Positions 1-64,000 of a DNA stretch of 64,000 nt are shown here, one piece after another; position 1 is the first letter of the stretch, and each line of letters starts with the position of its first letter. The position numbers were made by a program, and so were the translations under genes. Source of the stretch: Lachnospiraceae bacterium (GTDB taxonomy: Bacteria > Bacillota > Clostridia > Lachnospirales > Lachnospiraceae); assembly GCA_015057525.1 (NCBI GenBank), contig SVEE01000002.1, positions 192,767 through 256,766 on the forward strand, read 5' to 3'. The notes under the pieces are model-generated. The model did not search any database. It was not told the origin of the DNA and saw only the letters and a list, made by a program, of their open reading frames with translations.

Positions 1-687
1 GAATGGATCAACAAAATTTTCATTGGCACTTAACATAGATGTGTAAACAGCACTTGTACTATTAACATCTCCGCCAGAACCCATCATTCCACCACCGCCG
101 GCATTCATACCACCCAATGAGGACTCATCTCTCATTTGTGGATCACCATCAAATGTTCCAAATGCTCCACCGCCTGCAGGTGCAGCTTGTTGTGGCATGC
201 TTCCAGCAATAAGAACAAAGGCTCTATCATCAATCTGTGCATCTACATCAAAATCAACTTCACCAAGAAACTCAGCTTGTTTCTTGAGCATAGTTGCAAA
301 GTTAGACTTATAGGCTGCATATCTTGTTTCAAGCTCAGCCATCTCTAATTTGATTTGTTCAAGTCGCTCTTCTGCTTCTCCAACAATCATTTTAGCTTTA
401 TTCTTAGCCTCTAACTCAATGTTCTTAGCTTCTTTGTTAGCTCTAGACTTAGTATCTTCTGAGTCCTTCTCCGCTCTCAAAAGAGACTTTTCTAATGCTT
501 CTTCCTTAGATTTATAATGCTGTAAGCCATCTGTTAATGTTTCTACTTTTTCCTTTAATTCTGCGTTTAAGCGATAAAGCTGTTCATAGCTTTCTGCTAC
601 AGACTGGAAGAATGTATTAACATCCTTTTTATCGTAACCTAATCCAATGTTAAATTTCTTCTGTTGAATATCAACTGGTGTGAGCAT
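1..687 (-). CDS. divIVA: DivIVA-family cell-division/polarity protein (3' end outside window)
   Basis: This is the first 229 codons of a gene that runs off the left edge, so the C-terminus is unknown. The N-terminus reads MLTPVDIQQKKFNIGLGYDK, the conserved DivIVA membrane-targeting block, with the typical F-x-x-G-x-G-Y-D pattern. A long Glu/Lys/Ala-rich coiled coil follows (about residues 35-125). The visible end is Gly/Met-rich low complexity. DivIVA proteins bind curved membrane at septa and poles and recruit division or wall-growth partners. It lies 31 bp downstream of sepF at the end of a 20-gene co-directional run, the usual Firmicute sepF-divIVA neighbourhood. Whether it positions MinCD here, as in Bacillus, is inference; minE is absent from the nearby min genes. 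Confidence 0.88.
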   Translation of the reverse strand, partial: MLTPVDIQQKKFNIGLGYDKKDVNTFFQSVAESYEQLYRLNAELKEKVETLTDGLQHYKSKEEALEKSLLRAEKDSEDTKSRANKEAKNIELEAKNKAKMIVGEAEERLEQIKLEMAELETRYAAYKSNFATMLKKQAEFLGEVDFDVDAQIDDRAFVLIAGSMPQQAAPAGGGAFGTFDGDPQMRDESSLGGMNAGGGGMMGSGGDVNSTSAVYTSMLSANENFVDPF

Positions 688-718
688 TCCCCGTCTTCCC
701 CCTTGTATAACAATTATT

Positions 719-1396
719 CTAATATCTGCCTAACTGTGGTGAAACTGTTGACTCGTTTAAAATTTCTTCTCGCAAATCACCTGATACTTCGATTGAACTT
801 GGTGCAGCAATAAAGATATTTGCTGATATAGCCTGTAACGAACCATTAAGTGCGTAACATGCACCACCTATAAAGTCAATTATACGCTGTGCTGGAGCAA
901 GCTCAAGACCTTCCATATTAATAACGATTGTCTTGCCTTCTTTTAAGAAATCCGTAACTGTCTGTGATTCACTTATTTCGTGTGGTTTAATTACATACAC
1001 TTCGCTTTTACCCCTAAAACTTTCAGTTCTTTGCTGCTTGTTATTATTAAAATCAACAAGCTTGTTATTGTTGCTACTTACATTTGAAACAGGTCTAGCC
1101 TGTGTTCTTGTGCTTTGATATGACGAAGCATATCCAGTAGTACCTCTATATGAAGTCTGACTCTGAGTTGTAGCACTGCTAAATGAAGCAGGCTTCTGAT
1201 ATGTACTACTCTGCTGTGGAGCAGGTGTATTGCTTCTACCAAAACTTGATTTTTGTTTAGTTTTCTTGGAAGCTACATAATCATCATAATCTTCATCGTC
1301 ATCATCGTCATCGAATAAATCATCTTCGAATTCGTCATCATCTAATTCTTTCATTTTGAAAAAGTCTAAAAAACTCTTTTTAGCTTCTTTTGCCAT
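719..1396 (-). CDS. sepF: Cell division protein SepF
   Basis: A 225-residue protein. The N-terminus (MAKEAKKSFLDFFKMKEL) can form the amphipathic membrane anchor of SepF. Next come an Asp/Glu-rich stretch and a Ser/Thr/Gln-rich linker to about residue 125. The C-terminal SepF domain (about 130-215) contains VYVIKPHEISE, IVINMEGLE, AQRIIDFIGGACYALNGS and IFIAAPSSIEVS. SepF polymerises into rings and tethers FtsZ to the membrane. The start has a good AAGGAG site. Neighbours are yggS (12 bp upstream) and divIVA (31 bp downstream), matching the Bacillus ylm cluster. The long disordered linker is longer than in Bacillus SepF (about 150 residues in total). Confidence 0.95.
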   Translation of the reverse strand: MAKEAKKSFLDFFKMKELDDDEFEDDLFDDDDDDEDYDDYVASKKTKQKSSFGRSNTPAPQQSSTYQKPASFSSATTQSQTSYRGTTGYASSYQSTRTQARPVSNVSSNNNKLVDFNNNKQQRTESFRGKSEVYVIKPHEISESQTVTDFLKEGKTIVINMEGLELAPAQRIIDFIGGACYALNGSLQAISANIFIAAPSSIEVSGDLREEILNESTVSPQLGRY

Positions 1397-1408
1397 AACA
1401 AATTCTCC

Positions 1409-2104
1409 TTACACAATATTATAATTGCGCTCACCAAAAATGCCGGTTCCCACTCGAACCATAGTGGCACCCTCTTCAATCGCAACTTCATAATCATTAG
1501 TCATTCCCATTGAAAGTATACTCATATCAATATTATCAATGTTTTTTGATTTTATGTCAAGTAATAATTGGTACAAATTTCTAAAGTGTACCCTATTTTC
1601 TTCGGGATTTTCAACAAAAGGTGCTATAGTCATTAAACCTTTAACTTTTATGTGTTTAAAATCTTTGATTTCATCAATTAAATCAAAAATTTCTGATTCG
1701 TCTATTCCGAATTTTGTATCTTCATGAGCAATGTTAACTTGAATTAACACGTTGGCTATAACATTTCTTTTTGCAGCCTCTTTTTCTATTTCTTTTGCCA
1801 AATGAAGTGAATCCACAGAATGAATTAACTTGGCTTTATCCACAATATATTTAACCTTATTTGTCTGTAAATGACCAATAAGATGCCAGTTGACTGGTGT
1901 TGAAACATTTTCATATTTTTCTACCAATTCCTGAACCTTGTTTTCGCCAAATTCTGTTGTGCCATAAGAAATAAGCTCTTCTATGTCTGACAAAGGCTTC
2001 GTTTTACTTACTGCAATAAGTGTAACATCATCTATGTTACGACCACTTCTTTTGCAAGCTGCGGATATATTTGCCTTTACCTGTTCCAAGTTATTCTTTA
2101 ACAA
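1409..2104 (-). CDS. yggS: YggS-family pyridoxal-phosphate homeostasis protein
   Basis: An alanine-racemase-fold PLP carrier of about 231 residues, involved in PLP balance; no enzymatic reaction is firmly assigned to the family. The PLP lysine sits in LIAVSKTKP near the N-terminus. Other family motifs are FGENKVQE, WHLIGHLQTNKVKY, HSVDSL, VLIQVNIAHEDTKFG, GLMTIAP and LSMGMTNDYEVAIEEG. Start choice: a GTG lies nine bases further upstream, but it overlaps the AAGAAGG ribosome site; the TTG that gives MLKNNLEQVK has a proper 8-nt spacing and matches the usual N-terminus. The gene lies between the HlyD-like gene and sepF, where Firmicutes usually carry it (ylmE). Confidence 0.93.
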   Translation of the reverse strand: MLKNNLEQVKANISAACKRSGRNIDDVTLIAVSKTKPLSDIEELISYGTTEFGENKVQELVEKYENVSTPVNWHLIGHLQTNKVKYIVDKAKLIHSVDSLHLAKEIEKEAAKRNVIANVLIQVNIAHEDTKFGIDESEIFDLIDEIKDFKHIKVKGLMTIAPFVENPEENRVHFRNLYQLLLDIKSKNIDNIDMSILSMGMTNDYEVAIEEGATMVRVGTGIFGERNYNIV

Positions 2105-2123
2105 TGTCTTCACCTTCTTAGTA

Positions 2124-3506
2124 TTAATAAATTATTTGATTCTCTTTTACTGTAGAAGAATCAAGAATTATGTTATCGTAGATTTTAAGATCCTCATCAC
2201 TTTCAATTAGTGCAAATTCGTCTACTGTTTTAATTATTGTTATCTTTTTGAATTCTGCTGTTCCTCTGTTGGCAGAATAAACACCTTGTATTTGACTTGT
2301 AGTAAGCAATGATACTGCAATGGTCTTATTAGAATTAATATCTAATAAAACATCGGTGGCACTAAATGCTAGTGGGTCAACATAGCAATATTCTTCATCT
2401 GAATCATATATTGTTGGAGCAACCTGTTTAATTGTTATTTCTCCATTTTCATCAAGAATTTGTATGTTTATGCGATTAGCATTGCTTTGATTGCTTCCTG
2501 CACTAAAGTAGCTTATTGGTATCTTGTATACATCCTTATCAACAATTGCAGAAACAGGTATTTTAAGTCCTGTATCGTCCTTCTTAAGAATTTCAATAGT
2601 GAGATATCTTTCTGAAACAAAATTGGACATATATTTATCTAAGGAAATATTTATGTATGTACCATCTGCCCCATTAATAATCTCATATGGCATATATACC
2701 TCATATGAAGAGTTGTTTATCTTAAAATTAATATATTCACTATCTGAAATTGCAGAAATCTGTTCCTGCGTAATTGGAGCAACAATGTTCCATTTTTCAC
2801 TTGGAACAATCTTAACAATAGGGCTGTTAGTTGCAACAACATCACCCGTTTTAAGTGTTTGCTTACTATATTTTGATTTGTCAAAAGAACCTTGATTTAT
2901 GTCTGCAACTGTATGATTCTCAAAACCATCAATATAATATGTTACAAGTCCACTGTATGGTGAATAAATTCCAGTCAAGGCAGTTGTATTTGTTGTATCA
3001 TTAATCTGCTGCATAAGTATCTCGTTGTTAAGCTCGAGAACCTTGTTATTTAGATTGTTTTCAAAATTATATGCCTGATAAAATGAGCTGTCACTGTAAT
3101 CAACCTTGTATAAAGAAATTAATGCTCGTATAGAGTCATAATCCTCTTTAGTTAGGAGGGCATCATATTCATCAACATCTGAGATAACATTGTATATTTG
3201 ACCTGTCTCATCTACTGAACATACTGTGGAATTCTTTTGGATTTTTTCTCCATCTCTAATATAATAACAAATATATCCTGATTTTGTTGTGCTGATTACT
3301 TCTTCATCTCTAAGGGCAATACCCTCTAAGGTAATGTTGTTACTTATGTTGCTCTTATTTACTTTATATGTGGTTATAGGTTCCTTACGTGATGCAATAA
3401 CAACACATATAACCACATACAGTAAAATTGCTGCAATTATACAGGTTGCAGCATTTACCTTAATATCTCTATTAAATTTTACTATCTTTTGATTGTTATT
3501 GCTCAT
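2124..3506 (-). CDS. HlyD-like membrane-anchored periplasmic-adaptor-type protein
   Basis: A 460-residue protein with one N-terminal membrane helix (about 18-38) and a large outside region. The part after the helix resembles HlyD/biotinyl-lipoyl-like adaptors: a hairpin around IALRDEEVISTTKSGYICYYIRDGEKI and a second lipoyl-like half around IYSPYSGLVTYYIDG...TGDVVATNSPIVKIV. The C-terminus is beta-rich. Adaptor proteins normally bridge an exporter, but no ABC or RND partner is next to it. Instead it sits between a D,D-carboxypeptidase and yggS-sepF, which points to an envelope or division role. That role is inference. The gene starts 3 bp after dacF, so it is probably co-translated. Confidence 0.75.
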   Translation of the reverse strand: MSNNNQKIVKFNRDIKVNAATCIIAAILLYVVICVVIASRKEPITTYKVNKSNISNNITLEGIALRDEEVISTTKSGYICYYIRDGEKIQKNSTVCSVDETGQIYNVISDVDEYDALLTKEDYDSIRALISLYKVDYSDSSFYQAYNFENNLNNKVLELNNEILMQQINDTTNTTALTGIYSPYSGLVTYYIDGFENHTVADINQGSFDKSKYSKQTLKTGDVVATNSPIVKIVPSEKWNIVAPITQEQISAISDSEYINFKINNSSYEVYMPYEIINGADGTYINISLDKYMSNFVSERYLTIEILKKDDTGLKIPVSAIVDKDVYKIPISYFSAGSNQSNANRINIQILDENGEITIKQVAPTIYDSDEEYCYVDPLAFSATDVLLDINSNKTIAVSLLTTSQIQGVYSANRGTAEFKKITIIKTVDEFALIESDEDLKIYDNIILDSSTVKENQIIY

Positions 3507-3509
3507 AAA

Positions 3510-4499
3510 TTATTCACCTACAAGACACATTAGTTTAACCATAGCATCGTATAAAACCTCTTTTGAATCAGGGCTTGATGCAATTGCTATATATGTTTTA
3601 CCGTTTTTTGTTAGATACATAGCCAAACAATGTCCAGCACCACTTGTTGTTCCTGTTTTCCATGCTTCTATATCATAGTTGGCAGGAAGTTCTACATAAC
3701 CATTGTAAAATAAGTTTGAAGCTTCTATATCTTCTGTAACAGTAAGTCCAGCGTTATTAACATAAGAATATGTATATGTTTCAAAATCTGCTACTGTACG
3801 CAGTATAGAATGACTGTGTGCTTCCTTAATTATAAGATATATATCATAGGCTGATGAATAGTGCTCAGGCTCATCTAAACCATGAGGATTAGTAAAATGA
3901 GTGTTTGTTGCACCGATATCATAAGCCTTCTTATTCATCATATCACAAAAAGATGATACATCTCCCGCAATATACTCAGCTAAAATAAGGGCAAAGTGAT
4001 TGTTTGATTCAATCATAAGACCATATAATAAGTCTTTAACCGTAATTTCGCATCCCGCAACAACATCTGTAGGTAAAACACCTTCATATGACAAATCAAA
4101 TGTAGTTTGAACTGTTACAATATCATCCAAGCTGATTTCACCTGATTCAATTTGTTCGACTACAATTATTGCAGTCATGATTTTAGTCATACTAGCAGGA
4201 TACATACGGCTATGAACATTCTTAGCTGCATATAGTTGGTTATTAGTATCATCTACAAATAAGGCGTAGTAGCAATCTGGAAATAAATGACTGTTAAGCT
4301 CTTCCCCATTAGCTATAACTGTATTATTTGAATCCAGTTCAAGAGATTCTACTGGCTGTAGTGTCTCATCCACATTTAACGTCATTGAGTTAAGTGCTGG
4401 ATATGGCTGACTTATTTTATTTTTAAAATGAATTGATAATGCGTATATGCCAACAATACAAGCAATAATACACAAGTATCTCGTAATATTCTTTATCAT
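3510..4499 (-). CDS. dacF: D-alanyl-D-alanine carboxypeptidase (S11 family, DacA/DacF type)
   Basis: A low-molecular-weight penicillin-binding protein of 329 residues that trims the terminal D-Ala from peptidoglycan stem peptides. All three S11 motifs are visible: S103-M-T-K106 (SxxK), S165-N-N (SxN) and K281-T-G (KTG). An N-terminal membrane segment (about 7-24) acts as signal or anchor. The chain stops soon after the KTG domain, so the C-terminal beta domain and amphipathic anchor of classical DacA are missing. No clear ribosome-binding site precedes the ATG, suggesting coupling to mgsA 11 bp upstream. It is part of the division/elongation run. Confidence 0.92.
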   Translation of the reverse strand: MIKNITRYLCIIACIVGIYALSIHFKNKISQPYPALNSMTLNVDETLQPVESLELDSNNTVIANGEELNSHLFPDCYYALFVDDTNNQLYAAKNVHSRMYPASMTKIMTAIIVVEQIESGEISLDDIVTVQTTFDLSYEGVLPTDVVAGCEITVKDLLYGLMIESNNHFALILAEYIAGDVSSFCDMMNKKAYDIGATNTHFTNPHGLDEPEHYSSAYDIYLIIKEAHSHSILRTVADFETYTYSYVNNAGLTVTEDIEASNLFYNGYVELPANYDIEAWKTGTTSGAGHCLAMYLTKNGKTYIAIASSPDSKEVLYDAMVKLMCLVGE

Positions 4500-4510
4500 A
4501 TGCTTAAAAT

Positions 4511-4909
4511 TTAATGTTTAAATAATTCTCTCCAATCAAGGTCTCCTCTTTCAAGTGCCTTAACCATCAATTCAGCAGTTGCAAGATTGGTTGCAAGAGG
4601 AATATTGTGTATATCACAGAGAGAGAATATATTGTTTATATCCACTTCGTGAGACTTCTTAGTCTGAGGGTCTCTTAGAAAAATCATCATATCAAGGTCA
4701 TTGCTTTCAATCATAGAGCCTAACTGCTGCTCTCCGCCTGTGTGTCCGGCCAGATATTTGTGCACACTCAAATTAGTCACCTCTTCTATCATTCTACCAG
4801 TTGTACCAGTAGCGTATAAGTCGTGGTGAGATAATATTCCGCGATATGCAATACAGAAGTTCTGCATTAATTTTTTCTTTGAGTCATGAGCAATTAGACC
4901 GATATTCAT
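4511..4909 (-). CDS. mgsA: Methylglyoxal synthase
   Basis: A 132-residue cytoplasmic enzyme that converts dihydroxyacetone phosphate to methylglyoxal and phosphate, a bypass of lower glycolysis. Family signatures are AHDSKKK at the N-terminus, LYATGTTGRMI, AGHTGGEQQLGSMI and the catalytic-Asp motif D71-L-D-MMIFLRDP. The length matches the family. It lies 17 bp after rodA, the common Firmicute rodA-mgsA order. An AGAGGAG site lies 13 nt before the ATG, which is rather long spacing. Confidence 0.96.
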   Translation of the reverse strand: MNIGLIAHDSKKKLMQNFCIAYRGILSHHDLYATGTTGRMIEEVTNLSVHKYLAGHTGGEQQLGSMIESNDLDMMIFLRDPQTKKSHEVDINNIFSLCDIHNIPLATNLATAELMVKALERGDLDWRELFKH

Positions 4910-4926
4910 TTGATTTTCTTTCTCCT

Positions 4927-6045
4927 CTAGTATCTACTTCTCTGTAGGCTTATGTTTAAAACAATACCGATACCCACTGAAATACTAATTAATGAACTTA
5001 AACCATAGCTAATAAATGGTAAAGGTATTCCTGTGTTTGGAAGCACGCCTGTTGCAACACTAATATTAATAAATGACTGATATGCGATAAGGACACCAAC
5101 ACCTGAGGCAATAAGCATACCTTTAGTGTCTTTTGCACATCTTGCTATCTTTATACATTGTAACACTATTAACAATATAATTGCAATAATAATTACGCTT
5201 CCAATAAAGCCTAATTCTTCACCTATTACAGAAAAAATAAAGTCAGTTTGTTGTTCTGAGATAAAATTAGCATCCTTCACTGTTGCTATAGTTGATGTAT
5301 TTAATCCTTTTCCTGTTAATTGACCTGAGCCAATAGCCATTATAGAGTTATTCTGCTGAGAATATTCTGTACCGTAATGACTTGGATAAATAAACTGCAT
5401 TATACGTCTAACCTGATAATCCTGTAAAAGAGATTGATTCGGTAACTGAATATACCATAGAAAACTTCCTGCCAAAGGAATAAAAATAAGCAATGCTATT
5501 CCTATGATTTTATAGCTTAAACCAGATATATAAAGCATTGTAACAAGAACTAAGGTTAAACATATTGTTGTAGATAAATCAGGCTCTAATACAATAAGCA
5601 TAAGGCATATTGCCACAGGAACGATAAATGAGATAATACATTTAAAGGTATTAATTGAATCGTTATCCTTGTATCTTGCAAGCAATGTACCTATAAAAAT
5701 AATCATAAATATCTTAGAAAACTCGGATGGCTGAAACTGAATTCCGTTTTCTCCTCCAATAACAATCCATCTTTTTGCATAGTTAACAGTTACACCAAAA
5801 AGTAAAACCATCAAAAGAATAATAATATTTATAATATATAGAACATTTGAAAATTTACACACAAAATCATAATTAAGTACAGAAATAAAGATCATAACAA
5901 ATAGACCCAATACTGCTCCGACAATCTGTCTGACAGTAAATGAGCTGTCCGCACTGTTTATAACAACAATACCAATTGTTATTGCTGTTATAACCAGAAA
6001 TAGTAATTTGAAATTATAATCCTTGAGACTGAATTTTGTGAACAT
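4927..6045 (-). CDS. rodA: SEDS-family peptidoglycan glycosyltransferase RodA
   Basis: A polytopic membrane protein of 372 residues with about ten hydrophobic segments. It polymerises lipid II during side-wall growth, paired with a class B PBP. SEDS hallmarks are GGENGIQFQPSEFSKI, the W-IQ-LP loop, QQ-N-SIMAIGSGQLTGKG, EQQTDFIFSVIGEELGF and the C-terminal NTGIPLPFISYGLSSLIS. It overlaps the end of minD by 32 bp and uses an AAGGATAAAG ribosome site inside minD. The likely partner is the long PBP2 three genes upstream. A second SEDS gene occurs at 47845-49227. Confidence 0.93.
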   Translation of the reverse strand: MFTKFSLKDYNFKLLFLVITAITIGIVVINSADSSFTVRQIVGAVLGLFVMIFISVLNYDFVCKFSNVLYIINIIILLMVLLFGVTVNYAKRWIVIGGENGIQFQPSEFSKIFMIIFIGTLLARYKDNDSINTFKCIISFIVPVAICLMLIVLEPDLSTTICLTLVLVTMLYISGLSYKIIGIALLIFIPLAGSFLWYIQLPNQSLLQDYQVRRIMQFIYPSHYGTEYSQQNNSIMAIGSGQLTGKGLNTSTIATVKDANFISEQQTDFIFSVIGEELGFIGSVIIIAIILLIVLQCIKIARCAKDTKGMLIASGVGVLIAYQSFINISVATGVLPNTGIPLPFISYGLSSLISISVGIGIVLNISLQRSRY

Positions 6046-6829
6046 CTTTATCCTTCTTCTTAAACCATTTGAATAGATTCAGGCTTTTTACATCGTTGCC
6101 TAAATCAAGCGCTTCGCCCGCTATTCTCTTGGCTATGTATTCGTATTCTTTGCCAGATTTGGTCTTTGTTCCAGCTATTGGTTCTCCTCTGTTTGAGGAT
6201 ATTACTATGTTTTCGTCATCCATGATTGTGCCTATAAGATTAACAGAAAGTATATCTGACACATCATCAACAGACATCATATCCCCTCTTCTAACCATAT
6301 CCATCCTAATTTTATTTATTACTAAATCAATTCTAGGCATTTCGTTTGCATCCAAAATACCAATAATCCTATCTGCATCTCTTATTGCTGAAACTTCGGG
6401 TGTTGTAACTACGATAGCTCGCTGAGCGGCTGCAATTGCATTTTTAAAACCATGCTCAATTCCCGCAGGGCAATCAATTATTATGTAATCATATTCTGGT
6501 TTGAGTTGTTCAACCAGTTTTTTCATTTGTTCAGGTGTGACAGAGGTTTTGTCCCTTGTCTGAGCAGCAGGCATAAGGGAAAGTCCTTGGCAGCCTTTAT
6601 CTTTAATGATAGCCTGCTTAAATTTACAGTTACCTTCTATAACATCAACAAGGTTATAGACAATGCGATTTTCAAGTCCCATTACCACATCAAGATTTCT
6701 TAGTCCTATATCAGTGTCAATTAGCAAGACGCTGTATCCTATACGGGCCAAACCATATCCAATATTAGCTGTGGTTGTTGTTTTTCCTACGCCACCCTTT
6801 CCTGATGTAACAACTATAACTTCACTCAT
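6014..6829 (-). CDS. minD: Septum site-determining ATPase MinD
   Basis: A 271-residue deviant Walker-A ATPase of the ParA/MinD group. The P-loop is SGKGGVGKTTTTAN (from residue 9), the switch-type motifs are DTDIGLRNLD and IIIDCPAGIE, and the C-terminal amphipathic membrane helix lies around LNLFKWFKKKDKD. ATP-bound MinD sits on the membrane and activates MinC to block FtsZ rings at the poles. minC is 3 bp upstream. The end of the gene overlaps rodA, so there is no room for minE here. Polar placement may instead depend on DivIVA, which is inference. Confidence 0.97.
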   Translation of the reverse strand: MSEVIVVTSGKGGVGKTTTTANIGYGLARIGYSVLLIDTDIGLRNLDVVMGLENRIVYNLVDVIEGNCKFKQAIIKDKGCQGLSLMPAAQTRDKTSVTPEQMKKLVEQLKPEYDYIIIDCPAGIEHGFKNAIAAAQRAIVVTTPEVSAIRDADRIIGILDANEMPRIDLVINKIRMDMVRRGDMMSVDDVSDILSVNLIGTIMDDENIVISSNRGEPIAGTKTKSGKEYEYIAKRIAGEALDLGNDVKSLNLFKWFKKKDKDVHKIQSQGL

Positions 6830-6832
6830 ACT

Positions 6833-7333
6833 TTAATTCCTCCCTGAAAATAGAGTGTAGACAAAGGCGTCTTCATTTCCTTGATAACCTGCTTCTGCAT
6901 ATCCATTTAATCGTCCTATGATTATTATATTTCCCTTAGAATATACACAGGCTCCTTGCTCTACATCTCCTACAATTATGATACTCTCAGATGCCTCTAT
7001 GGATTGACCGTTTTTTAAGTTACCCAAATAGAATAGCCCATCTTCATCAGGAGGTATATTTTGTTGTTTATCTGTTGGTATTTCAGGGGGTGATATATTA
7101 GTTTTTATGTTTAACCCCAAATTTCTTAATGTATCTAATACTATTGTAATTTCATCTTCCGTTAAAATTTTACCTTCAAAGGTAACCGTAATAGGCTTGA
7201 TATTTTTGTAATATTGTTTTGTGTTCTGAAGTTTTTTGATTAATTCATCTATAATTATATCAATATCTGCTTCATAAGCAACAATCAACCTTAAGCCCAT
7301 TTTATTACCCTTAATAATAACGGGACTTATCAT
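6833..7333 (-). CDS. minC: Septum site-determining protein MinC (short form)
   Basis: This is the FtsZ-ring inhibitor partner of MinD, 166 residues from the ATG chosen by an AGAGG site. The N-terminal domain begins SPVIIKGNKMGLRL, typical of MinC. The C-terminal beta-helix domain is recognisable at GQSIEASESIIIVGDVEQGACVYSKGNIIIIGRLNGYAEAGYQG (residues about 110-155). The protein ends soon after, at DAFVYTLFSGRN, so the final beta-helix strands normally found after ARIFA-type motifs are missing; most MinC proteins are about 200-230 residues. The stop codon is part of the tight junction with minD, so truncation by sequencing error seems unlikely. Confidence 0.88.
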   Translation of the reverse strand: MISPVIIKGNKMGLRLIVAYEADIDIIIDELIKKLQNTKQYYKNIKPITVTFEGKILTEDEITIVLDTLRNLGLNIKTNISPPEIPTDKQQNIPPDEDGLFYLGNLKNGQSIEASESIIIVGDVEQGACVYSKGNIIIIGRLNGYAEAGYQGNEDAFVYTLFSGRN

Positions 7334-7351
7334 CACTCACCTCTTATCTAA

Positions 7352-10201
7352 TTAATCTTCATCAAGTGAACTGCTACCAGTCATTTGAGCTCCTGATAAT
7401 TCCTCAGGATCATACATATATGCATATATAAATCCGGTTAGCTCTCTAGCATTACCAGATGAATATCCATTTTGAATAACGCAGGTAACCGATACCTCTG
7501 GTGCCTCATACGGGGCATAGGAAATGAATAAAGCATGGTTAGGTCGTACATCACTCTCCTGCGCTGTTCCCGATTTACCAGCAACGGCTATATCAATCTG
7601 ATTTATCATCTCCGTGGATGCAACGTCATATTTAACAACATTTCTCATACCAATATGAACACTTTCCCATGTCGATAATGCTATATTATCCAACTGATTA
7701 AGCACTGTTGCCTGGTTATCAAATATTAAGTTGCCTTCATAATCTGTAACCCTGTCAATAAGGGTTAAATTGAAGCATGTACCACTATTTGCTATTGTTG
7801 TGGCATATCTTGCCAATTGAACGGGCGCATATGAATTTCTACCTTGTCCAATGGCACTTCGAACAGCATCGTTGTCAGATACAGTAGGTGAAATCTCTGG
7901 TAACTCAACTCCAGAAGTTTGATTTAATCCAAAATATCCAGCGTACTCCGCAAGAATATTAATACCCTGTGCATCATTATATTCACCGTCTTCATCTATA
8001 GATAGATAATATCCTAAATTATAAAAGAAAACATTACACGAATGTTGTATAGCTGAGGTAACATCCACAGAACCATGTCCCATAGGATAATACCAACATC
8101 TAGGTTTTGATTCAATTGTTGTAAATTCACCATTACAATAGTAATAGCTTCCCTGACTTATCTGTCCTTCTGTCAAACCAGCTACAGATGAAAGGACTTT
8201 GTAGGTTGAACCTGGTGCTGTTTTTGTTTGAGTAGCTCTGCTGTAAAGTGGTGTTGTTTTATCGTTGAGCAACATATTATAATATTCAGCATCAACCTCA
8301 TTAGTTAAATAATTATTATCGTAGCTTGGATAGCTTACCATAGCTAAAACATCACCTGTGTCAATATCAGTAATTACTACAGAACCTGAACAAGGATCTA
8401 AAGCAAGCATATCAGGAGTTATGTCGAGATTCTCAAGCTTTTTACGCATGAAATCATAAGCACTCAATACTCCTTGTTTATATTGCTCGTATTCCAAATC
8501 TCCATCCTGTTTAAGAATTCCTTGTAAATACAGCAATTCAACCATATCATCTCCCGAAATCTCACCATATTGTATCATAACGTGAATCAACATTTTGTCG
8601 AATTCAGTATCCAAATTTAAATAATTTATAATATAATCACATAACAGCTCGTATATTTCGTCAGTGTCATAATAATTACTTTCAGCCTCAAAGTAAGTAA
8701 CATCTATTGCTTCGATGCTTATAGCATATTTTAAGTAATGCTCTAAGGAAGTAAGACCAGATGTATAATTAATAAATTCCTGATCATCAGGGGATATAAG
8801 AGAATTATCAAAAATATCATTTTTAACTAATATCTCGCAAATGTACTCCATATACTCCTGGTATTCTGACGATAAAGCTGAAACTGGTGTGAAATCCTCT
8901 GTTAAAATTTTATCAATTTTTTCTAAGGTGTTTTCCTTTTTTGTTGTGAATTCTTCGTATATACTTTTCTCTAAATCAGAAGCATCACTGTCTGTCATGG
9001 CAGATAGCGTAAGATAATTATTGTTAAAAAGTCCAAAATAAACATCTGATATTGGAATTTTAGCATTTTCTTCCTCTGCTACCATGTAAGATGGCACCAA
9101 ATTTGCTAAAAGGATAGCTGTTATTTCTTTTTCTAAGTTATCATAGCAGTATTTTTGTAAGTCAGCATCTATGGTAAGGTATACATCATTACCTGCAACA
9201 GCTGGAACTGTTTCTATTGTTTCAATAACCTTTCCTAAATTATCTACATACATGGTTTCGTAACCGTTACTGCCTCTTAAATATTCTTCGCAGTATTGTT
9301 CTATACCGGTTTTACCAACCATCTCACTTCCTGTATATTTATGTTCATCATCAAGATTTGCGTTATAGTTAGTCATTTCCTCATCAGATATAGAACCTAT
9401 ATAGCCGATAATATGAGCAAAGTATTCTGCATCATTGTATTTTCTAAGAGATTTTACAGATATATCAATGCCTATAAATTCATCGGCATACTCTGTTATT
9501 GCTGCATTACTTTCCTCGCTGATATCATATGCTATAGTTACAGGAACATATTGCTGATATCTGTTAAGCCAAAGCTTATATCTGCAGGAAAGAATCTTTA
9601 AAGCCATTTCAGGCTCGTATTCATCACTAATTTCAAACAATTCCTTATCAAGATAACTCACTATATCTGCTGCCGTGGAATTCTTCTTCTCATCAGGAAG
9701 ACTATCAAAATCTGTTGTTGAATAAACATTTTTAATAAAATTTTTACGCTGGGTTTCTGAAACGGTAAATTGATATTCACCACTTGATGTTAATTCAATA
9801 GGAAAATCAACATATAATTCATCTCCGTTTATTTCAAGAATATTTATAACTCTGCTTACAATCTGATTTTTAAGTTCATTTTCCCCCATGCCTAATTCGC
9901 TAGCCTTAGTAGAAAGATTTGGGTCATTACTAAAAATAACGGAATAAGAAAGCTCATTGTATGCCAAAACCTTGCCATTTCTATCGAGAATTTTTCCTCG
10001 TACAGATTCGATTGTTAATGTTTTTTCAGCAGTGTATATAAAGTTCTCCATATGTTCTTCGCCTTCTATTATCTGAAGAACAAAAAGCCTTCTCACCAAA
10101 ATAAAAAACAGTACGAAAACAAGCACAGTTATTGGGAATAATCTGTGCTTAATATAATCAAATATAATTTCTTTGATTGAATGTAATATTTCGCGAATCA
10201 T
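7352..10201 (-). CDS. mrdA: Class B penicillin-binding protein 2 (elongation transpeptidase) with large insert
   Basis: A 949-residue wall transpeptidase with an N-terminal membrane anchor (about 20-44) and a dimerisation domain starting at ESVRGKILDRNGKVLAYN. The catalytic motifs are S665-T-Y-K668, S721-C-N723 and K876-S-G878; the last is a KSG variant of the usual KTG. Compared with a typical PBP2 of about 600-700 residues, there is an acidic helical insertion of roughly 240 residues (about 360-600). It lies between YLTIDADLQKY and SVVITDIDTGDVLAMVSYPSYD, motifs that are normally close together. The ATG overlaps the mreD stop (TAATG). With mreC, mreD and rodA it should form the elongation machinery. 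Confidence 0.93.
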   Translation of the reverse strand: MIREILHSIKEIIFDYIKHRLFPITVLVFVLFFILVRRLFVLQIIEGEEHMENFIYTAEKTLTIESVRGKILDRNGKVLAYNELSYSVIFSNDPNLSTKASELGMGENELKNQIVSRVINILEINGDELYVDFPIELTSSGEYQFTVSETQRKNFIKNVYSTTDFDSLPDEKKNSTAADIVSYLDKELFEISDEYEPEMALKILSCRYKLWLNRYQQYVPVTIAYDISEESNAAITEYADEFIGIDISVKSLRKYNDAEYFAHIIGYIGSISDEEMTNYNANLDDEHKYTGSEMVGKTGIEQYCEEYLRGSNGYETMYVDNLGKVIETIETVPAVAGNDVYLTIDADLQKYCYDNLEKEITAILLANLVPSYMVAEEENAKIPISDVYFGLFNNNYLTLSAMTDSDASDLEKSIYEEFTTKKENTLEKIDKILTEDFTPVSALSSEYQEYMEYICEILVKNDIFDNSLISPDDQEFINYTSGLTSLEHYLKYAISIEAIDVTYFEAESNYYDTDEIYELLCDYIINYLNLDTEFDKMLIHVMIQYGEISGDDMVELLYLQGILKQDGDLEYEQYKQGVLSAYDFMRKKLENLDITPDMLALDPCSGSVVITDIDTGDVLAMVSYPSYDNNYLTNEVDAEYYNMLLNDKTTPLYSRATQTKTAPGSTYKVLSSVAGLTEGQISQGSYYYCNGEFTTIESKPRCWYYPMGHGSVDVTSAIQHSCNVFFYNLGYYLSIDEDGEYNDAQGINILAEYAGYFGLNQTSGVELPEISPTVSDNDAVRSAIGQGRNSYAPVQLARYATTIANSGTCFNLTLIDRVTDYEGNLIFDNQATVLNQLDNIALSTWESVHIGMRNVVKYDVASTEMINQIDIAVAGKSGTAQESDVRPNHALFISYAPYEAPEVSVTCVIQNGYSSGNARELTGFIYAYMYDPEELSGAQMTGSSSLDED

Positions 10202-10710
10202 TATGATTCCTTTCCTTCTGCCTTATTTTTAAGGTGTCTGTTTATAAATACATATAGCTTGTATAATATTATTGTCAAAAATGCCGTGCATAACGTCTCT
10301 GGCAAAATAACTCGAACAAGATATTTCGAGAATTCCAAATGGTTTCGTAAAAAGAAAAACAAGAAGTAAATAACAAAGTTAAATACTATTTCATCAACTA
10401 TTATTACAATTAATGGAAGCAAAACATCTTCTATCATGTAGTTTTTGTGAAAAAATCCATTGATATATCCAATAAACATATAGAGCAACATATATGGTCC
10501 AATTAATGTAGAAAAATAGCAGTCAGCTAAAAAACCACAGAAAAAGCCAACTAAAAGTCCCTCTTTTCTACCTCTCATAAGACCAAATGACATAGTTAAA
10601 ATAAGCATAAGATTAGGTGATATGCTTTCTATGTCATGAAATCCAAATATAGTTGATTGTAGGGAAAAATTAATCAATATAAGTAATCCCAATGTGATTA
10701 CTCGTCTCAT
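10201..10710 (-). CDS. mreD: Rod shape-determining protein MreD
   Basis: A small polytopic membrane protein (169 residues, about five hydrophobic segments). It is recognised by its place between mreC and PBP2 and by MreD-like blocks such as SPNLMLILTMSFGLMRGRKEGLLVGFFCGFLADCYFS. MreD is a membrane partner of MreC in the elongasome. It has an AAGGAGAT ribosome site and follows mreC by 14 bp. Its stop codon overlaps the PBP2 start, indicating translational coupling. Confidence 0.93.
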   Translation of the reverse strand: MRRVITLGLLILINFSLQSTIFGFHDIESISPNLMLILTMSFGLMRGRKEGLLVGFFCGFLADCYFSTLIGPYMLLYMFIGYINGFFHKNYMIEDVLLPLIVIIVDEIVFNFVIYFLFFFLRNHLEFSKYLVRVILPETLCTAFLTIILYKLYVFINRHLKNKAEGKES

Positions 10711-10724
10711 ATATAAATCTCCTT

Positions 10725-11579
10725 CTACTGCTCTTCTATAGACATTTTTTTGTCTGTAATTACAAGAACATCTGTAATGTTACTAAAATCAACTGCCGGT
10801 GTGATGTAAGCAGTCATGGTTAGGTTGTTAGGGTCATTCTCTAATTCAATAATGTATCCGATAACTATACCCGAATGGAAACGGTCAGAAATATTTGAAG
10901 TGACAACCTTATCACCAATATTTACGCTGGCATCCTTATCTATATTAGATACAACAAGATATCCGTTCTCAAATTGACTGTTACTGCCTTCTACAGTACA
11001 AAGTGCATTTGATGGCATTATTTTTGCACTTATATTTGAATTATCATCAATAATAGCTCTAACCTTTGAATAATCGTCATTACATTCAACTATAAGACCG
11101 GCAAGACCATCGTCACACATTACATTGGCGCCTACAAAAAGACCGTCATTTGTTCCCTTATCAATATAAAAAACGGAAAACCATGAAGATGTATCCTTTG
11201 CAAAAACATGAGCACCTGTTTTATCAAACTCTGGGTATGTTTCATCCAAATCATATAATTCTCTTAGTTCGCTTAATTCAGTTAACTGATTTTGATATAC
11301 AGTAACCTCTGCCTTAAGCTGTGCTAATTCTTGCTCTAATGCTTCATTTTTCTCTGTTAACTCTTCTATTTCTGCAAGATTTTTAACTTTGGAGTCTGTC
11401 CATAACCCTATGTCATTTATACACTCTTGGATAGGTGTTACCACGTTAATTGTGAAATTTTTCAAGAAAGCCACCTTATCTGCTGCAAAATAAGAAATAA
11501 TCAGAAGAAATACACTGATTATTGTTAATGTTAACAACAAATATTTAGGATTAACGTCTTTTCTTTTATCGAATTTCAT
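10725..11579 (-). CDS. mreC: Rod shape-determining protein MreC
   Basis: A bitopic membrane protein of 284 residues with an N-terminal transmembrane helix (about 13-33), a coiled coil (about 66-100, LAEIEELTEKNEALEQELAQLKAE) and an extracellular double beta-barrel. Family motifs include WFSVFYIDKGTNDGL, GLAGLIVE, VRAIIDDNSNISAKI and VGDKVVTSNISDRFHSGIVIG-like text (here IGDKVVTSNISDRF). MreC scaffolds PBP2 during elongation. The ATG overlaps the radC stop by one base. mreB, which normally lies between radC and mreC, is absent here. Confidence 0.96.
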   Translation of the reverse strand: MKFDKRKDVNPKYLLLTLTIISVFLLIISYFAADKVAFLKNFTINVVTPIQECINDIGLWTDSKVKNLAEIEELTEKNEALEQELAQLKAEVTVYQNQLTELSELRELYDLDETYPEFDKTGAHVFAKDTSSWFSVFYIDKGTNDGLFVGANVMCDDGLAGLIVECNDDYSKVRAIIDDNSNISAKIMPSNALCTVEGSNSQFENGYLVVSNIDKDASVNIGDKVVTSNISDRFHSGIVIGYIIELENDPNNLTMTAYITPAVDFSNITDVLVITDKKMSIEEQ

Positions 11580-12268
11580 TAAATTATTCCTCTTTCCAGC
11601 ATACTGACATATGTTCCATTGCCTACAATAATATGATCAGACAAATGAATGTCTATTAATCTTCCGGCTTCTTTAATCCTTTTAGTGATGTTTATATCTG
11701 CATCACTTGGTTCAGGATTCCCTGAAGGATGATTATGAATAAGAACTATGTATACTGCTTCGTATTTCAATGCTTCTAAAAATACATCTCTAGGGGAAAT
11801 CAAAGACTGATTAATAGTCCCTTGAGATAGCAAAACTTCTTTGATTAGCATTTGCCTAGTGGAAAACATCATCAGATATGTTCTTTCCTTAGTGAGAAAT
11901 TTACATTCTTCCATATAGTACTCGGCAATACTTTCTGGCGAGAAAAATGATATATTTTCTTTTGCTCGCATTTTATTGATACGATATGAAATCTCACCAA
12001 TAGCAAGTATCTGTGTTGCTTTAGTTTGTCCAATTCCTTTGATTGATACTAAATCTTCTCTTCTTAAATGATTTATTCCAAGCAAACCCTTATGCGTAAT
12101 GTGAGCATTTAAAAGCTTATTTGCCAAATCAATAGAACTTGTGTCCTTTGTGCCACTTCGTAAGATAACGGCTAATAATTCTGCATCTGTCAAAACCTTG
12201 ATATCCTGATGCAAAGCTTTTTCATAAGGTCTTTCACAATACGCAATGTCTTTTATTAAGTTATTCAT
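11579..12268 (-). CDS. radC: RadC family JAB/MPN-domain protein
   Basis: About 229 residues. The N-terminal part is helix-hairpin-helix-like (LVSIKGIGQTKATQI). The JAMM metal motif HNHPSGNPEPSDAD lies near the C-terminus, with IVLI before it and DHIIVG after it. The historical DNA-repair role of RadC is doubtful; the molecular function is unclear. The ATG giving MNNLIKDIAYC is preferred to a GTG five codons upstream because an AAAGGA site lies 7 nt before it. A perfect 8-bp inverted repeat abuts that ribosome site (see 12278-12297). The radC-mreC neighbourhood is conserved in Firmicutes. Confidence 0.94.
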   Translation of the reverse strand: MNNLIKDIAYCERPYEKALHQDIKVLTDAELLAVILRSGTKDTSSIDLANKLLNAHITHKGLLGINHLRREDLVSIKGIGQTKATQILAIGEISYRINKMRAKENISFFSPESIAEYYMEECKFLTKERTYLMMFSTRQMLIKEVLLSQGTINQSLISPRDVFLEALKYEAVYIVLIHNHPSGNPEPSDADINITKRIKEAGRLIDIHLSDHIIVGNGTYVSMLERGII

Positions 12269-12277
12269 CAAAAATCC

Positions 12278-12297
12278 TTTCACCTCTCCAGGTGAAA
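12278..12297 (-). promoter_or_regulatory. Inverted repeat abutting the radC ribosome-binding site
   Basis: Perfect 8-bp arms (TTTCACCT / AGGTGAAA) flank a 4-nt loop. In the minus-strand RNA the 3' arm ends in the AAA of the AAAGGA ribosome site of radC, so the hairpin could limit access to it. It may equally be a chance palindrome or an operator. No T-tract follows, so it is not a terminator. Confidence 0.4.
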
Positions 12298-12302
12298 ATG
12301 TT

Positions 12303-12563
12303 TTAAAGTTTCTTGTATATTATTATACCTATTATAATACCTATAATACTTGCAATGTTAATTGAAATTGTAAGTCCAAAGGTGAACACCATAATCCCAA
12401 GGTCTAGTACTACAGGTGAGGAAAGACCAAAGGTCTGTCCATATGCAAGCCATGAAAGCCATCCTACATTACGGCATAAGTAGCCAATAAATCCACCTAA
12501 TACAATTCCACTAAGTAATATTAAAAGCAAAGTCCATTTGCTCTTATTTGCTGCTCCAGACAT
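12303..12563 (-). CDS. DUF4321 small membrane protein
   Basis: An 86-residue protein with two strong hydrophobic segments (about 11-30 and 58-84). The text ILLSGIVLGGFIGYLCRN, YGQTFGLSSPVVLDLGIMVFTFGLTI and NIASIIGIIIGIIIY matches my memory of the DUF4321 family, which clostridia carry just upstream of radC. The function is unknown. The position next to mreC/mreD suggests an envelope role, which is inference only. It has an AAGGAGGTTTC ribosome site and sits 43 bp after the upstream gene, the widest gap in the whole run. Confidence 0.8.
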   Translation of the reverse strand: MSGAANKSKWTLLLILLSGIVLGGFIGYLCRNVGWLSWLAYGQTFGLSSPVVLDLGIMVFTFGLTISINIASIIGIIIGIIIYKKL

Positions 12564-12606
12564 ATGAAACCTCCTTAATAATTACATATCCTTTCACATG
12601 GTTAGT

Positions 12607-13896
12607 CTACCATACAATAAGGCCTTTTTCTACAATTTTCTGTAGGGACATCATTATACCAAACTTGGCATGTGGATATGTGAGTCCACCCTGAAAATAT
12701 ACTGCATAAGGCTCCTTCATTGGTGCATCTGCACTAAGCTCAATAGATGCTCCTGAGACAAATGCTCCTGCTGCCATAATAACCTGGCTATCATATCCAG
12801 GCATATCCCATGGAACTGGTGTGACAAAGCTATCAACAGGGGCTGCTGCCTGAATTCCCTCACAAAATGCCTGAATAAGCTCAGGCTTACCAAATTCAAC
12901 TGCCTGAATTATATCGTGTCGAGACTCTTTAGAATCAGGAACAGTTTTAAATCCCAGCTTCTCGTATATATTTGCTGCAAAAATTGCACCCTTTAAAGCT
13001 GCTGCCGTTACAGTAGGTGCAAGGAATAAACCTTGTGCAATATCTCTTGTTACACCAAGAGATGCACCAACCTCCTTGCCAAGTCCTGGACTTGTAAGTC
13101 TATATGCACAATTTTCTATACATTCTTTAGTTCCACAAATATAACCTCCTATAGGAGCAAGTCCACCACCAGGATTTTTTATTAAAGAGCCAACGACCAT
13201 ATCTGCACCAACCTGAGATGGTTCAATAAGCTCAACAAATTCTCCATAACAGTTGTCAACCATACATATTACATCTGGTTTAATATCTTTAATAAATTTA
13301 ATGACTTCACCTATTTTTTCTACAGATAAAGTTGGTCTTACATCATAGCCTTTAGAACGCTGTATTTCAATTAACTTTGTATTCTCGTTAATACTTTTTT
13401 TAATGTTTTCAAAATCAAAATCACCGTTTGGCAACAAATCAACCTGTTTATATGTGATTCCAAATTCAGCAAGAGAACCTTTTGACGGTCTTACACCTAT
13501 AACACCTTCCAATGTATCGTAAACCTTGCCTACAGGTGAAAGAATCTCATCTCCTGGTCTAAGATTTGCTGATAATGCAATAGCTAAGGCGTGTGTACCA
13601 CATGTGATTTGCTGTCTTACTAAGGCATCTTCAGTACCAAATACATTAGCATATATCTCTTCAACTGCCTCACGTCCAGCATCATTGTAGCCGTATCCTG
13701 TTGTTCCACCTAAATGTTCCTCTGCGAATCTTGCCTCCTGCATTGCCTTAATGACCTTAATTTGATTTTGCTCAGCAATTTTGTCTATTTCTTCAAATCT
13801 GTCCTTTAGGTTTGCTTCAACTTCAGAACAAAAATTATATACTTTTTCGTCAATTCCTAGCTGTAAATAATACTCTTTTAATTTATCAGTACTCAT
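12607..13896 (-). CDS. Methionine gamma-lyase family PLP protein (YnbB / 'aluminium resistance' type)
   Basis: A 429-residue fold-type I PLP enzyme. The candidate PLP lysine is K240 in GSLIKNPGGG; other blocks are GGTTGYGYND, QITCGTHALAIAL, RPGDEILSPVGKVYDTLEGVIG and MVDNCYGEF. These are typical of the COG4100 group, annotated either as aluminium resistance protein or as methionine gamma-lyase-like; the true substrate is uncertain. In Bacillus the homologue ynbB lies near miaA-hfq; here it directly follows miaA (21 bp) with no hfq between them. Confidence 0.88.
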   Translation of the reverse strand: MSTDKLKEYYLQLGIDEKVYNFCSEVEANLKDRFEEIDKIAEQNQIKVIKAMQEARFAEEHLGGTTGYGYNDAGREAVEEIYANVFGTEDALVRQQITCGTHALAIALSANLRPGDEILSPVGKVYDTLEGVIGVRPSKGSLAEFGITYKQVDLLPNGDFDFENIKKSINENTKLIEIQRSKGYDVRPTLSVEKIGEVIKFIKDIKPDVICMVDNCYGEFVELIEPSQVGADMVVGSLIKNPGGGLAPIGGYICGTKECIENCAYRLTSPGLGKEVGASLGVTRDIAQGLFLAPTVTAAALKGAIFAANIYEKLGFKTVPDSKESRHDIIQAVEFGKPELIQAFCEGIQAAAPVDSFVTPVPWDMPGYDSQVIMAAGAFVSGASIELSADAPMKEPYAVYFQGGLTYPHAKFGIMMSLQKIVEKGLIVW

Positions 13897-13917
13897 ATTT
13901 TTCTCCTGGGATATATA

Positions 13918-14871
13918 TTAATATATTTGTTTTTCTTTTAGTATGTTTAATATGAATTCTAATTGTTCATCATCATTTTTATAGATGTCTTTATCTATCC
14001 ATATTACATCTTTCTCTCTCTTGAACCATGTTAACTGTCTTTTTGCAAAATGTCTTGTGTCGCGTTTAAGTATATATTCAGCTTCTTCAAGACTTATTTC
14101 TCCATTGATATATGGGACTATTTCTTTATATCCAATTCCCTGCATAGATGTCATGTCAGAGGTTAAATTATATTTATCAAGTAGCTCCTTAACTTCTTCA
14201 ACAAGACCATTTTTTAGCATAATATCAACACGGGTATTAATTCTTTCATATAATAAATCTCTATTGCAGTTAAGTACAAAATAAGCAAAATTATATGGCG
14301 AGCTTTTTGCTCTTTCTTCCTGGTTATGCTCAGATATTGGTCTATTATTCTGATGATAATATTCAATGGCGCGTATAACTCTTTTTACATTATTCTCATG
14401 AATATCTAGAGCTGATTGAGGATCAATACTTTTTAGCATTTCCCACATAAAATGTGCTCCCTTTTCTTTGTAGAGTTCCTCAAGCTCATTTCTATATCCA
14501 TCATCCTCGGTTTCTTTAAAGTCTACATCATACAATAAGGCCTGAATATAAAAGCCAGTTCCACCTGCCAAAATAGGAATTTTACCTCTGGAATAAATAT
14601 CCTCCAGAGCATTCTTTGCCATTTTCTTGAAGGTAGCCACGTCAAAATTATCTGTAGGTTCCAAAACATCTATTAAATGATGCTTTACACCGTCCATTTC
14701 CTCGGAAGTTACCTTTGCTGAACCTATATCAAAGTGTTTATATACCTGAATGGAATCTGCGGATATAATTTCGCCATCAATTGTTTTGGCAAGCTTTATG
14801 GATAAATCTGTTTTTCCTACCGCTGTAGGTCCGGTAAGTACTATTAATTTTTTATTATTAATGTTATCCAT
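13918..14871 (-). CDS. miaA: tRNA dimethylallyltransferase MiaA
   Basis: A 317-residue enzyme that transfers a dimethylallyl group to N6 of A37 in tRNAs reading codons starting with U. The P-loop is LTGPTAVGKTDLS (residues 12-24); other motifs are ISADSIQVYKHFDIGSAK, HHLIDVLEP, AGGTGFYIQALLYDVDF and the C-terminal DTRHFAKRQLTWFKRE. It precedes the methylthiolation enzyme MiaB in the same pathway; miaB is the first gene of this same run. It lies 19 bp after mutL. Confidence 0.97.
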   Translation of the reverse strand: MDNINNKKLIVLTGPTAVGKTDLSIKLAKTIDGEIISADSIQVYKHFDIGSAKVTSEEMDGVKHHLIDVLEPTDNFDVATFKKMAKNALEDIYSRGKIPILAGGTGFYIQALLYDVDFKETEDDGYRNELEELYKEKGAHFMWEMLKSIDPQSALDIHENNVKRVIRAIEYYHQNNRPISEHNQEERAKSSPYNFAYFVLNCNRDLLYERINTRVDIMLKNGLVEEVKELLDKYNLTSDMTSMQGIGYKEIVPYINGEISLEEAEYILKRDTRHFAKRQLTWFKREKDVIWIDKDIYKNDDEQLEFILNILKEKQIY

Positions 14872-14890
14872 AATTACATCCCTTTTTAAT

Positions 14891-16918
14891 TTATACTATT
14901 CTTTTAAATTTTTTCTCTAATTCAGCCTCGCTCATGGATATAATAGTTGGCCTTCCATGAGGACATGTATATGGATTATCAAGCTTAAGCAACTGATCAA
15001 TTAAAGCATCTGCTTCTTCAAGACTTATTCGTGTATTACCCTTGATAGCGGCCTTGCATGCCATTGTAGATAACTTCTTAACAAATAAATCATTGGAAAC
15101 ATAACCTGCATTATTGATAAGGGAGCCAACAAATTCCATAAATATTTGTCTTTCCTGCATACCATATAGATTACTTGGCACAGAATTTATCTTAAATTCG
15201 TTTCCACCGAATTCCTCTATATCGAATCCAACTTTCATAAACAAATCATAATACTCAAGTATGGCCTGTCTTTCTGCATAAGAAACTGTAACAACCAACG
15301 GTGGCATAAGTTGCTGTGAAAGGATTTCCTTGCCATTTAAATTATTAAGTAATTCCTCGTATTTAACTTTTTCGTGAGCAGCGTGTTGATCCATTATGTA
15401 TAGGTTGTTTTCGTATTGTATAAGCCAAAATGTACCGAAAACCTGACCTATAACTCGGTGTTTTTTTCTTGCTTTGTCTGTAAGAAAATCATCATCAAAC
15501 AAAGAAGTTTGTTTTCCAGTTACTATCTCAGGGTTATCTTTAATTTCCTGAGCAGTCTTTTCGGCTTTAACATATGCCTTTATTGCTGGATTAGTTGCTG
15601 GTTTTTCTGTAATGGTCTTATATGCTGTTATTTTCTCATCATTATTCTTTATAGGCTCTGGTGTTTTTTGTGTAGTTTCTACGCTTTCTTTCTCGGTATT
15701 TTTACTACTTGTGTATACAGCACCTTCGTCCTTAATAAGATTTGATATATCAATTCCTTCCTCAGAAGATTTCTTTAGACTTTCAAGAATATTATATGTT
15801 GGACTATATTTTCCAGCATTAATATTAATCTGAGGTTTAACCTTTGATTCCTTGCTTATTGCAGCAGTTTCTTTGGCGATTTGTTTTATAGCCTTATCTG
15901 GATTAAGGTTTTCTTCTGATGACTTAGGAATTATCTCTTTATGTGTTAAAGCATCTCTAACAGCTCTTGTTATAGCTTCAAAGAGACCTTTTTCGTTATA
16001 ATATTTAAATTCCATCTTCGTCGGATGAACATTAACATCACACTTATCAGCAGGAAGCTCAATGTACATAACTGTGAATGGGAATTTATGTTGCATAACA
16101 AAGGTTCTGTAACCCTCTTCAATAGCTCTGTTTACAACATTACTCTTAATATATCTTTTATTAATAAAATAGTTCTCAAGACCTCTGTTTCCTCTTGATA
16201 TAAAAGGTTTTCCTATAAAACCAGATATTCTTATATCTTCTGCTTCGTAGTCAATTGGGATTAAGTTTGCAGTTATATCTCTTCCAAAAAGCTGATATAT
16301 TGCATCCTTAGTACTACCATTACCAGATGTATCAATTTTAGTTTGATTGTTAATTATAAGCTTCAGGGATATATCAGGACGGGATAAAGCAAGTTTTAAT
16401 ACCAAATCCTGGATATATGAGCCTTCTGTCATAGGTGTTTTTAAAAACTTCTTTCTTGCGGGTGTATTATAAAATAAATTTCGTACCACTATAGTCGTTC
16501 CGTCAGGTACACCAACCTCTTTAAATTCTATTTCTGTTCCACCATGAATGACGTATTTAATTCCTGTAAGCTCATCCTTTGTTTTTGTAATCATTTCAGT
16601 CTGTGAAACAGCTGCAATTGTAGATAAAGCCTCTCCTCTGAATCCAAGAGATGCTACTTTTTCTAAGTCATCTGCAGAATCGATTTTACTGGTTGCATGG
16701 CGAAGATAAGCGGTTTTAACCTGGTCCTTAGGTATACCACAGCCGTTATCAGTAACTCTGATAAAATCTATACCGCCCTCTTTTATTTCCACTGTAACAG
16801 AGGTTGCGCCTGCATCTATGGAGTTTTCCAATAATTCCTTTACTACAGATGAAGGTCTTTCAATCACTTCCCCTGCAGCAATTTTATCTATTGTAGCTTT
16901 ATCTAATAATTTAATCAT
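14891..16918 (-). CDS. mutL: DNA mismatch repair protein MutL
   Basis: A 675-residue GHKL ATPase. N-terminal motifs are IDKIAAGEVIERPSSVVKELLENSIDAG, DNGCGI and GFRGEAL. A long acidic linker spans about 340-490. The C-terminal endonuclease site is present: D510-QHAAHEKVKYEE, ACKAAIKG and C652-PHGRPT. This predicts a nicking MutL that needs no MutH, as in other Firmicutes. It sits 3 bp downstream of mutS. Confidence 0.97.
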   Translation of the reverse strand: MIKLLDKATIDKIAAGEVIERPSSVVKELLENSIDAGATSVTVEIKEGGIDFIRVTDNGCGIPKDQVKTAYLRHATSKIDSADDLEKVASLGFRGEALSTIAAVSQTEMITKTKDELTGIKYVIHGGTEIEFKEVGVPDGTTIVVRNLFYNTPARKKFLKTPMTEGSYIQDLVLKLALSRPDISLKLIINNQTKIDTSGNGSTKDAIYQLFGRDITANLIPIDYEAEDIRISGFIGKPFISRGNRGLENYFINKRYIKSNVVNRAIEEGYRTFVMQHKFPFTVMYIELPADKCDVNVHPTKMEFKYYNEKGLFEAITRAVRDALTHKEIIPKSSEENLNPDKAIKQIAKETAAISKESKVKPQININAGKYSPTYNILESLKKSSEEGIDISNLIKDEGAVYTSSKNTEKESVETTQKTPEPIKNNDEKITAYKTITEKPATNPAIKAYVKAEKTAQEIKDNPEIVTGKQTSLFDDDFLTDKARKKHRVIGQVFGTFWLIQYENNLYIMDQHAAHEKVKYEELLNNLNGKEILSQQLMPPLVVTVSYAERQAILEYYDLFMKVGFDIEEFGGNEFKINSVPSNLYGMQERQIFMEFVGSLINNAGYVSNDLFVKKLSTMACKAAIKGNTRISLEEADALIDQLLKLDNPYTCPHGRPTIISMSEAELEKKFKRIV

Positions 16919-16921
16919 AAT

Positions 16922-19543
16922 TTAACCCTTTAATCTTTCTTTAAGCTCCTGTAAATACAGCATAGCCTTAAGCGGTGTCATATTATCTAAATCCATGGTT
17001 TTAAGCTCATTTGCAATTGTCATCTCTATTGGTGAAGAGAAAAATGACATTTGATCATAGCTATCTGATGTCTTTTTTGTATTTTCCTTAACATCTATTG
17101 ATTTTGCTTTTGTGGCAATATCAGAATCAATTAACTGATTGCATATTTCATCTGCACGCTTAAGTACTGATTCAGGTACACCTGCAAGACGGGCAACTTG
17201 AATACCGTAGCTTCTGTCAGCTCCACCTTTAATGATTTTACGAAGGAAAACTATATTATCCCCCTCTTCTTTTATGGCAATGCAATAGTTATTTACAGAA
17301 GATAGCTTACCTTCCAATTCGGTGAGCTCATGATAATGAGTTGCAAACAAAGTTTTTGCACCTATTATCTCCTTATCAGCTATATATTCAACAACAGCCC
17401 ACGCAATACTGAGACCATCAAATGTGGATGTTCCACGTCCAATCTCATCAAGTATAAGCAAACTGTTAGAAGTGGCATTTCTAAGGATATTTGCTACTTC
17501 ATTCATCTCAATCATAAATGTGGATTGTCCTGATGCAAGGTCGTCAGATGCACCAACTCTTGTAAATATACGGTCACACAGACCTATATTAGCAAAGGCA
17601 GCAGGTACAAATGAACCTATCTGAGCTAAAAGTACAATCAAAGCAGTTTGTCTCATATATGTAGATTTACCTGCCATATTAGGACCAGTAATAATTGAAA
17701 TTCTGCTTTCTATATTATTTAAATATGTATCATTTGACACAAAGCTGTCGTTACCTAAAACCTTTTCAACAACAGGATGTCTGCCATCCTTAATATCAAT
17801 AACACCCTCTTCGTTGATATTAGGGCGTACATAGTTGTTTTTTTCAGCCACATATGAAAGGGATGCCAAAGCGTCAATTTCAGCAACATAATGCGCTGTC
17901 TTTTGTACTCTTGTAAGTGCTTCCCCAAGCTGGTCTCTTAAAGCAACATATGTTTCGTATTCAAGTGCATAAAGCTTATCTTCTGCTCCAAGTATTGTGT
18001 TGGATAATTCATCAAGCTTGTCTGTTGTATACCTTTCCGCATTGGCAAGAGTCTGTTTTCTGATAAAGTAATCTGGTACCATATTTTTGAAGGAATTAGT
18101 AACCTCAAAATAATAACCAAACACCTTGTTGTATTTTATTTTTAGGTTTTTAATACCTGTAGCTTCCTTTTCTGCTGACTCTAAGTCTGCAAGCCAGTTT
18201 TTGCATTCGCTTTTGGCAAGCTTAAGGTCATCTATCTGTTTTAAATAACCTGGTTTAAATATTCCACCTTCCTTTATTGCAATAGGTGGTTCTTCATCAA
18301 TAGAAGCCTCAAGTAATTCAAATAAATCCTCTAATATATCAAAATCATTGTAAATATCCTTGAAACGCTTAGCTTCAAGCTCTGTTAGTAAATTTTTTAT
18401 GTATGGTAAATATTTGATGGAATTCTTAAAGGCAAGCAAATCTCTTGGATTAGCTGTTTTAAGTGATATTCGAGTCATAAGTCTTTCTAAATCATATATT
18501 GAACTCAAATATTCCCTAAGCTCTTCCCTTGTGATTATTGATTCACAAAGAGATTGAACCGAATCCAATCTACCCTCTATCTGACATTTGTTAAGTAGAG
18601 GTTGTTCTACATATTCTCTAAGTTTTCTTGCGCCCATTGCAGTCTTGGTTTTATCCAAAACCCAAAGCAAAGAACCCTTTTTTTGCTTATCACGCAAGGT
18701 TTCTGTCAATTCTAGATTTCTTCTTGTTGAAGAATCAATAATCATATAAGAATCTACGCTGTAAATTTCAATGTGATTTATATGCTTTAAAGAGTTCATC
18801 TGTGTATCATAAAGATACTGTAACATTGCTCCTGAAGATACAATGGATTCAGGGAAATCTCTCAATCCAAGTCCCTCAAGGCTAGATATGTTAAAATGTC
18901 TCTTTAAGGTCTGCTCACAGGTGTCATAATTAAAATAGTGTGTTGGAGCCTCAGATGTACTTATTTTAAGCTTATCTACAGTTAAACTAATATCAATACC
19001 TGAAGACATAAATGTATCCTGGTATATGATTTCAGCCGGCTGATATTTATTTATTTCATCAATAACCTTATCTGCTGAGGACATATGGCTTGTTTTAAAT
19101 ACACCTGTAGTAATATCTGCTACAGAAACACCATATGAAAAATTGTAGTATGAAATACTCATAAGGTAATTGTTTTTTGCCTCATCAAGCATTTCTGCTG
19201 ACATATTTGTTCCTGGTGTTACAATTCTAACCACCTCGCGCTTAACTAAACCTTTAGCCAGCTTAGGATCCTCAACCTGTTCACCAATAGCAACCTTGTA
19301 ACCTTTCTCGATGAGTCGATTTATATACAAATCCGCTGCATGATAAGGAACACCACACATAGGTGCACGTTCTTCAAGACCACATTCTTTTCCTGTAAGT
19401 GTAATTTCAAGTTCTTTAGAGGCAGTTATTGCGTCCTCAAAGAACATTTCGTAGAAATCACCTAATCTATAAAACAAAATACAGTCTTTATATTTTTCTT
19501 TTGTTGCAACATATTGCTCCATCATCGGAGAAAGTTTAGCCAC
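16922..19543 (-). CDS. mutS: DNA mismatch repair protein MutS
   Basis: An 873-residue mismatch sensor. The mismatch-reading F30-Y-E32 motif is present near the N-terminus (LGDFYEMFFEDA). The ATPase has the P-loop from G620 (GPNMAGKSTYMRQ) and Walker B LLILDEIGRGTSTFDG (D699, E700). The C-terminal tail contains the QMSFF beta-clamp-binding motif before a helical dimerisation end. Its length is normal. The mutS-mutL order is conserved, with sulP unusually placed between miaB and mutS. Confidence 0.98.
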   Translation of the reverse strand: MAKLSPMMEQYVATKEKYKDCILFYRLGDFYEMFFEDAITASKELEITLTGKECGLEERAPMCGVPYHAADLYINRLIEKGYKVAIGEQVEDPKLAKGLVKREVVRIVTPGTNMSAEMLDEAKNNYLMSISYYNFSYGVSVADITTGVFKTSHMSSADKVIDEINKYQPAEIIYQDTFMSSGIDISLTVDKLKISTSEAPTHYFNYDTCEQTLKRHFNISSLEGLGLRDFPESIVSSGAMLQYLYDTQMNSLKHINHIEIYSVDSYMIIDSSTRRNLELTETLRDKQKKGSLLWVLDKTKTAMGARKLREYVEQPLLNKCQIEGRLDSVQSLCESIITREELREYLSSIYDLERLMTRISLKTANPRDLLAFKNSIKYLPYIKNLLTELEAKRFKDIYNDFDILEDLFELLEASIDEEPPIAIKEGGIFKPGYLKQIDDLKLAKSECKNWLADLESAEKEATGIKNLKIKYNKVFGYYFEVTNSFKNMVPDYFIRKQTLANAERYTTDKLDELSNTILGAEDKLYALEYETYVALRDQLGEALTRVQKTAHYVAEIDALASLSYVAEKNNYVRPNINEEGVIDIKDGRHPVVEKVLGNDSFVSNDTYLNNIESRISIITGPNMAGKSTYMRQTALIVLLAQIGSFVPAAFANIGLCDRIFTRVGASDDLASGQSTFMIEMNEVANILRNATSNSLLILDEIGRGTSTFDGLSIAWAVVEYIADKEIIGAKTLFATHYHELTELEGKLSSVNNYCIAIKEEGDNIVFLRKIIKGGADRSYGIQVARLAGVPESVLKRADEICNQLIDSDIATKAKSIDVKENTKKTSDSYDQMSFFSSPIEMTIANELKTMDLDNMTPLKAMLYLQELKERLKG

Positions 19544-19557
19544 AATATCACCTCAAT

Positions 19558-21213
19558 TTATACTAATCCAGCAGCCCACTCTAAAGCTGCATCAATATTT
19601 TCTCTAAAGTTTTGTTTTCCTACCTTGTCAACAAATCCTGCCTTCTCCATCATCTTCATAGGCTGCTCATTTACATGTGAAAATACAAGAGTTACATCAT
19701 TTTCTATACATTTTGCATGAACCTTTTCAAGAGAATGAAGTGCTGTAATATCCATGGCTGGTACACTTCTCATACGAAGTATTACAACCTTAATGTCTTT
19801 GCTTACCGAAATAGACATAAAGTTATCTGCAGCACCAAAGAACATAGGTCCATCAATTTCATATACTAAAGTATGCTCTGGAACCTCTTTCAAGCCTATG
19901 TACATAGGGTCGTTTTCTCTATTGTCATCATAACCCTGTACATATGTCCAGTTTCTGACTGATGAGACATCTGACATTCTCTTAATGAAAAGTAACGATG
20001 CGAGTACAATTCCAACCTCAATTGCTACAACAAGGTCGAATATAACTGTAAGAAGGAAAGTAACTATAAGTACTGTAACATCACTTTTTGGTGCATGTTT
20101 ACAGAGACTTCCAAATTCCTTCCAATCACCCATATTATAAGCAACAACAATAAGAATTGCTGCAAGTGTTGTCATAGGTATCATAGCTGCGTATGGCATA
20201 AACACCTTTAAAATCAGAAGTAAAACTAAGGCATGAACCATACCTGCTATAGGTGTACGTCCGCCATTTTTTACATTGGCAGCAGTTCTTGCGATAGCTC
20301 CTGTTGCCGGAATACCACCAAATAAACCTGATGCTATGTTACCAACACCCTGTCCTATAAGTTCCATATTTGAACGATGACGGCTGTTAATCATACCATC
20401 TGATACAACACAAGATAAAAGGGATTCAATTCCCGCTAAAATTGCAATAGTAAATGCACTTGGAAGCAACTCCTTAACCATATTAAATGAAATGCCTGAT
20501 GGCAATGAAGGTGCTGGAATATTTGAAGAAAGCTCTCCATATACACTTCCTATAGTTGCTGCTTCAAGTGGAGTAAATTTAACTATTAATGTTGCTGCTA
20601 TTATTGCTATAAGAGAGCCTGGAACAACCTTTGAAATCTTTGGCATTATAATTAAAATTACTAAGGAAATAATACCCACAATAAGGGTATCTCTATCAAC
20701 AGTAGTTATATGCTCGCCGTACGCTTTGATTTTCTCTATAAATTCTGAAGGAACAGCTCCCATATTAAGACCAAGGAAATCTTTGATTTGTCCTGCAAAA
20801 ATACCAATAGCAATACCGGCTGTAAAGCCTGTTGTAATTGTATAAGGAATAAACTTAATAAGACTTCCGAAACGTAAAAATCCCATCAAAATAAGTATAA
20901 TACCTGCCATAAGTGTGGCAACTGTAAGTCCTGCCATGCCATGTTCTACAACAATGCCGTACACAATAACAACAAAGGCTGCTGTAGGTCCACCTATTTG
21001 AACACGGCTTCCTCCTAAAAATGATATAAAGAAGCCAGCAAATATAGCTGTATATAGACCTTGTTCAGGTCCTACACCAGATGCTATAGCAAGAGCTATA
21101 GAAAGCGGTAATGCAATAATTGCAACGATAATACCTGCAATAATATCTTTAAACAATTGTTTCTTATCGTATGTTTTCATAACAGAAAACAACTTTGGTT
21201 TGAGCTTATTCAT
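19558..21213 (-). CDS. SulP-family anion transporter with STAS domain
   Basis: A 551-residue protein with about ten to twelve membrane segments followed by a STAS domain (about 425-545). SulP signatures are [51 protein letters not shown] and [24 protein letters not shown]. The STAS part has the [16 protein letters not shown] motif around its phosphorylatable region. The substrate (sulfate, bicarbonate or another anion) cannot be told from sequence. It lies 2 bp after miaB and 14 bp before mutS, so it is probably on the same transcript although functionally unrelated. Confidence 0.92.
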   Translation of the reverse strand: [551 protein letters not shown]

Positions 21214-21215
21214 AT

Positions 21216-22667
21216 TTAACTTGTCCTTTCACCTAAGAAATAAAACCCCTTACATTCCTTTAAGTTTACTGCTATCGTCTCCCCAATAAGTGATGAATCT
21301 CCAGGAAAATGAACCGTAATACTTTCCTTGGTTCTTCCTGTAACTAGATTATTATCCTGATGATTCAATTCTTCTACGAGAACATCCTTTATTTGACCTT
21401 CGTACCTTTTTATTCTGCTATTTGAAATTGCATTTACCCTTGTCAATAATCTCTGGAATCTATCCTTGACTACATCCTCGGGAACTTGATTTTCCATAAC
21501 AGCGGCCGGTGTGCCAGTTCTCTTTGAATATATAAATGTAAATGCCTGATCGTATTTAACCTTTTCTACCACATCAAGTGTGTCAAGAAAATCCTCTTCT
21601 GTCTCCCCCGGAAATCCTACTATTATATCTGTGGTAAGGGAAATATCAGGTATTGCATTCCTAATTTTATCAACTAAAGAAAGATACTGCTCCTTGGTGT
21701 ATCTTCTGTTCATTTTAGCTAAAATATCAGTTGAACCAGATTGGAAAGGCAAATGAAGGTGGTTACATATCTTTGGCTCTTCTGCCATGACCTTAATAAG
21801 TTCATCAGATAAATCCTTGGGATGGCTAGTCATAAAACGAACTCTTTCAAGGCCGTCAACCTTGCAAACTTCTCTAAGTAAATCAGGAAAACTCATAAGC
21901 TTTTCTTCCTGCAAGTCCATTTTGCCATCTGTATAATCATATATCTTTCCATATGAGTTAACATTCTGTCCCAAAAGCATTACTTCTTTAACTCCTTGGG
22001 AAACAAGAAGATTAATTTCTTTTAATATCTCCTCTGGTCTTCTGCTTTTCTCTCTTCCTCGCACATAAGGAACTATACAATAACTGCAGAAGTTGTTACA
22101 GCCATACATAATGTTGACCCCTGATTTGAATTTGTATTTTCTCTTCTGAGGAAGCTCTTCCACTGTCTTTTCGCTCTTATCAAGAACCTCGATAATTTGA
22201 CTATTTTGGTTGAAATAAATATTTATAAGCTCAGCAAGTTTATAAATATTGTGTGTTCCAAAAACAATATCAACAAATTTATATTTTGATTTTATTGTTT
22301 CAACAACATGCTTCTCCTGCATCATACAGCCACAAAGACAAATAATCATATCCGGATTTTTCTTTTTAAGGTTCTTAAGATGTCCTAAATGTCCGTAAAG
22401 CTTTTTGTTGGCGTTTTCTCTAACGGTACATGTGTTATATACAACAAAATCTGCATTTTCGTCATCAATTTCTACATACCCAAGCTCATCAAGTATACCT
22501 TTTAGTTTCTCTGAATCATGAGCATTCATTTGACAACCGAAGGTTGTTACACAATATGTTAGCGGACGATTCTTCTTTGCCTTTAAATCCAAAACAAGCT
22601 CTTTACACTTGTTCATGAAATAGTATTGTCTATCCGGCTCCATTACTGGAATCGTATTACTATCCAT
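21216..22667 (-). CDS. miaB: tRNA-2-methylthio-N6-dimethylallyladenosine synthase MiaB
   Basis: A 483-residue radical-SAM methylthiotransferase that adds a methylthio group to i6A37 of tRNA. The N-terminal cluster cysteines are C45, C80 and C114 (FGCQMNAHDSE, NTCTVREN, CLCGCMMQ). The radical-SAM cluster is C190-x3-C194-x2-C197 within YGCNNFCSYCIVPYVRGREKSR-type text. A C-terminal TRAM domain follows. It heads the 20-gene run and has a strong promoter at 22705-22733 and an AAAGGAAGAG ribosome site. MiaA, the preceding enzyme in the pathway, lies five genes downstream. Confidence 0.97.
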   Translation of the reverse strand: MDSNTIPVMEPDRQYYFMNKCKELVLDLKAKKNRPLTYCVTTFGCQMNAHDSEKLKGILDELGYVEIDDENADFVVYNTCTVRENANKKLYGHLGHLKNLKKKNPDMIICLCGCMMQEKHVVETIKSKYKFVDIVFGTHNIYKLAELINIYFNQNSQIIEVLDKSEKTVEELPQKRKYKFKSGVNIMYGCNNFCSYCIVPYVRGREKSRRPEEILKEINLLVSQGVKEVMLLGQNVNSYGKIYDYTDGKMDLQEEKLMSFPDLLREVCKVDGLERVRFMTSHPKDLSDELIKVMAEEPKICNHLHLPFQSGSTDILAKMNRRYTKEQYLSLVDKIRNAIPDISLTTDIIVGFPGETEEDFLDTLDVVEKVKYDQAFTFIYSKRTGTPAAVMENQVPEDVVKDRFQRLLTRVNAISNSRIKRYEGQIKDVLVEELNHQDNNLVTGRTKESITVHFPGDSSLIGETIAVNLKECKGFYFLGERTS

Positions 22668-22704
22668 ATTCTCTTCCTTTCTTTAATAAATCTCTAACCA
22701 AAAT

Positions 22705-22733
22705 ATTATAAGACAGTTACTCTTTTTTTTCAA
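22705..22733 (-). promoter_or_regulatory. Sigma-A-type promoter of the miaB run
   Basis: On the minus strand, TTGAAA and TATAAT are separated by exactly 17 nt; the -10 is about 38 nt upstream of the miaB start. This is the only strong promoter I could pick out ahead of the 20-gene run. Confidence 0.7.
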
Positions 22734-22776
22734 CATTTTGTACTTAAATCAATTATTAAAATTTGTTTAAATAAAT

Positions 22777-22821
22777 AGAAAAAGCCATACCAGGGACAAT
22801 CGGGTATCACCTGATATGGCT
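22777..22821 (-). terminator. Rho-independent terminator after the YneA-like gene
   Basis: A 12-bp stem with one mismatch (AGCCATATCAGG / CCTGGTATGGCT on the minus strand) is followed by TTTTT. It lies 18 bp past the stop of the LysM gene, which therefore is a single-gene unit. Confidence 0.75.
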
Positions 22822-22839
22822 ATAGGTTTGAGGCACTTG

Positions 22840-23160
22840 CTAGTGTGCCTCGGCGTAGTATGGAATGATTAATGAACCACCATCGATAATTTTATCTCCG
22901 GTAAGGTTATTGATACTTTTAACTTCATCGATGTAATCCTCGATGCTGTCGTACTCAGATGTCATGTATTCGTTTGCAATACTCCAAAGTGTATCTTCTG
23001 CTTCTATCTCGATACACTGGAAATACTTCTTAGTGTTAGACTTTGCACGAGAATCGGCAGTTCCTATTACAATAGCTCCTCCTATTATAAGCACACAGAG
23101 TCCTATCATTAATGCCTTAAAATGATTATGTATAAAGTAAATAAATGAATTATATGTCAT
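22840..23160 (-). CDS. YneA-like SOS cell-division inhibitor (LysM protein)
   Basis: A small exported protein of 106 residues: one membrane segment (about 14-32) and a LysM domain (about 52-103, CIEIEAEDTLWSIANEYM ... GSLIIPYY). This is the layout of Bacillus YneA, which blocks septation during the SOS response. The ATG giving MTYNSFIYF is used, with an AAAGGAG site; a longer frame upstream would run through the promoter and operators and is rejected. Three LexA-type boxes surround the promoter, strong support for SOS control. In Bacillus yneA is divergent from lexA; no lexA is found here. The exact target is inferred from the family. Confidence 0.85.
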   Translation of the reverse strand: MTYNSFIYFIHNHFKALMIGLCVLIIGGAIVIGTADSRAKSNTKKYFQCIEIEAEDTLWSIANEYMTSEYDSIEDYIDEVKSINNLTGDKIIDGGSLIIPYYAEAH

Positions 23161-23176
23161 ATTAAAATCTCCTTTC

Positions 23177-23190
23177 AGAACAAATGTTTG
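23177..23190 (-). promoter_or_regulatory. LexA (SOS) box in the leader of the YneA-like gene
   Basis: AGAACAAATGTTTG fits the Bacillus-type SOS box CGAACRNRYGTTYC apart from the outer bases. It lies between the -10 element and the ribosome-binding site. Confidence 0.65.
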
Positions 23191-23203
23191 TTTCGGTAAA
23201 TAT

Positions 23204-23232
23204 AATATACCGTACATTTGTTCGTTTGTCAA
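23204..23232 (-). promoter_or_regulatory. Promoter of the YneA-like gene
   Basis: The minus strand has a perfect -35 TTGACA (23227-23232), a 17-nt spacer and the -10 TATATT (23204-23209). The central LexA box fills the spacer, so LexA binding should exclude RNA polymerase. Confidence 0.8.
23211..23224 (-). promoter_or_regulatory. LexA (SOS) box inside the promoter spacer
   Basis: On the minus strand CGAACAAATGTACG has an intact CGAAC half and one mismatch in the second half. It lies wholly between -35 and -10. Confidence 0.78.
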
Positions 23233-23241
23233 TAACTTTTT

Positions 23242-23255
23242 GAAACAAATGTTCG
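23242..23255 (-). promoter_or_regulatory. LexA (SOS) box upstream of -35
   Basis: On the minus strand CGAACATTTGTTTC matches the SOS consensus well. Its centre is 31 bp from the central box, about three helical turns, which would allow binding on the same DNA face. Confidence 0.75.
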
Positions 23256-23473
23256 ATTTTTGTTTTGGTCCACGTTTTCCTTAACTTGTTATTATATTAA
23301 CCTATATAAAGTCCAATAAACACACCTTATACCAATCAAATTATGCCCTAAAAGTTATTTTTTTCACCTTAAAAGTTAACTAAAAATACCACTGTATAAT
23401 TCTAATTAAAAACTTACTTAAAATTATACAGTGGCTGTATTTACAAAATACTATATCGCTGTTATCCAGACAA
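23256..23473. other. Intergenic region between RCC1 gene and SOS promoter
   Basis: Together with 23161-23255 this is the only stretch over 300 bp without a gene. It holds the hairpin at 23389-23434 and an AT-rich segment containing near-duplicate short texts (AAAAGTTATTTTTTTCACCTT and AAAAGTTAACTAAAAA). I see no conserved open reading frame, tRNA or riboswitch in it. Confidence 0.5.
23389..23434 (-). terminator. Hairpin downstream of the RCC1-repeat gene
   Basis: Perfect 13-bp arms (CCACTGTATAATT / AATTATACAGTGG) flank a 20-nt loop. On the minus strand it is followed by TATTTTTAG, so it is a likely terminator of the two-gene exported-protein unit. The large loop leaves some doubt. Confidence 0.6.
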
Positions 23474-24502
23474 CTATCTGCGTTTATCTTTTAAAACAAC
23501 TATTTCATTTCCCGCTTTAACGTAGGCAACACTTGATGCTGCATATACCTCTTCAGCATTTTTTATTTTTGTAATTATTTGTGGTTCAAAGAAATGAGTT
23601 ATACACTTACAGTTTACATGTTCAACTCGTGCAAAATCATAGCCTAAACAATACACCTTTCCCTCTTCATCCAAAGTAACACAAAATAGGCTTGATTGAG
23701 AATAACATTTAAACAAAGTATCTCCGTATGTAATATCAAATCTATGTTCTTCTCTCACATCATAACCATATGAATTCCAATATTCTATTTTGTCATCCCA
23801 CATAATTATTTTGCTATATCCTGTATTTATATCCGTAACATCAGATAATTCTTCAAGCTTTACAAATTCCTTTTGATAATTATATATTACATCCTCTCCA
23901 TCGGACTCACTACTTACACAACCGGCCTCATATACATAACCTGTTTCAGTCAGTACCATTGTGGTTTCACTTGCAAATTGTATTTTTTTTGCATCTTTAA
24001 TGTTTTCTATTTTTGTAGGAATTTCTATGTTCTCAGGTCCATCAATGCCTAAACAATATCCTTTGTTTGAACCCCATACATACAATTCTCCATTTTCTGT
24101 AATTGCACCACAACATACTGTGTTATCATTTGAATTATGTGCACAAGAAAAATATTTTACATTTGTTAATATTATATCTGATATTGGTGTTTCAGTATAA
24201 AGCTTATAATTTAACTCATATAAATTACCTTCTTTGTCAACTAGATATATGCTGTCCTCAAGTGGATATGCAAGGGAAATATCAAAAGGAGTATCAATGT
24301 ATCTGCTTCTACCAGTCTCATCATACATAGTAAGCTTTCCATCTATAATCACAGCAAGCTTATTTGTATATTGTGACGAGAATATTCCATCAGGTTCTTT
24401 TGCCAGCTCTATTTTTTTATACTTGCTACGGCAGAAAAACAAAAGACCTGATATAATCAAAACAAATATAATGCATATTATTAATTTAATTTTACTTCTC
24501 AT
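23474..24502 (-). CDS. Exported RCC1-repeat (beta-propeller-like) protein
   Basis: A 342-residue protein with an N-terminal membrane anchor (about 6-24), so mostly outside the cell. At least two RCC1-type blades are clear: ITENGELYVWGSNKGYCLGIDG and LTETGYVYEAG...; GKVYCLGYDFARV and KEGNLYELNYKL resemble further blades. RCC1 repeats form seven-bladed propellers used for protein binding. The gene follows the large VWA protein by 26 bp with its own TGGAGAAT ribosome site, so the two are probably one transcript and may act together at the surface. The molecular function is unknown. Cys-rich blades (CGAI, CVSSES) could allow disulfides. Confidence 0.7.
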   Translation of the reverse strand: MRSKIKLIICIIFVLIISGLLFFCRSKYKKIELAKEPDGIFSSQYTNKLAVIIDGKLTMYDETGRSRYIDTPFDISLAYPLEDSIYLVDKEGNLYELNYKLYTETPISDIILTNVKYFSCAHNSNDNTVCCGAITENGELYVWGSNKGYCLGIDGPENIEIPTKIENIKDAKKIQFASETTMVLTETGYVYEAGCVSSESDGEDVIYNYQKEFVKLEELSDVTDINTGYSKIIMWDDKIEYWNSYGYDVREEHRFDITYGDTLFKCYSQSSLFCVTLDEEGKVYCLGYDFARVEHVNCKCITHFFEPQIITKIKNAEEVYAASSVAYVKAGNEIVVLKDKRR

Positions 24503-24528
24503 ATTTATTCTCCATTTTTTAATGTGTT

Positions 24529-27500
24529 CTAATTTATTTTATGTTTTTCTTTATCGCAAACAATATTTCCATATCCATCAATCCAATATGTAACCTGTTG
24601 CTCTGCCTTTCTCTCCCAACCATTAACCTCGCGTGACCATGCATCAAACTCGTCAGATGTATGAGAATACTCATATGATATCACATAATCATATTCATAA
24701 AAAGTACAATATACACCATAATAAACTGACACGCCATCCCATGCAGTTATTTTATTTATTTTATTATTTGATTTTAAAAAAGCAATAGCCATATTGTAAC
24801 CAAAATCCTCTCGTTCAAAAGTAAAATCTAAATTACCATTATTGCAACTAGATAAATTCAGATATTGTATACTTTTCGGTTCTAGATTGTCAACTGAAAT
24901 ATCTCGTTTTTTATTGAATTTATTATTCAAATGTTCATCGTTATACGTATTATCATCAGCATATAACCAACCGTTCTCTGCTATTGCAATTGAGCATGGA
25001 TTCCCATGATATATCAAATGTACTTCATCAATAATATATTCCTTTTTTCCGTTTGAATTTAATCCCATTTTATTCCATGATGTAACAAAATCACTTATAC
25101 TATTAGTGGTAATATGTTGAACATTTTTATCATAAACATACTTTAATTCTAAATATCTTGTATCAGCTTCATGTTGCATAAAGTCTTCTGCTGTGCTACT
25201 AGTAAAAATGTAACTTTTTGATTTGTTATATGATTTAGGTGTTGCATCTTCATAATCTAATGCACCATCACCATCTGTATCAGGATTATTGGGGTCTGAA
25301 TACATTATAAACATATAACCACGAACTTCTGCACCTAGTTCTCCATCTTCATTCATACCTATTTTTGTATATAAAATCGGATTTGTATCTATCTCTTCTC
25401 CATCCAGTAGACCATCATCATCAGAGTCATCATCATTAGGATCTGTATAAATAACTGTTCCATCTATAAGTCTTATGCCTATAGTCTCAACCTCATCGTA
25501 CAGACCATCCTCGTCATCATCTGTTACTTCAAAAGTTCTTTGAACATATATTTTATAATATATAGATGATAAATCTTCAGGCTCATAAGCATTAAAGTAA
25601 CATCCACCTGTAGCTAATGCCATTGCTTTAAGTTTATCATCTGCCAGACCGCCACCGACCTTAATAGTATATAATTTTACACCTTTTTCAACATATAAAT
25701 TTAGAATTTCTTCAGAGCACATTCCATTTCCGTCGGATATAAAAACTACTCTATTACATGCATTAGGGTCATTAAGCATTTCATCTGTAAACTTATCAAT
25801 AGATTTTTGCATAGATGCATCAAAATTTGTTTCCCCAGAACTAATAATCTCCTGCATATATAATTTAAGTTCTTGTTTGTCATTTGTAAAATCTGATTCA
25901 AAAAATACATCCTCATTAAAAAATACTGTAGCCGAATTATCATCAGCAGTCATCATGTCTATATAATTACATGCTCCATTTATTCTACCACAAGTTTTTC
26001 TATATTTTGCTTCATCAGCCGAATTAACATCTTTATTAGTAAATATTGGGTCATTTTCGTTCATGCTATCTGAACAATCAATACAAAGCACTGTATTTAT
26101 ATGGTTTGTTCCATCTGCCCCATCGTAGTCAAGTACTGATGACCATGCTTTATACCATTTTTCTTTATCCACAAGCATATATTTACTAAAATGTGTTGTT
26201 TCTGTACTTACAATACCAGTTTCTTCATCATGTATGGTTTCAAGTTCTACAAATTGCATTCCTATTTCATCGTACCATAAAAACATGAGATTTTCAAAAG
26301 GTATATCTCCTAAACTATCTTTATCTACTTTAAATGACAAAGTCGCAATATCAAATTTTGCTGTGGTTTCTATTTCAAACGGTTCTCCATATAAACCGAC
26401 AACTCTTGAGCTGTGGTAATCCTTATTCATTACACTTTCAATTACTGTTTTGCTTTGTACACAATCCTTACTTGATGTAGATATTGATATTTCATCTATC
26501 GAACAAGTCTCATTTTCTACTTTATATGTATAATTTTGCTCATAAGTTTCCCTACCATCAGATATACCATCACCATCTGTATCTTTAACACGTGGGTCAG
26601 TTCCTAATATAATTTCATCACCGTCATTTAATCCATCATTATCTGTATCAGCTACTCTTACCTTTGTATGGTATAAATTCACCTCTTTACCATCCCATAA
26701 TCCATCATCATCTGTATCAGGATTCCATGAATCAGCATTATTATTAGCTTCCTGCTTTGTTGTTAATCCATCTTTATCATAATCTTCCTGTCCATCTAAT
26801 ATTCCATTATTATCAGTATCTATTAAAGATGGATTTGTAAATGAAATATATATCTCATAAAAATCATTAAGTCCGTCCGCGTCTGTATCTTCAATATTTA
26901 TATCACTTCCATAATAAAACTCATAGCTATCTTCAACTCCATCTGAGTCGGAGTTTTCCATTGCTATATTATAATTGCCACTTACATTTAGCCATGGTGA
27001 TTCTACATATGTTTCTTCATCGTAATAACCATTCACATAAAAATTTATATAGGGTTTATACTCATTTAACGAAAAAATATAGCTGTCGTCTTCTGTTGTA
27101 TCGTATAAGGTATATTCTATTCCATCATACGAAACGTATATATCATATTTTATACATTCCATATTCGAAAACATATGAAGCTCAAGTTCTTTTTTTTCCT
27201 CATTAATTCCTCCTAAAAGACCAACAAATACATCATCTAAATCAATCTCATCTTTTTCATCATCTTCTCTGTCTTCATCTATGTTGTCACCTGATGTATC
27301 TTCTCCTCCTTCGTCTGTGCCTTCTCCTGATGCATCTCCATCTTCGCCTGTATCTTCTCCTGATGTACCTCCTCCTTCGCTTGTATTATATTCTGACATA
27401 ACAATATCACTTATTTCTGCATCAGATGTTCCAGGTTCCACAAGGAAACCAAATGTAACACTTGCCCCGGGAGCAATATTCTGATTATAAAGCTGGCATC

Positions 27501-28224
27501 CAATAAGGTACTGGCCGTTATCATCAGATATAATCATACCATCCCATATCTGGGTTATTAGGTTATCACCATAGTTAAACTTAATTCTCCAGTCCTCAAG
27601 GGCAGTATCCTTGTTGTTGGTAATGGTAAGCTGTGCCTTATAGCCAAAGCCCCAGTCCTCTGTAATCTCATATGCCACAGAGTAATCTCCATCTGCAAGC
27701 TCAACTTCATTACCAAGAAGTGTGTAATAAGCAGGGTACTCTGTAAATGCTTCATAGCAGGTAATACCAAAGGACACACTGCCACCCACGGCAATATCCT
27801 GATTCCAGCCATCATTCTTTATTACAAAATAATCCTCATGGACTTCTGCAATAGTTGCATTCCATATGTTTGATATGTTCTGCCCAAGTGGGAATGCCAT
27901 AGTCCAATTTTCTATAACACTGTCACCTGTATTAGCAATTGTAATTGTTGCATTATAACCACTATCCCAGTAGCTATCAAGTGTAAATGTTACCTGATAA
28001 TTCTCTCCCACATAAGCATTGTTATCAAAAGTTACATCCTGTGCTACAACATCTTCTGCTGATGATTCTGTTGTAACGTCTCCGTCAATACCCGCATCTG
28101 TGTCCGTCGCAATTACTTCCTCCGCCTGCACACTTCTTCCCTCCAATGAGTTTCCTGTGCCAAGCACTAGAAACATCATTACCAAGGACATAAAAAATGC
28201 CATTATTTTCTTTTGTTTCTTCAT
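24529..28224 (-). CDS. Large secreted CBM2 / calcium-repeat / VWA protein with possible caspase-like C-terminus
   Basis: 1231 residues from the ATG that follows an AAAGGAG site; an in-frame upstream extension lacks a ribosome site. Order: signal peptide (1-35, ending VQA-EE); two CBM2-like cellulose-binding domains (about 66-158 and 181-261); acidic Gly/Glu/Asp linker (282-331); beta domain; thrombospondin-type-3 or EF-hand-like DxDxDG repeats (about 424-561); VWA domain (about 708-891) with MIDAS D716-x-S-x-S720, T799 and D831; more DxDxDG repeats (901-996); C-terminal domain (about 1000-1231). The last has VHLIYH1073-G and LNLSSC1127, the His-Gly and Ser-Cys spacing of caspase-fold (CHAT/C14-like) peptidases. 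The CBM2 part suggests contact with plant fibre or polysaccharide. Protease activity is inference. No LPxTG anchor is seen. Confidence 0.8.
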   Translation of the reverse strand: MKKQKKIMAFFMSLVMMFLVLGTGNSLEGRSVQAEEVIATDTDAGIDGDVTTESSAEDVVAQDVTFDNNAYVGENYQVTFTLDSYWDSGYNATITIANTGDSVIENWTMAFPLGQNISNIWNATIAEVHEDYFVIKNDGWNQDIAVGGSVSFGITCYEAFTEYPAYYTLLGNEVELADGDYSVAYEITEDWGFGYKAQLTITNNKDTALEDWRIKFNYGDNLITQIWDGMIISDDNGQYLIGCQLYNQNIAPGASVTFGFLVEPGTSDAEISDIVMSEYNTSEGGGTSGEDTGEDGDASGEGTDEGGEDTSGDNIDEDREDDEKDEIDLDDVFVGLLGGINEEKKELELHMFSNMECIKYDIYVSYDGIEYTLYDTTEDDSYIFSLNEYKPYINFYVNGYYDEETYVESPWLNVSGNYNIAMENSDSDGVEDSYEFYYGSDINIEDTDADGLNDFYEIYISFTNPSLIDTDNNGILDGQEDYDKDGLTTKQEANNNADSWNPDTDDDGLWDGKEVNLYHTKVRVADTDNDGLNDGDEIILGTDPRVKDTDGDGISDGRETYEQNYTYKVENETCSIDEISISTSSKDCVQSKTVIESVMNKDYHSSRVVGLYGEPFEIETTAKFDIATLSFKVDKDSLGDIPFENLMFLWYDEIGMQFVELETIHDEETGIVSTETTHFSKYMLVDKEKWYKAWSSVLDYDGADGTNHINTVLCIDCSDSMNENDPIFTNKDVNSADEAKYRKTCGRINGACNYIDMMTADDNSATVFFNEDVFFESDFTNDKQELKLYMQEIISSGETNFDASMQKSIDKFTDEMLNDPNACNRVVFISDGNGMCSEEILNLYVEKGVKLYTIKVGGGLADDKLKAMALATGGCYFNAYEPEDLSSIYYKIYVQRTFEVTDDDEDGLYDEVETIGIRLIDGTVIYTDPNDDDSDDDGLLDGEEIDTNPILYTKIGMNEDGELGAEVRGYMFIMYSDPNNPDTDGDGALDYEDATPKSYNKSKSYIFTSSTAEDFMQHEADTRYLELKYVYDKNVQHITTNSISDFVTSWNKMGLNSNGKKEYIIDEVHLIYHGNPCSIAIAENGWLYADDNTYNDEHLNNKFNKKRDISVDNLEPKSIQYLNLSSCNNGNLDFTFEREDFGYNMAIAFLKSNNKINKITAWDGVSVYYGVYCTFYEYDYVISYEYSHTSDEFDAWSREVNGWERKAEQQVTYWIDGYGNIVCDKEKHKIN

Positions 28225-28371
28225 TCTTTTTTTCTCCTTTACTTTATATAGTATGTAGGGTTCATACTTTGGTCTTTCAAGAGAGATTTCCTGAGCACAA
28301 AATACTCCTACACATATATAACAACTATAAAGAATAAAATTGGACAACTTTTTGAAAAAAATTTCATAATC

Positions 28372-28400
28372 TTGATTAAATATCATTAAATTGATATTAT
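28372..28400 (+). promoter_or_regulatory. Promoter of the TtcA-like gene
   Basis: TTGATT and TATTAT are separated by 17 nt; the -10 lies about 34 nt before the ATG. It is in the divergent region between the surface-protein unit and the TtcA-like gene. Confidence 0.55.
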
Positions 28401-28433
28401 GTGGAATATATTTAGATTAGTTTGGAGATTCAT

Positions 28434-29162
28434 ATGAAACTACAAAAATTATTAAGCTACACCAGACAAGCCATAGAAAAATATAATATGATCCAGGATG
28501 GTGACAAGATTGCCATAGGTATGTCCGGTGGCAAGGATAGTCTTGCTCTCCTATATGCCATGGCAAAACTAAGAGACTTCTACCCTAAAAGCTTTGATAT
28601 AATTGCAATTACCATCGATGTGGGGTTACCTGATTTTGACACTTCGTCCATGATGGCCTTGTGTGATGAACTTGGGGTTGAGTATTATGTAGAAAAAACA
28701 GATATTTATGAAATCGTCTTTGAAGCACGCAAGGAAAAGAATCCTTGCTCTTTATGTACAAAGCTTAGAAAAGGAGCTCTGTGCGATAAAATAAAAAGCT
28801 TAGGATGTAATAAGCTTGCCTACGGTCATCACAAGGATGATGTAATAGAAACATTTCTTATGTCTCTTATATATGAGGGAAGAATTAATACATTTGCTCC
28901 TGTTACATACCTTGACAGTACAGGTATAACACTTATAAGACCTCTTCTTTTTTGTAACGAAGGTGAAATCAGAGCGTTCACCACTAAAAATCAGCTGCCT
29001 ATATCAAAAGTCAAATGTCCTGCTGACGGATATACTAAGAGAGAATATGCAAAACAACATATTAAACTTCTTGAAAAAGAAAATAAAGGCTGCAAAAACA
29101 GAATTTTTACAGCCATTACTAATTCTCAGATTCCAGGATGGAATATAACTGAAGATATTTAA
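28434..29162 (+). CDS. ttcA: TtcA/TilS-family tRNA-thiolation PP-loop ATPase
   Basis: 242 residues from the ATG behind TTTGGAG; a TTG four codons upstream overlaps that ribosome site. The PP-loop is S31-GGKDS36 and the first cysteine pair is C105-SLC108, followed by GHHKDDVIETFLMSLIYEGRINTFAP and KVKCPADG, typical of the TtcA group. TtcA makes 2-thiocytidine 32 in tRNA using an Fe-S cluster. Firmicute members may have another tRNA target, so the precise base is uncertain. It is an isolated plus-strand gene whose end overlaps the end of recU by four bases. Confidence 0.87.
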   Translation: MKLQKLLSYTRQAIEKYNMIQDGDKIAIGMSGGKDSLALLYAMAKLRDFYPKSFDIIAITIDVGLPDFDTSSMMALCDELGVEYYVEKTDIYEIVFEARKEKNPCSLCTKLRKGALCDKIKSLGCNKLAYGHHKDDVIETFLMSLIYEGRINTFAPVTYLDSTGITLIRPLLFCNEGEIRAFTTKNQLPISKVKCPADGYTKREYAKQHIKLLEKENKGCKNRIFTAITNSQIPGWNITEDI

Positions 29163-29695
29163 TTGTTTCTTTCTTTTAAGTCTAATTGAAGGCCTGTAAG
29201 ATAATGTACAGGAGCACCAGATTGGGATTTAATAAAGTAATCCGGGTTCAGCTCTTCGTACTTGAAATTCTTTGCATGGCCTTCTTTTATTCTGTCAATG
29301 TACTTCATTAATTCAGAAAATCTCATATAATAGAATTCGTTTCTCCCTGTAAACATTATTATGAGAAAGCTTATCCCCTGCTGTTTTTCAAAATCCCTCA
29401 TAAAGTTAATCTGATGCTCATGAATATTTCTCAAAGAAAATGTATCTACTGCACACTCCTTAGCATCGAAGCACACAGGAATCCCCTGTACCACACCTAT
29501 GTAATCAACTGTAGAGTCTTTCTCAAAATAAGCAAGAGAAATATTACCGTTATCCTTGTCGATTTTAACTGGTGTTATTGGGGTTGGAATCTTTTGAACA
29601 AGCCCCAAGCCCTTTTGTCTATATAATTCATTTGAATGATTAATAAGCTCTTCTAATGTGGAACCTCTTAATCCTCTGGAATTCCATGTTGCCAT
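29159..29695 (-). CDS. recU: Holliday junction resolvase RecU
   Basis: A 178-residue nuclease that cuts four-way junctions during recombination, working with RuvAB (encoded at 52-53.6 kb). Motifs are NSRGLRGSTLEELINHSNELYRQKGL at the N-terminus and the catalytic core STVDYIGVVQGIPVCFDAKEC, then FSLRNIHEHQINFM. It is convergent with the TtcA-like gene (stop codons overlap). It ends a multi-gene unit from the TPR gene down to recU and is separated from the RluA-type gene by a single base. Confidence 0.94.
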   Translation of the reverse strand: MATWNSRGLRGSTLEELINHSNELYRQKGLGLVQKIPTPITPVKIDKDNGNISLAYFEKDSTVDYIGVVQGIPVCFDAKECAVDTFSLRNIHEHQINFMRDFEKQQGISFLIIMFTGRNEFYYMRFSELMKYIDRIKEGHAKNFKYEELNPDYFIKSQSGAPVHYLTGLQLDLKERNN

Positions 29696-29696
29696 A

Positions 29697-30698
29697 TTAT
29701 TCTTCCTTATCTATCAGACTGTAATTTAGATGTTCACCCTGACATATCTTAACAAATTGTTCTGTCAATGGAGCAACAACCTTTAAATCATCGAGACAAA
29801 ATACTCCTGAATGTAACAAATGATGTCTTAGCTTGTATTTATCTCTAAATATACGATTAACTGTCACATCACCATATTTATTATCTCCTATAACAGGATG
29901 CCCCATGGAAGCAAGATGTGCTCTAATCTGGTGAGTTTTACCTGTAATAAGCTTTACCTTAAGCAGTGTATATGATTTGCTTGCAGATATAGGAATAAAT
30001 TCCGTTTCGATTGGTAGATACTGTGATTTCTCATCCTTGTTAAGTTTGTCGTACGTCCCATGGTTTATTACATCAGATTTATTATTTTGGCTATCCTTCT
30101 TAATAAAGGCTTTTACCTTTAACTCAGATTTAAATTGTCCTTTTACTACCGTATAGTAAAATTTATCTGCATTTCTGTTTTTTAGGCACAACGACAAATA
30201 TTGGCTACCTTTAAGACTTATTCCTGCAAGTATTATACCTGATGTATTTCTATCAAGTCTATTGCAGACAGAGGGTTTAAATGTATCCATTGTTTCAGAA
30301 GATACAATATTTTTAGATAAACAATAATCAATTATAGCTTCGTTAATTGAATAGTCATCACTGGTTGCCTTCTGGGATAATACACCTGCCGGCTTATTTA
30401 CAACAAGAATATCATCATTAATATAAAGGACATCCACCTTGATGTCGGGTGCTTTCTCACGAGAAATATTAGTTTTATTTGATTTAAACTTATCAATTGT
30501 ATCATCGGCCAAAAAAAGCTTAACACTATCCCCCAATGCCAATATTTCGTCACCCTTTGCCTTTTTGCCATTTAATACTATATTCTTTTTACGTAGCATT
30601 TTGTATACAAAGGATGAGGGTGCTTCATTTAAATATTTTTGTAAATATTTATTTAATCGCTGTCCTGCATCATTTGCAGATATCTTTAATTCCTGCAT
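29697..30698 (-). CDS. RluA-family 23S rRNA/tRNA pseudouridine synthase
   Basis: About 333 residues. An S4-like N-terminal domain ([13 protein letters not shown] ... [17 protein letters not shown]...GDSV) is followed by the RluA catalytic domain with [13 protein letters not shown] and the active-site motif [12 protein letters not shown], then [24 protein letters not shown]. These enzymes isomerise uridine in structured RNA; RluC/RluD-type rRNA sites are likely but not provable here. The second ATG (MQELKI) is preferred; it follows CAGGGG and leaves one base after the upstream stop. Confidence 0.9.
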
Positions 30699-30699
30699 A

Positions 30700-31275
30700 T
30701 TATACCCCTGTATCAAGAATTCTTTCTGTCATATGTTTGTCAACAATTCTTGTGTTGTCATTTGGAGCACTTATTGAATTAACTTTCTTTAGGTAAGCAT
30801 CTATATCTCCAAATACATGAATTTTGTACTCGTATTTGTCATCTGTAACACATGCACTAATCCACTTTTCATAATCATCTCTATTTTTGTTGATGTTCTT
30901 GTCTAAAACTAGGGCACATACTATGCCATTTTTCACACATAGAGAGTGATAAAATTCAACTCCTTCATATTGTGAAATTGTAACATCATACAAAATCTTG
31001 CTATTTGATGTTTTTGTGTTTTCTTCAATATACTCGTATTGTTCTTTGTTAAGTGGGTTAAATTTCGCGCATATAATATATGCAATTAAAAATTTAGCAA
31101 ATGGCATTGAGAGTAATATTGCAAATACTATAGCTACCTTGTTTGTTGAACCATACATAATAATTACTGTTATGACTATAAAAGAAATCATAGCAGCAAG
31201 AATTAGTGAAATAACTAATTTTCCTTTTTTGTAAGCGTTAATATAACCGTAATCGCCTTTTTCGTATTTATTCAT
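30700..31275 (-). CDS. Unrecognised small membrane protein
   Basis: A 191-residue protein that I do not recognise. Two hydrophobic segments (about 21-42 and 46-70) follow a basic N-terminus ([19 protein letters not shown]). The rest, about 120 residues, is soluble and mixed, with [16 protein letters not shown] and a C-terminal stretch [11 protein letters not shown]. It sits between the SDR gene and the pseudouridine synthase gene in a tight same-strand group and has an AAGGAAGAG ribosome site. No function is assigned. Confidence 0.75.
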
Positions 31276-31296
31276 ATGTCTCTTCCTTAGATGTAA

Positions 31297-32055
31297 TTAA
31301 TCAATAAATTTTGTAATAAAGTTTCTTGGTACAATTTTGCAAATAAATCTAAATAACTTCATAGTAAAGCCGTGTACCGATATATGATATGAATGATATG
31401 CATCTAAAAGTGCCGTCTCAACAACCTTTGAGGCTTTACTGCGCAACATTTTTTTATATAATTTTACGTTATGATGTTTCTCAGCAATATCAAAAAACTC
31501 TGTGTCTACAGGTCCTGGACATACTGCAGTTACACAGATATTTCTACTCATAAGTTCTCTGTTTAAAGCCGTAGAAAGACTTAAAACATATGACTTAGTT
31601 GCCGCATATACAGCAAATGATGGTTGAGGTGCAAAGGCAGCTGAGGATGCAACATTAATAATATTGGCACGTTTTTCGTTCATATATGGTAAGGAAACAG
31701 CAATCATTTTTGTGAGAGCTGTCATATTTACATCACACATACCAACAATATCAGCTTCCTCTAACTCTTCAAATCTTCCAATAACACCAAAGCCTGCCGA
31801 ATTAACTAAAACTCTTATACTAGGATTATATTCCTTAAGCATGCTTCTATAATTTTCTATATCATTTGAGTCAGAAACGTCGCAAACAATAGGTTTTATT
31901 TTAACATCCTCTATTATTTCGGTAAGTTCATCTAATCTATCTTTTCTTCTTGCAATAACCCAAATTTCTTCTACAGTCTGAAATTTTTCAGCAATCTGCT
32001 TGACAAATTCTTTGCCAATACCCGAAGAAGCACCTGTAACTACTGCTATATTCAT
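31297..32055 (-). CDS. Short-chain dehydrogenase/reductase
   Basis: A classical SDR of about 252 residues with an N-terminal Rossmann motif TGASSGIGKEF, NSAGFG, and the catalytic set N-S-Y-x3-K seen in NVASSAAFAPQPSFAVYAATKSYV, followed by VCPGPVDTEF. The substrate is unknown. A C-terminal hydrophobic or amphipathic tail (KLFRFICKIVPRNF) suggests membrane association like some DltE/YqjQ-type SDRs. The ATG after TTGGAGG overlaps the upstream stop as ATGA, so translation is coupled to the rRNA methylase gene. Confidence 0.9.
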   Translation of the reverse strand: MNIAVVTGASSGIGKEFVKQIAEKFQTVEEIWVIARRKDRLDELTEIIEDVKIKPIVCDVSDSNDIENYRSMLKEYNPSIRVLVNSAGFGVIGRFEELEEADIVGMCDVNMTALTKMIAVSLPYMNEKRANIINVASSAAFAPQPSFAVYAATKSYVLSLSTALNRELMSRNICVTAVCPGPVDTEFFDIAEKHHNVKLYKKMLRSKASKVVETALLDAYHSYHISVHGFTMKLFRFICKIVPRNFITKFID

Positions 32056-33428
32056 GACATTAACCTCCAACCTGGCAAGTATTTATTTTTTAATGTTCCA
32101 TTGTTAACCTTACCCCATCCCAGCGGATAAGAGTCTACACATACAAGGCACCACCCATTACTAACTTCTGCATCTATGGTTTCGCCCTTTAAGTACTTAA
32201 TAACTCTTTCGTCTTCAACCCTAAGATCAAGAGTATTTTTAAAGCTATCCTTAGTAATATACATGGCAAGAGATTGTCCTGGTTCAAATCTGTTTTTCTT
32301 TATCTCGCCTACATACAAGCCACATCTAAGTATTCTCAGGCCCTTTACAGCCGGAAATGACTTTGGTATGTAGTAAAGCTTATCGGCAGATATTTCAAAA
32401 CGTGATTCGTCAAATTCTATGCTAAGTTCTCCCAAAAAGTCTGTGACTTCTTTTGGTAATTTACATTTCTTGATAGGATAATTACCTGTATTTCCTACAT
32501 TTGTATTATTGCCTTCTTTGCTAATAAGACATACAAAATGACCCTCTCCTGATATCTTGTGGGGCCACAATCTGGCACATTTTTCAAGTTCTTTGTTATT
32601 AGTATCAGACCATTCGGGATGACCATTATCAAAATCCTCGTATTTATCAAAAGCTTCTATGCGTAATCTATCATCAAGTGAAAGTAAATATTCTATGGAT
32701 TTTTCATTTTCAAGAGGGGCAAATGTACAAGTTGAATAAAGCATCTTACCTCCTGGTTTAAGCATCTTAACTGCTTCATCAAGAATACTTCTCTGCAAGT
32801 CAGCAAAAAGCTGATTACCATTATTCTCCCATGCAGTAATCATAGAATTGGATTTTCTGAACATTCCTTCGCCTGAACAAGGTGCATCAATTAATATCTT
32901 ATCAAAATACTCGTAGAATCTTTCAGATAACTTATAAGGTGCCTCGCTTATAATCAGTGAGTTTCCCACTCCAAACACTTCTAGATTCTTAAGTAATGCC
33001 TTAGCTCTTGAGGCACTAATATCGTTAGATACTAATATTCCTGTATTATTAAGCTTTGCTGCAAGCTCAGTAGACTTACCCCCTGGCGCGGCACAAATAT
33101 CTAATACCCTGTCTCCTTCCTCTATAGGAATAACGGCAGCAGGTGTCATTGCACTTGGCTCTTGTATATAGTACAAACCAGCAAAATAATATGGATGTTT
33201 AGACGGTTTATCTAACTTTTCATCATAATAAAAACCATTGTTTGTCCATGGAACAGGTGTAAGATGGAAAGGATTAATCTTGAGAAAATCCTCAACACTT
33301 ATCTTGGCTGTATTTATACGAATACCATGAAACATTTCCTTATCAAGGCATGCCTTGTAAGTTTCATATTCTTCTCCTAAAAGAGATTTCATATTCTGTT
33401 CAAATTTTATAGGTAAATCCATAAGCAT
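32052..33428 (-). CDS. rsmF: RsmF/NOL1-NOP2-Sun-family rRNA m5C methyltransferase
   Basis: A 458-residue SAM-dependent RNA cytosine-C5 methylase. The SAM loop is DICAAPGGKSTELAAKL and the two catalytic cysteines lie in DAPCSGEGMFRK and YSTCTFAPLENEKS. A C-terminal PUA-like or RsmF-specific region follows (LRILRCGLYVGEIKKNRFEPGQSLAM, GWCLVCVDSYPLGWGK). By family it methylates 16S rRNA; the exact base is not deducible. It starts directly after the hflX stop with no visible ribosome site, so either of two close ATGs may be used. Confidence 0.92.
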   Translation of the reverse strand: MLMDLPIKFEQNMKSLLGEEYETYKACLDKEMFHGIRINTAKISVEDFLKINPFHLTPVPWTNNGFYYDEKLDKPSKHPYYFAGLYYIQEPSAMTPAAVIPIEEGDRVLDICAAPGGKSTELAAKLNNTGILVSNDISASRAKALLKNLEVFGVGNSLIISEAPYKLSERFYEYFDKILIDAPCSGEGMFRKSNSMITAWENNGNQLFADLQRSILDEAVKMLKPGGKMLYSTCTFAPLENEKSIEYLLSLDDRLRIEAFDKYEDFDNGHPEWSDTNNKELEKCARLWPHKISGEGHFVCLISKEGNNTNVGNTGNYPIKKCKLPKEVTDFLGELSIEFDESRFEISADKLYYIPKSFPAVKGLRILRCGLYVGEIKKNRFEPGQSLAMYITKDSFKNTLDLRVEDERVIKYLKGETIDAEVSNGWCLVCVDSYPLGWGKVNNGTLKNKYLPGWRLMS

Positions 33429-34658
33429 TTATATGTTGAGACTCTTTTCTACATAAGCTCTAACATATATTCCATCCTCTCTGTATTCTTCTTCTAGTAA
33501 GGTTCCACTTTTTCTGATTCTATTTATTATTCCCGCTTCAGCATATGGAATCACTTTTTCAATATACTGTCTACACTTGTTTATCTCTTCCTCAAGAGCA
33601 TGGGAAAGCTCCTCAAATCCAATCTGTTTTTTGGCTGCTATCTTAATTATCTTATCTGCTCTAAAGTCTTTAATTGCTGGGATTTCTTCAACCTTATCAA
33701 TCTTATTAAATGCTGTAATAATTGGTTTGTCATTAACTCCCAAGCCATCTAGGGTTTCGTATACAGTCAAAATATGATTGTCTGCCTGTGGATTAGAAAT
33801 ATCCACAAGATGAATAATAATATCTGCATATTTTGCTTCTTCTAAAGTGGAACGAAATGCATTAATTAAATGATGTGGTAATTTTCTGATAAAACCAACA
33901 GTATCTGTCAGAATTATCTCCTGACCATTCATGAGTTTGTAATTTCTAGATGTAGGATCAAGGGTAGCAAAAAGCTTATCTTCCTCTAAAACACCTGCAT
34001 CTGTAAGCCTGTTAAGAAGAGTTGACTTACCTGCATTTGTATATCCAACTATAGACACAATAGGTAAATTACCAGCCATACGCTGCTTACGCATAATCTG
34101 TCTGTGCTGTTTAACATCCTCTAGCTCTCTTTGGAGCTGTGCAATTCTATCTTTTATTATACGTCTATCAATCTCAAGCTTCTTCTCACCAGGGCCTCTT
34201 GTACCAATACCTCCTCCTAACCTTGAAAGAGAATTACGCATACCTATAAGTCTTGATGAACGATATTTTAGCTGTGCCAGTTCTACCTGAATTTTACCTT
34301 CCCTAGTAGTCGCTCTACCCGCAAAAATATCTAAGATTACCATGGTTCTATCCATAACCTTGGTATCAAGAATTTCTTCAAGATTTTTAAGCTGTACCGG
34401 ACTAAGCTCATCATCACAGACAACACCTGTAGCTCCTAACTCATGTATTAATTCACAAAGCTCCTCTGTCTTTCCAGAACCTATATATGTTACATTGTCA
34501 ACATGTTCCTTTTTCTGAACTAAACGACCAACAACCTTAGCACCAGCTGTTTTGACAAGCTCTTCAAGCTCATCAAGATTAACATCAATGTCCTCACCAT
34601 TGTCTAGGTCAACACAAAACAATATAACTTTCTCTTCTAATTCATTATTATCAAACAT
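33429..34658 (-). CDS. hflX: Ribosome-associated GTPase HflX
   Basis: A 409-residue GTPase that splits stalled or idle ribosomes under stress in well-studied bacteria. An N-terminal HflX domain (LVKTAGAKVVGRLVQKKEHVD...YIGSGKTEEL) and a coiled linker with RGPGEKKLEIDRRII precede the G domain: VGYTNAGKSTLLNRL (G1), DPTSRNY, DTVGFI (G3) and NKID (G4). The ATG giving MFDNNELEEK fits an AAGGTG site better than the upstream GTG. It lies upstream of the rRNA methylase in the same unit. Confidence 0.95.
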   Translation of the reverse strand: MFDNNELEEKVILFCVDLDNGEDIDVNLDELEELVKTAGAKVVGRLVQKKEHVDNVTYIGSGKTEELCELIHELGATGVVCDDELSPVQLKNLEEILDTKVMDRTMVILDIFAGRATTREGKIQVELAQLKYRSSRLIGMRNSLSRLGGGIGTRGPGEKKLEIDRRIIKDRIAQLQRELEDVKQHRQIMRKQRMAGNLPIVSIVGYTNAGKSTLLNRLTDAGVLEEDKLFATLDPTSRNYKLMNGQEIILTDTVGFIRKLPHHLINAFRSTLEEAKYADIIIHLVDISNPQADNHILTVYETLDGLGVNDKPIITAFNKIDKVEEIPAIKDFRADKIIKIAAKKQIGFEELSHALEEEINKCRQYIEKVIPYAEAGIINRIRKSGTLLEEEYREDGIYVRAYVEKSLNI

Positions 34659-34698
34659 ATCAATCACCTTGTTAACATAAAAATATTATAGTAATATA

Positions 34699-35592
34699 TT
34701 ACTCGTATACTGGAGTTACATATAACTCAAATTTATCATTCAAAGGAATAGGATTAATATTCACTCTTGTATCAAGATAGTCATACATATCCTTTCCATT
34801 AGGATTATTTGGATATTTCTCTATAAACTGACTGGCCAATGTATATGCATAGTCATAGTCATTCATTTGCTCATAACACATTATTTCAACATATTTAAGT
34901 TTCTCTAAATATTTAACATCAGTGGTAAAGAATCCGTCCTGAATGTATGATATTGCAGTATTATAATCACCTTTAAGAATATAATATGTGGCATACTTAT
35001 AATACAAATATGAATTCATACCAAAAACATTACTATATTTGTCGTAGTACTCTTTCATTTTCTCGTAGTTATGTTGATTTTCGTAGCATATAGCAGCATA
35101 TAAGCTCATTTCTGTATATCCACGTTCTACAGCATCAACAAACTTGGCAACTGTTGCAAAATATTCCCCTTGATTAAAGAGCATAAAATTATCAGTTAAA
35201 CTAATAAGAAAATCTATCTCTGTCTTATTGTAATATTTTTCATCATATTTCTTCAATATATCCTGATAGGCCTTTTTAGCTTCTTCAAACATGTTTAGCT
35301 GAAAATAACATTCTGCTTTATAAAGTGATGAGTCTACATTTATACTATCCGAAAACCATTGATTACAATCAATGGATTTATCAAAATATGTAACAGCGCC
35401 AAGATAATCTCCTTGATTGTATAAATTCATAGCCTGTTCTCTGTATTTTTCTTTTTTTGTAAATGTATGTGTTAATATTAAAACAAGACCTAGTACGATT
35501 ACACAAAGAAAAAATATATCTGTTATTATTACAGCTCTTCTATATGCTTTTGTTCTTCTTTTTCTTCTTGATTTGCTTTCTTTCTTAGACAT
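34699..35592 (-). CDS. Membrane-anchored TPR-repeat protein
   Basis: A 297-residue protein: a very basic N-terminus (KKESKSRRKRRTKAYRR), one membrane helix (about 19-42), then tetratricopeptide-like helices outside (YREQAMNLYNQGDYLGAVTYFDKSI, ECYFQLNMFEEAKKAYQDIL, YYILKGDYNTAISYIQDGF, QMNDYDYAYTLASQFIEKYP). TPRs mediate protein contacts; the partner is unknown. It has its own good promoter at 35621-35649 and is the first gene of the group that continues to recU. Confidence 0.82.
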   Translation of the reverse strand: MSKKESKSRRKRRTKAYRRAVIITDIFFLCVIVLGLVLILTHTFTKKEKYREQAMNLYNQGDYLGAVTYFDKSIDCNQWFSDSINVDSSLYKAECYFQLNMFEEAKKAYQDILKKYDEKYYNKTEIDFLISLTDNFMLFNQGEYFATVAKFVDAVERGYTEMSLYAAICYENQHNYEKMKEYYDKYSNVFGMNSYLYYKYATYYILKGDYNTAISYIQDGFFTTDVKYLEKLKYVEIMCYEQMNDYDYAYTLASQFIEKYPNNPNGKDMYDYLDTRVNINPIPLNDKFELYVTPVYE

Positions 35593-35620
35593 AAAATGCT
35601 CCCTGAAATCTAATACGAAA

Positions 35621-35649
35621 ATTATACATTAATCACTTGTTAATGTAAA
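35621..35649 (-). promoter_or_regulatory. Promoter of the TPR-hflX-recU group
   Basis: Minus strand: TTTACA, 17 nt, TATAAT, with a TG just ahead of the -10; the TPR gene starts about 28 nt downstream. Confidence 0.7.
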
Positions 35650-35652
35650 GTA

Positions 35653-35682
35653 AGCCTATCTCTGTATAAACAAAGATAGGCT
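35653..35682 (-). terminator. Terminator-like hairpin after the VanY-type gene
   Basis: Nine-base arms (AGCCTATCT / AGATAGGCT) lie 8 bp past the VanY-type stop. The following minus-strand sequence TACTTTACATT is only weakly T-rich, so termination may be partial. Confidence 0.55.
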
Positions 35683-35689
35683 CATAGTT

Positions 35690-36517
35690 TTAAAGATTTA
35701 ATAGTTCATAAAATTCTTCTAATGATAGATTATTATCATGTAAGAAAGTAGCCGCTTCAACACCTACATATCTAAAATGCCAAAGCTCAGCAGGAACACC
35801 TGTTGATTCAACTTTATCTGCGGGATATCTGACTATGAATCCATATTTGTAGCAATTATCAGTAAGCCAAACGTTGGCTGGATCAGATGGATTATATGTA
35901 GAGTATTCATAGTTGTACTCTGTATTAATGTCAAGTGCTAATCCCGTCTCATGTTCATCGCAACCTTCATTAAATACACCGTCACCGCCAGAAACACGTT
36001 CCTTATACGCGTTAACAATGCTGTAATGTAAATCTGCTGAATTCAAGGTTTCAAGCATATTTTTCAGGTCATTAAAAGCTCTTTCATCCATGTCAAGGCC
36101 ACAATTAAGTGTATGATGGGTGAAAGTATAATTCTCATCTAGTGGATGGGAATTATTGACAAGTACAAGGAAATCCTTATTGTTTTCGTATATAACCAAA
36201 GCCTGCGTAGCAAGTGCATTCTCAGCTGTGGTTATCTCTTCCGTTGTAGAAAGTTCAGTTGTTGTTTCCTTAGTAGTCTTCTTGTCTTTTTTGTCATCAT
36301 CACCAATACTTGCTATGGCACCAAAAAGCTTACCAACCAATACAAAAGCAAGAATTATAGCAATAACAGCTAATATTGTGTATATTAATACACTGTAATC
36401 CTTAGCTTTTGTGTGTCTCACTAATAATCTTATATATCTTTTAACCCATTTTTTTATCTTTTTATAGATTTTTTTGATTTTCTTCCTGGTGTTGTACCAA
36501 AACCTTCCAAAATCCAT
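35690..36517 (-). CDS. VanY/M15-type D-alanyl-D-alanine carboxypeptidase
   Basis: A 275-residue protein with a very basic cytoplasmic N-terminus (to about residue 40), one membrane helix (about 46-68), a Thr/Glu-rich linker and an extracellular M15B zinc peptidase domain. Zinc and catalytic residues are visible in CDEHETGLALDIN (H and D ligands) and ELWHFRYVG (third ligand). It removes the terminal D-Ala of peptidoglycan peptides in trans to the PBP-type DacF encoded at 3.5 kb. It follows the chemoreceptor by 40 bp with no promoter seen. Nothing suggests vancomycin resistance. Confidence 0.88.
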   Translation of the reverse strand: MDFGRFWYNTRKKIKKIYKKIKKWVKRYIRLLVRHTKAKDYSVLIYTILAVIAIILAFVLVGKLFGAIASIGDDDKKDKKTTKETTTELSTTEEITTAENALATQALVIYENNKDFLVLVNNSHPLDENYTFTHHTLNCGLDMDERAFNDLKNMLETLNSADLHYSIVNAYKERVSGGDGVFNEGCDEHETGLALDINTEYNYEYSTYNPSDPANVWLTDNCYKYGFIVRYPADKVESTGVPAELWHFRYVGVEAATFLHDNNLSLEEFYELLNL

Positions 36518-36557
36518 ATCGTATCCCCCAATAACTTCTCCTGATAGTACCCAACTA

Positions 36558-38258
36558 TTACATCTTGAAGATACTCATTCCTGAGTCAAGTTCTTCAGCA
36601 ATATGTCTTAATGTAGATGACTTGTCGGAAATATCCTCTATAATTGCTGTTACTTCAGTAACTGATGCCGATGTCTCCTGTGAACAAGCTGCATTCTCTT
36701 CTGCAATTGCATTAAGATTTTGAACGATATCAACAACACTTGTTCTTGCTTCATCAAGCATCTTCGCTTTGTTTGAAATAGAGTTGATTCCATCTATAGA
36801 CTGATTAACACCATCAGCAATGTCATTGAATGCCATGTCTGTTTGTTCAACATGATCACTCTGTGCATGAATAATTTCTTTAACCTCATGCATAGTATCA
36901 ACTGCCTTCTCTGAATCAGAAATAAGCTCAGCGATAATCTCTTCAATGTGCTTAGCTGATTCGTTTGACTGCTCGGCAAGCTTTTGAATCTCTGCAGCAA
37001 CAACGGCAAATCCCTTACCCTGCTCTCCTGCTCTTGCAGCTTCAATGGATGCATTAAGTGCAAGAAGATTAGTTTCTTCTGCGATAGATGTAATCAGTTT
37101 AGTAGCTTCATTAATTTTAAGTGCTGATTCGTTAGTATTATATGTCTGGTCAGCAATAACATCTATGTACTCTTCAGTCTTTCTATTAATGCTCTCTAAC
37201 TCAGAAATAACATTTCTAGCCTGATCTGTAGATTCCTTCATGTTAGCGGCATGTCCAAGAAGCTTTTCAATCTCGTCATATGTTTCTTCAATCATGTTAC
37301 CCATAACCACAACATTCTCTGTAGCTGTCTGAGTATCTTCAGCCTGAGAAGAAGCACCCTGAGCAATATCGTTAACTGCATTTTCAACCTGTTCTATGGT
37401 AGTTGTTGATTCAGAAGCATCTGTGCTAAGCATATCTGATGCTTGCATTACGTTCTCGCTCTTTTCCTTAATAGAAGAAATTACTACTTCAAGCGCATCT
37501 CTTAAGCTTGAAATGGATTTACTCATGGCTCCTGTCTCATCCTTACGGGCATTAAGCTTAAGTAAATCTCCGCTTACAGTAAAGTCCATCTCGGCAACTC
37601 TGTCAATATATGCTGCAAGAGTATTGATAGGCTTAATTGTAATTCTTGAGAATACTGTACCTGCAACTACAGCAATAATTGAAATAATTACCAAAATAAT
37701 AAGTCCTTTTGTTTGTAATTTATCAATTGAAGCAAATATTTCATCGTGGTCTGCAGTAACTACAAGTATATAGTCCTGTGCTTCATTAACATAGATACCC
37801 GCAAATTTTTCTACACCCTTAAACTCATATGTGATAACCTCATTCTTAACTTCTTTACCACTCTTGATTGTTTCAACAGTCTGTGTAACAGCAGCATTTT
37901 CAACCGGCTGACCAATCTTATCAGCAGTAGGATGATAAAGCATAATACCATCTGGACTAACAACATACGCATAGCTACTTTCTATGCCTTCTAAAGCAAC
38001 ACCATCAAGACAAAATGCTAAATTCTCAGTTTCAAGTGTTGCATCTACTCCCTGAATATGAATTTCATCTTCAAGAGTTCTTCCATACGATATAGCCAAG
38101 TCTTCTATGTAGGCTTTATTAGTGTGTGTAAGATTTTCTTTTGTTGTCTTCAAAAATGTCTGCATTATAATAGCTGATGCAAAAAATACAGCCACAATTA
38201 ATGCAATATTGATTTTAAAACCAATTGAATTGTAAAATTTTATTTTTCTGTTCATCAT
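36558..38258 (-). CDS. Methyl-accepting chemotaxis protein with extracellular Cache-type sensor
   Basis: About 566 residues. Transmembrane helices (about 10-30 and 185-207) flank an extracellular single-Cache-like sensor ([28 protein letters not shown]). A HAMP domain and a long signalling coiled coil follow, with the hairpin tip [20 protein letters not shown]-type core and [16 protein letters not shown]. The ligand is unknown. The ATG pair after AGAGGTGCT is used. It implies chemotaxis or motility genes elsewhere in the genome; none are in this window. It has its own strong promoter. Confidence 0.93.
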
Positions 38259-38288
38259 AGCACCTCTGGTCATTTTTTACATAAGATG

Positions 38289-38317
38289 ATTATACCAAAA
38301 TACAGGTAATAAATCAA
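38289..38317 (-). promoter_or_regulatory. Sigma-A-type promoter of the chemoreceptor gene
   Basis: Minus strand: TTGATT, 17 nt, TATAAT with an extended TG ahead of -10. This is notable because chemoreceptors are often under sigma-D. Confidence 0.68.
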
Positions 38318-38357
38318 TCAATAGGGTGTTGTTTTTTATTGATATTGCATAAATTTA

Positions 38358-40931
38358 TCACTGAATATTGTAATCTTCTCTAAATTTTTCCATAGTAGAT
38401 TGCATTATTTCTTTCAATTCTCTAGAAGAAACAACCTTACAGTTATGTCCTCTTGTAATTTGCTGTATTAATCCATCTGAGCTGACTACTGTAATATCGT
38501 ATTTTTCAGCGTTAGTGTTTGTATAATTTTCAATAAATAAATCAGCGGTTTGCCCTTCTTTTGTATGAACAACTGTTATATTTTCAATAATACTCTCACT
38601 TCCTGAATTGTTTTTTACCTTGTAGCCATCAAAAACTAAAATTATCTCAATATTAGTTATTCCATGGTAGTTTGACAATATGTTGATAAGCCTATCCTTT
38701 GCTGAAGCTATATTAACCTCTGCCAGAACTTTTAAATCTTCCCAGGCAAAAATAACGTTATATCCGTCTACAATCATCACCTTTTTATCAGGTACCTTAT
38801 ATACAGATTTATATTGCTTGTAGCTCGGCATAGGTGTTTTTTTCTTTTTGAATTCCTGCTTTCCGGACTTTTCATTAGACTTATATGTGCGATTCATTAT
38901 TTCGTCTATTTCTTCTAAGTCAATGCTGTAATCAAAATCTTTAACAGCTATATTACGATTATCCTTAAAGAATGTTGGACTGTTTTCATATTCCTCGTCA
39001 GATACATGCATATAGTTTTCCACTTCATTCCAAGGAACAATAAAACCTGAACCGTGTGCGCAAAACACAGAAGATGAAGGATTTGCTGTATCAAAATCAG
39101 GGTTATATCTACATTTTGATAAAACCTCATCCTGATTGTGACATTCACTATATCCTGAAAAACCACAAAAAATACTGCCTGTACCATGAGTGTAAGAATT
39201 AACATTAATCTGATAATCTCGCATTGTTGCCACAGGACCAACTCCAGTGATTACAGTTTTATCACCACTTATATCTGGTGAATCCATAGTAGCATGCATG
39301 TTATCAAGGTCTGTCATAGCTCGTCCCACAAGTTCAGTAGGTATTTCTAATCTAAAGGAATACATTGGCTCCAACAATACAGATTCAGCCTGCATAAGAC
39401 CTTGTCTAACAGCTCTATAAGTAGCCTGTCTAAAATCTCCACCTTCAGTGTGCTTATTGTGAGCACGTCCATTGATAACTGTAAACTTTACATCTGTTAA
39501 AACAGAACCTGTCAGAACTCCTCTGAAGCTTCTCTCTTTAAGATGAGTCATAATTAATCTTTGCCAATTTTTATCAAGTTTATCTTCGCTGCAATCGGAG
39601 CATATTTCTATTCCACTGCCTCTCTCACCCGGTTCAATCCTTATATGAGCTTCAGCGTAATGTCTTAGTGGTTCAAAATGCCCAACCCCAATTACAGTGT
39701 TTTTAATAGTTTCCTTATAGGTAATACTTCCCACATCAAACTTAACATGATAGCCAAATCTTGATAAAATAAGTTCTTTTAAAATTTCAATTTGGACCTG
39801 TCCCATAAGTTTAATGTGTAATTCACCATGTTCTTCAATCCATTCTACTGACAGCTCTGGCATCTCATCTTCTAATATCTTAATATTAGTGTAAGCTTGC
39901 CTTGGGCTTGTGCTATCTTCAAATAAAAGCCTATAAGTTAATACCGGCTCAAGAAGAAAAACCTCCTTATTGCTTTCGTATCCCACATGCTGTCCTGGAA
40001 ATGTAGAAATAAGTCCTGCAACAGAACATATTCTACCAGCTTCCACAGAGCTTACTACTTCATATTTTTCTCCAGAATAAATACGAATTTGATTTACCTT
40101 TTCTTCATCAAAAAGAATTTCTTTAGTATGAAGCTCACCACCGATTATCTTCATATGGGTAATTCTATTTCCCTGTGGGTCTCTTGTTATTTTGTAAATT
40201 CTGGCACCAAAGTCATTTGGATAATTTGTAGAAACCACAAACCTGCTTATACCTTCTAAAAACTGGTCTATACCCTGTAATTTTAAAGCGGAACCAAAGT
40301 AACAAGGATATATTTCTGCTTTTTTTATTAGGCTTTTTATGATATCATCAGATATAGAGCCAGTCTCTAAATATCTAGACAGTACATCCATATTTTTCAT
40401 ATCATCACAATTGTCGCCAATTAAAGCTATTTCCTCGAGAGTTTCTGTAGAAAATTCATTGTTAGCAAAATCTATACATCCAAATCCAAATTCATTTTTT
40501 AATTCCTTGAGTAATACACCCTTATCATTATCTGGTTGGTCCATTTTGTTGACAAAAATAAATGTGGGAACCTTGTATTGTCTTAAAAATCTCCACAGAG
40601 TACGACTATGACCTTGAACTCCATCAGAACCACTTATAACCAAAATTGCATAATCAAGAACATGTAAAGTTCTTTCCATCTCAGCCGAAAAATCCACATG
40701 CCCCGGAGTATCTAGTAAGGAAAAATTATTTTCTCCCCATTGAAACTCCGCCTGCTTAGAAAAAATTGTAATTCCTCTTTTTCTTTCCATTTCGTTGTTA
40801 TCTAAAAAAGAATCTCCATTATCAACTCTTCCAAGACTCCTGATATTTCCTGATTTATATAAAATTGCTTCTGATAGGGTTGTTTTTCCTGCATCAACAT
40901 GTGCAAGAATACCTAATACAATATTGTTCAT
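38358..40931 (-). CDS. Tet(M)/EF-G-like ribosomal GTPase fused to a NYN (YacP/Rae1-type) nuclease domain
   Basis: 857 residues from the ATG after AAAAGG. Residues 1 to about 670 are a translation GTPase of the ribosomal-protection group: ILAHVDAGKTTLSEAILYKSG (G1), RGITIF, LDTPGHVDF (G3), NKMDQPD (G4), then EF-G-like domains II-V. After a basic linker (KKKKTPMPSYKQYKSVYKVP), residues 716-857 form a NYN/PIN-like domain with MIVD722-GYN725-VIFAW, VFDGYK, EGQTADLFIE and ITVVSSDGLIQQ, as in YacP/Rae1, an endonuclease that cuts mRNA in the ribosomal A site in Bacillus. The fusion suggests a factor delivering a nuclease to the A site. True tetracycline resistance is doubtful given the divergence; the gene is embedded among core genes. 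Confidence 0.88.
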   Translation of the reverse strand: MNNIVLGILAHVDAGKTTLSEAILYKSGNIRSLGRVDNGDSFLDNNEMERKRGITIFSKQAEFQWGENNFSLLDTPGHVDFSAEMERTLHVLDYAILVISGSDGVQGHSRTLWRFLRQYKVPTFIFVNKMDQPDNDKGVLLKELKNEFGFGCIDFANNEFSTETLEEIALIGDNCDDMKNMDVLSRYLETGSISDDIIKSLIKKAEIYPCYFGSALKLQGIDQFLEGISRFVVSTNYPNDFGARIYKITRDPQGNRITHMKIIGGELHTKEILFDEEKVNQIRIYSGEKYEVVSSVEAGRICSVAGLISTFPGQHVGYESNKEVFLLEPVLTYRLLFEDSTSPRQAYTNIKILEDEMPELSVEWIEEHGELHIKLMGQVQIEILKELILSRFGYHVKFDVGSITYKETIKNTVIGVGHFEPLRHYAEAHIRIEPGERGSGIEICSDCSEDKLDKNWQRLIMTHLKERSFRGVLTGSVLTDVKFTVINGRAHNKHTEGGDFRQATYRAVRQGLMQAESVLLEPMYSFRLEIPTELVGRAMTDLDNMHATMDSPDISGDKTVITGVGPVATMRDYQINVNSYTHGTGSIFCGFSGYSECHNQDEVLSKCRYNPDFDTANPSSSVFCAHGSGFIVPWNEVENYMHVSDEEYENSPTFFKDNRNIAVKDFDYSIDLEEIDEIMNRTYKSNEKSGKQEFKKKKTPMPSYKQYKSVYKVPDKKVMIVDGYNVIFAWEDLKVLAEVNIASAKDRLINILSNYHGITNIEIILVFDGYKVKNNSGSESIIENITVVHTKEGQTADLFIENYTNTNAEKYDITVVSSDGLIQQITRGHNCKVVSSRELKEIMQSTMEKFREDYNIQ

Positions 40932-41002
40932 CGAAAAATCCTTTTCTTGCATTATCATTAGTTACTAATTAAGTTTATCATAGGGTTATATCTTTTTCAA
41001 AT

Positions 41003-42694
41003 TTATTCTGGCAAGCTATCTTCAAAACATAAAGCTCCCCAGCCTGCAAATTCATTTGGCCATTTACTTATTCCTGGTAATGTTTTTGCTCCTCTTATAA
41101 GATATGATTTTAATTTTTCACCAAACAAGAACGGGTCATTTCCATCTATTATTCCATATTCCATCATTAAAGCAGCTGCACCAGCAACAAAAGGTGTGGC
41201 AAATGAGGTTCCCGTCTTTAATTCATATCCTCCTCCAACCGAAGCTGTTTCAATGTCAACTCCTGGTGCAACAATATCTGGCTTTATTATATTATCTACA
41301 GTATAACCTCTGCCAGAGAAGGATGCATAACTTAGTGTTTTCTCGTTATATGCCCCAACTGTCACCACTGAACTTGCTGTAGAAGGTATTGTTAAAGTTG
41401 TAAATTCTGATGGGTTAAGAAATCTAACTAAAGCCTCTGTTCCAGTCTCAACAGGAAGCCATATATCCACTCTTCCATTACTTATGCTCTTTGGTAATAT
41501 TCTAATTTCCCACACACCTGCTTCTATATAATCATTTATGGGGATGATGGATATATAAGTCTCATTATTTTGATTATAAGGTGTTGGAAAACCATTAATT
41601 ACAGCAATGTACATATTATCCACATTATAGTTCATAATATTTTGATAATCATTAAAGGGACCAATTTCTCTACCACTTGGAGTAATTAAAAAAATGTCTA
41701 TTATATCTATATAATTTCTCCATACTTGAAGATTAATTGATCTATTGAATTCAGCAACAATAAATTCGCTTCTAAGCCATGTTGTATTCCCAAGCATAAG
41801 CTGAGAATGTTTTCCTGCAACACCTTCATTACCTGCACCTACTATAATAGATAACTTCGTTATATTTGAAACGGAATCCAAATAATTTTCAATTATTGAG
41901 TCGGAATTATGATCACCGTAATTATTTCCAAAGCTTAAATTAACAACTAATGGCATTTTATACTTAATAGCCGTTCTAATAGCATAGTCAATTCCCATAA
42001 TTAATGACGAGGTTTTTGATATTGTTGCTCCTTCTACAGATAAAAGTTTTACTATTAAAAGTTCTGCTTTGGGTGCTATTCTTGTAATAATACTGGCAAC
42101 AGCTGTACCATGTCCGCTAAAATCCTTTGTTTCAAGTTCTCTGTTTTCTTCTAATGCGTTTTGAATATCTTCCTTTTCATATAATGTTCCAATGTTATAT
42201 CCTTCAGGTGGTAAACCACTTATATTTTGGTCCCAAATTTGAAATATACGGTTTTCATCATTGTTAAATATTTCGTGTTTATAATCTATTCCCGAATCAA
42301 TTACTGCAACTAACACCCCCTGACCTGCTAGATTTTCAATATTGGGATAAAAGGTTGAATCAAAGCACGAGGCAGAATATCCTGTTAAGATATTTTGCTG
42401 GTCAACTATTTTCTTTGGTTTGTCTATGTAAACAATATCTCTATCTCCAATTAATTGACTTATTGTATCTGTTTTGACAATTATTATGGCAAAGTTCTCA
42501 AGCAGCTCAACATAAGTAAACGAATATCTTTTGCTTATATCAGTTATATTTCCAATATATTTTATAATCAATTCCCAAGTATCATCATAGGCATTAAAGC
42601 CCACATTTAAATCTATACTTTTATTTCTTTCATCATAATTTAAGCTTAATGCAAGATTAAGTTCAGTGCTTATTTTTGATTCAATCTCAGCCAA
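41003..42694 (-). CDS. Csp-type subtilisin-like serine protease (S8)
   Basis: A 563-residue subtilase with an intact triad: D133 (VAVIDSGIDYKHE), H195 (FSGHGTAVASI) and S497 (TGTSFATPFVAGAAAL). Between H and S there is a long beta-rich insert (about 300-430, LQVWRNYIDIIDIFLITPSG ... YIEAGVWEIRILP) like the jelly-roll of clostridial CspA/B/C germination proteases, and the first 95 residues resemble a prodomain. No signal peptide is seen. Csp proteases activate the cortex enzyme pro-SleC at spore germination; its place divergent from spoIIGA-sigE fits a spore role, which remains inference. It uses a TTG start behind GGGGG. Confidence 0.83.
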   Translation of the reverse strand: MAEIESKISTELNLALSLNYDERNKSIDLNVGFNAYDDTWELIIKYIGNITDISKRYSFTYVELLENFAIIIVKTDTISQLIGDRDIVYIDKPKKIVDQQNILTGYSASCFDSTFYPNIENLAGQGVLVAVIDSGIDYKHEIFNNDENRIFQIWDQNISGLPPEGYNIGTLYEKEDIQNALEENRELETKDFSGHGTAVASIITRIAPKAELLIVKLLSVEGATISKTSSLIMGIDYAIRTAIKYKMPLVVNLSFGNNYGDHNSDSIIENYLDSVSNITKLSIIVGAGNEGVAGKHSQLMLGNTTWLRSEFIVAEFNRSINLQVWRNYIDIIDIFLITPSGREIGPFNDYQNIMNYNVDNMYIAVINGFPTPYNQNNETYISIIPINDYIEAGVWEIRILPKSISNGRVDIWLPVETGTEALVRFLNPSEFTTLTIPSTASSVVTVGAYNEKTLSYASFSGRGYTVDNIIKPDIVAPGVDIETASVGGGYELKTGTSFATPFVAGAAALMMEYGIIDGNDPFLFGEKLKSYLIRGAKTLPGISKWPNEFAGWGALCFEDSLPE

Positions 42695-42718
42695 TATATC
42701 CCCCTAACCATCAAAACT

Positions 42719-42726
42719 TTGTCGAA
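42719..42726 (+). promoter_or_regulatory. Spo0A box upstream of spoIIGA
   Basis: TTGTCGAA is a perfect match to the 0A box. It lies about 63 bp upstream of a TATAAT (42789-42794), in the area where the Bacillus spoIIG promoter has Spo0A sites. The segment at 42761-42768 (TACGACGT) resembles a weak inverted second box (5 of 8). No good -35 stands 17 nt before the -10, as expected for an activator-dependent promoter. Confidence 0.6.
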
Positions 42727-42813
42727 ATTCTACTAAATTCTTAGAAATCTAACTACATCATACGACGTATTTTTTAACTCTTAATCAATATAATTGGGTC
42801 AAGAAACAAGGAG

Positions 42814-43683
42814 GTGACTACAATTTATATTTTGTATGCAGACATAATGTTTCTTGAAAATTCCATAATAAATTTTCTAATGTTATGGTTTTCATCTCAT
42901 ATTTTGAGTGTCCGCATAAAAATATCATATACGATACTTTGGTCTCTTTTGATAAGTTTTGTATCTTTGATAGTAGAATTACTGACAATCAACATGAATA
43001 CACTATCTCATCATATATTATATGTGGCAATATACCTTTTTATGACAAATCTGTATTTCAAGAGACTTAATATCAAAAATTATATACATATTATCCCGGC
43101 AATAATTCTTTCAACAATAATAATAAGTGGAATTTTTTATACATTATTAGGTAGTAAAACTTCCATATTGTTTTTTCAGCCTTTGCTGATTTTTATAACT
43201 TTAATTATATTGAAGTTTTACCAAAAACTTCAGATTAGAAATGAAAGTTTAACTAATCTGTACAATATATCTCTGTGTATTAAGGAAAAAACTGTTACCT
43301 TAACTGGATTTTTAGATACAGGGAATATGCTTACAGATGTGTATACAGGATACCCCGTTATTATTATTGACTACAGAATATTTAAAGAGCTTTTATCAAA
43401 AAAAGAATATGAATCCATAGAAAAATATCATAGAACTGGGATTTTTGACTATGAAAATGCAAATAAAACTACTCGTTTTTACCCACTTCCATATAAAACA
43501 ATAAGCTCTGAAATATCTTTAATGCCAGCTCTTAAAGTAAGTTTATTAAAATTTACCGACTTCGATTATAGCACTAAAAAGGTTGTTGCCGGAATAAGCA
43601 GATATAAATTAAACAACCACAAAGATTATCAGGTTTTACTTAATGAAAGAATAAAACCAAATAGAGAGGAGAAATTCAAATGA
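42814..43683 (+). CDS. spoIIGA: Sporulation sigma-E processing peptidase SpoIIGA
   Basis: About 289 residues at most. The N-terminal half has five or so membrane helices (about 8-135); the C-terminal half is the aspartic protease domain with [24 protein letters not shown], where DTG holds the catalytic Asp. It cleaves pro-sigma-E in the mother cell after asymmetric division. Start: the GTG at 42814 overlaps the AAGGAGG ribosome site, so it is unlikely to be used; ATT at 42823 (8-nt spacing) or TTG at 42832 are alternatives. It overlaps sigE by four bases (ATGA). Confidence 0.9.
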
Positions 43684-44408
43684 TTAGTATAGTTAGCAAT
43701 AACAAAATAAGATTCAACATTAAAACCTTTGCAAATTTTGTAATGTTTCCCAAAAACGAAGTTCATTATATAGGAGGTACAGAAATACTTCCTCCACCCC
43801 TCTCTCCTGAAGAGGAATGGGAAGTTTTAGAACAGCTTAAAGACAATAACGAATACGTTAAACGTACACTTATAGAACATAATCTTAGACTTGTAGTATA
43901 TATAGCAAAAAAATTTGATAACACAGGTGTGGGTGTTGAAGATTTAATATCTATAGGAACAATAGGACTAATTAAAGCAATTAACACCTTTAACGTGGAC
44001 AGAAACATAAAACTTGCAACCTATGCCTCAAGATGTATTGAAAATGAAATTTTAATGCATCTTCGTCGTAGTTCAAGAACAAAAACAGAAGTATCCATAG
44101 ATGAACCATTGAACGTTGATTGGGACGGAAATGAGCTTCTATTATCAGATATTCTTGGAACAGATGACGATATGGTCTATAAGGACATTGAGGATGAAAT
44201 TGACAGAAATTTACTTGAACAGGCAATGGATATTCTTACAGATAGAGAACGAACTATTATTGAATTGCGATTTGGTATAGGACACGACGATGAGGAAATG
44301 ACTCAAAAAGAGGTAGCTGACTTGTTAGGAATATCGCAATCTTATATATCAAGATTAGAAAAGAAAATCATTAAACGCTTAAAAAAAGAGATGATTCGAC
44401 TGAGTTAA
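43680..44408 (+). CDS. sigE: Sporulation RNA polymerase sigma-E factor
   Basis: A 242-residue mother-cell sigma factor, made as an inactive precursor. The N-terminal pro-sequence and processing region [15 protein letters not shown] closely resembles pro-sigma-E. Regions 2 and 4 are clear: [68 protein letters not shown] and [24 protein letters not shown]. It is coupled to its protease SpoIIGA. In many clostridia sigG follows sigE; here a tRNA gene follows instead. Confidence 0.96.
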
Positions 44409-44440
44409 TCACACAAATATTTGATATTTAAAACTAATAA

Positions 44441-44487
44441 AGAATTCCTGCTTCAATGAATAATTTCATTTACTAGCAGGAATTCTT
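44441..44487 (+). terminator. Long inverted repeat after sigE
   Basis: Perfect 13-bp arms (AAGAATTCCTGCT / AGCAGGAATTCTT) with a 21-nt loop, 32 bp past sigE. There is no T-tract, so termination is uncertain; the right arm runs into the -35 of the tRNA promoter. Confidence 0.55.
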
Positions 44488-44514
44488 GACACAAATCATA
44501 AAATATGCTATATT
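44486..44514 (+). promoter_or_regulatory. Promoter of tRNA-Leu
   Basis: Perfect TTGACA, 17-nt spacer, TATATT; the -10 ends 11 nt before the tRNA. The first two bases of -35 belong to the inverted repeat. Confidence 0.85.
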
Positions 44515-44525
44515 TTCATTTGCTG

Positions 44526-44608
44526 GCCGGTGTGTCGGAATGGCAGACGATGCAGACTCAAAATCTGTTGCGGGTAACCGCGTGTGGGTTCAAGTCCCAC
44601 CACCGGCA
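44526..44608 (+). tRNA. tRNA-Leu (anticodon CAA)
   Basis: An 83-nt class II tRNA. The acceptor arms GCCGGTG and CACCGGC pair fully, with discriminator A. The anticodon stem GCAGA/TCTGT holds loop CTCAAAA, giving anticodon CAA, which reads UUG. A long variable arm (TGCGG-GTAA-CCGCG) and the T-loop GTTCAAG are typical of tRNA-Leu. CCA is not encoded (ATT follows). It has its own promoter and terminator. Confidence 0.97.
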
Positions 44609-44610
44609 TT

Positions 44611-44648
44611 AAAAAAGGTTGTCACAAGTTTTTGCGACAACCTTTTTT
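44611..44648. terminator. Bidirectional terminator between tRNA-Leu and sortase gene
   Basis: Thirteen-base arms (AAAAAAGGTTGTC / GACAACCTTTTTT) with a 12-nt loop give T-tracts on both strands. It serves tRNA-Leu on the plus strand and the sortase gene on the minus strand. Confidence 0.9.
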
Positions 44649-44657
44649 ATTTATATT

Positions 44658-45740
44658 CTAATTAATCTTCTTGGCAACAACTACAAATCTTCCTTCATCT
44701 GCATGGTATGCACATGTTGAAAGTGTAAGTAATGTATCACCATATTCAGCTGTTGTAGGAATGTCATAATATGTGAGAGCCTTTGAATTGTCTACATAAT
44801 TATTAAATTCCTCTTCATTGGTAGCATCAAAGAAATAATAATATTTAAAGCCTGTATAATCTGCAGGAAATATTTCTGTTCTATATGCTGCAATTACCTC
44901 ATAAGTGCCATTTTCGTATATTGTATCGAAACGAATATATTTATGTTCTTTATAGAAGTCCTCATCTTCATATTCAAGTAGGTCATGAAACATCTTTCCA
45001 GTCTTCATATTGTGTCCATAAATAACAATATTGTCTGTTGGAATAGTTAAACTAGAGTTTGTATCGATGAATAACGTTCCTGCTGAACTATATTCTTTAT
45101 CAAAATCTCTGTGAATATAATATTCTTCATCATTCATAGTCTGCATAACAGGGTAATCAATTTCTGTATCTTCTATTGTTATCCAGCCCACAAAATCTGT
45201 ATTTAGCTTATATATTTCAGCAAATTTTGCTTGAACTGATACTCCGTCAATATTAACAAAATCTACAGGTGGAATAACAACTGGCGTTCCATCTGCTTCT
45301 GTAATTTGTTCGGTAGTATCCTGTATAACTAATTCTTTTAAGTCAGCAACCTTATCTTCACTTTTTTTACTCTGCCAAAAATAATTGATAAGATAAATCG
45401 CGCATACAATAAAGATGGCTGCAAAAACAAACATACAAATATCATATATGAGTTTAGCTTTCTTTTTTTTGTGTGATTTATTATTTGTTTTTTTAGATGT
45501 TGGTTGTTTTATTTCTTCTTTATCCTTTAAGGAATTGTCCATATAATCATCTAGAAATTTTATGGTTTCTATCTCGCCAACTTCTGTTTCTTCTTTTGTT
45601 TCTTCTTTTGTTTCTTCTTTTATTTCTTCTTTTATTTCTTCTAATTTCTCTTTTACTTCTTCTGATTCATTACTATCATTATTTATTTCTTCATTAATTT
45701 TATCTTCAGTTTCCATATCAACTTTATCTAAATCTCCCAT
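44658..45740 (-). CDS. Class B-type sortase with acidic cytoplasmic extension
   Basis: 360 residues. An Asp/Glu/Lys-rich N-terminus (about 1-95) with tandem KEET/KEEI repeats precedes a single membrane helix (about 98-120). The extracellular sortase domain carries the triad H243 (IVIYGHNMKTGKMF), C343 (TLLTLSTC) and R351 (EGRFVV). Sortases attach surface proteins to the wall or to pili. No substrate with an LPxTG- or NPxTN-like signal is encoded nearby. The acidic extension is long for this family and is built from a 12-bp DNA repeat. Confidence 0.93.
   Translation of the reverse strand: MGDLDKVDMETEDKINEEINNDSNESEEVKEKLEEIKEEIKEETKEETKEETEVGEIETIKFLDDYMDNSLKDKEEIKQPTSKKTNNKSHKKKKAKLIYDICMFVFAAIFIVCAIYLINYFWQSKKSEDKVADLKELVIQDTTEQITEADGTPVVIPPVDFVNIDGVSVQAKFAEIYKLNTDFVGWITIEDTEIDYPVMQTMNDEEYYIHRDFDKEYSSAGTLFIDTNSSLTIPTDNIVIYGHNMKTGKMFHDLLEYEDEDFYKEHKYIRFDTIYENGTYEVIAAYRTEIFPADYTGFKYYYFFDATNEEEFNNYVDNSKALTYYDIPTTAEYGDTLLTLSTCAYHADEGRFVVVAKKIN
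45586..45645 (-). repeat. Five tandem 12-bp repeats in the sortase gene
   Basis: Units of GTTTCTTCTTTT (three copies) then ATTTCTTCTTTT and ATTTCTTCTAAT (plus-strand reading) encode the KEET/KEEI repeats. The unit is a multiple of three, so copy-number change alters length but not frame. Confidence 0.85.
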
Positions 45741-45781
45741 AAATATACCTCCTTATATAAATTAATAGCAGGTTCAAAAAT

Positions 45782-45811
45782 AAGTAAAACCCGAATTAAC
45801 GGGTTTTGCTT
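45782..45811 (-). terminator. Terminator after the Nudix gene
   Basis: AAAACCCG / CGGGTTTT arms with a 6-nt loop lie 13 bp past the Nudix stop and are followed on the minus strand by ACTTATTTTT. Confidence 0.75.
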
Positions 45812-45823
45812 ATTACATGATTA

Positions 45824-46276
45824 TTAAAAATATTTCTTACTTCCCCAAAGATTACTCTGCTTCAAAGCTGTATACTCTGCATACGCTTGCTCGAGAATCT
45901 GTTTTTCATTAGGGAATTTAAGTAGGTGATACGCCTCATGGTACTTGTAGTAACCTGAGTCCAAAAAATACTCTTCCTTCTGTGGCTTGCTATAATAGCT
46001 GTCAGCCATCATCAGATACCAGTGAACATCTTTGTTCACCACATCATATGAAGTATTAAACGTATAGTTACTTTTTCCTACGTATTTAATAATTTGAGCA
46101 CTAACCCCTGTCTCCTCTTTTACTTCTCTGAGGGCAGTTTCATTATGTTGCTCATCCTTCTCGACAGTTCCTTTCGGGAGGACCCATCCTTCATACTTGT
46201 TCCTGTAATTTTTGTACAGTAATAATATCTTACCTCTAAAGATTACCACACCACCACAGCTTGTTGCTTCTATCAT
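45824..46276 (-). CDS. Nudix hydrolase
   Basis: A 150-residue protein with a complete Nudix box: GTVEKDEQHNETALREVKEETGV fits G-x5-E-x7-R-E-U-x-E-E-x-G-U. N-terminal SCGGVVIFRGKILLLYKNYRNKYEGWVLPKG resembles the Ap4A/diadenosine-polyphosphate group, but the substrate is not certain. Metal-binding Glu residues are present. It is a single-gene unit with its own strong promoter and terminator and an AGGAGGG ribosome site. Confidence 0.9.
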   Translation of the reverse strand: MIEATSCGGVVIFRGKILLLYKNYRNKYEGWVLPKGTVEKDEQHNETALREVKEETGVSAQIIKYVGKSNYTFNTSYDVVNKDVHWYLMMADSYYSKPQKEEYFLDSGYYKYHEAYHLLKFPNEKQILEQAYAEYTALKQSNLWGSKKYF

Positions 46277-46325
46277 TGCAATCCCTCCTGCAATCTATAA
46301 AGATAGGTGTGTCTATTTGTGCTAC

Positions 46326-46354
46326 ATTATATCAGAAATAAGATTACTTATCAA
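46326..46354 (-). promoter_or_regulatory. Promoter of the Nudix gene
   Basis: Minus strand: TTGATA, 17 nt, TATAAT, with TG one base ahead of the -10. Confidence 0.75.
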
Positions 46355-46397
46355 GTTTATATACTATTTTGGAAAATTTTATACCTAGTATCTGTTT

Positions 46398-47897
46398 TTA
46401 TTGATAAAGCACATCAAATATTTGTCTTGCCACATATGTGGCAGAAACCCCATTAGAAGAATAATCTTCAACTATTACACAGATAACTAAGTCTGGGTCA
46501 TCTGGATTAGAAAAACCAACAAACCACGAATTTGTATGCCCTTCGTCGTCATATTCAGCTGTACCTGTTTTACCTGCAACTTCATAGGAAAGACCTGACA
46601 TATATCCTGATGCTGTTCCGTATTCACATACACCCTTTAAATACTCAGTAAGTATTTCCGCCTCATCTTCTGTTATAAGCTGACCATATTTCTTTTCAGG
46701 GAATTTTTTAACTGAACCACCATCATCATTTTCAATTTCTTCCATAAGGTATGGTTGCATAAGTACACCATCATTAGCAATAGCACACATTATCATTGCA
46801 TTATGAAGTGGTGTTATTTCTGTATTACCTTGTCCTATCACAGTCTGAGGAAGTTCATCCTTTCTACTATCACCATCAATATCAAAAACTGAACCAGAGT
46901 AATCTCCTTGATACGGCAATTCACTATTAAACAGTAAATCTTCAGCTGTTGCTTTGTATGAATCATAATCAAATGTTGTTCCCATATCTGCAAAAGCACA
47001 ATTGCAGGAATTGGCCAAACATTCATCTATATTTTCATAACCATGAACCTTTTGGTTGCTACAATGTATTCTTACACTATCAAATATAGATTCACCTACA
47101 CACTCATAGGTATAATCTTCGTAATCATCAGGATTTTCTCTAATATATTCCAAAAGACTTACAACCTTAAATGTAGAGCCAGGAGCATACATACCTTGAG
47201 TAGCCCTGTTTAACAAAATACTACTATCTGCACCCTCATCAGATTGCAAATATGACCACACATCATCAATATTATTTGGATCATAATCAGGTTTTGAAAC
47301 CATAACACGTATTTTACCTGTATCAGGCTCTATAGCAATAACAGCTCCATCACATCCGCCTAAAGCATTATATGCCGCCTCCTGAAGAGCATAATCTATT
47401 GTTGTTATCAGATTATCTCCTCTATTTTTTTCTTCCATTAATTCCTTATATAGCTTTTCAAAAATATTTATATTTGATCTAAGCATATAAAAATTACCCT
47501 GTAATTCAAGTCCTGCTTTACCATAGCTATCATAACCTACAACATGAGCAAACATATTTCCATAAGGGTAGCTTCTTGTTGTAACGCCATCTGCATCTGT
47601 ATTGCTAGTGGCTATTACTACACCATCACTGGTTATAATGTCTCCTCTTTCAACAACATCAGCAAAATTGTCATGTCTTATGTTGCGAGAATTAGCTATA
47701 ATACTTTCAGCCTTAAATTCCATAAAATAAATAATATAGCCAATCAACCATATAAATACAGCAACCATAATATAAGTAATAAGAATTATTGGCTTGTTTT
47801 TTTGCTTATTCTTTTTTATTTTAGCTTTTTCCTTAGCCAGATACTCATTTTGTTGAGCTTGCTGGTTGTAATCCAAGTCTTTCTTTTTCTTTCTCAT
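46398..47897 (-). CDS. Class B penicillin-binding protein paired with SEDS protein
   Basis: A 499-residue transpeptidase with a basic N-terminus, one membrane helix (about 37-58) and no large dimerisation pedestal. The motifs are S241-T-F-K244 (YAPGSTFKV), S297-C-N299 and K443-T-G445. It resembles the short PbpA-type proteins encoded beside a SEDS gene in Gram-positive bacteria and is distinct from the long PBP2 at 7.3 kb. It overlaps the upstream SEDS gene by 53 bp and starts behind GAGGCGATGAAGA. It may act in division or sporulation wall synthesis; the sequence does not say which. Confidence 0.92.
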   Translation of the reverse strand: MRKKKKDLDYNQQAQQNEYLAKEKAKIKKNKQKNKPIILITYIMVAVFIWLIGYIIYFMEFKAESIIANSRNIRHDNFADVVERGDIITSDGVVIATSNTDADGVTTRSYPYGNMFAHVVGYDSYGKAGLELQGNFYMLRSNINIFEKLYKELMEEKNRGDNLITTIDYALQEAAYNALGGCDGAVIAIEPDTGKIRVMVSKPDYDPNNIDDVWSYLQSDEGADSSILLNRATQGMYAPGSTFKVVSLLEYIRENPDDYEDYTYECVGESIFDSVRIHCSNQKVHGYENIDECLANSCNCAFADMGTTFDYDSYKATAEDLLFNSELPYQGDYSGSVFDIDGDSRKDELPQTVIGQGNTEITPLHNAMIMCAIANDGVLMQPYLMEEIENDDGGSVKKFPEKKYGQLITEDEAEILTEYLKGVCEYGTASGYMSGLSYEVAGKTGTAEYDDEGHTNSWFVGFSNPDDPDLVICVIVEDYSSNGVSATYVARQIFDVLYQ

Positions 47898-49227
47898 TCT
47901 TCATCGCCTCTTTATTGGTTATTACAAAAACGCCTTGAACAACTGCAAAAATAATCAACGTACTAAGTACAGATGTTACACCATAGCTTACAAGTGGTAA
48001 CGTAACACCTGTTGAAGGAATAAACTTTGTTACACCACCTATATTCAGAAGTGATTGAATTATAAATATACAGCCAAATCCAAAAGCAAGATACTTATAA
48101 AATGGTATTCTGCATTTCATAGCAACATTAACATAAGAAATAAATATGCTAACAAAAACAAGTATGAGTGCCAGTCCAAAAATAACACCCATCTCTTCGC
48201 AAATAGCAGAAAATACAAAATCACTTTCACTAACTGGGATTGTATGGGCTTTTCCCTGAGTCAGACCCGAACCAGTGTATCCACCAGTTCCAAGGGCAAA
48301 AAGCGACTGGGAAACTTGGTATCCTCCTGTATCAATGTAAGCAAAAGGATTTTTCCACGCCTCAACTCGAACCAAAACATGTTGAAATAATGTATTTTTA
48401 AACAGTAAATACCCCAAAGTTACTCCGCCAACACCAAGTGATAATCCACCAATCAGGAAGGATATTCTTGACGTAGCAAGATAAACCATAAAAACATATG
48501 TAATATAAAAAATTACAGCAGCACCTAAATCCTTTTCTATTACAAGAATACCCATAAACGCAGCGGAAATAATTGCATTTATCAATAAATCCTTAAAAGT
48601 ATCTACCTTTACAAGCATACTTGCTACAAAAAATACAAATAAAATCTTTACGAATTCCATTGGTTGCATAGAGAAACCGCCTATCTGTATCCAGTTTCTT
48701 GAACCATACATTTCATATCCAATTCCAGGTATAAAAACAGATAAAAGAAGAAAAATACCTATAATTCCATAAACAACACCCATATCCTTAAGTTTCTTCC
48801 ATTTGAGCATAATAACAGGAAAGAATGCTGTAATAAGCAATCCAACTGTAGCAAAAAGAAACTGCTTTATTGCTAATCCAAACTCAAGCCTTGTAAGAAT
48901 AATATATCCTATCATCATAAGGAATATCATATTATTTGTAAGTAGTTTTGATGCATCCTTATACACAGCGTGATAAACCATTCTATAGAAAATCATAATG
49001 GTGAACTGTATTCCATAAAAAATAAGTATCTTTATTTCCTGTAATCTCAGATATAAAATAAGATAACAAAAAAAGTGTATCAAAAAAATATATACAACCT
49101 GAGCTCTAAGCTTTTTTTCTCTTTCATCTTCATCCTTTGATGCCATAATAGAAAAACACTTAAAGGTGTATAAGACCATAAAAATTAAAACTATATACTT
49201 TGATATTTCGCATATAATATTAATCAT
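47845..49227 (-). CDS. FtsW/RodA/SpoVE-family SEDS glycosyltransferase
   Basis: 460 residues with about twelve hydrophobic segments. SEDS hallmarks are GSRNWIQIGGFSMQPMEFVKI, VIEKDLGAAVIFYITYVFMVYLA, VSQSLFALGTGGYTGSGLTQG, VSESDFVFSAICEEMGVIFG and FIPSTGVTLPLVSYG. It is longer at the N-terminus than RodA at 4.9 kb by about two membrane helices. Its partner PBP overlaps its 3' end. It is the second SEDS/PBP pair in this window. Confidence 0.92.
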   Translation of the reverse strand: MINIICEISKYIVLIFMVLYTFKCFSIMASKDEDEREKKLRAQVVYIFLIHFFCYLILYLRLQEIKILIFYGIQFTIMIFYRMVYHAVYKDASKLLTNNMIFLMMIGYIILTRLEFGLAIKQFLFATVGLLITAFFPVIMLKWKKLKDMGVVYGIIGIFLLLSVFIPGIGYEMYGSRNWIQIGGFSMQPMEFVKILFVFFVASMLVKVDTFKDLLINAIISAAFMGILVIEKDLGAAVIFYITYVFMVYLATSRISFLIGGLSLGVGGVTLGYLLFKNTLFQHVLVRVEAWKNPFAYIDTGGYQVSQSLFALGTGGYTGSGLTQGKAHTIPVSESDFVFSAICEEMGVIFGLALILVFVSIFISYVNVAMKCRIPFYKYLAFGFGCIFIIQSLLNIGGVTKFIPSTGVTLPLVSYGVTSVLSTLIIFAVVQGVFVITNKEAMKNEKEKERLGLQPASSTK

Positions 49228-51603
49228 TTAATCAACTCCTCTATTAAAATGACCTGTAGTATATTTAATGTTTAGTTTTTTTACAGGTTCATTGTTTAAC
49301 ATTGTTTCGTAATAATTCAAAACATTGTATACCTCAGTTTCATTTTCAAGTGTAAAATTAATTCTTACACTTGAGAGTCCAAGACTATTAATAATGTCCG
49401 GATGTAGCTTATCAAACAAAACAAGGGGGATTCCATTGTATATTACATTTACACATTCATCACAAAAAGCCTTGCTATAGAAAGTATTACCCTTGTCATC
49501 ACATATTTTAACAACATCTCCTGCCTTATTACATCCAGATATTGTCTTCTTTACGCATTGTGCTGAAAGCATTACCTGCTGATATTCGTAAATTGTAAGC
49601 TCCTTTTTATAGTTTTTCATACCTATAAGTTCTTTATTATTTAACTCTTTAGGTAGCTCATACAACATATTTGGAATAAAATCATTAAAAAAATCCACGG
49701 AAGAATCATTGTATGCATACAACGAGGAACCACATATATATTCATACTCATTATTTATGTTGTTTTTTACACATGCAAAGCCATCTATATTTTTAATATA
49801 TATACCATTTATATCTAAATTTTGCAAATAATCAGAAATCTTAAAATCAGCATTAATTACATATGGCAACTCAATATATATTTTTATATTTTTTGATTTT
49901 AATGAATCTATATATCCTTCATTTTTAGCTTGAATATACAAACTCTTATCCATATATATTCCACTATAGCATTTAAATTGTTCAACAGCCTTTAGTTGAT
50001 TAATATTTTTTACTCCTATGTTAAGAGACAGATTAGATAATTTCCTATCTATCTTTCCTGCAAATAGCTCTACATCATCAGGTATAATATTACAACCTTT
50101 GCTTTCTCTTCTATAAGATTCACATATTATTTTTTCAAGACCTGCTATAGCCTCACGCCTCAGATTCTTAATTACACTAGCCGGAATAAATGCATTCTCA
50201 CTTATATTAACCTCTAGATTATCAATAAAATATTCAGTATCACCCATTTGCTTAAGCTTATCTGATACCTGACTTTCTGTTGTAGGACGATTAGTTGATT
50301 TTTCAACAATATTGCCAAATGCAGTAAAGGTGTGTACTTCCCCTCTATTTATTGCTGATAAAGAAAAAGACATAGTTTCACCTATAATTCCACTAAAAAT
50401 AGCTTTAACAGGTATTTTAGTATTATTGTTTATAATTTTAGCTACATCATCTAAAATATAATTACATCTTGTTCTATATACAGCTTTGTTTAATGCAATT
50501 AACTTTGTCTTTGGGGCTGGAAGCATTATTTCTTTTCCAGAAACACCATCAATGCCTGATGTAATTTCAATTGATTCATTATTTTTTAGCTTAAGCTCTA
50601 GTACATCACCTTTGTATATTGATTTTTTGAGTTTTACTCCTACTTTTCCATCAGAAATTTTATTAACAGTACCAACTAAAACTCCTTGGTTATTTGGTCT
50701 GTTAACGGAAATCATGTCTGGACCATTGTGAACAAAGAAATATCCGTCACAAAATCCCCCTCTATTGTATATATTAGCAAGCTTATATTTATATTTCTCA
50801 GCCTTTTCTTTGCTAAATACACCAGAAGCGTAATCCAAGCAAAGCTCTTTATATGCATCTACTGCTGAGGCAACGTAATATTCATTCTTCATTCGACCTT
50901 CAATCTTTAAGGAATCTATTCCTGCATCAACAAGGCTAGGAATATGTTGAAGAGCACACATATCCTTCATTGAAAGAAGATACTTGTCATCATAGCATTT
51001 TCTACAAGGTTGAGCACATCTGCCCCTATTACCACTTCTTCCGCCAGCCAAAGAACTCATAAGACATTGACCACTGTAGGAATAACACATTGCACCATGA
51101 ACGAAGGTTTCAATTTCAATATCTATTTCTTCTTTTATTTTTCTTATTTCCTCAAGAGGCATTTCTCTTGCTGTAACTATACGACTAGCCCCCTGATTTT
51201 TCATAAAAGAAGCAGCGTGAACAGATGTTATATTCATCTGTGTACTACAATGTATATGAATATCAGGAAATAGTTTCTTAACCATAGAAAAAACGCCTAA
51301 ATCCTGTACAATAACAGCATCTAAGCCCGCTTCATAATAAGGTTTCAGGTAATTATATAATTCTGATATTTCGTTGTTTTTTAAAAGCGTATTTACAGTC
51401 AGATATAAACTGGTGTTGTGAGAATGAGCATAATCAATAGCTCGAACAATAGAATCGGTGTCTAGATTAGTCGCATATGCACGGGCACCAAATTTGTTGC
51501 CGCCAATATAGCAGGCATCTGCACCTGCTTTAACAGCGGCAATTAATATTTCATATGACCCGCAAGGTGCGAGTATTTCAGGAATAAAATTTGTATTAGT
51601 CAT
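49228..51603 (-). CDS. Peptidase U32 family protein (YrrO/RlhA-like)
   Basis: 791 residues from the ATG after AAAAGGGAAG; an upstream extension overlaps zapA and is rejected. The N-terminal U32 domain has PEILAPCGSYEILIAAVKAGADACYIGG, VQDLGVFSMVKKLFPDIHIHCSTQMNI and the signature ETFVHGAMCYSYSGQCLMSSLAGGRSGNRG, with clustered cysteines (CAQPCRKC). Characterised U32 members (RlhA, TrhP, UbiU/V) are RNA-hydroxylation or Fe-S proteins rather than peptidases, so an rRNA or tRNA modification role is likely. A long C-terminal part with further Cys residues completes the DUF3656-like layout. It overlaps zapA by eight bases. Confidence 0.9.
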   Translation of the reverse strand: MTNTNFIPEILAPCGSYEILIAAVKAGADACYIGGNKFGARAYATNLDTDSIVRAIDYAHSHNTSLYLTVNTLLKNNEISELYNYLKPYYEAGLDAVIVQDLGVFSMVKKLFPDIHIHCSTQMNITSVHAASFMKNQGASRIVTAREMPLEEIRKIKEEIDIEIETFVHGAMCYSYSGQCLMSSLAGGRSGNRGRCAQPCRKCYDDKYLLSMKDMCALQHIPSLVDAGIDSLKIEGRMKNEYYVASAVDAYKELCLDYASGVFSKEKAEKYKYKLANIYNRGGFCDGYFFVHNGPDMISVNRPNNQGVLVGTVNKISDGKVGVKLKKSIYKGDVLELKLKNNESIEITSGIDGVSGKEIMLPAPKTKLIALNKAVYRTRCNYILDDVAKIINNNTKIPVKAIFSGIIGETMSFSLSAINRGEVHTFTAFGNIVEKSTNRPTTESQVSDKLKQMGDTEYFIDNLEVNISENAFIPASVIKNLRREAIAGLEKIICESYRRESKGCNIIPDDVELFAGKIDRKLSNLSLNIGVKNINQLKAVEQFKCYSGIYMDKSLYIQAKNEGYIDSLKSKNIKIYIELPYVINADFKISDYLQNLDINGIYIKNIDGFACVKNNINNEYEYICGSSLYAYNDSSVDFFNDFIPNMLYELPKELNNKELIGMKNYKKELTIYEYQQVMLSAQCVKKTISGCNKAGDVVKICDDKGNTFYSKAFCDECVNVIYNGIPLVLFDKLHPDIINSLGLSSVRINFTLENETEVYNVLNYYETMLNNEPVKKLNIKYTTGHFNRGVD

Positions 51604-52000
51604 TTCTTCCCTTTTCAGCCTCAAGCTGAATAATCTTTCTTTGAAGAGCATTAATCTGTTCTTTGTACTCTTCAATCATTCTAAGTGCAGATTCCTGCTT
51701 TATCTGTGCTTCAATAACCTCATGTCTTAAATCATAAAGCTGTTGTTCTTTATTACCATCCTCAGTTACCATACTATCGGCCTGTGCTTTAGCTTTAAAA
51801 TAATCATCAGCAATATTAAGAGCAAGTAGAACGCCTTGATATTCAGAGTTCATTCTTCTATATTGGTCAGAAGCCTTACACTCTGATATCTTATTGTTGA
51901 TGTATGTAGCTACAGTCTGAAGATATTCTTCCCCCTCATATCCGCTAAGTGTATATACTTTTCCATTAATAACTACTGGTATATCTACTTTGTTTGCCAT
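51596..52000 (-). CDS. zapA: Cell division protein ZapA
   Basis: A 134-residue FtsZ-ring stabiliser. The N-terminal ZapA domain has VVINGKVYTLSGYEGEEYLQTVATYINNKI and MNSEYQGVLLALNIADDYFKA. The C-terminal coiled coil (about 85-134) is Gln/Glu/Lys-rich. It has an AAAGGAGAAG ribosome site 16 bp after ruvB. Its neighbours, the U32 protein and ruvB, are the usual ones in clostridia. Confidence 0.94.
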   Translation of the reverse strand: MANKVDIPVVINGKVYTLSGYEGEEYLQTVATYINNKISECKASDQYRRMNSEYQGVLLALNIADDYFKAKAQADSMVTEDGNKEQQLYDLRHEVIEAQIKQESALRMIEEYKEQINALQRKIIQLEAEKGRND

Positions 52001-52016
52001 TGTTCTTCTCCTTTAA

Positions 52017-53018
52017 TTAGTGTTCTATCATGTTTTCAAGACCAAAATGTCTGTAACAATTCTCTGTAACAATTCTACCACGAGGAGTACGATTAATAAA
52101 GCCATTTTTTATTAGATATGGTTCATATACATCCTCAAGTGTGCCTGCATCCTCTCCGATAGCAGCTGCAAGTGTATCAAGACCCACAGGACCTCCACCA
52201 AATTTATAGATTATGGTCTCTAAAATATTTCTGTCCGTATTATCTAGACCCATAGAATCTACTTCTAATCGGTCTAATGCCGTTTTAGCAACATTGTAGT
52301 CTATCTGACCATTATGTTCTACCTCGGCAAAATCTCTAACTCTCTTTAATAGTCTATTAGCAAGACGTGGTGTTCCTCTAGATCTCTTTGCAATTTCTAA
52401 AGCACCTTCTTCATCTATATTAACTCCTAATACCTTTGCTGAACGAATTATTATTTGCATTAGTTCTGTTACATTATAGAACTCAAGTCTATTAACAACT
52501 CCAAATCTGTCCCTAAGAGGCGCTGTAAGCATACCTGCTCTTGTTGTTGCTCCTACAAGGGTAAATCTAGGTAAATCAAGTCGTATAGACCTTGCTCCTG
52601 CCCCTTTACCAATCACTATATCAATAGCGAAATCTTCCATGGCTGGATAAAGAACTTCTTCCACCTGCTTGTTCAGACGATGAATTTCATCAATAAAAAG
52701 CACGTCATTCTCTGATAAATTATTAAGAATCGCAGCAAGTTCTCCTGGTTTTTCTATAGCAGGACCAGATGTTATTTTAAGATTTACACCCATCTCAGCT
52801 GCCACAATAGCTGCAAGTGTTGTCTTACCAAGTCCAGGCGGACCATATAAAAGCACATGATCCAAAGACTCTTTTCTCTTTTTTGCCGCCTCAATGAAAA
52901 CTCTAAGATTTTTTTTAGCCTTATCCTGACCAATATATTCATTAAGTGAGGAAGGTCTAAGTCCCTGTTCAATTCTATCATCTTCCGGCATTATATCCGT
53001 ACTAATTATTCTTTCCAT
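52017..53018 (-). CDS. ruvB: Holliday junction branch migration ATPase RuvB
   Basis: A 333-residue AAA+ motor that drives branch migration with RuvA. Motifs are [25 protein letters not shown] (Walker A), LFIDEIHRL (Walker B), [17 protein letters not shown] and the C-terminal winged helix with [16 protein letters not shown]. It lies 18 bp after ruvA. RecU at 29 kb is the likely resolvase partner in place of RuvC. Confidence 0.98.
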
Positions 53019-53036
53019 AAATACCTCTTGGATATA

Positions 53037-53636
53037 TTACATAATAAACTTTAATGAAGCCTTGAGCAACTCTTCCACAGACATCTTGTCAGCATCCTTA
53101 ACCTTCTTAATCGCTCTAAGAGCCTCAACATTAGAATAGCCAAGACTTGTCAATGCCATAGCTGTCTCAGTAATAATATCATTACTGCCTGTATCTGGCA
53201 AGTCTGCCTGGTCTGATAAACCAGACAATACATCATCAAGTTTAAATTTATCCTTAAGCTCTATAACAACCCTTTGTGCGGTTTTAGTTCCAACACCGTT
53301 AGCCTTAGAAATAGCTTTGTAATCTTCAGATAAAACCGCAATTCTAAGCTCGTCTACTGTTAACACAGTCATTATTGCAAGAGCGCCCTTAGGACCAATT
53401 CCACTTACTGAAATAAGCATCTTAAATACAGAAATTTCATCTTGTGAAAGAAAACCAAATAGATTAATTCCATCCTCTCTTACATGAAGATAGGTATAAA
53501 TAACTGTATTATCATGAAGGGAAAGTTTGCCAGTAACATTACCGCTAGATAAAACACTGTAACCTATTCCATTATTTTCAATAACAAATCCATCTTCAGA
53601 TATATACTCAATTTTACCCTTTATATAAGCAAACAT
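53037..53636 (-). CDS. ruvA: Holliday junction binding protein RuvA
   Basis: A 199-residue junction-binding subunit. The OB domain begins MFAYIKGKIEYISEDGFVIENNGIGY; helix-hairpin-helix motifs are LISVSGIGPKGALAIM and ISKANGVGTKTAQRVVIELKDK; and the C-terminal domain III has ALTSLGYSNVEALRAIKKV. It has a GGGAGAAG ribosome site. Only 16 bp separate it from a strong hairpin (53653-53677), leaving no room for a promoter in between. No LexA box is visible. Confidence 0.98.
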   Translation of the reverse strand: MFAYIKGKIEYISEDGFVIENNGIGYSVLSSGNVTGKLSLHDNTVIYTYLHVREDGINLFGFLSQDEISVFKMLISVSGIGPKGALAIMTVLTVDELRIAVLSEDYKAISKANGVGTKTAQRVVIELKDKFKLDDVLSGLSDQADLPDTGSNDIITETAMALTSLGYSNVEALRAIKKVKDADKMSVEELLKASLKFIM

Positions 53637-53652
53637 ATCTCTTCTCCCAAAA

Positions 53653-53677
53653 AGAGTGTTGCCAATGGCAACACTCT
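53653..53677 (-). terminator. Terminator/attenuator between divIVA-like gene and ruvA
   Basis: Perfect 11-bp arms (AGAGTGTTGCC / GGCAACACTCT) with a 3-nt loop followed by TTTTTGGG on the minus strand. It sits between genes on the same strand, so it may reduce rather than abolish readthrough into ruvAB. Confidence 0.8.
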
Positions 53678-53691
53678 GATTAAATCATATT

Positions 53692-54297
53692 TTATAAGAA
53701 CTCGAAGTCCATATCGGCTTCTTCTTCACCGTCACCAATCATCATACGATCTGGCTTTCTTGCGTCTTCAATCTCACCTACGAAGATTTCATCATCATCG
53801 TCAGAGCTTGCCACTGAAGTTTCTTCAGTTGTCTTCTTAAAGAATCTTGAAGATGCTGATTCCTTAGCTGGCTCCTCTGTCTTAATAGACATCTTAGGTT
53901 CTTCCTTAACTGGTTCAGCAGCTGGTGCCGACTTCTTAGCAGAAGAATTCTCAATCTTCTCACTCTGCTCCTTAGCCTTAGCAATAATCTCTGCAGCAGC
54001 AATTTCAGCATTCTTGATAATCTGATCAGCCTTTTTCTTAGCCTCAAGATTATCTTCTTCAGTTGATGAAACATTCTCCAATTTCTGAATCTCATTCTCA
54101 AGTTCAAAAAGCTTAACTCTACAATCCTGTAATGTTTTATCAGTCTTCTCAAGCTTATCAGCTAATTTATTCTTCTCTGTGTATACGTCATCGTATGCTC
54201 TATATACTGTATCTATAAAACTCTGAACTTCTGACGCTTTATATCCAAATATTCCCTTCTTAAATGTCTGGTTCTTTATGTCTAATGGTTGTATCAT
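53692..54297 (-). CDS. DivIVA-domain protein (second copy)
   Basis: About 201 residues from the ATG after GGAGGAGA; an upstream extension covers the promoter and is rejected. The N-terminus MIQPLDIKNQTFKKGIFGYK fits the DivIVA lipid-binding block, with a coiled coil at about 30-105 (including Ala/Ile/Lys-rich AEIAAAEIIAKAKEQSEK). The C-terminal third is Pro/Glu/Ala/Ser-rich, then very acidic (DDDDEIF, GEEEADMDFEFL). It is a paralogue of the partial protein at 1-687. Which of the two is the polar DivIVA and which has another role (for example GpsB- or SepIVA-like) is not clear. Confidence 0.85.
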   Translation of the reverse strand: MIQPLDIKNQTFKKGIFGYKASEVQSFIDTVYRAYDDVYTEKNKLADKLEKTDKTLQDCRVKLFELENEIQKLENVSSTEEDNLEAKKKADQIIKNAEIAAAEIIAKAKEQSEKIENSSAKKSAPAAEPVKEEPKMSIKTEEPAKESASSRFFKKTTEETSVASSDDDDEIFVGEIEDARKPDRMMIGDGEEEADMDFEFL

Positions 54298-54334
54298 GCA
54301 AAAATCTCCTCCGTACGAATTTTTCATAAATAAA

Positions 54335-54362
54335 ATTATATCATAATAAGAGAAAAAAACAA
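54335..54362 (-). promoter_or_regulatory. Promoter of the second divIVA-like gene
   Basis: Minus strand: TTGTTT, 16 nt, TATAAT with extended TG ahead of -10; the -10 is 38 nt from the start codon. Confidence 0.68.
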
Positions 54363-54441
54363 GCATTTATTTGCAAAACATGGTAATATAGATTTATATA
54401 TTATTAGATGATATAATGAACAAAAACAAGGAGGATAACTG

Positions 54442-55506
54442 ATGCAGATAATCACAAATGATGCCCGAATCAACAAATATCTTATGTTAGATCAGTTTTA
54501 TAATCCGGAAGATATTATTGTATTTGACATTGAAACAACAGGCTTTACAGCAGAAAATACAACTCTTTATCTCATCGGTTGTTGCTACTATCATAAGGGT
54601 CAGTGGAAAATAACACAATGGTTTAATGACGATGGTGTTTCCGAGACAGATATTATATCTTTGTTTATGGAATTCACTAAAAATTATAAATATCTTCTAC
54701 ATTACAACGGCGATGGCTTTGACATCCCTTACCTACAAAAAAAAATCTCCAGATTAAAACTGGACTATTCCTTTGACCATATAGAAAGCATTGACTTATA
54801 CAAAAAAGTAAAAGGTTTCAAAGAAATACTACATTTGGATAACTTAAAACAAAAATCTATCGAAAAATTTCTTGGAATTGATCGTTTGGACAAATATACA
54901 GGTGGAGATTTAATAAAGGTTTACACTGATTATCTGACAAATCATTCAGAAAAAGGTAAACAGCTTGTTTTACAACATAATTATGAAGATTTGGAAGGAC
55001 TTCTGTACTCTACCTGTCTATTATCATATACTAAACTTAAGGCAGGTTGCTTGACAGTCCAAAAGATGTCTGTTCGAGACAATAGATTACTTTTTTCTAT
55101 TAACCTTGAATATTCCTTACCAAAAAGAATCACTCTCGGAATAAACGACATACTTATAACAGGTAACAAAAAAGAAGCCACTATTAATGTGCCTATTCTC
55201 ACAGATGAATTGAAATTTTTCTTTGACGATTACAAGGAATACTACTATCTTCCTGCTGAAGACATGGCAGTTCATAAAAGTGTAGCAAAATATGTAGACA
55301 AAAACTATCGCGAACAGGCAAAAAAGGATAATTGTTATCTTAGAAGAAAAGGACATTTTATATCTCAAATAGATGATGGTATATTACAAGGCTACAAATA
55401 TAATTCAAAGGACAAGGAAACATATATTGAGTTAGCTGATTCGTTTTTGAAGGATATAGATATGCTCAACGCATATGCTAGACATATAATTTCAAAGTCA
55501 ATATAA
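54442..55506 (+). CDS. YprB-type RNase H-like exonuclease-domain protein
   Basis: A 354-residue protein with a DEDD-type nuclease domain in its N-terminal half: VFDIETTGF (first acidic pair), HYNGDGFDIPYL, LDNLKQKSIEKFLG and HNYEDLEGL (later acidic residues). The C-terminal half is unassigned. It matches the YprB/RNase H-like family found in Firmicutes; substrate and role are unknown. It has a GGAGGA ribosome site, stands alone on the plus strand and is followed by a bidirectional terminator. Confidence 0.85.
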   Translation: MQIITNDARINKYLMLDQFYNPEDIIVFDIETTGFTAENTTLYLIGCCYYHKGQWKITQWFNDDGVSETDIISLFMEFTKNYKYLLHYNGDGFDIPYLQKKISRLKLDYSFDHIESIDLYKKVKGFKEILHLDNLKQKSIEKFLGIDRLDKYTGGDLIKVYTDYLTNHSEKGKQLVLQHNYEDLEGLLYSTCLLSYTKLKAGCLTVQKMSVRDNRLLFSINLEYSLPKRITLGINDILITGNKKEATINVPILTDELKFFFDDYKEYYYLPAEDMAVHKSVAKYVDKNYREQAKKDNCYLRRKGHFISQIDDGILQGYKYNSKDKETYIELADSFLKDIDMLNAYARHIISKSI

Positions 55507-55507
55507 C

Positions 55508-55550
55508 AAAAACAGGTGGTTATACATAATTTATATAGCCACCTGTTTTT
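55508..55550. terminator. Bidirectional terminator
   Basis: AAAAACAGGTGG / CCACCTGTTTTT arms with an imperfect AT-rich centre serve the YprB-type gene (plus) and the AEC transporter gene (minus). Confidence 0.88.
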
Positions 55551-55552
55551 AT

Positions 55553-56488
55553 TTATCCACCGATAATCCATGCTAAAACTGCATATCCGACTAATGTTAT
55601 TATTAAATATATAGAGGATGTTGTTGATATATATTTACTTGCCTTTTGATTCTTAACAAAACTACTAAGACAAAGGCTTGGTAAGGTAATGAAATATAAC
55701 ACTAAACCTATCTTCATTTCTTCTGCAAACATGTCAGGCTTTGTTGCAAACATATAAAGTATAACGAGTAATAATGCACCCTGAATAATAACACGTGCAA
55801 ATACAGTTTTAAGACAAACACCAACTAAATTTTTATCAAGGGAAAACTCATATCCTACACAAAGAAGAATCATTGCACTCAAAGGTGCAGTAAGCATATT
55901 CTTAATACTTAAATACAAATCACCTGCATTTAATGCCAAGAAATCATTCATCAATCCTGTTGTTCCCATAAATAAACCCAATAATAAGGCAACAAAGCAT
56001 GGGGATGAAAAAGCATTCTTAATTAATTCTTTGATATTAAATTTTGTTCCCTGGTCTGTCATCTTTACCAAGCCAAAATATACACCAAATGCAAAAATAC
56101 CACAAGGAACATCAATAATTGCAATGTTAGACATATTTTCTACACCCATTAAACTCTGATATAGAGGAAATGCCATCATTCCACCCTCATATATAGTCAT
56201 GATATATGGAAAATATTTTCTATAAGGCTCCTTAACTATACCCTTACAAACAAATCCTAAGGAAAGTGCCACAACCACAGATGCAAGCATTATACCAAAT
56301 ACAATAACAACTTCCTTATCGTAATATGCTGTGGACACAGCATGAAATATAGTAAGTGGCAACGGAAAAGTTGTTATAAACTTTTTAATATTTTCTATAC
56401 CTGTATCAGATATCATCTTTGTTTTATTACATATCATACCAATAAAAAGCATGATTAAAACAGGTAAAACAATTTGTAATGTCTGCAT
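55553..56488 (-). CDS. AEC (auxin efflux carrier)-family transporter
   Basis: About 311 residues and ten hydrophobic segments. The N-terminus LPVLIMLFIGMICNKTKMISD, the repeat GMMAFPLYQSLMG and FVALLLGLFMGTTG are typical of bacterial AEC permeases, which move malate, malonate or other organic acids; the substrate is unknown here. The ATG after GGAGGATAAGG is chosen over one seven codons upstream. It lies just downstream of the ssrA terminator. Confidence 0.88.
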   Translation of the reverse strand: MQTLQIVLPVLIMLFIGMICNKTKMISDTGIENIKKFITTFPLPLTIFHAVSTAYYDKEVVIVFGIMLASVVVALSLGFVCKGIVKEPYRKYFPYIMTIYEGGMMAFPLYQSLMGVENMSNIAIIDVPCGIFAFGVYFGLVKMTDQGTKFNIKELIKNAFSSPCFVALLLGLFMGTTGLMNDFLALNAGDLYLSIKNMLTAPLSAMILLCVGYEFSLDKNLVGVCLKTVFARVIIQGALLLVILYMFATKPDMFAEEMKIGLVLYFITLPSLCLSSFVKNQKASKYISTTSSIYLIITLVGYAVLAWIIGG

Positions 56489-56531
56489 CCTTATCCTCCG
56501 TAAAAACATAATATTTGTTTATAATCCCAAA

Positions 56532-56567
56532 ATAGCCTTCAAGAATATAATTATTCTTAAAGGCTAT
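56532..56567 (-). terminator. Terminator of ssrA
   Basis: Sixteen-base arms (ATAGCCTTTAAGAATA / TATTCTTGAAGGCTAT, one mismatch) with a 4-nt loop, followed by TTTTG on the minus strand, four bases past the tmRNA 3' end. Confidence 0.8.
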
Positions 56568-56571
56568 ATTA

Positions 56572-56913
56572 TGGAGCTGAGGGGAATCGAACCCCTGTCC
56601 GAAAGCTCTTCCATTATGCTTTCTTCCATCATAGTCTATGTTTTAACATTCCCTCGACAAGACGCCCAAAGACAGGCTTCTCATCTTGGTAGCTTCATGA
56701 ATTTTCTCAAACCTCAAAGCTTTGGTCTGAGAGTTTCCCGCAAGTTTGATGCCAGGAACCTAAGTCGCGGGGAACCTAGGGCTGACAGCTGCCACTAGGC
56801 AGCGTACGCGTAATTTTCGTCTGCGTTTATATTTAATTCCATGTTTTTAGGTGGTCACGGTCCACCGATGGCTTACATAATTTCTAAACCCCCGTCGAAA
56901 CCAGTACAACCCC
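56572..56913 (-). ncRNA. ssrA: Transfer-messenger RNA (tmRNA)
   Basis: 342 nt. The 5' end GGGGTTGTACTGGTTTCGACGG and the 3' TTCGATTCCCCT T-arm are diagnostic. The acceptor GGGGTTG pairs with CAGCTCC and includes a G3-U70 wobble, the alanine identity mark; CCA is not encoded. The tag frame ends ...DENYAYAA then TAG (56795-56824); the resume codon is GCA or the AAC before it. Pseudoknot stems are visible on both sides, for example TGGCAGCTG and GGGAAACTCTCAGACC. It lies downstream of smpB and rnr, so all three rescue/decay factors share one locus. Confidence 0.96.
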
Positions 56914-56968
56914 TGGTTTATATGACGAAAATTTATATATTTACACAAGTATAACCTGTGTATGTAAC

Positions 56969-57319
56969 CTACTCAGCATCTATTGGAGTTGCATGATTAT
57001 GATCATGGTCGTGAGTAGCATCTGTTGAAGTTGCTGTTCCATCAGAATCAAGAGCACTAAAATTAACTATACCAGCATAATTAGCTGCCCAATACTGCTG
57101 TGACCAATAATCAAAAGATCCAGCTGCTATTGTAGCACTAGCCTCTCGCTTCTCAACAGACTTCTTATATAAAACCTTACCAAGAGGATAACCAATAATC
57201 GCACCAAGCATACCTGCTAAAACGAAAATGGTAACAAGCTTTTTTCTTCTCTTCTTCTTAATCTGTTTTGCTCTGTTTTTTTTCTCCTCTTTGTACTTAT
57301 CAACCTTTGCCTGACTCAT
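56969..57319 (-). CDS. Small membrane protein with His-rich tail, between smpB and ssrA
   Basis: A 116-residue protein that I do not recognise. A very basic N-terminus (KYKEEKKNRAKQIKKKRRKK) precedes one membrane helix (about 29-50) with GXXXG-like spacing. The outside part is Ser/Ala-rich, with FDYWSQQYWAANYAGIVNFSALDSDG. The C-terminus ends with the His/Asp cluster THDHDHNHATP, which could bind metal. It starts behind GAGGTGAAATT, 18 bp after smpB, and is followed by ssrA on the same strand. Confidence 0.75.
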   Translation of the reverse strand: MSQAKVDKYKEEKKNRAKQIKKKRRKKLVTIFVLAGMLGAIIGYPLGKVLYKKSVEKREASATIAAGSFDYWSQQYWAANYAGIVNFSALDSDGTATSTDATHDHDHNHATPIDAE

Positions 57320-57337
57320 ATAAATTTCACCTCGTAA

Positions 57338-57808
57338 TTATCCAAGATTCCTAATCTTGAAATCTCTTTCTGCTTCTCTTTTTGCATCTTTTTTAGCTAT
57401 ATCTTCTCTCTTATCGTAGAGTTTCTTACCTCTTGCAAGACCAACCTCTACCTTAACTAAACTATCCTTAAAATAAACCTGTAATGGTACTAAGGTATAT
57501 CCCTTCATCTTCTGTTGACCAATAAGTTTATTAATCTCATAGCGATGAAGCAATAATTTTCTAGTTCTTAAAGGGTCCTTGTTGAATATATTTCCCTTTT
57601 CATAAGGAGATATATGCATATGGTATATATATACCTCTTCTTTCTCAATACCTATAAAGGATTCTTTGATACTACACTTGCCCATTCTAAGAGACTTTAC
57701 CTCTGTTCCCACAAGGGCAATGCCAGCCTCATAGGTATCTTCTATGAAATAATCATGATATGCCTTTTTATTGTTGGCAATCAATCTTGTTCCTTTTTCT
57801 TTAGCCAA
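57338..57808 (-). CDS. smpB: SsrA-binding protein SmpB
   Basis: A 156-residue partner of tmRNA in trans-translation. Motifs are [59 protein letters not shown] and the C-terminal helix tail [23 protein letters not shown]. It starts with TTG behind AAAGGG, one base after the RNase R stop. Its ligand ssrA is two features downstream. Confidence 0.98.
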
Positions 57809-57809
57809 T

Positions 57810-59954
57810 TTACTCAGCCCTTTCTATATTATCATCAATTATAGAAAAATCAATATTTTTCTTAATTTTATCACAACTTAACACTTTTATTCTTACTTTG
57901 TCACCCAACTGATATCTCTTACCTGAGTTCTCGCCAATCATAGCATACTCTTCCTCTGAGAAATAATAACAATCATCATACATATAGGCAACTGATACGG
58001 CACCTTCAACAGTATTTTCTAGCTCAACAAATATATAGTTAGATGTTACTCCTGAAACAACACCATCGAATTCTTCACCAATATGTTCTGACATATATTC
58101 AATTTCTTTAAGCTTTATTACTTCTCTTTCTGCCTCCTCAGCACGTCTTTCTTTTAAAGAGTTGTCATCAGCAACAGAAGGTAAAATCTTTTGGTAATGC
58201 TTAATTCTCTTATCATTCAATTCCCCTCGTAGATTCTCTTTAATTATTCTATGAATCTGTAAATCAGGATACCTTCTGATTGGAGAAGTAAAGTGACAAT
58301 AATATTTACAAGAAAGTCCAAAATGTCCTGAACATTCTGTAGAATATCTAGCCTGTTTCATTGAACGAAGCATCATCTTACTAATCAGTGCCTCATATGG
58401 TTCACCTTCAATTTTCATTAGAATTTTCTGTAATTCCTTAGGATGAATATCATCCTTTGACGGTCTTGTAAACAAGCCAAAGTTATTCATAAAGAATATC
58501 AAATTCTGTATTTTCTCAGGGTCAGGACTTTCATGAGTTCTATATTCAAACGGAAGTTCCTGCCAGAAATAATCTTCGGCAACAGTCTCATTAGCCATAA
58601 GCATGAAATCTTCTATAATCTTTGTAGCAGGATTTCTATCGTATGGCTTAATTTCTACCGGTTTATGATTTTCATCAACTATTATCTTAGTTTCTGGCAC
58701 ATCAAAATCAATAGAACCTCTTTTGACACGATTAGCTCTAATTATATCAGCAAGTTCCTTCATCATATCAAACATACCGATTAATGGCTCATATCTTTTT
58801 AAGACCTCATCATCACTTCTATCAAGTATCTTGGCAACGTTAGTATATGTCATTCTCTCATTAACATTAATTACACCTTCGCAAATGTAATGATTAACAA
58901 CTTTGCCCTTCTTATCAATATCCATAACACAGCTTAATGTTAATCTGTCTACACCTGCATTTAATGAACATATGCCATTAGAAAGCTTATGTGGAATCAT
59001 AGGAATAACACTGTCAACAAGGTAACAGCTTGTACCTCTTTTTAAAGCTTCCTTATCAAGTGGTGACTTCTCAATAACATAATTAGTTACGTCCGCAATA
59101 TGAACACCTAAGGTATATATTCCATCCTTATATGATATAGTTATAGCATCATCAAGATCCTTAGCATCCTCACCATCAATAGTGACAGTATCCCAAGTTC
59201 TAAAGTCATGTCTTCCTTCTATTTGAGAAGGCTCAACTTCATCAGGAATATCTTTAAGAGAATCCATGACTTTCTCAGGATATTCCATAGGTATATCATA
59301 TGCTCTAACAACAGATAATATGTCTGTTGCTGGATCATTTACATGTCCAAGTATCTCTATTATCTCTCCCTCAGGTGACTTTCCAGCACTTCCATAGGTC
59401 TTAATTTTACATACAACCTTATGTCCTGTCATGGCACTCATGGAATCTTTTTTGGCAACAAATACGTCATCTGAAACCTTCTGATTATCAGGAATAACAA
59501 ATCCAAATCCATCCTGCTTCTCAAACGTACCTACTACCACACTCATTCCACGTTCAAGAATCTGAACAACCTTAGCTTCACAACGCCTTCCAGCCTTAGC
59601 AGATTCATCCGGCTTTATCACAACTCTGTCATTGTGAAATGCATCCAAGCTGTATTTTGCTGGTATAAAATAATCATCCTTTTCCCCATCAACTCGTACA
59701 AAACCAAATCCCTTTTTATTACCAATAAATGTTCCTACCTTAAGATTATCATCTATCTTCTTATATTTACCCTTAGGTGTAACTGTTATTTTACCTTCGC
59801 TAATAAGCTCATTTAAAGCAGTTTCTACCCTCTTTTTTTCTGAATCCGACACTTGAAGCAAAAATCGGATATCCTTTAAACGCATAGGTTTGTACATATC
59901 ATCACATATAAAATTGTATATTTTTTCTTTTATAATATTGACTTTTTCTCCCAT
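57810..59954 (-). CDS. rnr: Ribonuclease R
   Basis: A 3'-5' exoribonuclease of about 714 residues. Order: N-terminal helix-turn-helix, two cold-shock domains ([29 protein letters not shown]), the RNB catalytic core ([19 protein letters not shown], with the metal-binding Asp cluster) and a C-terminal S1 domain ([20 protein letters not shown]). It degrades structured and non-stop mRNA, in part with tmRNA-SmpB, encoded directly downstream. The second in-frame start (ATG) fits a GGGG site; there is no lysine-rich tail as in the E. coli enzyme. Confidence 0.96.
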
Positions 59955-59991
59955 AAGATGCACCCCACAATCTTATAATTTATATAAGATA

Positions 59992-60019
59992 ATTATACCA
60001 CATATGACTGATGTTTAAC
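59992..60019 (-). promoter_or_regulatory. Promoter of the rnr-smpB-ssrA block
   Basis: Minus strand: GTTAAA, 16 nt, TATAAT with extended TGG directly ahead of the -10; the rnr start is about 38 nt downstream. Confidence 0.65.
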
Positions 60020-60021
60020 AG

Positions 60022-60056
60022 AAAAAAAGATGCTTTGACATTATATCAAAGCATCT
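60022..60056 (-). terminator. Terminator of secG
   Basis: Eleven-base arms (AGATGCTTTGA / TCAAAGCATCT) with a 7-nt loop, then TTTTTTTC on the minus strand, 11 bp past secG. Confidence 0.9.
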
Positions 60057-60066
60057 ATAATAATTC

Positions 60067-60300
60067 TTAAATAAACTTAGAAGATAAAACGAGTGCAAGC
60101 AACATATAAGCAATACCAAAAACAATTGTAACCTTCTTTAAAATTGCTTCTTTAGACTTGCCTTTATTCTTGCTCCAGTAAGTATCAGAACCACCACTTA
60201 TTGTAGTAGTAAGTCCGCCACCTTTACCTTCCTGCATCATTACTATAATTGCTAATATAATTGAAATTACTAAAAAAACTATTGTTAACGCTGTCTTCAA
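60067..60300 (-). CDS. secG: Preprotein translocase subunit SecG
   Basis: A 77-residue accessory subunit of the SecYEG channel. Two membrane helices (about 2-21 and 55-75) flank the conserved loop MMQEGKGGGLTTTISGGSDTYWSKNKGKSKEAIL. It starts with TTG behind AGGAGG. Position upstream of rnr is common in Firmicutes. It is bounded by its own promoter and terminator. Confidence 0.95.
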   Translation of the reverse strand: MKTALTIVFLVISIILAIIVMMQEGKGGGLTTTISGGSDTYWSKNKGKSKEAILKKVTIVFGIAYMLLALVLSSKFI

Positions 60301-60340
60301 AAGAAAAACCTCCTAATCATTTACAAATCACACTTTGCTT

Positions 60341-60369
60341 ATGTTATCACAAGTAAGTCATGTTTGCAA
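60341..60369 (-). promoter_or_regulatory. Promoter of secG
   Basis: Minus strand: TTGCAA, 17 nt, TAACAT, about 41 nt before the TTG start. Confidence 0.55.
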
Positions 60370-60395
60370 CATTTTTTTATAAATTTCATCAGCAA

Positions 60396-62636
60396 TTAAT
60401 ATAATGCAACTCCGTTACCTTGCATGTAACATAATCTTCCAAGCCAATCGTATGTCCATGTATTTACCATGAGCGTGCCATCCGCATTAGCATATCCATA
60501 ATTACCGGCAGCTCCATTCCATGGTGTTCCATCAGCACACATTACGGTATTAGAGAACTGGAACCACTTATCTCTCTCAAGAACTCCATATGGATTAGCA
60601 TAGTATAAATATGTTCCTGTCTTATCATAAGTAACTACGTCAACGTATAAATAACCATTAACATCGAAGAAACAATAATCGTCAACTGGTACACCGGCAA
60701 TGGACTTCTTTACATGAGCAAAATCACTAAACACTTCATGTCCGTACTGATTAAAGTATATTACATGAACACCATCAGGATGATAAGTCAATCTATCTCT
60801 CATGGCTGTTCCATCTGCCTGTAAGAAATACGTATATGTTCCATCACAAACAAATTGATTAATAACAAGCTTTCCTTGACTATCTTTAGCAATTATATCT
60901 CCTGCGTCAGTAAGATAAAAATCATTTCCTAAATAAGATGCAAACTTACCAGGTGTTGTTGGCACTCCAACTGGTGTTGCAACAGAGGAAGGAAGTCCTG
61001 GCTTGTTAACAACAACATCCATAGAGTCAGTCATAGTGGATGAAGGATTGCCTGCTACTCTTACGGTACAACTGATATTATATGTAGCATTTTCTGTTGG
61101 ATACCATTGTAACCATTCATTTCCTAAAATCCAGCCCGAAAGTTCTAAAGTTTGATTAGTTGTATAGTTGAATGCAGACCATTTAAATTCTAAGTCAACC
61201 TCGCTATTTTTAGGAACTGTTGTTAATCCAATAAACACCATGTCATCAGTCTGCTGATCCTCTGGAAGATATAATGTAGCATAACTAAGTGTTGCTGTAG
61301 TAGCTGGTGCCTTATAAAGTATATCATCCTTCCAAGAAGAAATAGTTCTACCTGTCCATGAACTAAGCTTGCTTAAATACGGATCGACGTATGTTCCTGC
61401 CTGGTCTGTATTCATATATTTAAATACATCATATGACGCCTTCTTGTTGCCATTGTAATCTAAAAGTCCCATATTATAATAATCATGATGTACAGAGTTA
61501 GTATCTTTATATGTTGTAAATACAACAGAATCAACCATATCGTTATATACACCTGCATAATATGTCTGCGCAATCATAGCAGCCTGCTCTTCCTGACCAT
61601 ATGTTGAGTCAAAACTCTGCTCTGACAAAATAACTCTATGATTTGAACCAAAATTATCTTTTATATAATTAGTTAAAACTTCAAGATTAGGTCCACATAT
61701 AAACTTAGTATCTACGTCATGTGTTAAATATTGAGCATTTTCTTTAGTCCAAACCTGTGTTGCCATCTGAGGTGGATATGCATGAAAATCAAGGTTCCAC
61801 GATTTATTGGATACACCTAAATGAAACGCATCTATAAAGTCCTTAGTTGGCACACCTTTACCTTCGTTAGAGTTATTCCAATCATGGGTAACTGATACAT
61901 ATGCTCTTGCATATGGATTTTGTGCCTTTAAAGCACTATCTAGAAGGTTGTAGCTTGCTGTTGCAAGATTAACCAACACATCCTTCATACCACTTCCCGA
62001 TGCACCAGTATAGTTATAATTATGAGCTACATTAACCTCATTACCAACTCTCCAGTTCTGAACAAATGTATCTGAGTAACCAAATCGTTCAGCCATAAAA
62101 TTAAGTATTGCAGAAATATGATTTTGAGCCTCTGCATCACAAGAATTAAGTGCATAGTATACTTTTCCCGGTGTTGGATTATACATAAGTTTCTGGATAA
62201 CAGGATCATCACTCCAGCTAAGTACAAGACAGAAAGTCCAAGTAATACCTTGCTCACGGTATTTTTTTACCTCCGCAAGAAGAACTTTCATCATACTTCC
62301 TTCCTGCTCGTTAAAGTAGTAAGTCTTGCCGTTATATCTATATGGTGTTCCTGTTCCATCTGTGTTAATAATAGACGCCAAATCTACATTTAACATAATA
62401 TGATTTAAATTTAGATTGGAAACAGTATCTCCCAAAGCAGCAAATTCAGTACCCTGTACACCCTTACTATTATAATAATTACCATTAACAACATCTGCGG
62501 CTGTAGCCTTCACGTGGCTTAATGAAGCCGCCTTAACTTCTACCGGCTCAAAGAAACCCGTTACAAGCATAGAAATAGTTAAAGCAATCACCATAATTGA
62601 AGCGGTTATTTTATTATGCATTTTTCTTTTTTTCAT
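60396..62636 (-). CDS. Secreted DUF5722-type glycoside-hydrolase-like protein with cell-wall-binding repeats
   Basis: 746 residues. A signal peptide (to about 37, VKA-AS) precedes a TIM-barrel-like domain (about 40-430) that I match from memory to DUF5722. The pair E200 (WRVGNEVN, strand-4 NE motif) and E339 (VILSEQSFDS) fits clan-A retaining hydrolases. A beta-sandwich (about 440-555) and a Pro-rich linker follow. The C-terminus (about 565-746) holds Tyr/Gly/aromatic repeats such as DGTLMVNTWTYDWLGRLCYM, like choline- or wall-binding repeats. The substrate is unknown. It has a strong AAAGGAG site; the promoter overlaps the eno terminator. Confidence 0.82.
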   Translation of the reverse strand: MKKRKMHNKITASIMVIALTISMLVTGFFEPVEVKAASLSHVKATAADVVNGNYYNSKGVQGTEFAALGDTVSNLNLNHIMLNVDLASIINTDGTGTPYRYNGKTYYFNEQEGSMMKVLLAEVKKYREQGITWTFCLVLSWSDDPVIQKLMYNPTPGKVYYALNSCDAEAQNHISAILNFMAERFGYSDTFVQNWRVGNEVNVAHNYNYTGASGSGMKDVLVNLATASYNLLDSALKAQNPYARAYVSVTHDWNNSNEGKGVPTKDFIDAFHLGVSNKSWNLDFHAYPPQMATQVWTKENAQYLTHDVDTKFICGPNLEVLTNYIKDNFGSNHRVILSEQSFDSTYGQEEQAAMIAQTYYAGVYNDMVDSVVFTTYKDTNSVHHDYYNMGLLDYNGNKKASYDVFKYMNTDQAGTYVDPYLSKLSSWTGRTISSWKDDILYKAPATTATLSYATLYLPEDQQTDDMVFIGLTTVPKNSEVDLEFKWSAFNYTTNQTLELSGWILGNEWLQWYPTENATYNISCTVRVAGNPSSTMTDSMDVVVNKPGLPSSVATPVGVPTTPGKFASYLGNDFYLTDAGDIIAKDSQGKLVINQFVCDGTYTYFLQADGTAMRDRLTYHPDGVHVIYFNQYGHEVFSDFAHVKKSIAGVPVDDYCFFDVNGYLYVDVVTYDKTGTYLYYANPYGVLERDKWFQFSNTVMCADGTPWNGAAGNYGYANADGTLMVNTWTYDWLGRLCYMQGNGVALY

Positions 62637-62673
62637 GGTAATTCTCCTTTCAACTTTTTAATTATTTATAAAA

Positions 62674-62707
62674 AATCATGAATTTATTATACTATAAATT
62701 CATGATT
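62674..62707 (-). terminator. Terminator of eno overlapping the next promoter
   Basis: Perfect 14-bp arms (AATCATGAATTTAT / ATAAATTCATGATT) with a 6-nt loop, followed by TTTTTTAT on the minus strand. Because the -10 element of the next gene lies in its centre, the palindrome could also be an operator. Confidence 0.75.
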
Positions 62708-62714
62708 TCCTCAA
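62686..62714 (-). promoter_or_regulatory. Promoter of the DUF5722-type gene
   Basis: Minus strand: TTGAGG directly after the eno stop, 17 nt, TATAAT. Its spacer and -10 lie within the palindrome. Confidence 0.55.
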
Positions 62715-63995
62715 TTAAAATATAGATGATTTTTTAAGTTCTTCCTCTATTCGTAAAAGCTGATTATATTTAGCATTTCTGTCTGTTCTACACGGAGCAC
62801 CGGCCTTTATTTGTCCCGAATTTACGGCAACAGCTAAATCAGAAATAAAAGCATCATCAGTTTCACCTGACCTATGGGATATAACAGTCTTATATCCATA
62901 CTCTCTTGCCATAGCAATAGTTTCCATTGTCTCTGTTAAGGTACCAATTTGATTATATTTTATGAGTATTGCATTTCCTATACCATCGTCTATGCCTTGT
63001 TTTAATTTTTTCTTATTTGTTACGAATAAATCATCACCTACAAGCTGTATTGTATCACCAAGTCTAAAGGTTAATACCTTCCAACCCTTCATATCATTCT
63101 CGTCAAGACCATCCTCTATAGAGTATATTGGATATTTTTTTATTAGTTCCTCATAATATTGAACCATTTCTTCTGAATTTCTATATATTTCTCTTCCTGA
63201 CATTTTACTTTCTCCAGGAAAATAATACATTCCTGAATTATCATCAAAAAGTTCACTTGCAGCAACATCCAGGGCAATTTTTATATCTTCTCCCGGCTTA
63301 TATCCCGCCTTATCAATTGCAAGCATTATATAATCAAGTACATCAAATGAGCTTGGTAAATTGGGAGCAAAACCTCCTTCGTCTCCAACGCCAGTTGAAA
63401 GTCCATTATCTGAAAGAATTTTCTTTAATGTATGATATATATTTGTACACATCTCAAGGCAAGAATTAAAGTTTTCCGCACCAACTGGAGCAATCATGAA
63501 TTCTTGAATATCTACTGTATTATCTGCATGCTTACCACCATTCATAATATTCATCATTGGCAATGGCATTTTTCTTGCGTTTATTCCACCAATATATCTA
63601 TAAAGGGGAATATCAAGAGCATTGGCAGCAGCTCTTGCTACAGCAAGAGACACTCCAAGAATTGCATTTGCCCCAAATTTACTCTTATTATCAGTACCGT
63701 CTGCATCAATAATAATTCGGTCAATTTCGGCTTGTTCAAATACATTCAATCCCACTATTTTGTCACAAATACGAGTATTAACATTATTTACAGCTTTGCT
63801 TACACCTTTTCCAAGATATCTTTTTTCTTCATCCCTTAGTTCGTGTGCCTCATATTCACCTGTGGATGCACCCGAAGGAACAGATGCTCTTCCTTCATAA
63901 CCACATTCTGTTATTACATCTACTTCCACAGTAGGATTTCCTCTAGAATCAAGAATCTCTCTTGCGCTCACACTTGCAATTTTTTCTAAAAACAT
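62715..63995 (-). CDS. eno: Enolase
   Basis: A 426-residue glycolytic enzyme interconverting 2-phosphoglycerate and phosphoenolpyruvate. Motifs are [96 protein letters not shown] and [11 protein letters not shown], which include the catalytic acid and lysine and the Mg ligands. The gene is complete; its ribosome site and promoter fall outside the window, since only five bases remain. Confidence 0.98.
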
Positions 63996-64000
63996 AAAAA

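Follow-up and report, generated by a model that had tools for sequence, protein, structure and literature searches.

The window (the whole stretch of 64,000 nucleotides analysed here, from a Lachnospiraceae bacterium) encodes at 24529–28224, on the minus strand, a protein of 1231 aa that starts with MKKQKK, as read from the translation. Pfam matched it to CBM_2 in two stretches (E 6e-36), VWA_2 (E 2.7e-6) and TSP3_bac (E 1.3e-5), and residues 1000–1231 had no Pfam match at E up to 1. Motifs of the DxDxDG type start at residues 446, 469, 481, 503, 526 and 548, and again at 902, 933 and 982. These are the two sets of repeats (446–548 and 902–982) described in the first-pass annotation, and its domain order (CBM2 pair, calcium repeats, VWA and C-terminal domain) was borne out. 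In the first CBM2, W86, W121 and W140 occupy what we take to be the places of the binding-face Trp residues of CBM2a, and the CBM2 pair makes fibre binding of the protein plausible. A second gene follows after a gap of 26 nt (Table 1).

Table 1. Features of the gene for the 1231-aa protein and of the gene behind it, in window positions.
Feature	Position	Strand	Basis
N-terminal secretion signal, residues 1–35	28120..28224	-	translation shows a basic N-terminus and a hydrophobic core
First CBM2, residues 77–169	27718..27996	-	Pfam PF00553 E 6e-36, two stretches
Second CBM2, about residues 180–275	27400..27687	-	second CBM_2 stretch and CBM49 match 195–261; borders by eye
Linker, acidic, Gly/Ser-rich	27235..27399	-	sequence
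First TSP3-like calcium repeat block, residues 424–566	26527..26955	-	TSP3_bac and motifs; borders by eye
Pre-VWA domain	26155..26526	-	contains HFS at 26185–26193
VWA domain, MIDAS residues present	25540..26112	-	VWA_2 E 2.7e-6, residues 711–832
Second TSP3-like block, residues 900–1000	25225..25527	-	motifs 902, 933, 982; borders by eye
Caspase-like C-terminal tip, residues 1003–1231	24532..25218	-	alignments and predicted fold
Tip residue H1073	25006–25008	-	
Tip residue C1127	24844–24846	-	
Tip residue D1163	24736–24738	-	
Partner gene directly behind, 342 aa: membrane segment at the N-terminus, RCC1-like repeats after it	23474..24502	-	Pfam RCC1 1.4e-8, RCC1_2 2.9e-6

The VWA domain carries DCSDS at residue 716, and its MIDAS residues, assigned by eye, are D716, S718, S720, T799 and D831. 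The MIDAS previously called intact is thus present here. By a simple pattern, however, the sequence is DCSGY in the paralogue in the same genome (C8), L031 gave no match and the MIDAS of L085 looks degenerate; an intact MIDAS is therefore not constant among the bodies, and it was dropped as an essential feature.

The domain in front of the VWA had no usable Pfam match and no PDB match by sequence. It contains an HFS motif (H678-F679-S680) that was kept in all 19 proteins of this body type spanning the site. We take HFS to be the cleavage motif form of the ZU5-type autopeptidases of PIDD and Nup98, and the motif is possibly a ZU5-type autocleavage site. With E allowed up to 5, none of the 19 members had a ZU5 match in this domain. 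ZU5 is a listed processing domain in the available text of Zhang et al. (2012; PMC3482391), where a C-terminal CxH motif is given for it, so the HFS here fits the PIDD/Nup98 form only.

H1073-G1074 and S1126-C1127 were confirmed exactly in the translation. H1073 and C1127 are invariant in all 15 aligned tips, the window tip counted, and are two of seven invariant positions at a median pairwise identity of 26% (fragments L064, L073 and L074 were omitted; L066 and L079/L093 are copies of L076). Two AF2 models of the tip (pTM 0.71 each; mean pLDDT 67.3 and 73.0) displayed the caspase strand order. His and Cys each come after a central strand, with strands 66–72 and 119–127 preceding H74 and C128 in the numbering of one model. 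With the better model, 49 of the best 50 Foldseek matches in the PDB had caspase in the title (best E 6.3e-5), at TM-scores of 0.5 or less, and the model of the window's own tip had no PDB match at E<=0.001. By sequence, the tip had no significant match to a solved structure: query A1 gave none, and query A2 gave seven at E 0.47–1.2, six of them pantothenate kinases. None of 12 tip members matched the CHAT profile (PF12770) when E values up to 5 were allowed, and it was found in 0 of 41 relatives. DUF4347 (PF14252) was seen in one of the 12 members (best E 0.0092; 16.2 bits against a cut-off of 24.6). The C-terminal domain has a conserved clan CD-type His/Cys dyad with a predicted caspase-like fold class, in agreement with the first-pass annotation, and is a putative cysteine protease with the dyad H1073/C1127.

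Over 965 bp, comprising 139 bp of 5′ flank, the signal and the CBM2s, the window gene has 92.9% DNA identity to its C8 paralogue. Beyond this stretch the identity is 67–70%, and in the tip it is 6–18% at the amino acid level per 50-residue bin; the paralogue thus combines a head that is 93% identical with an unrelated tip. The body was found in nine of 37 genus genomes at E<=1e-3 (seven of these nine at E<=1e-16) and in 10 of 397 family genomes at E<=1e-15; no tip is visible in the fragment L019 (G322). CBM2 is missing from some of the homologous bodies. The tips of these bodies and of other carriers formed eight clusters. Homologous bodies end in DUF3289, which is colicin M-like (L032, L050, L054 and L033), in Ntox44 (L028), in DUF4474 of unknown function (on two bodies, L051 and L058) or in still other tips. 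RHS, choline-binding and CHAP proteins, too, carry relatives of the caspase-like tip at their C-terminus. A conserved body with an exchangeable C-terminal domain and the occurrence of the same domain on unrelated carriers were both found, and the domain is the exchangeable tip of a polymorphic-toxin-like protein.

As a single-sequence query, the window tip matched two of 299 family genomes, namely its own and one in which the weak match contains a stop, and it had no match in genome contigs or in phages. Against plasmids it gave one weak record, which L080 matched at E 3e-36, and the L079 tip had no plasmid match. Three queries found nothing in viral contigs, and PHROGs gave only weak matches to the tips (best E 0.0035). 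An anti-phage role was dropped, PADLOC having no match for the protein and its partner.

The partner scored 35.6 bits against RCC1, above the Pfam cut-off of 21.7. The small gene directly following the tip encodes an N-terminal hydrophobic segment in 18 of 18 counted loci of this body type, compared with 57 of 148 background ORFs (P 1.7e-7). The count omits L055, which a contig end cuts, L029, whose frame is broken, L034, which has neither VWA nor tip, and L085, which was outside the list. Similar partners fell within one tip cluster in all 17 pairs (L085, L014, L090, L055, L034 and the copy L093 omitted), which was matched by none of 10,000 shuffles. Both this shuffle count and the P value are optimistic because the background includes spurious ORFs and several loci are close kin. 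Two caspase-like tips, on a CBM2-TSP3-VWA body from another family (L085) and on a plasmid (L014), had no same-strand partner nearby; these are exceptions outside the counts of immunity-like genes that directly follow and track the tip. In the Ntox44 locus, the neighbouring gene has an N-terminal membrane segment; this locus fits an outside target badly, because Ntox44 is a predicted RNase (PMC12165300).

An RCC1-like partner lies directly behind the tip on the CBM2-TSP3-VWA body in the window, in L029 and in a contig-cut copy in L030, and on the RHS body L079 with a 4-nt overlap. A profile search also found RCC1-like genes in L031, as the fourth gene behind a different tip, in L130, without a tip match, and in tandem in L099, where the first of the two is cut by the contig end. 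Judged by eye, L056 and L059 have similar partner copies arranged in tandem, and L054 and L058 have separate pieces of tips. Tandem and orphan immunity-like genes and orphan tip cassettes therefore both occur. The partner pieces in L030, L131 and L099 all come from one genome, lie where contigs end and may represent fewer genes than the four matches, and L099 and L131 were dropped as orphan partners on this ground. A class-wide RCC1 search matched 63 of 391 genomes, largely with long RCC1-repeat proteins as judged by open-frame length, and only G536 and G780 were used. The RCC1-like partner is probably the immunity protein of the caspase-like tip.

We consider it likely, with some confidence, that the window gene and the RCC1-like gene are a polymorphic toxin and its immunity gene, with a CBM2-held body and a caspase-like tip. 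The constant part, made up of signal peptide, CBM2 pair, TSP3, pre-VWA, VWA and TSP3, would be exported by Sec, be held on plant fibre by CBM2 and display the exchangeable tip, here a putative cysteine protease; calcium may stiffen its TSP3 stalk. Possibly after HF|S cleavage ahead of the VWA, the tip would act on the exterior of nearby cells, most likely those of other Gram-positive bacteria sharing the fibre, while the membrane-anchored RCC1-like protein would block it and protect the producer. The likely role is that of a fibre-bound toxin aimed at neighbouring bacteria.

The first-pass annotation, partly supported as a whole, had instead suggested a fibre-bound, calcium-switched protease or a self-processing adhesin. 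The corresponding rival reading is a self-processing or calcium-switched surface adhesin whose caspase-like domain cuts its own protein. Caspase-like domains do autoprocess other toxins (PMC3482391) and calcium repeats flank the VWA here, but the domain forms the very C-terminus, it is replaced on homologous bodies by unrelated domains including known toxin families, its relatives ride unrelated carriers and the partner families track it. The conserved HFS before the VWA is also a better candidate for self-cleavage than the tip. This makes a self-processing domain or a stand-alone adhesin very unlikely. The same swapped toxin tips, the linkage to the partner and the RHS carriers speak against a digestive protease on the fibre, belonging to a set of enzymes that CBM2 carries and that help the cell feed on debris of plants or cells, and leave that proposal most improbable in spite of a CBM2 pair as in cellulases and a cysteine-protease-like dyad.

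A target in gut eukaryotes (protozoa or fungi), with the partner as a chaperone or self-protection factor, draws on Tce1 and Tce2, which share the fold class and dyad; neither had a marked effect on E. coli growth, and Tce2 harms yeast (PMC13323088). However, the partner families follow the tip and are also present next to other tips or where no tip was found, which immunity against kin would predict, and the tips of sister bodies include the antibacterial domain DUF3289. We regard a eukaryotic target as unlikely.

If the polymorphic toxin reading is true, gut bacteria that degrade fibre own a modular weapon that a cellulose-binding protein delivers, and bacterial competition is tied to the food particle itself. 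It would also provide a concrete toxin-immunity pair, in which the RCC1-like protein anchored in the membrane is the candidate for an immunity fold, and the TSP3-HFS-VWA body would be a sequence handle for new toxin tips in this family. More tentatively, and with doubt prevailing, we speculate that this is a new toxin class on plant fibre, with CBM2 parking the secreted toxin on the food particle that is fought over, a calcium-stiffened TSP3/VWA display arm, HF|S tip release, tips that work on the outer face and RCC1-like propellers as a new immunity fold. DUF3289 would then attack lipid II and the caspase-like tip surface proteins; working on Gram-positive competitors from outside, the tips would not have to enter the cells they attack.

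Polymorphic toxins are already known as a kind of system, and within the literature searched no paper describing CBM2/TSP3/VWA polymorphic toxins was found by title or abstract start. The available text of PMC3482391 is without VWA, von Willebrand, thrombospondin, TSP3, cellulose, carbohydrate-binding or calcium-binding, unlike the body described here, and its only mention of RCC1 is part of a virus name, in contrast to the RCC1-like partner. The DUF3289 effectors are delivered by T6SS (PMC11148199, PMC12135965), whereas here DUF3289 sits on a signal-peptide TSP3/VWA body with or without CBM2. DUF3289 is homologous to colicin M, and an immunity partner has been tested for it (PMC11148199). It is also an antibacterial T6SS effector, and in one effector studied the immunity protein combines a signal peptide with three membrane helices (PMC12135965).

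Tce1 (PDB 9qpe), a T6SS effector, was the only bacterial protein among the 50 PDB fold matches listed (Foldseek E 3e-3, prob 1.00). Its dyad, H186 and C240, has the 54-residue spacing of the window tip, and His and Cys line up with the tip in the weak profile match. By sequence, the match to Tce1 was not significant (E 0.75), and a pantothenate kinase ranked ahead of it at 0.47. Unlike the window protein, Tce1 and Tce2 are T6SS cargo and have no obvious immunity gene (PMC13323088); this, like their lack of a marked effect on E. coli, counts against the polymorphic toxin reading.

Among the closest known systems are those of PMC3482391, which, as far as its available text goes, likewise combine a constant secreted body, an exchangeable C-terminal toxin and an immunity gene directly 3′, also with strings of immunity genes. 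Tox-Caspase (H, C) is already a listed toxin class there, and a caspase domain is interpreted as a processing peptidase where it is internal and as a toxin where it is C-terminal (Zhang et al., 2012). The RHS protein L079, from a Clostridia MAG of the water-deer gut, differs from the window protein in having an RHS body in place of CBM2-TSP3-VWA, and it carries a homologous tip (36% identity) with the RCC1-like partner directly behind.

The gene that the first-pass annotation had proposed is real, and its coordinates and residue numbers proved correct when the translation was checked. Pfam recognized two CBM_2 stretches, a VWA domain and TSP3 repeats in the protein, and matched nothing in the last 230 residues, which largely make up an exchangeable C-terminal domain (the tip, residues 1003–1231) behind the body. 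An LPXTG-like motif was looked for and none was found in the protein; therefore, it is probably set free from the cell and then retained by its CBM2 pair. Judged from sequence, the gene and the partner gene directly behind its tip would make up a system like the polymorphic toxins, with CBM2-TSP3-VWA as its body. No description of such a system was found in literature searches or in the available parts of PMC3482391. The sources cited were PMC3482391, PMC12419801, PMC11148199, PMC12135965, PMC13323088, PMC12165300, and PMC13288982.

Toxin-like gene, its partner, and the partner families of the caspase-like tip cluster
Feature	Locus	Coordinates	Strand	Length
Toxin-like gene	Window	24529-28224	-	1231 residues
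RCC1-like partner	Window	23474-24502	-	342 aa
RCC1-like partner family	Window, L029, L030, L079			
136-138-aa partner family	L080-L082			136-138 aa
155-226-aa partner family	L086, L088, L089, L091, L092			155-226 aa

The body was detected in 9/37 genus genomes at E ≤ 1e-3 (7 of these at E ≤ 1e-16) and in 10/397 family genomes at E ≤ 1e-15. In a paralogue on contig C8 of the same genome, the 5′ flank, signal and CBM2 region were 92.9% identical over 965 bp; past that point identity fell to 67–70% and the tips were unrelated, the C8 tip giving a sub-threshold Lnb_N match (E 0.0016). Tips of the body and other carriers sorted into eight clusters, among them DUF3289, a colicin M homologue (PMC11148199) reported as antibacterial (PMC12135965), Ntox44, DUF4474 and a group whose C39 match stayed below threshold (E 0.0039). 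In G294, two loci with C39-like tips (L056 and L057) each stop at a contig end at the VWA domain, the pattern that a body present more than once would leave in an assembly. In MAG SIG297, the chassis gene (L029/L077) is broken into two overlapping frames at about 2264–2286, which may be genuine or an assembly error.

A single-sequence search with the window tip yielded few relatives: two strong ones in the 37 genus genomes (G304 and G314, 44–45% identity) and, encoded on a plasmid of Clostridiaceae bacterium 14S0207, a protein with 28% identity. The profile built from these four sequences matched 15/391 genomes of the class, own genome counted. Eight of the 15 matches were RHS proteins, judged by eye from repeats and RHS-type ends. 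Fragments (L073, L074) and shorter proteins (L063, L064) also matched, as did a protein with choline-binding repeats (L062/L080) and, in a different family, another CBM2-TSP3-VWA protein (L068/L085). The 15 aligned tips, window included, had a median pairwise identity of 26% (range 18–79%) and seven invariant positions (Y1005, F1046, W1050, H1073, C1127, D1163, G1164), in a sample that is not independent, having been collected by window-containing profiles. Among these positions is the His-Cys pair singled out by the first-pass annotation. Among the carriers, plasmid CP026603.1 (L014, 4939–6687) encodes 582 aa with three peptidoglycan-binding stretches, CHAP and a related caspase-like tip at the end. 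A weak Phage_GPD match in the L080 protein (G595) and, by eye, a spike-like ORF behind the L081 tip (G498) hint at a contractile-injection carrier. At L065/L083 (G798:C36), the frame that ends in RHS-type sequence and the caspase-like tip begins like a sugar dehydrogenase, and may be a chimera created in assembly.

The caspase-like fold suspected for this domain was also recovered by structure prediction, in two AlphaFold models built on the window together with L077, L078 and L079. The window model (mean pLDDT 67.3, pTM 0.71) had the caspase-like order strand-helix-strand-helix-strand(His)...strand(Cys)-helix-strand. In Foldseek searches against the PDB, 19 of its best 20 of 842 matches had caspase or CED-3 titles (E 0.03–0.1), and 0/842 reached E ≤ 0.001. 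The model from L079, an RHS protein (mean pLDDT 73.0, pTM 0.71; 78–94 per ten-residue block over residues 11 to 110), gave caspase titles for 49 of its best 50 of 1096 matches, with a best E of 6.3e-5 and 2/1096 at E ≤ 0.001. TM-scores were at most 0.5 because low-confidence insertions persist in the models. The top BFVD match was named a caspase domain protein. By sequence, the tip falls outside both DUF4347 and CHAT.

The window partner combines a membrane segment with RCC1 repeats. Its family directly follows related tips on two bodies, this one and an RHS body of another family, where it overlaps the tip gene by 4 nt. It was the directly following gene at 0/16 counted chassis loci with another tip; at one of them (L031) an RCC1-like gene is fourth. 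More generally, in 18/18 chassis loci counted a gene starting at −43 to 159 nt lay on the same strand and had a hydrophobic segment at its N terminus, against such a segment in 57/148 other ORFs of 100–400 aa at these loci (Fisher P 1.7e-7, a guide, the background ORFs being called mechanically and the loci partly related). Among 31 tip-partner pairs from the body and other carriers, 17/17 similar partner pairs fell within one tip cluster, which 0/10000 label shuffles reached. The caspase-like cluster itself has several partner families, with singletons besides the three tabulated.

RCC1-like genes also occur elsewhere. At L130 (G780:C68:9000-19000, 3786–7241), a 324-aa RCC1-like protein and four other small genes lie in one orientation with, by eye, signal- or membrane-like starts, and no tip matched there at E 10; this is possibly an immunity island. 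Zhang 2012 (PMC3482391) describes immunity genes arranged in strings as well as polyimmunity loci. L099 has two tandem RCC1-like copies, the first cut by the contig end. Neither L099 nor L131 is counted as a partner standing apart from a tip; the case for such partners is made by L031, L130 and the clustering of the partner pairs. At L112 (G478:C4, matches 44228–73549), a reported open frame of 29,380 aa holds several RCC1-like matches and points either to a giant protein of repeats or to an anomalous contig.

In the simplest reading, the body would be exported by Sec and displayed on the fibre by CBM2, the tip would act on neighbours outside their membrane, and a membrane-anchored partner would block it. 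By analogy with ZU5 domains, a cut might also occur at HFS ahead of the VWA domain, a motif present in 19/19 proteins spanning the site; ZU5 homology of this region was not demonstrable by Pfam or PDB search, and the processing motif given in Zhang 2012 differs (CxH; PMC3482391). The TSP3 repeats are expected to bind calcium, and a calcium switch is speculation. Five bodies (L052, L053, L054, L033, L060) had no CBM2 match at E 0.01, that of L060 carrying BspA-type repeats; therefore, fibre display is not general. Ntox44, a predicted RNase according to PMC12165300, does not fit a target outside the cell. Two caspase-like tips without a same-strand partner (L085, on a further body outside the 18 loci counted, and L014) also count against a toxin-immunity reading, as does the statement in PMC13323088 that neither Tce1 nor Tce2 had a marked effect on the growth of E. 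coli.

These type VI secretion effectors share the fold class and the His-Cys dyad, and Tce1 was the sole non-caspase title among the best 50 of 1096 matches of the L079 model. The tip profile match to Tce1 was not significant; in it the His residues of the two dyads coincide, and so do the Cys residues. The dyad residues are 54 residues apart in Tce1 (PMC13323088), as in the window tip.
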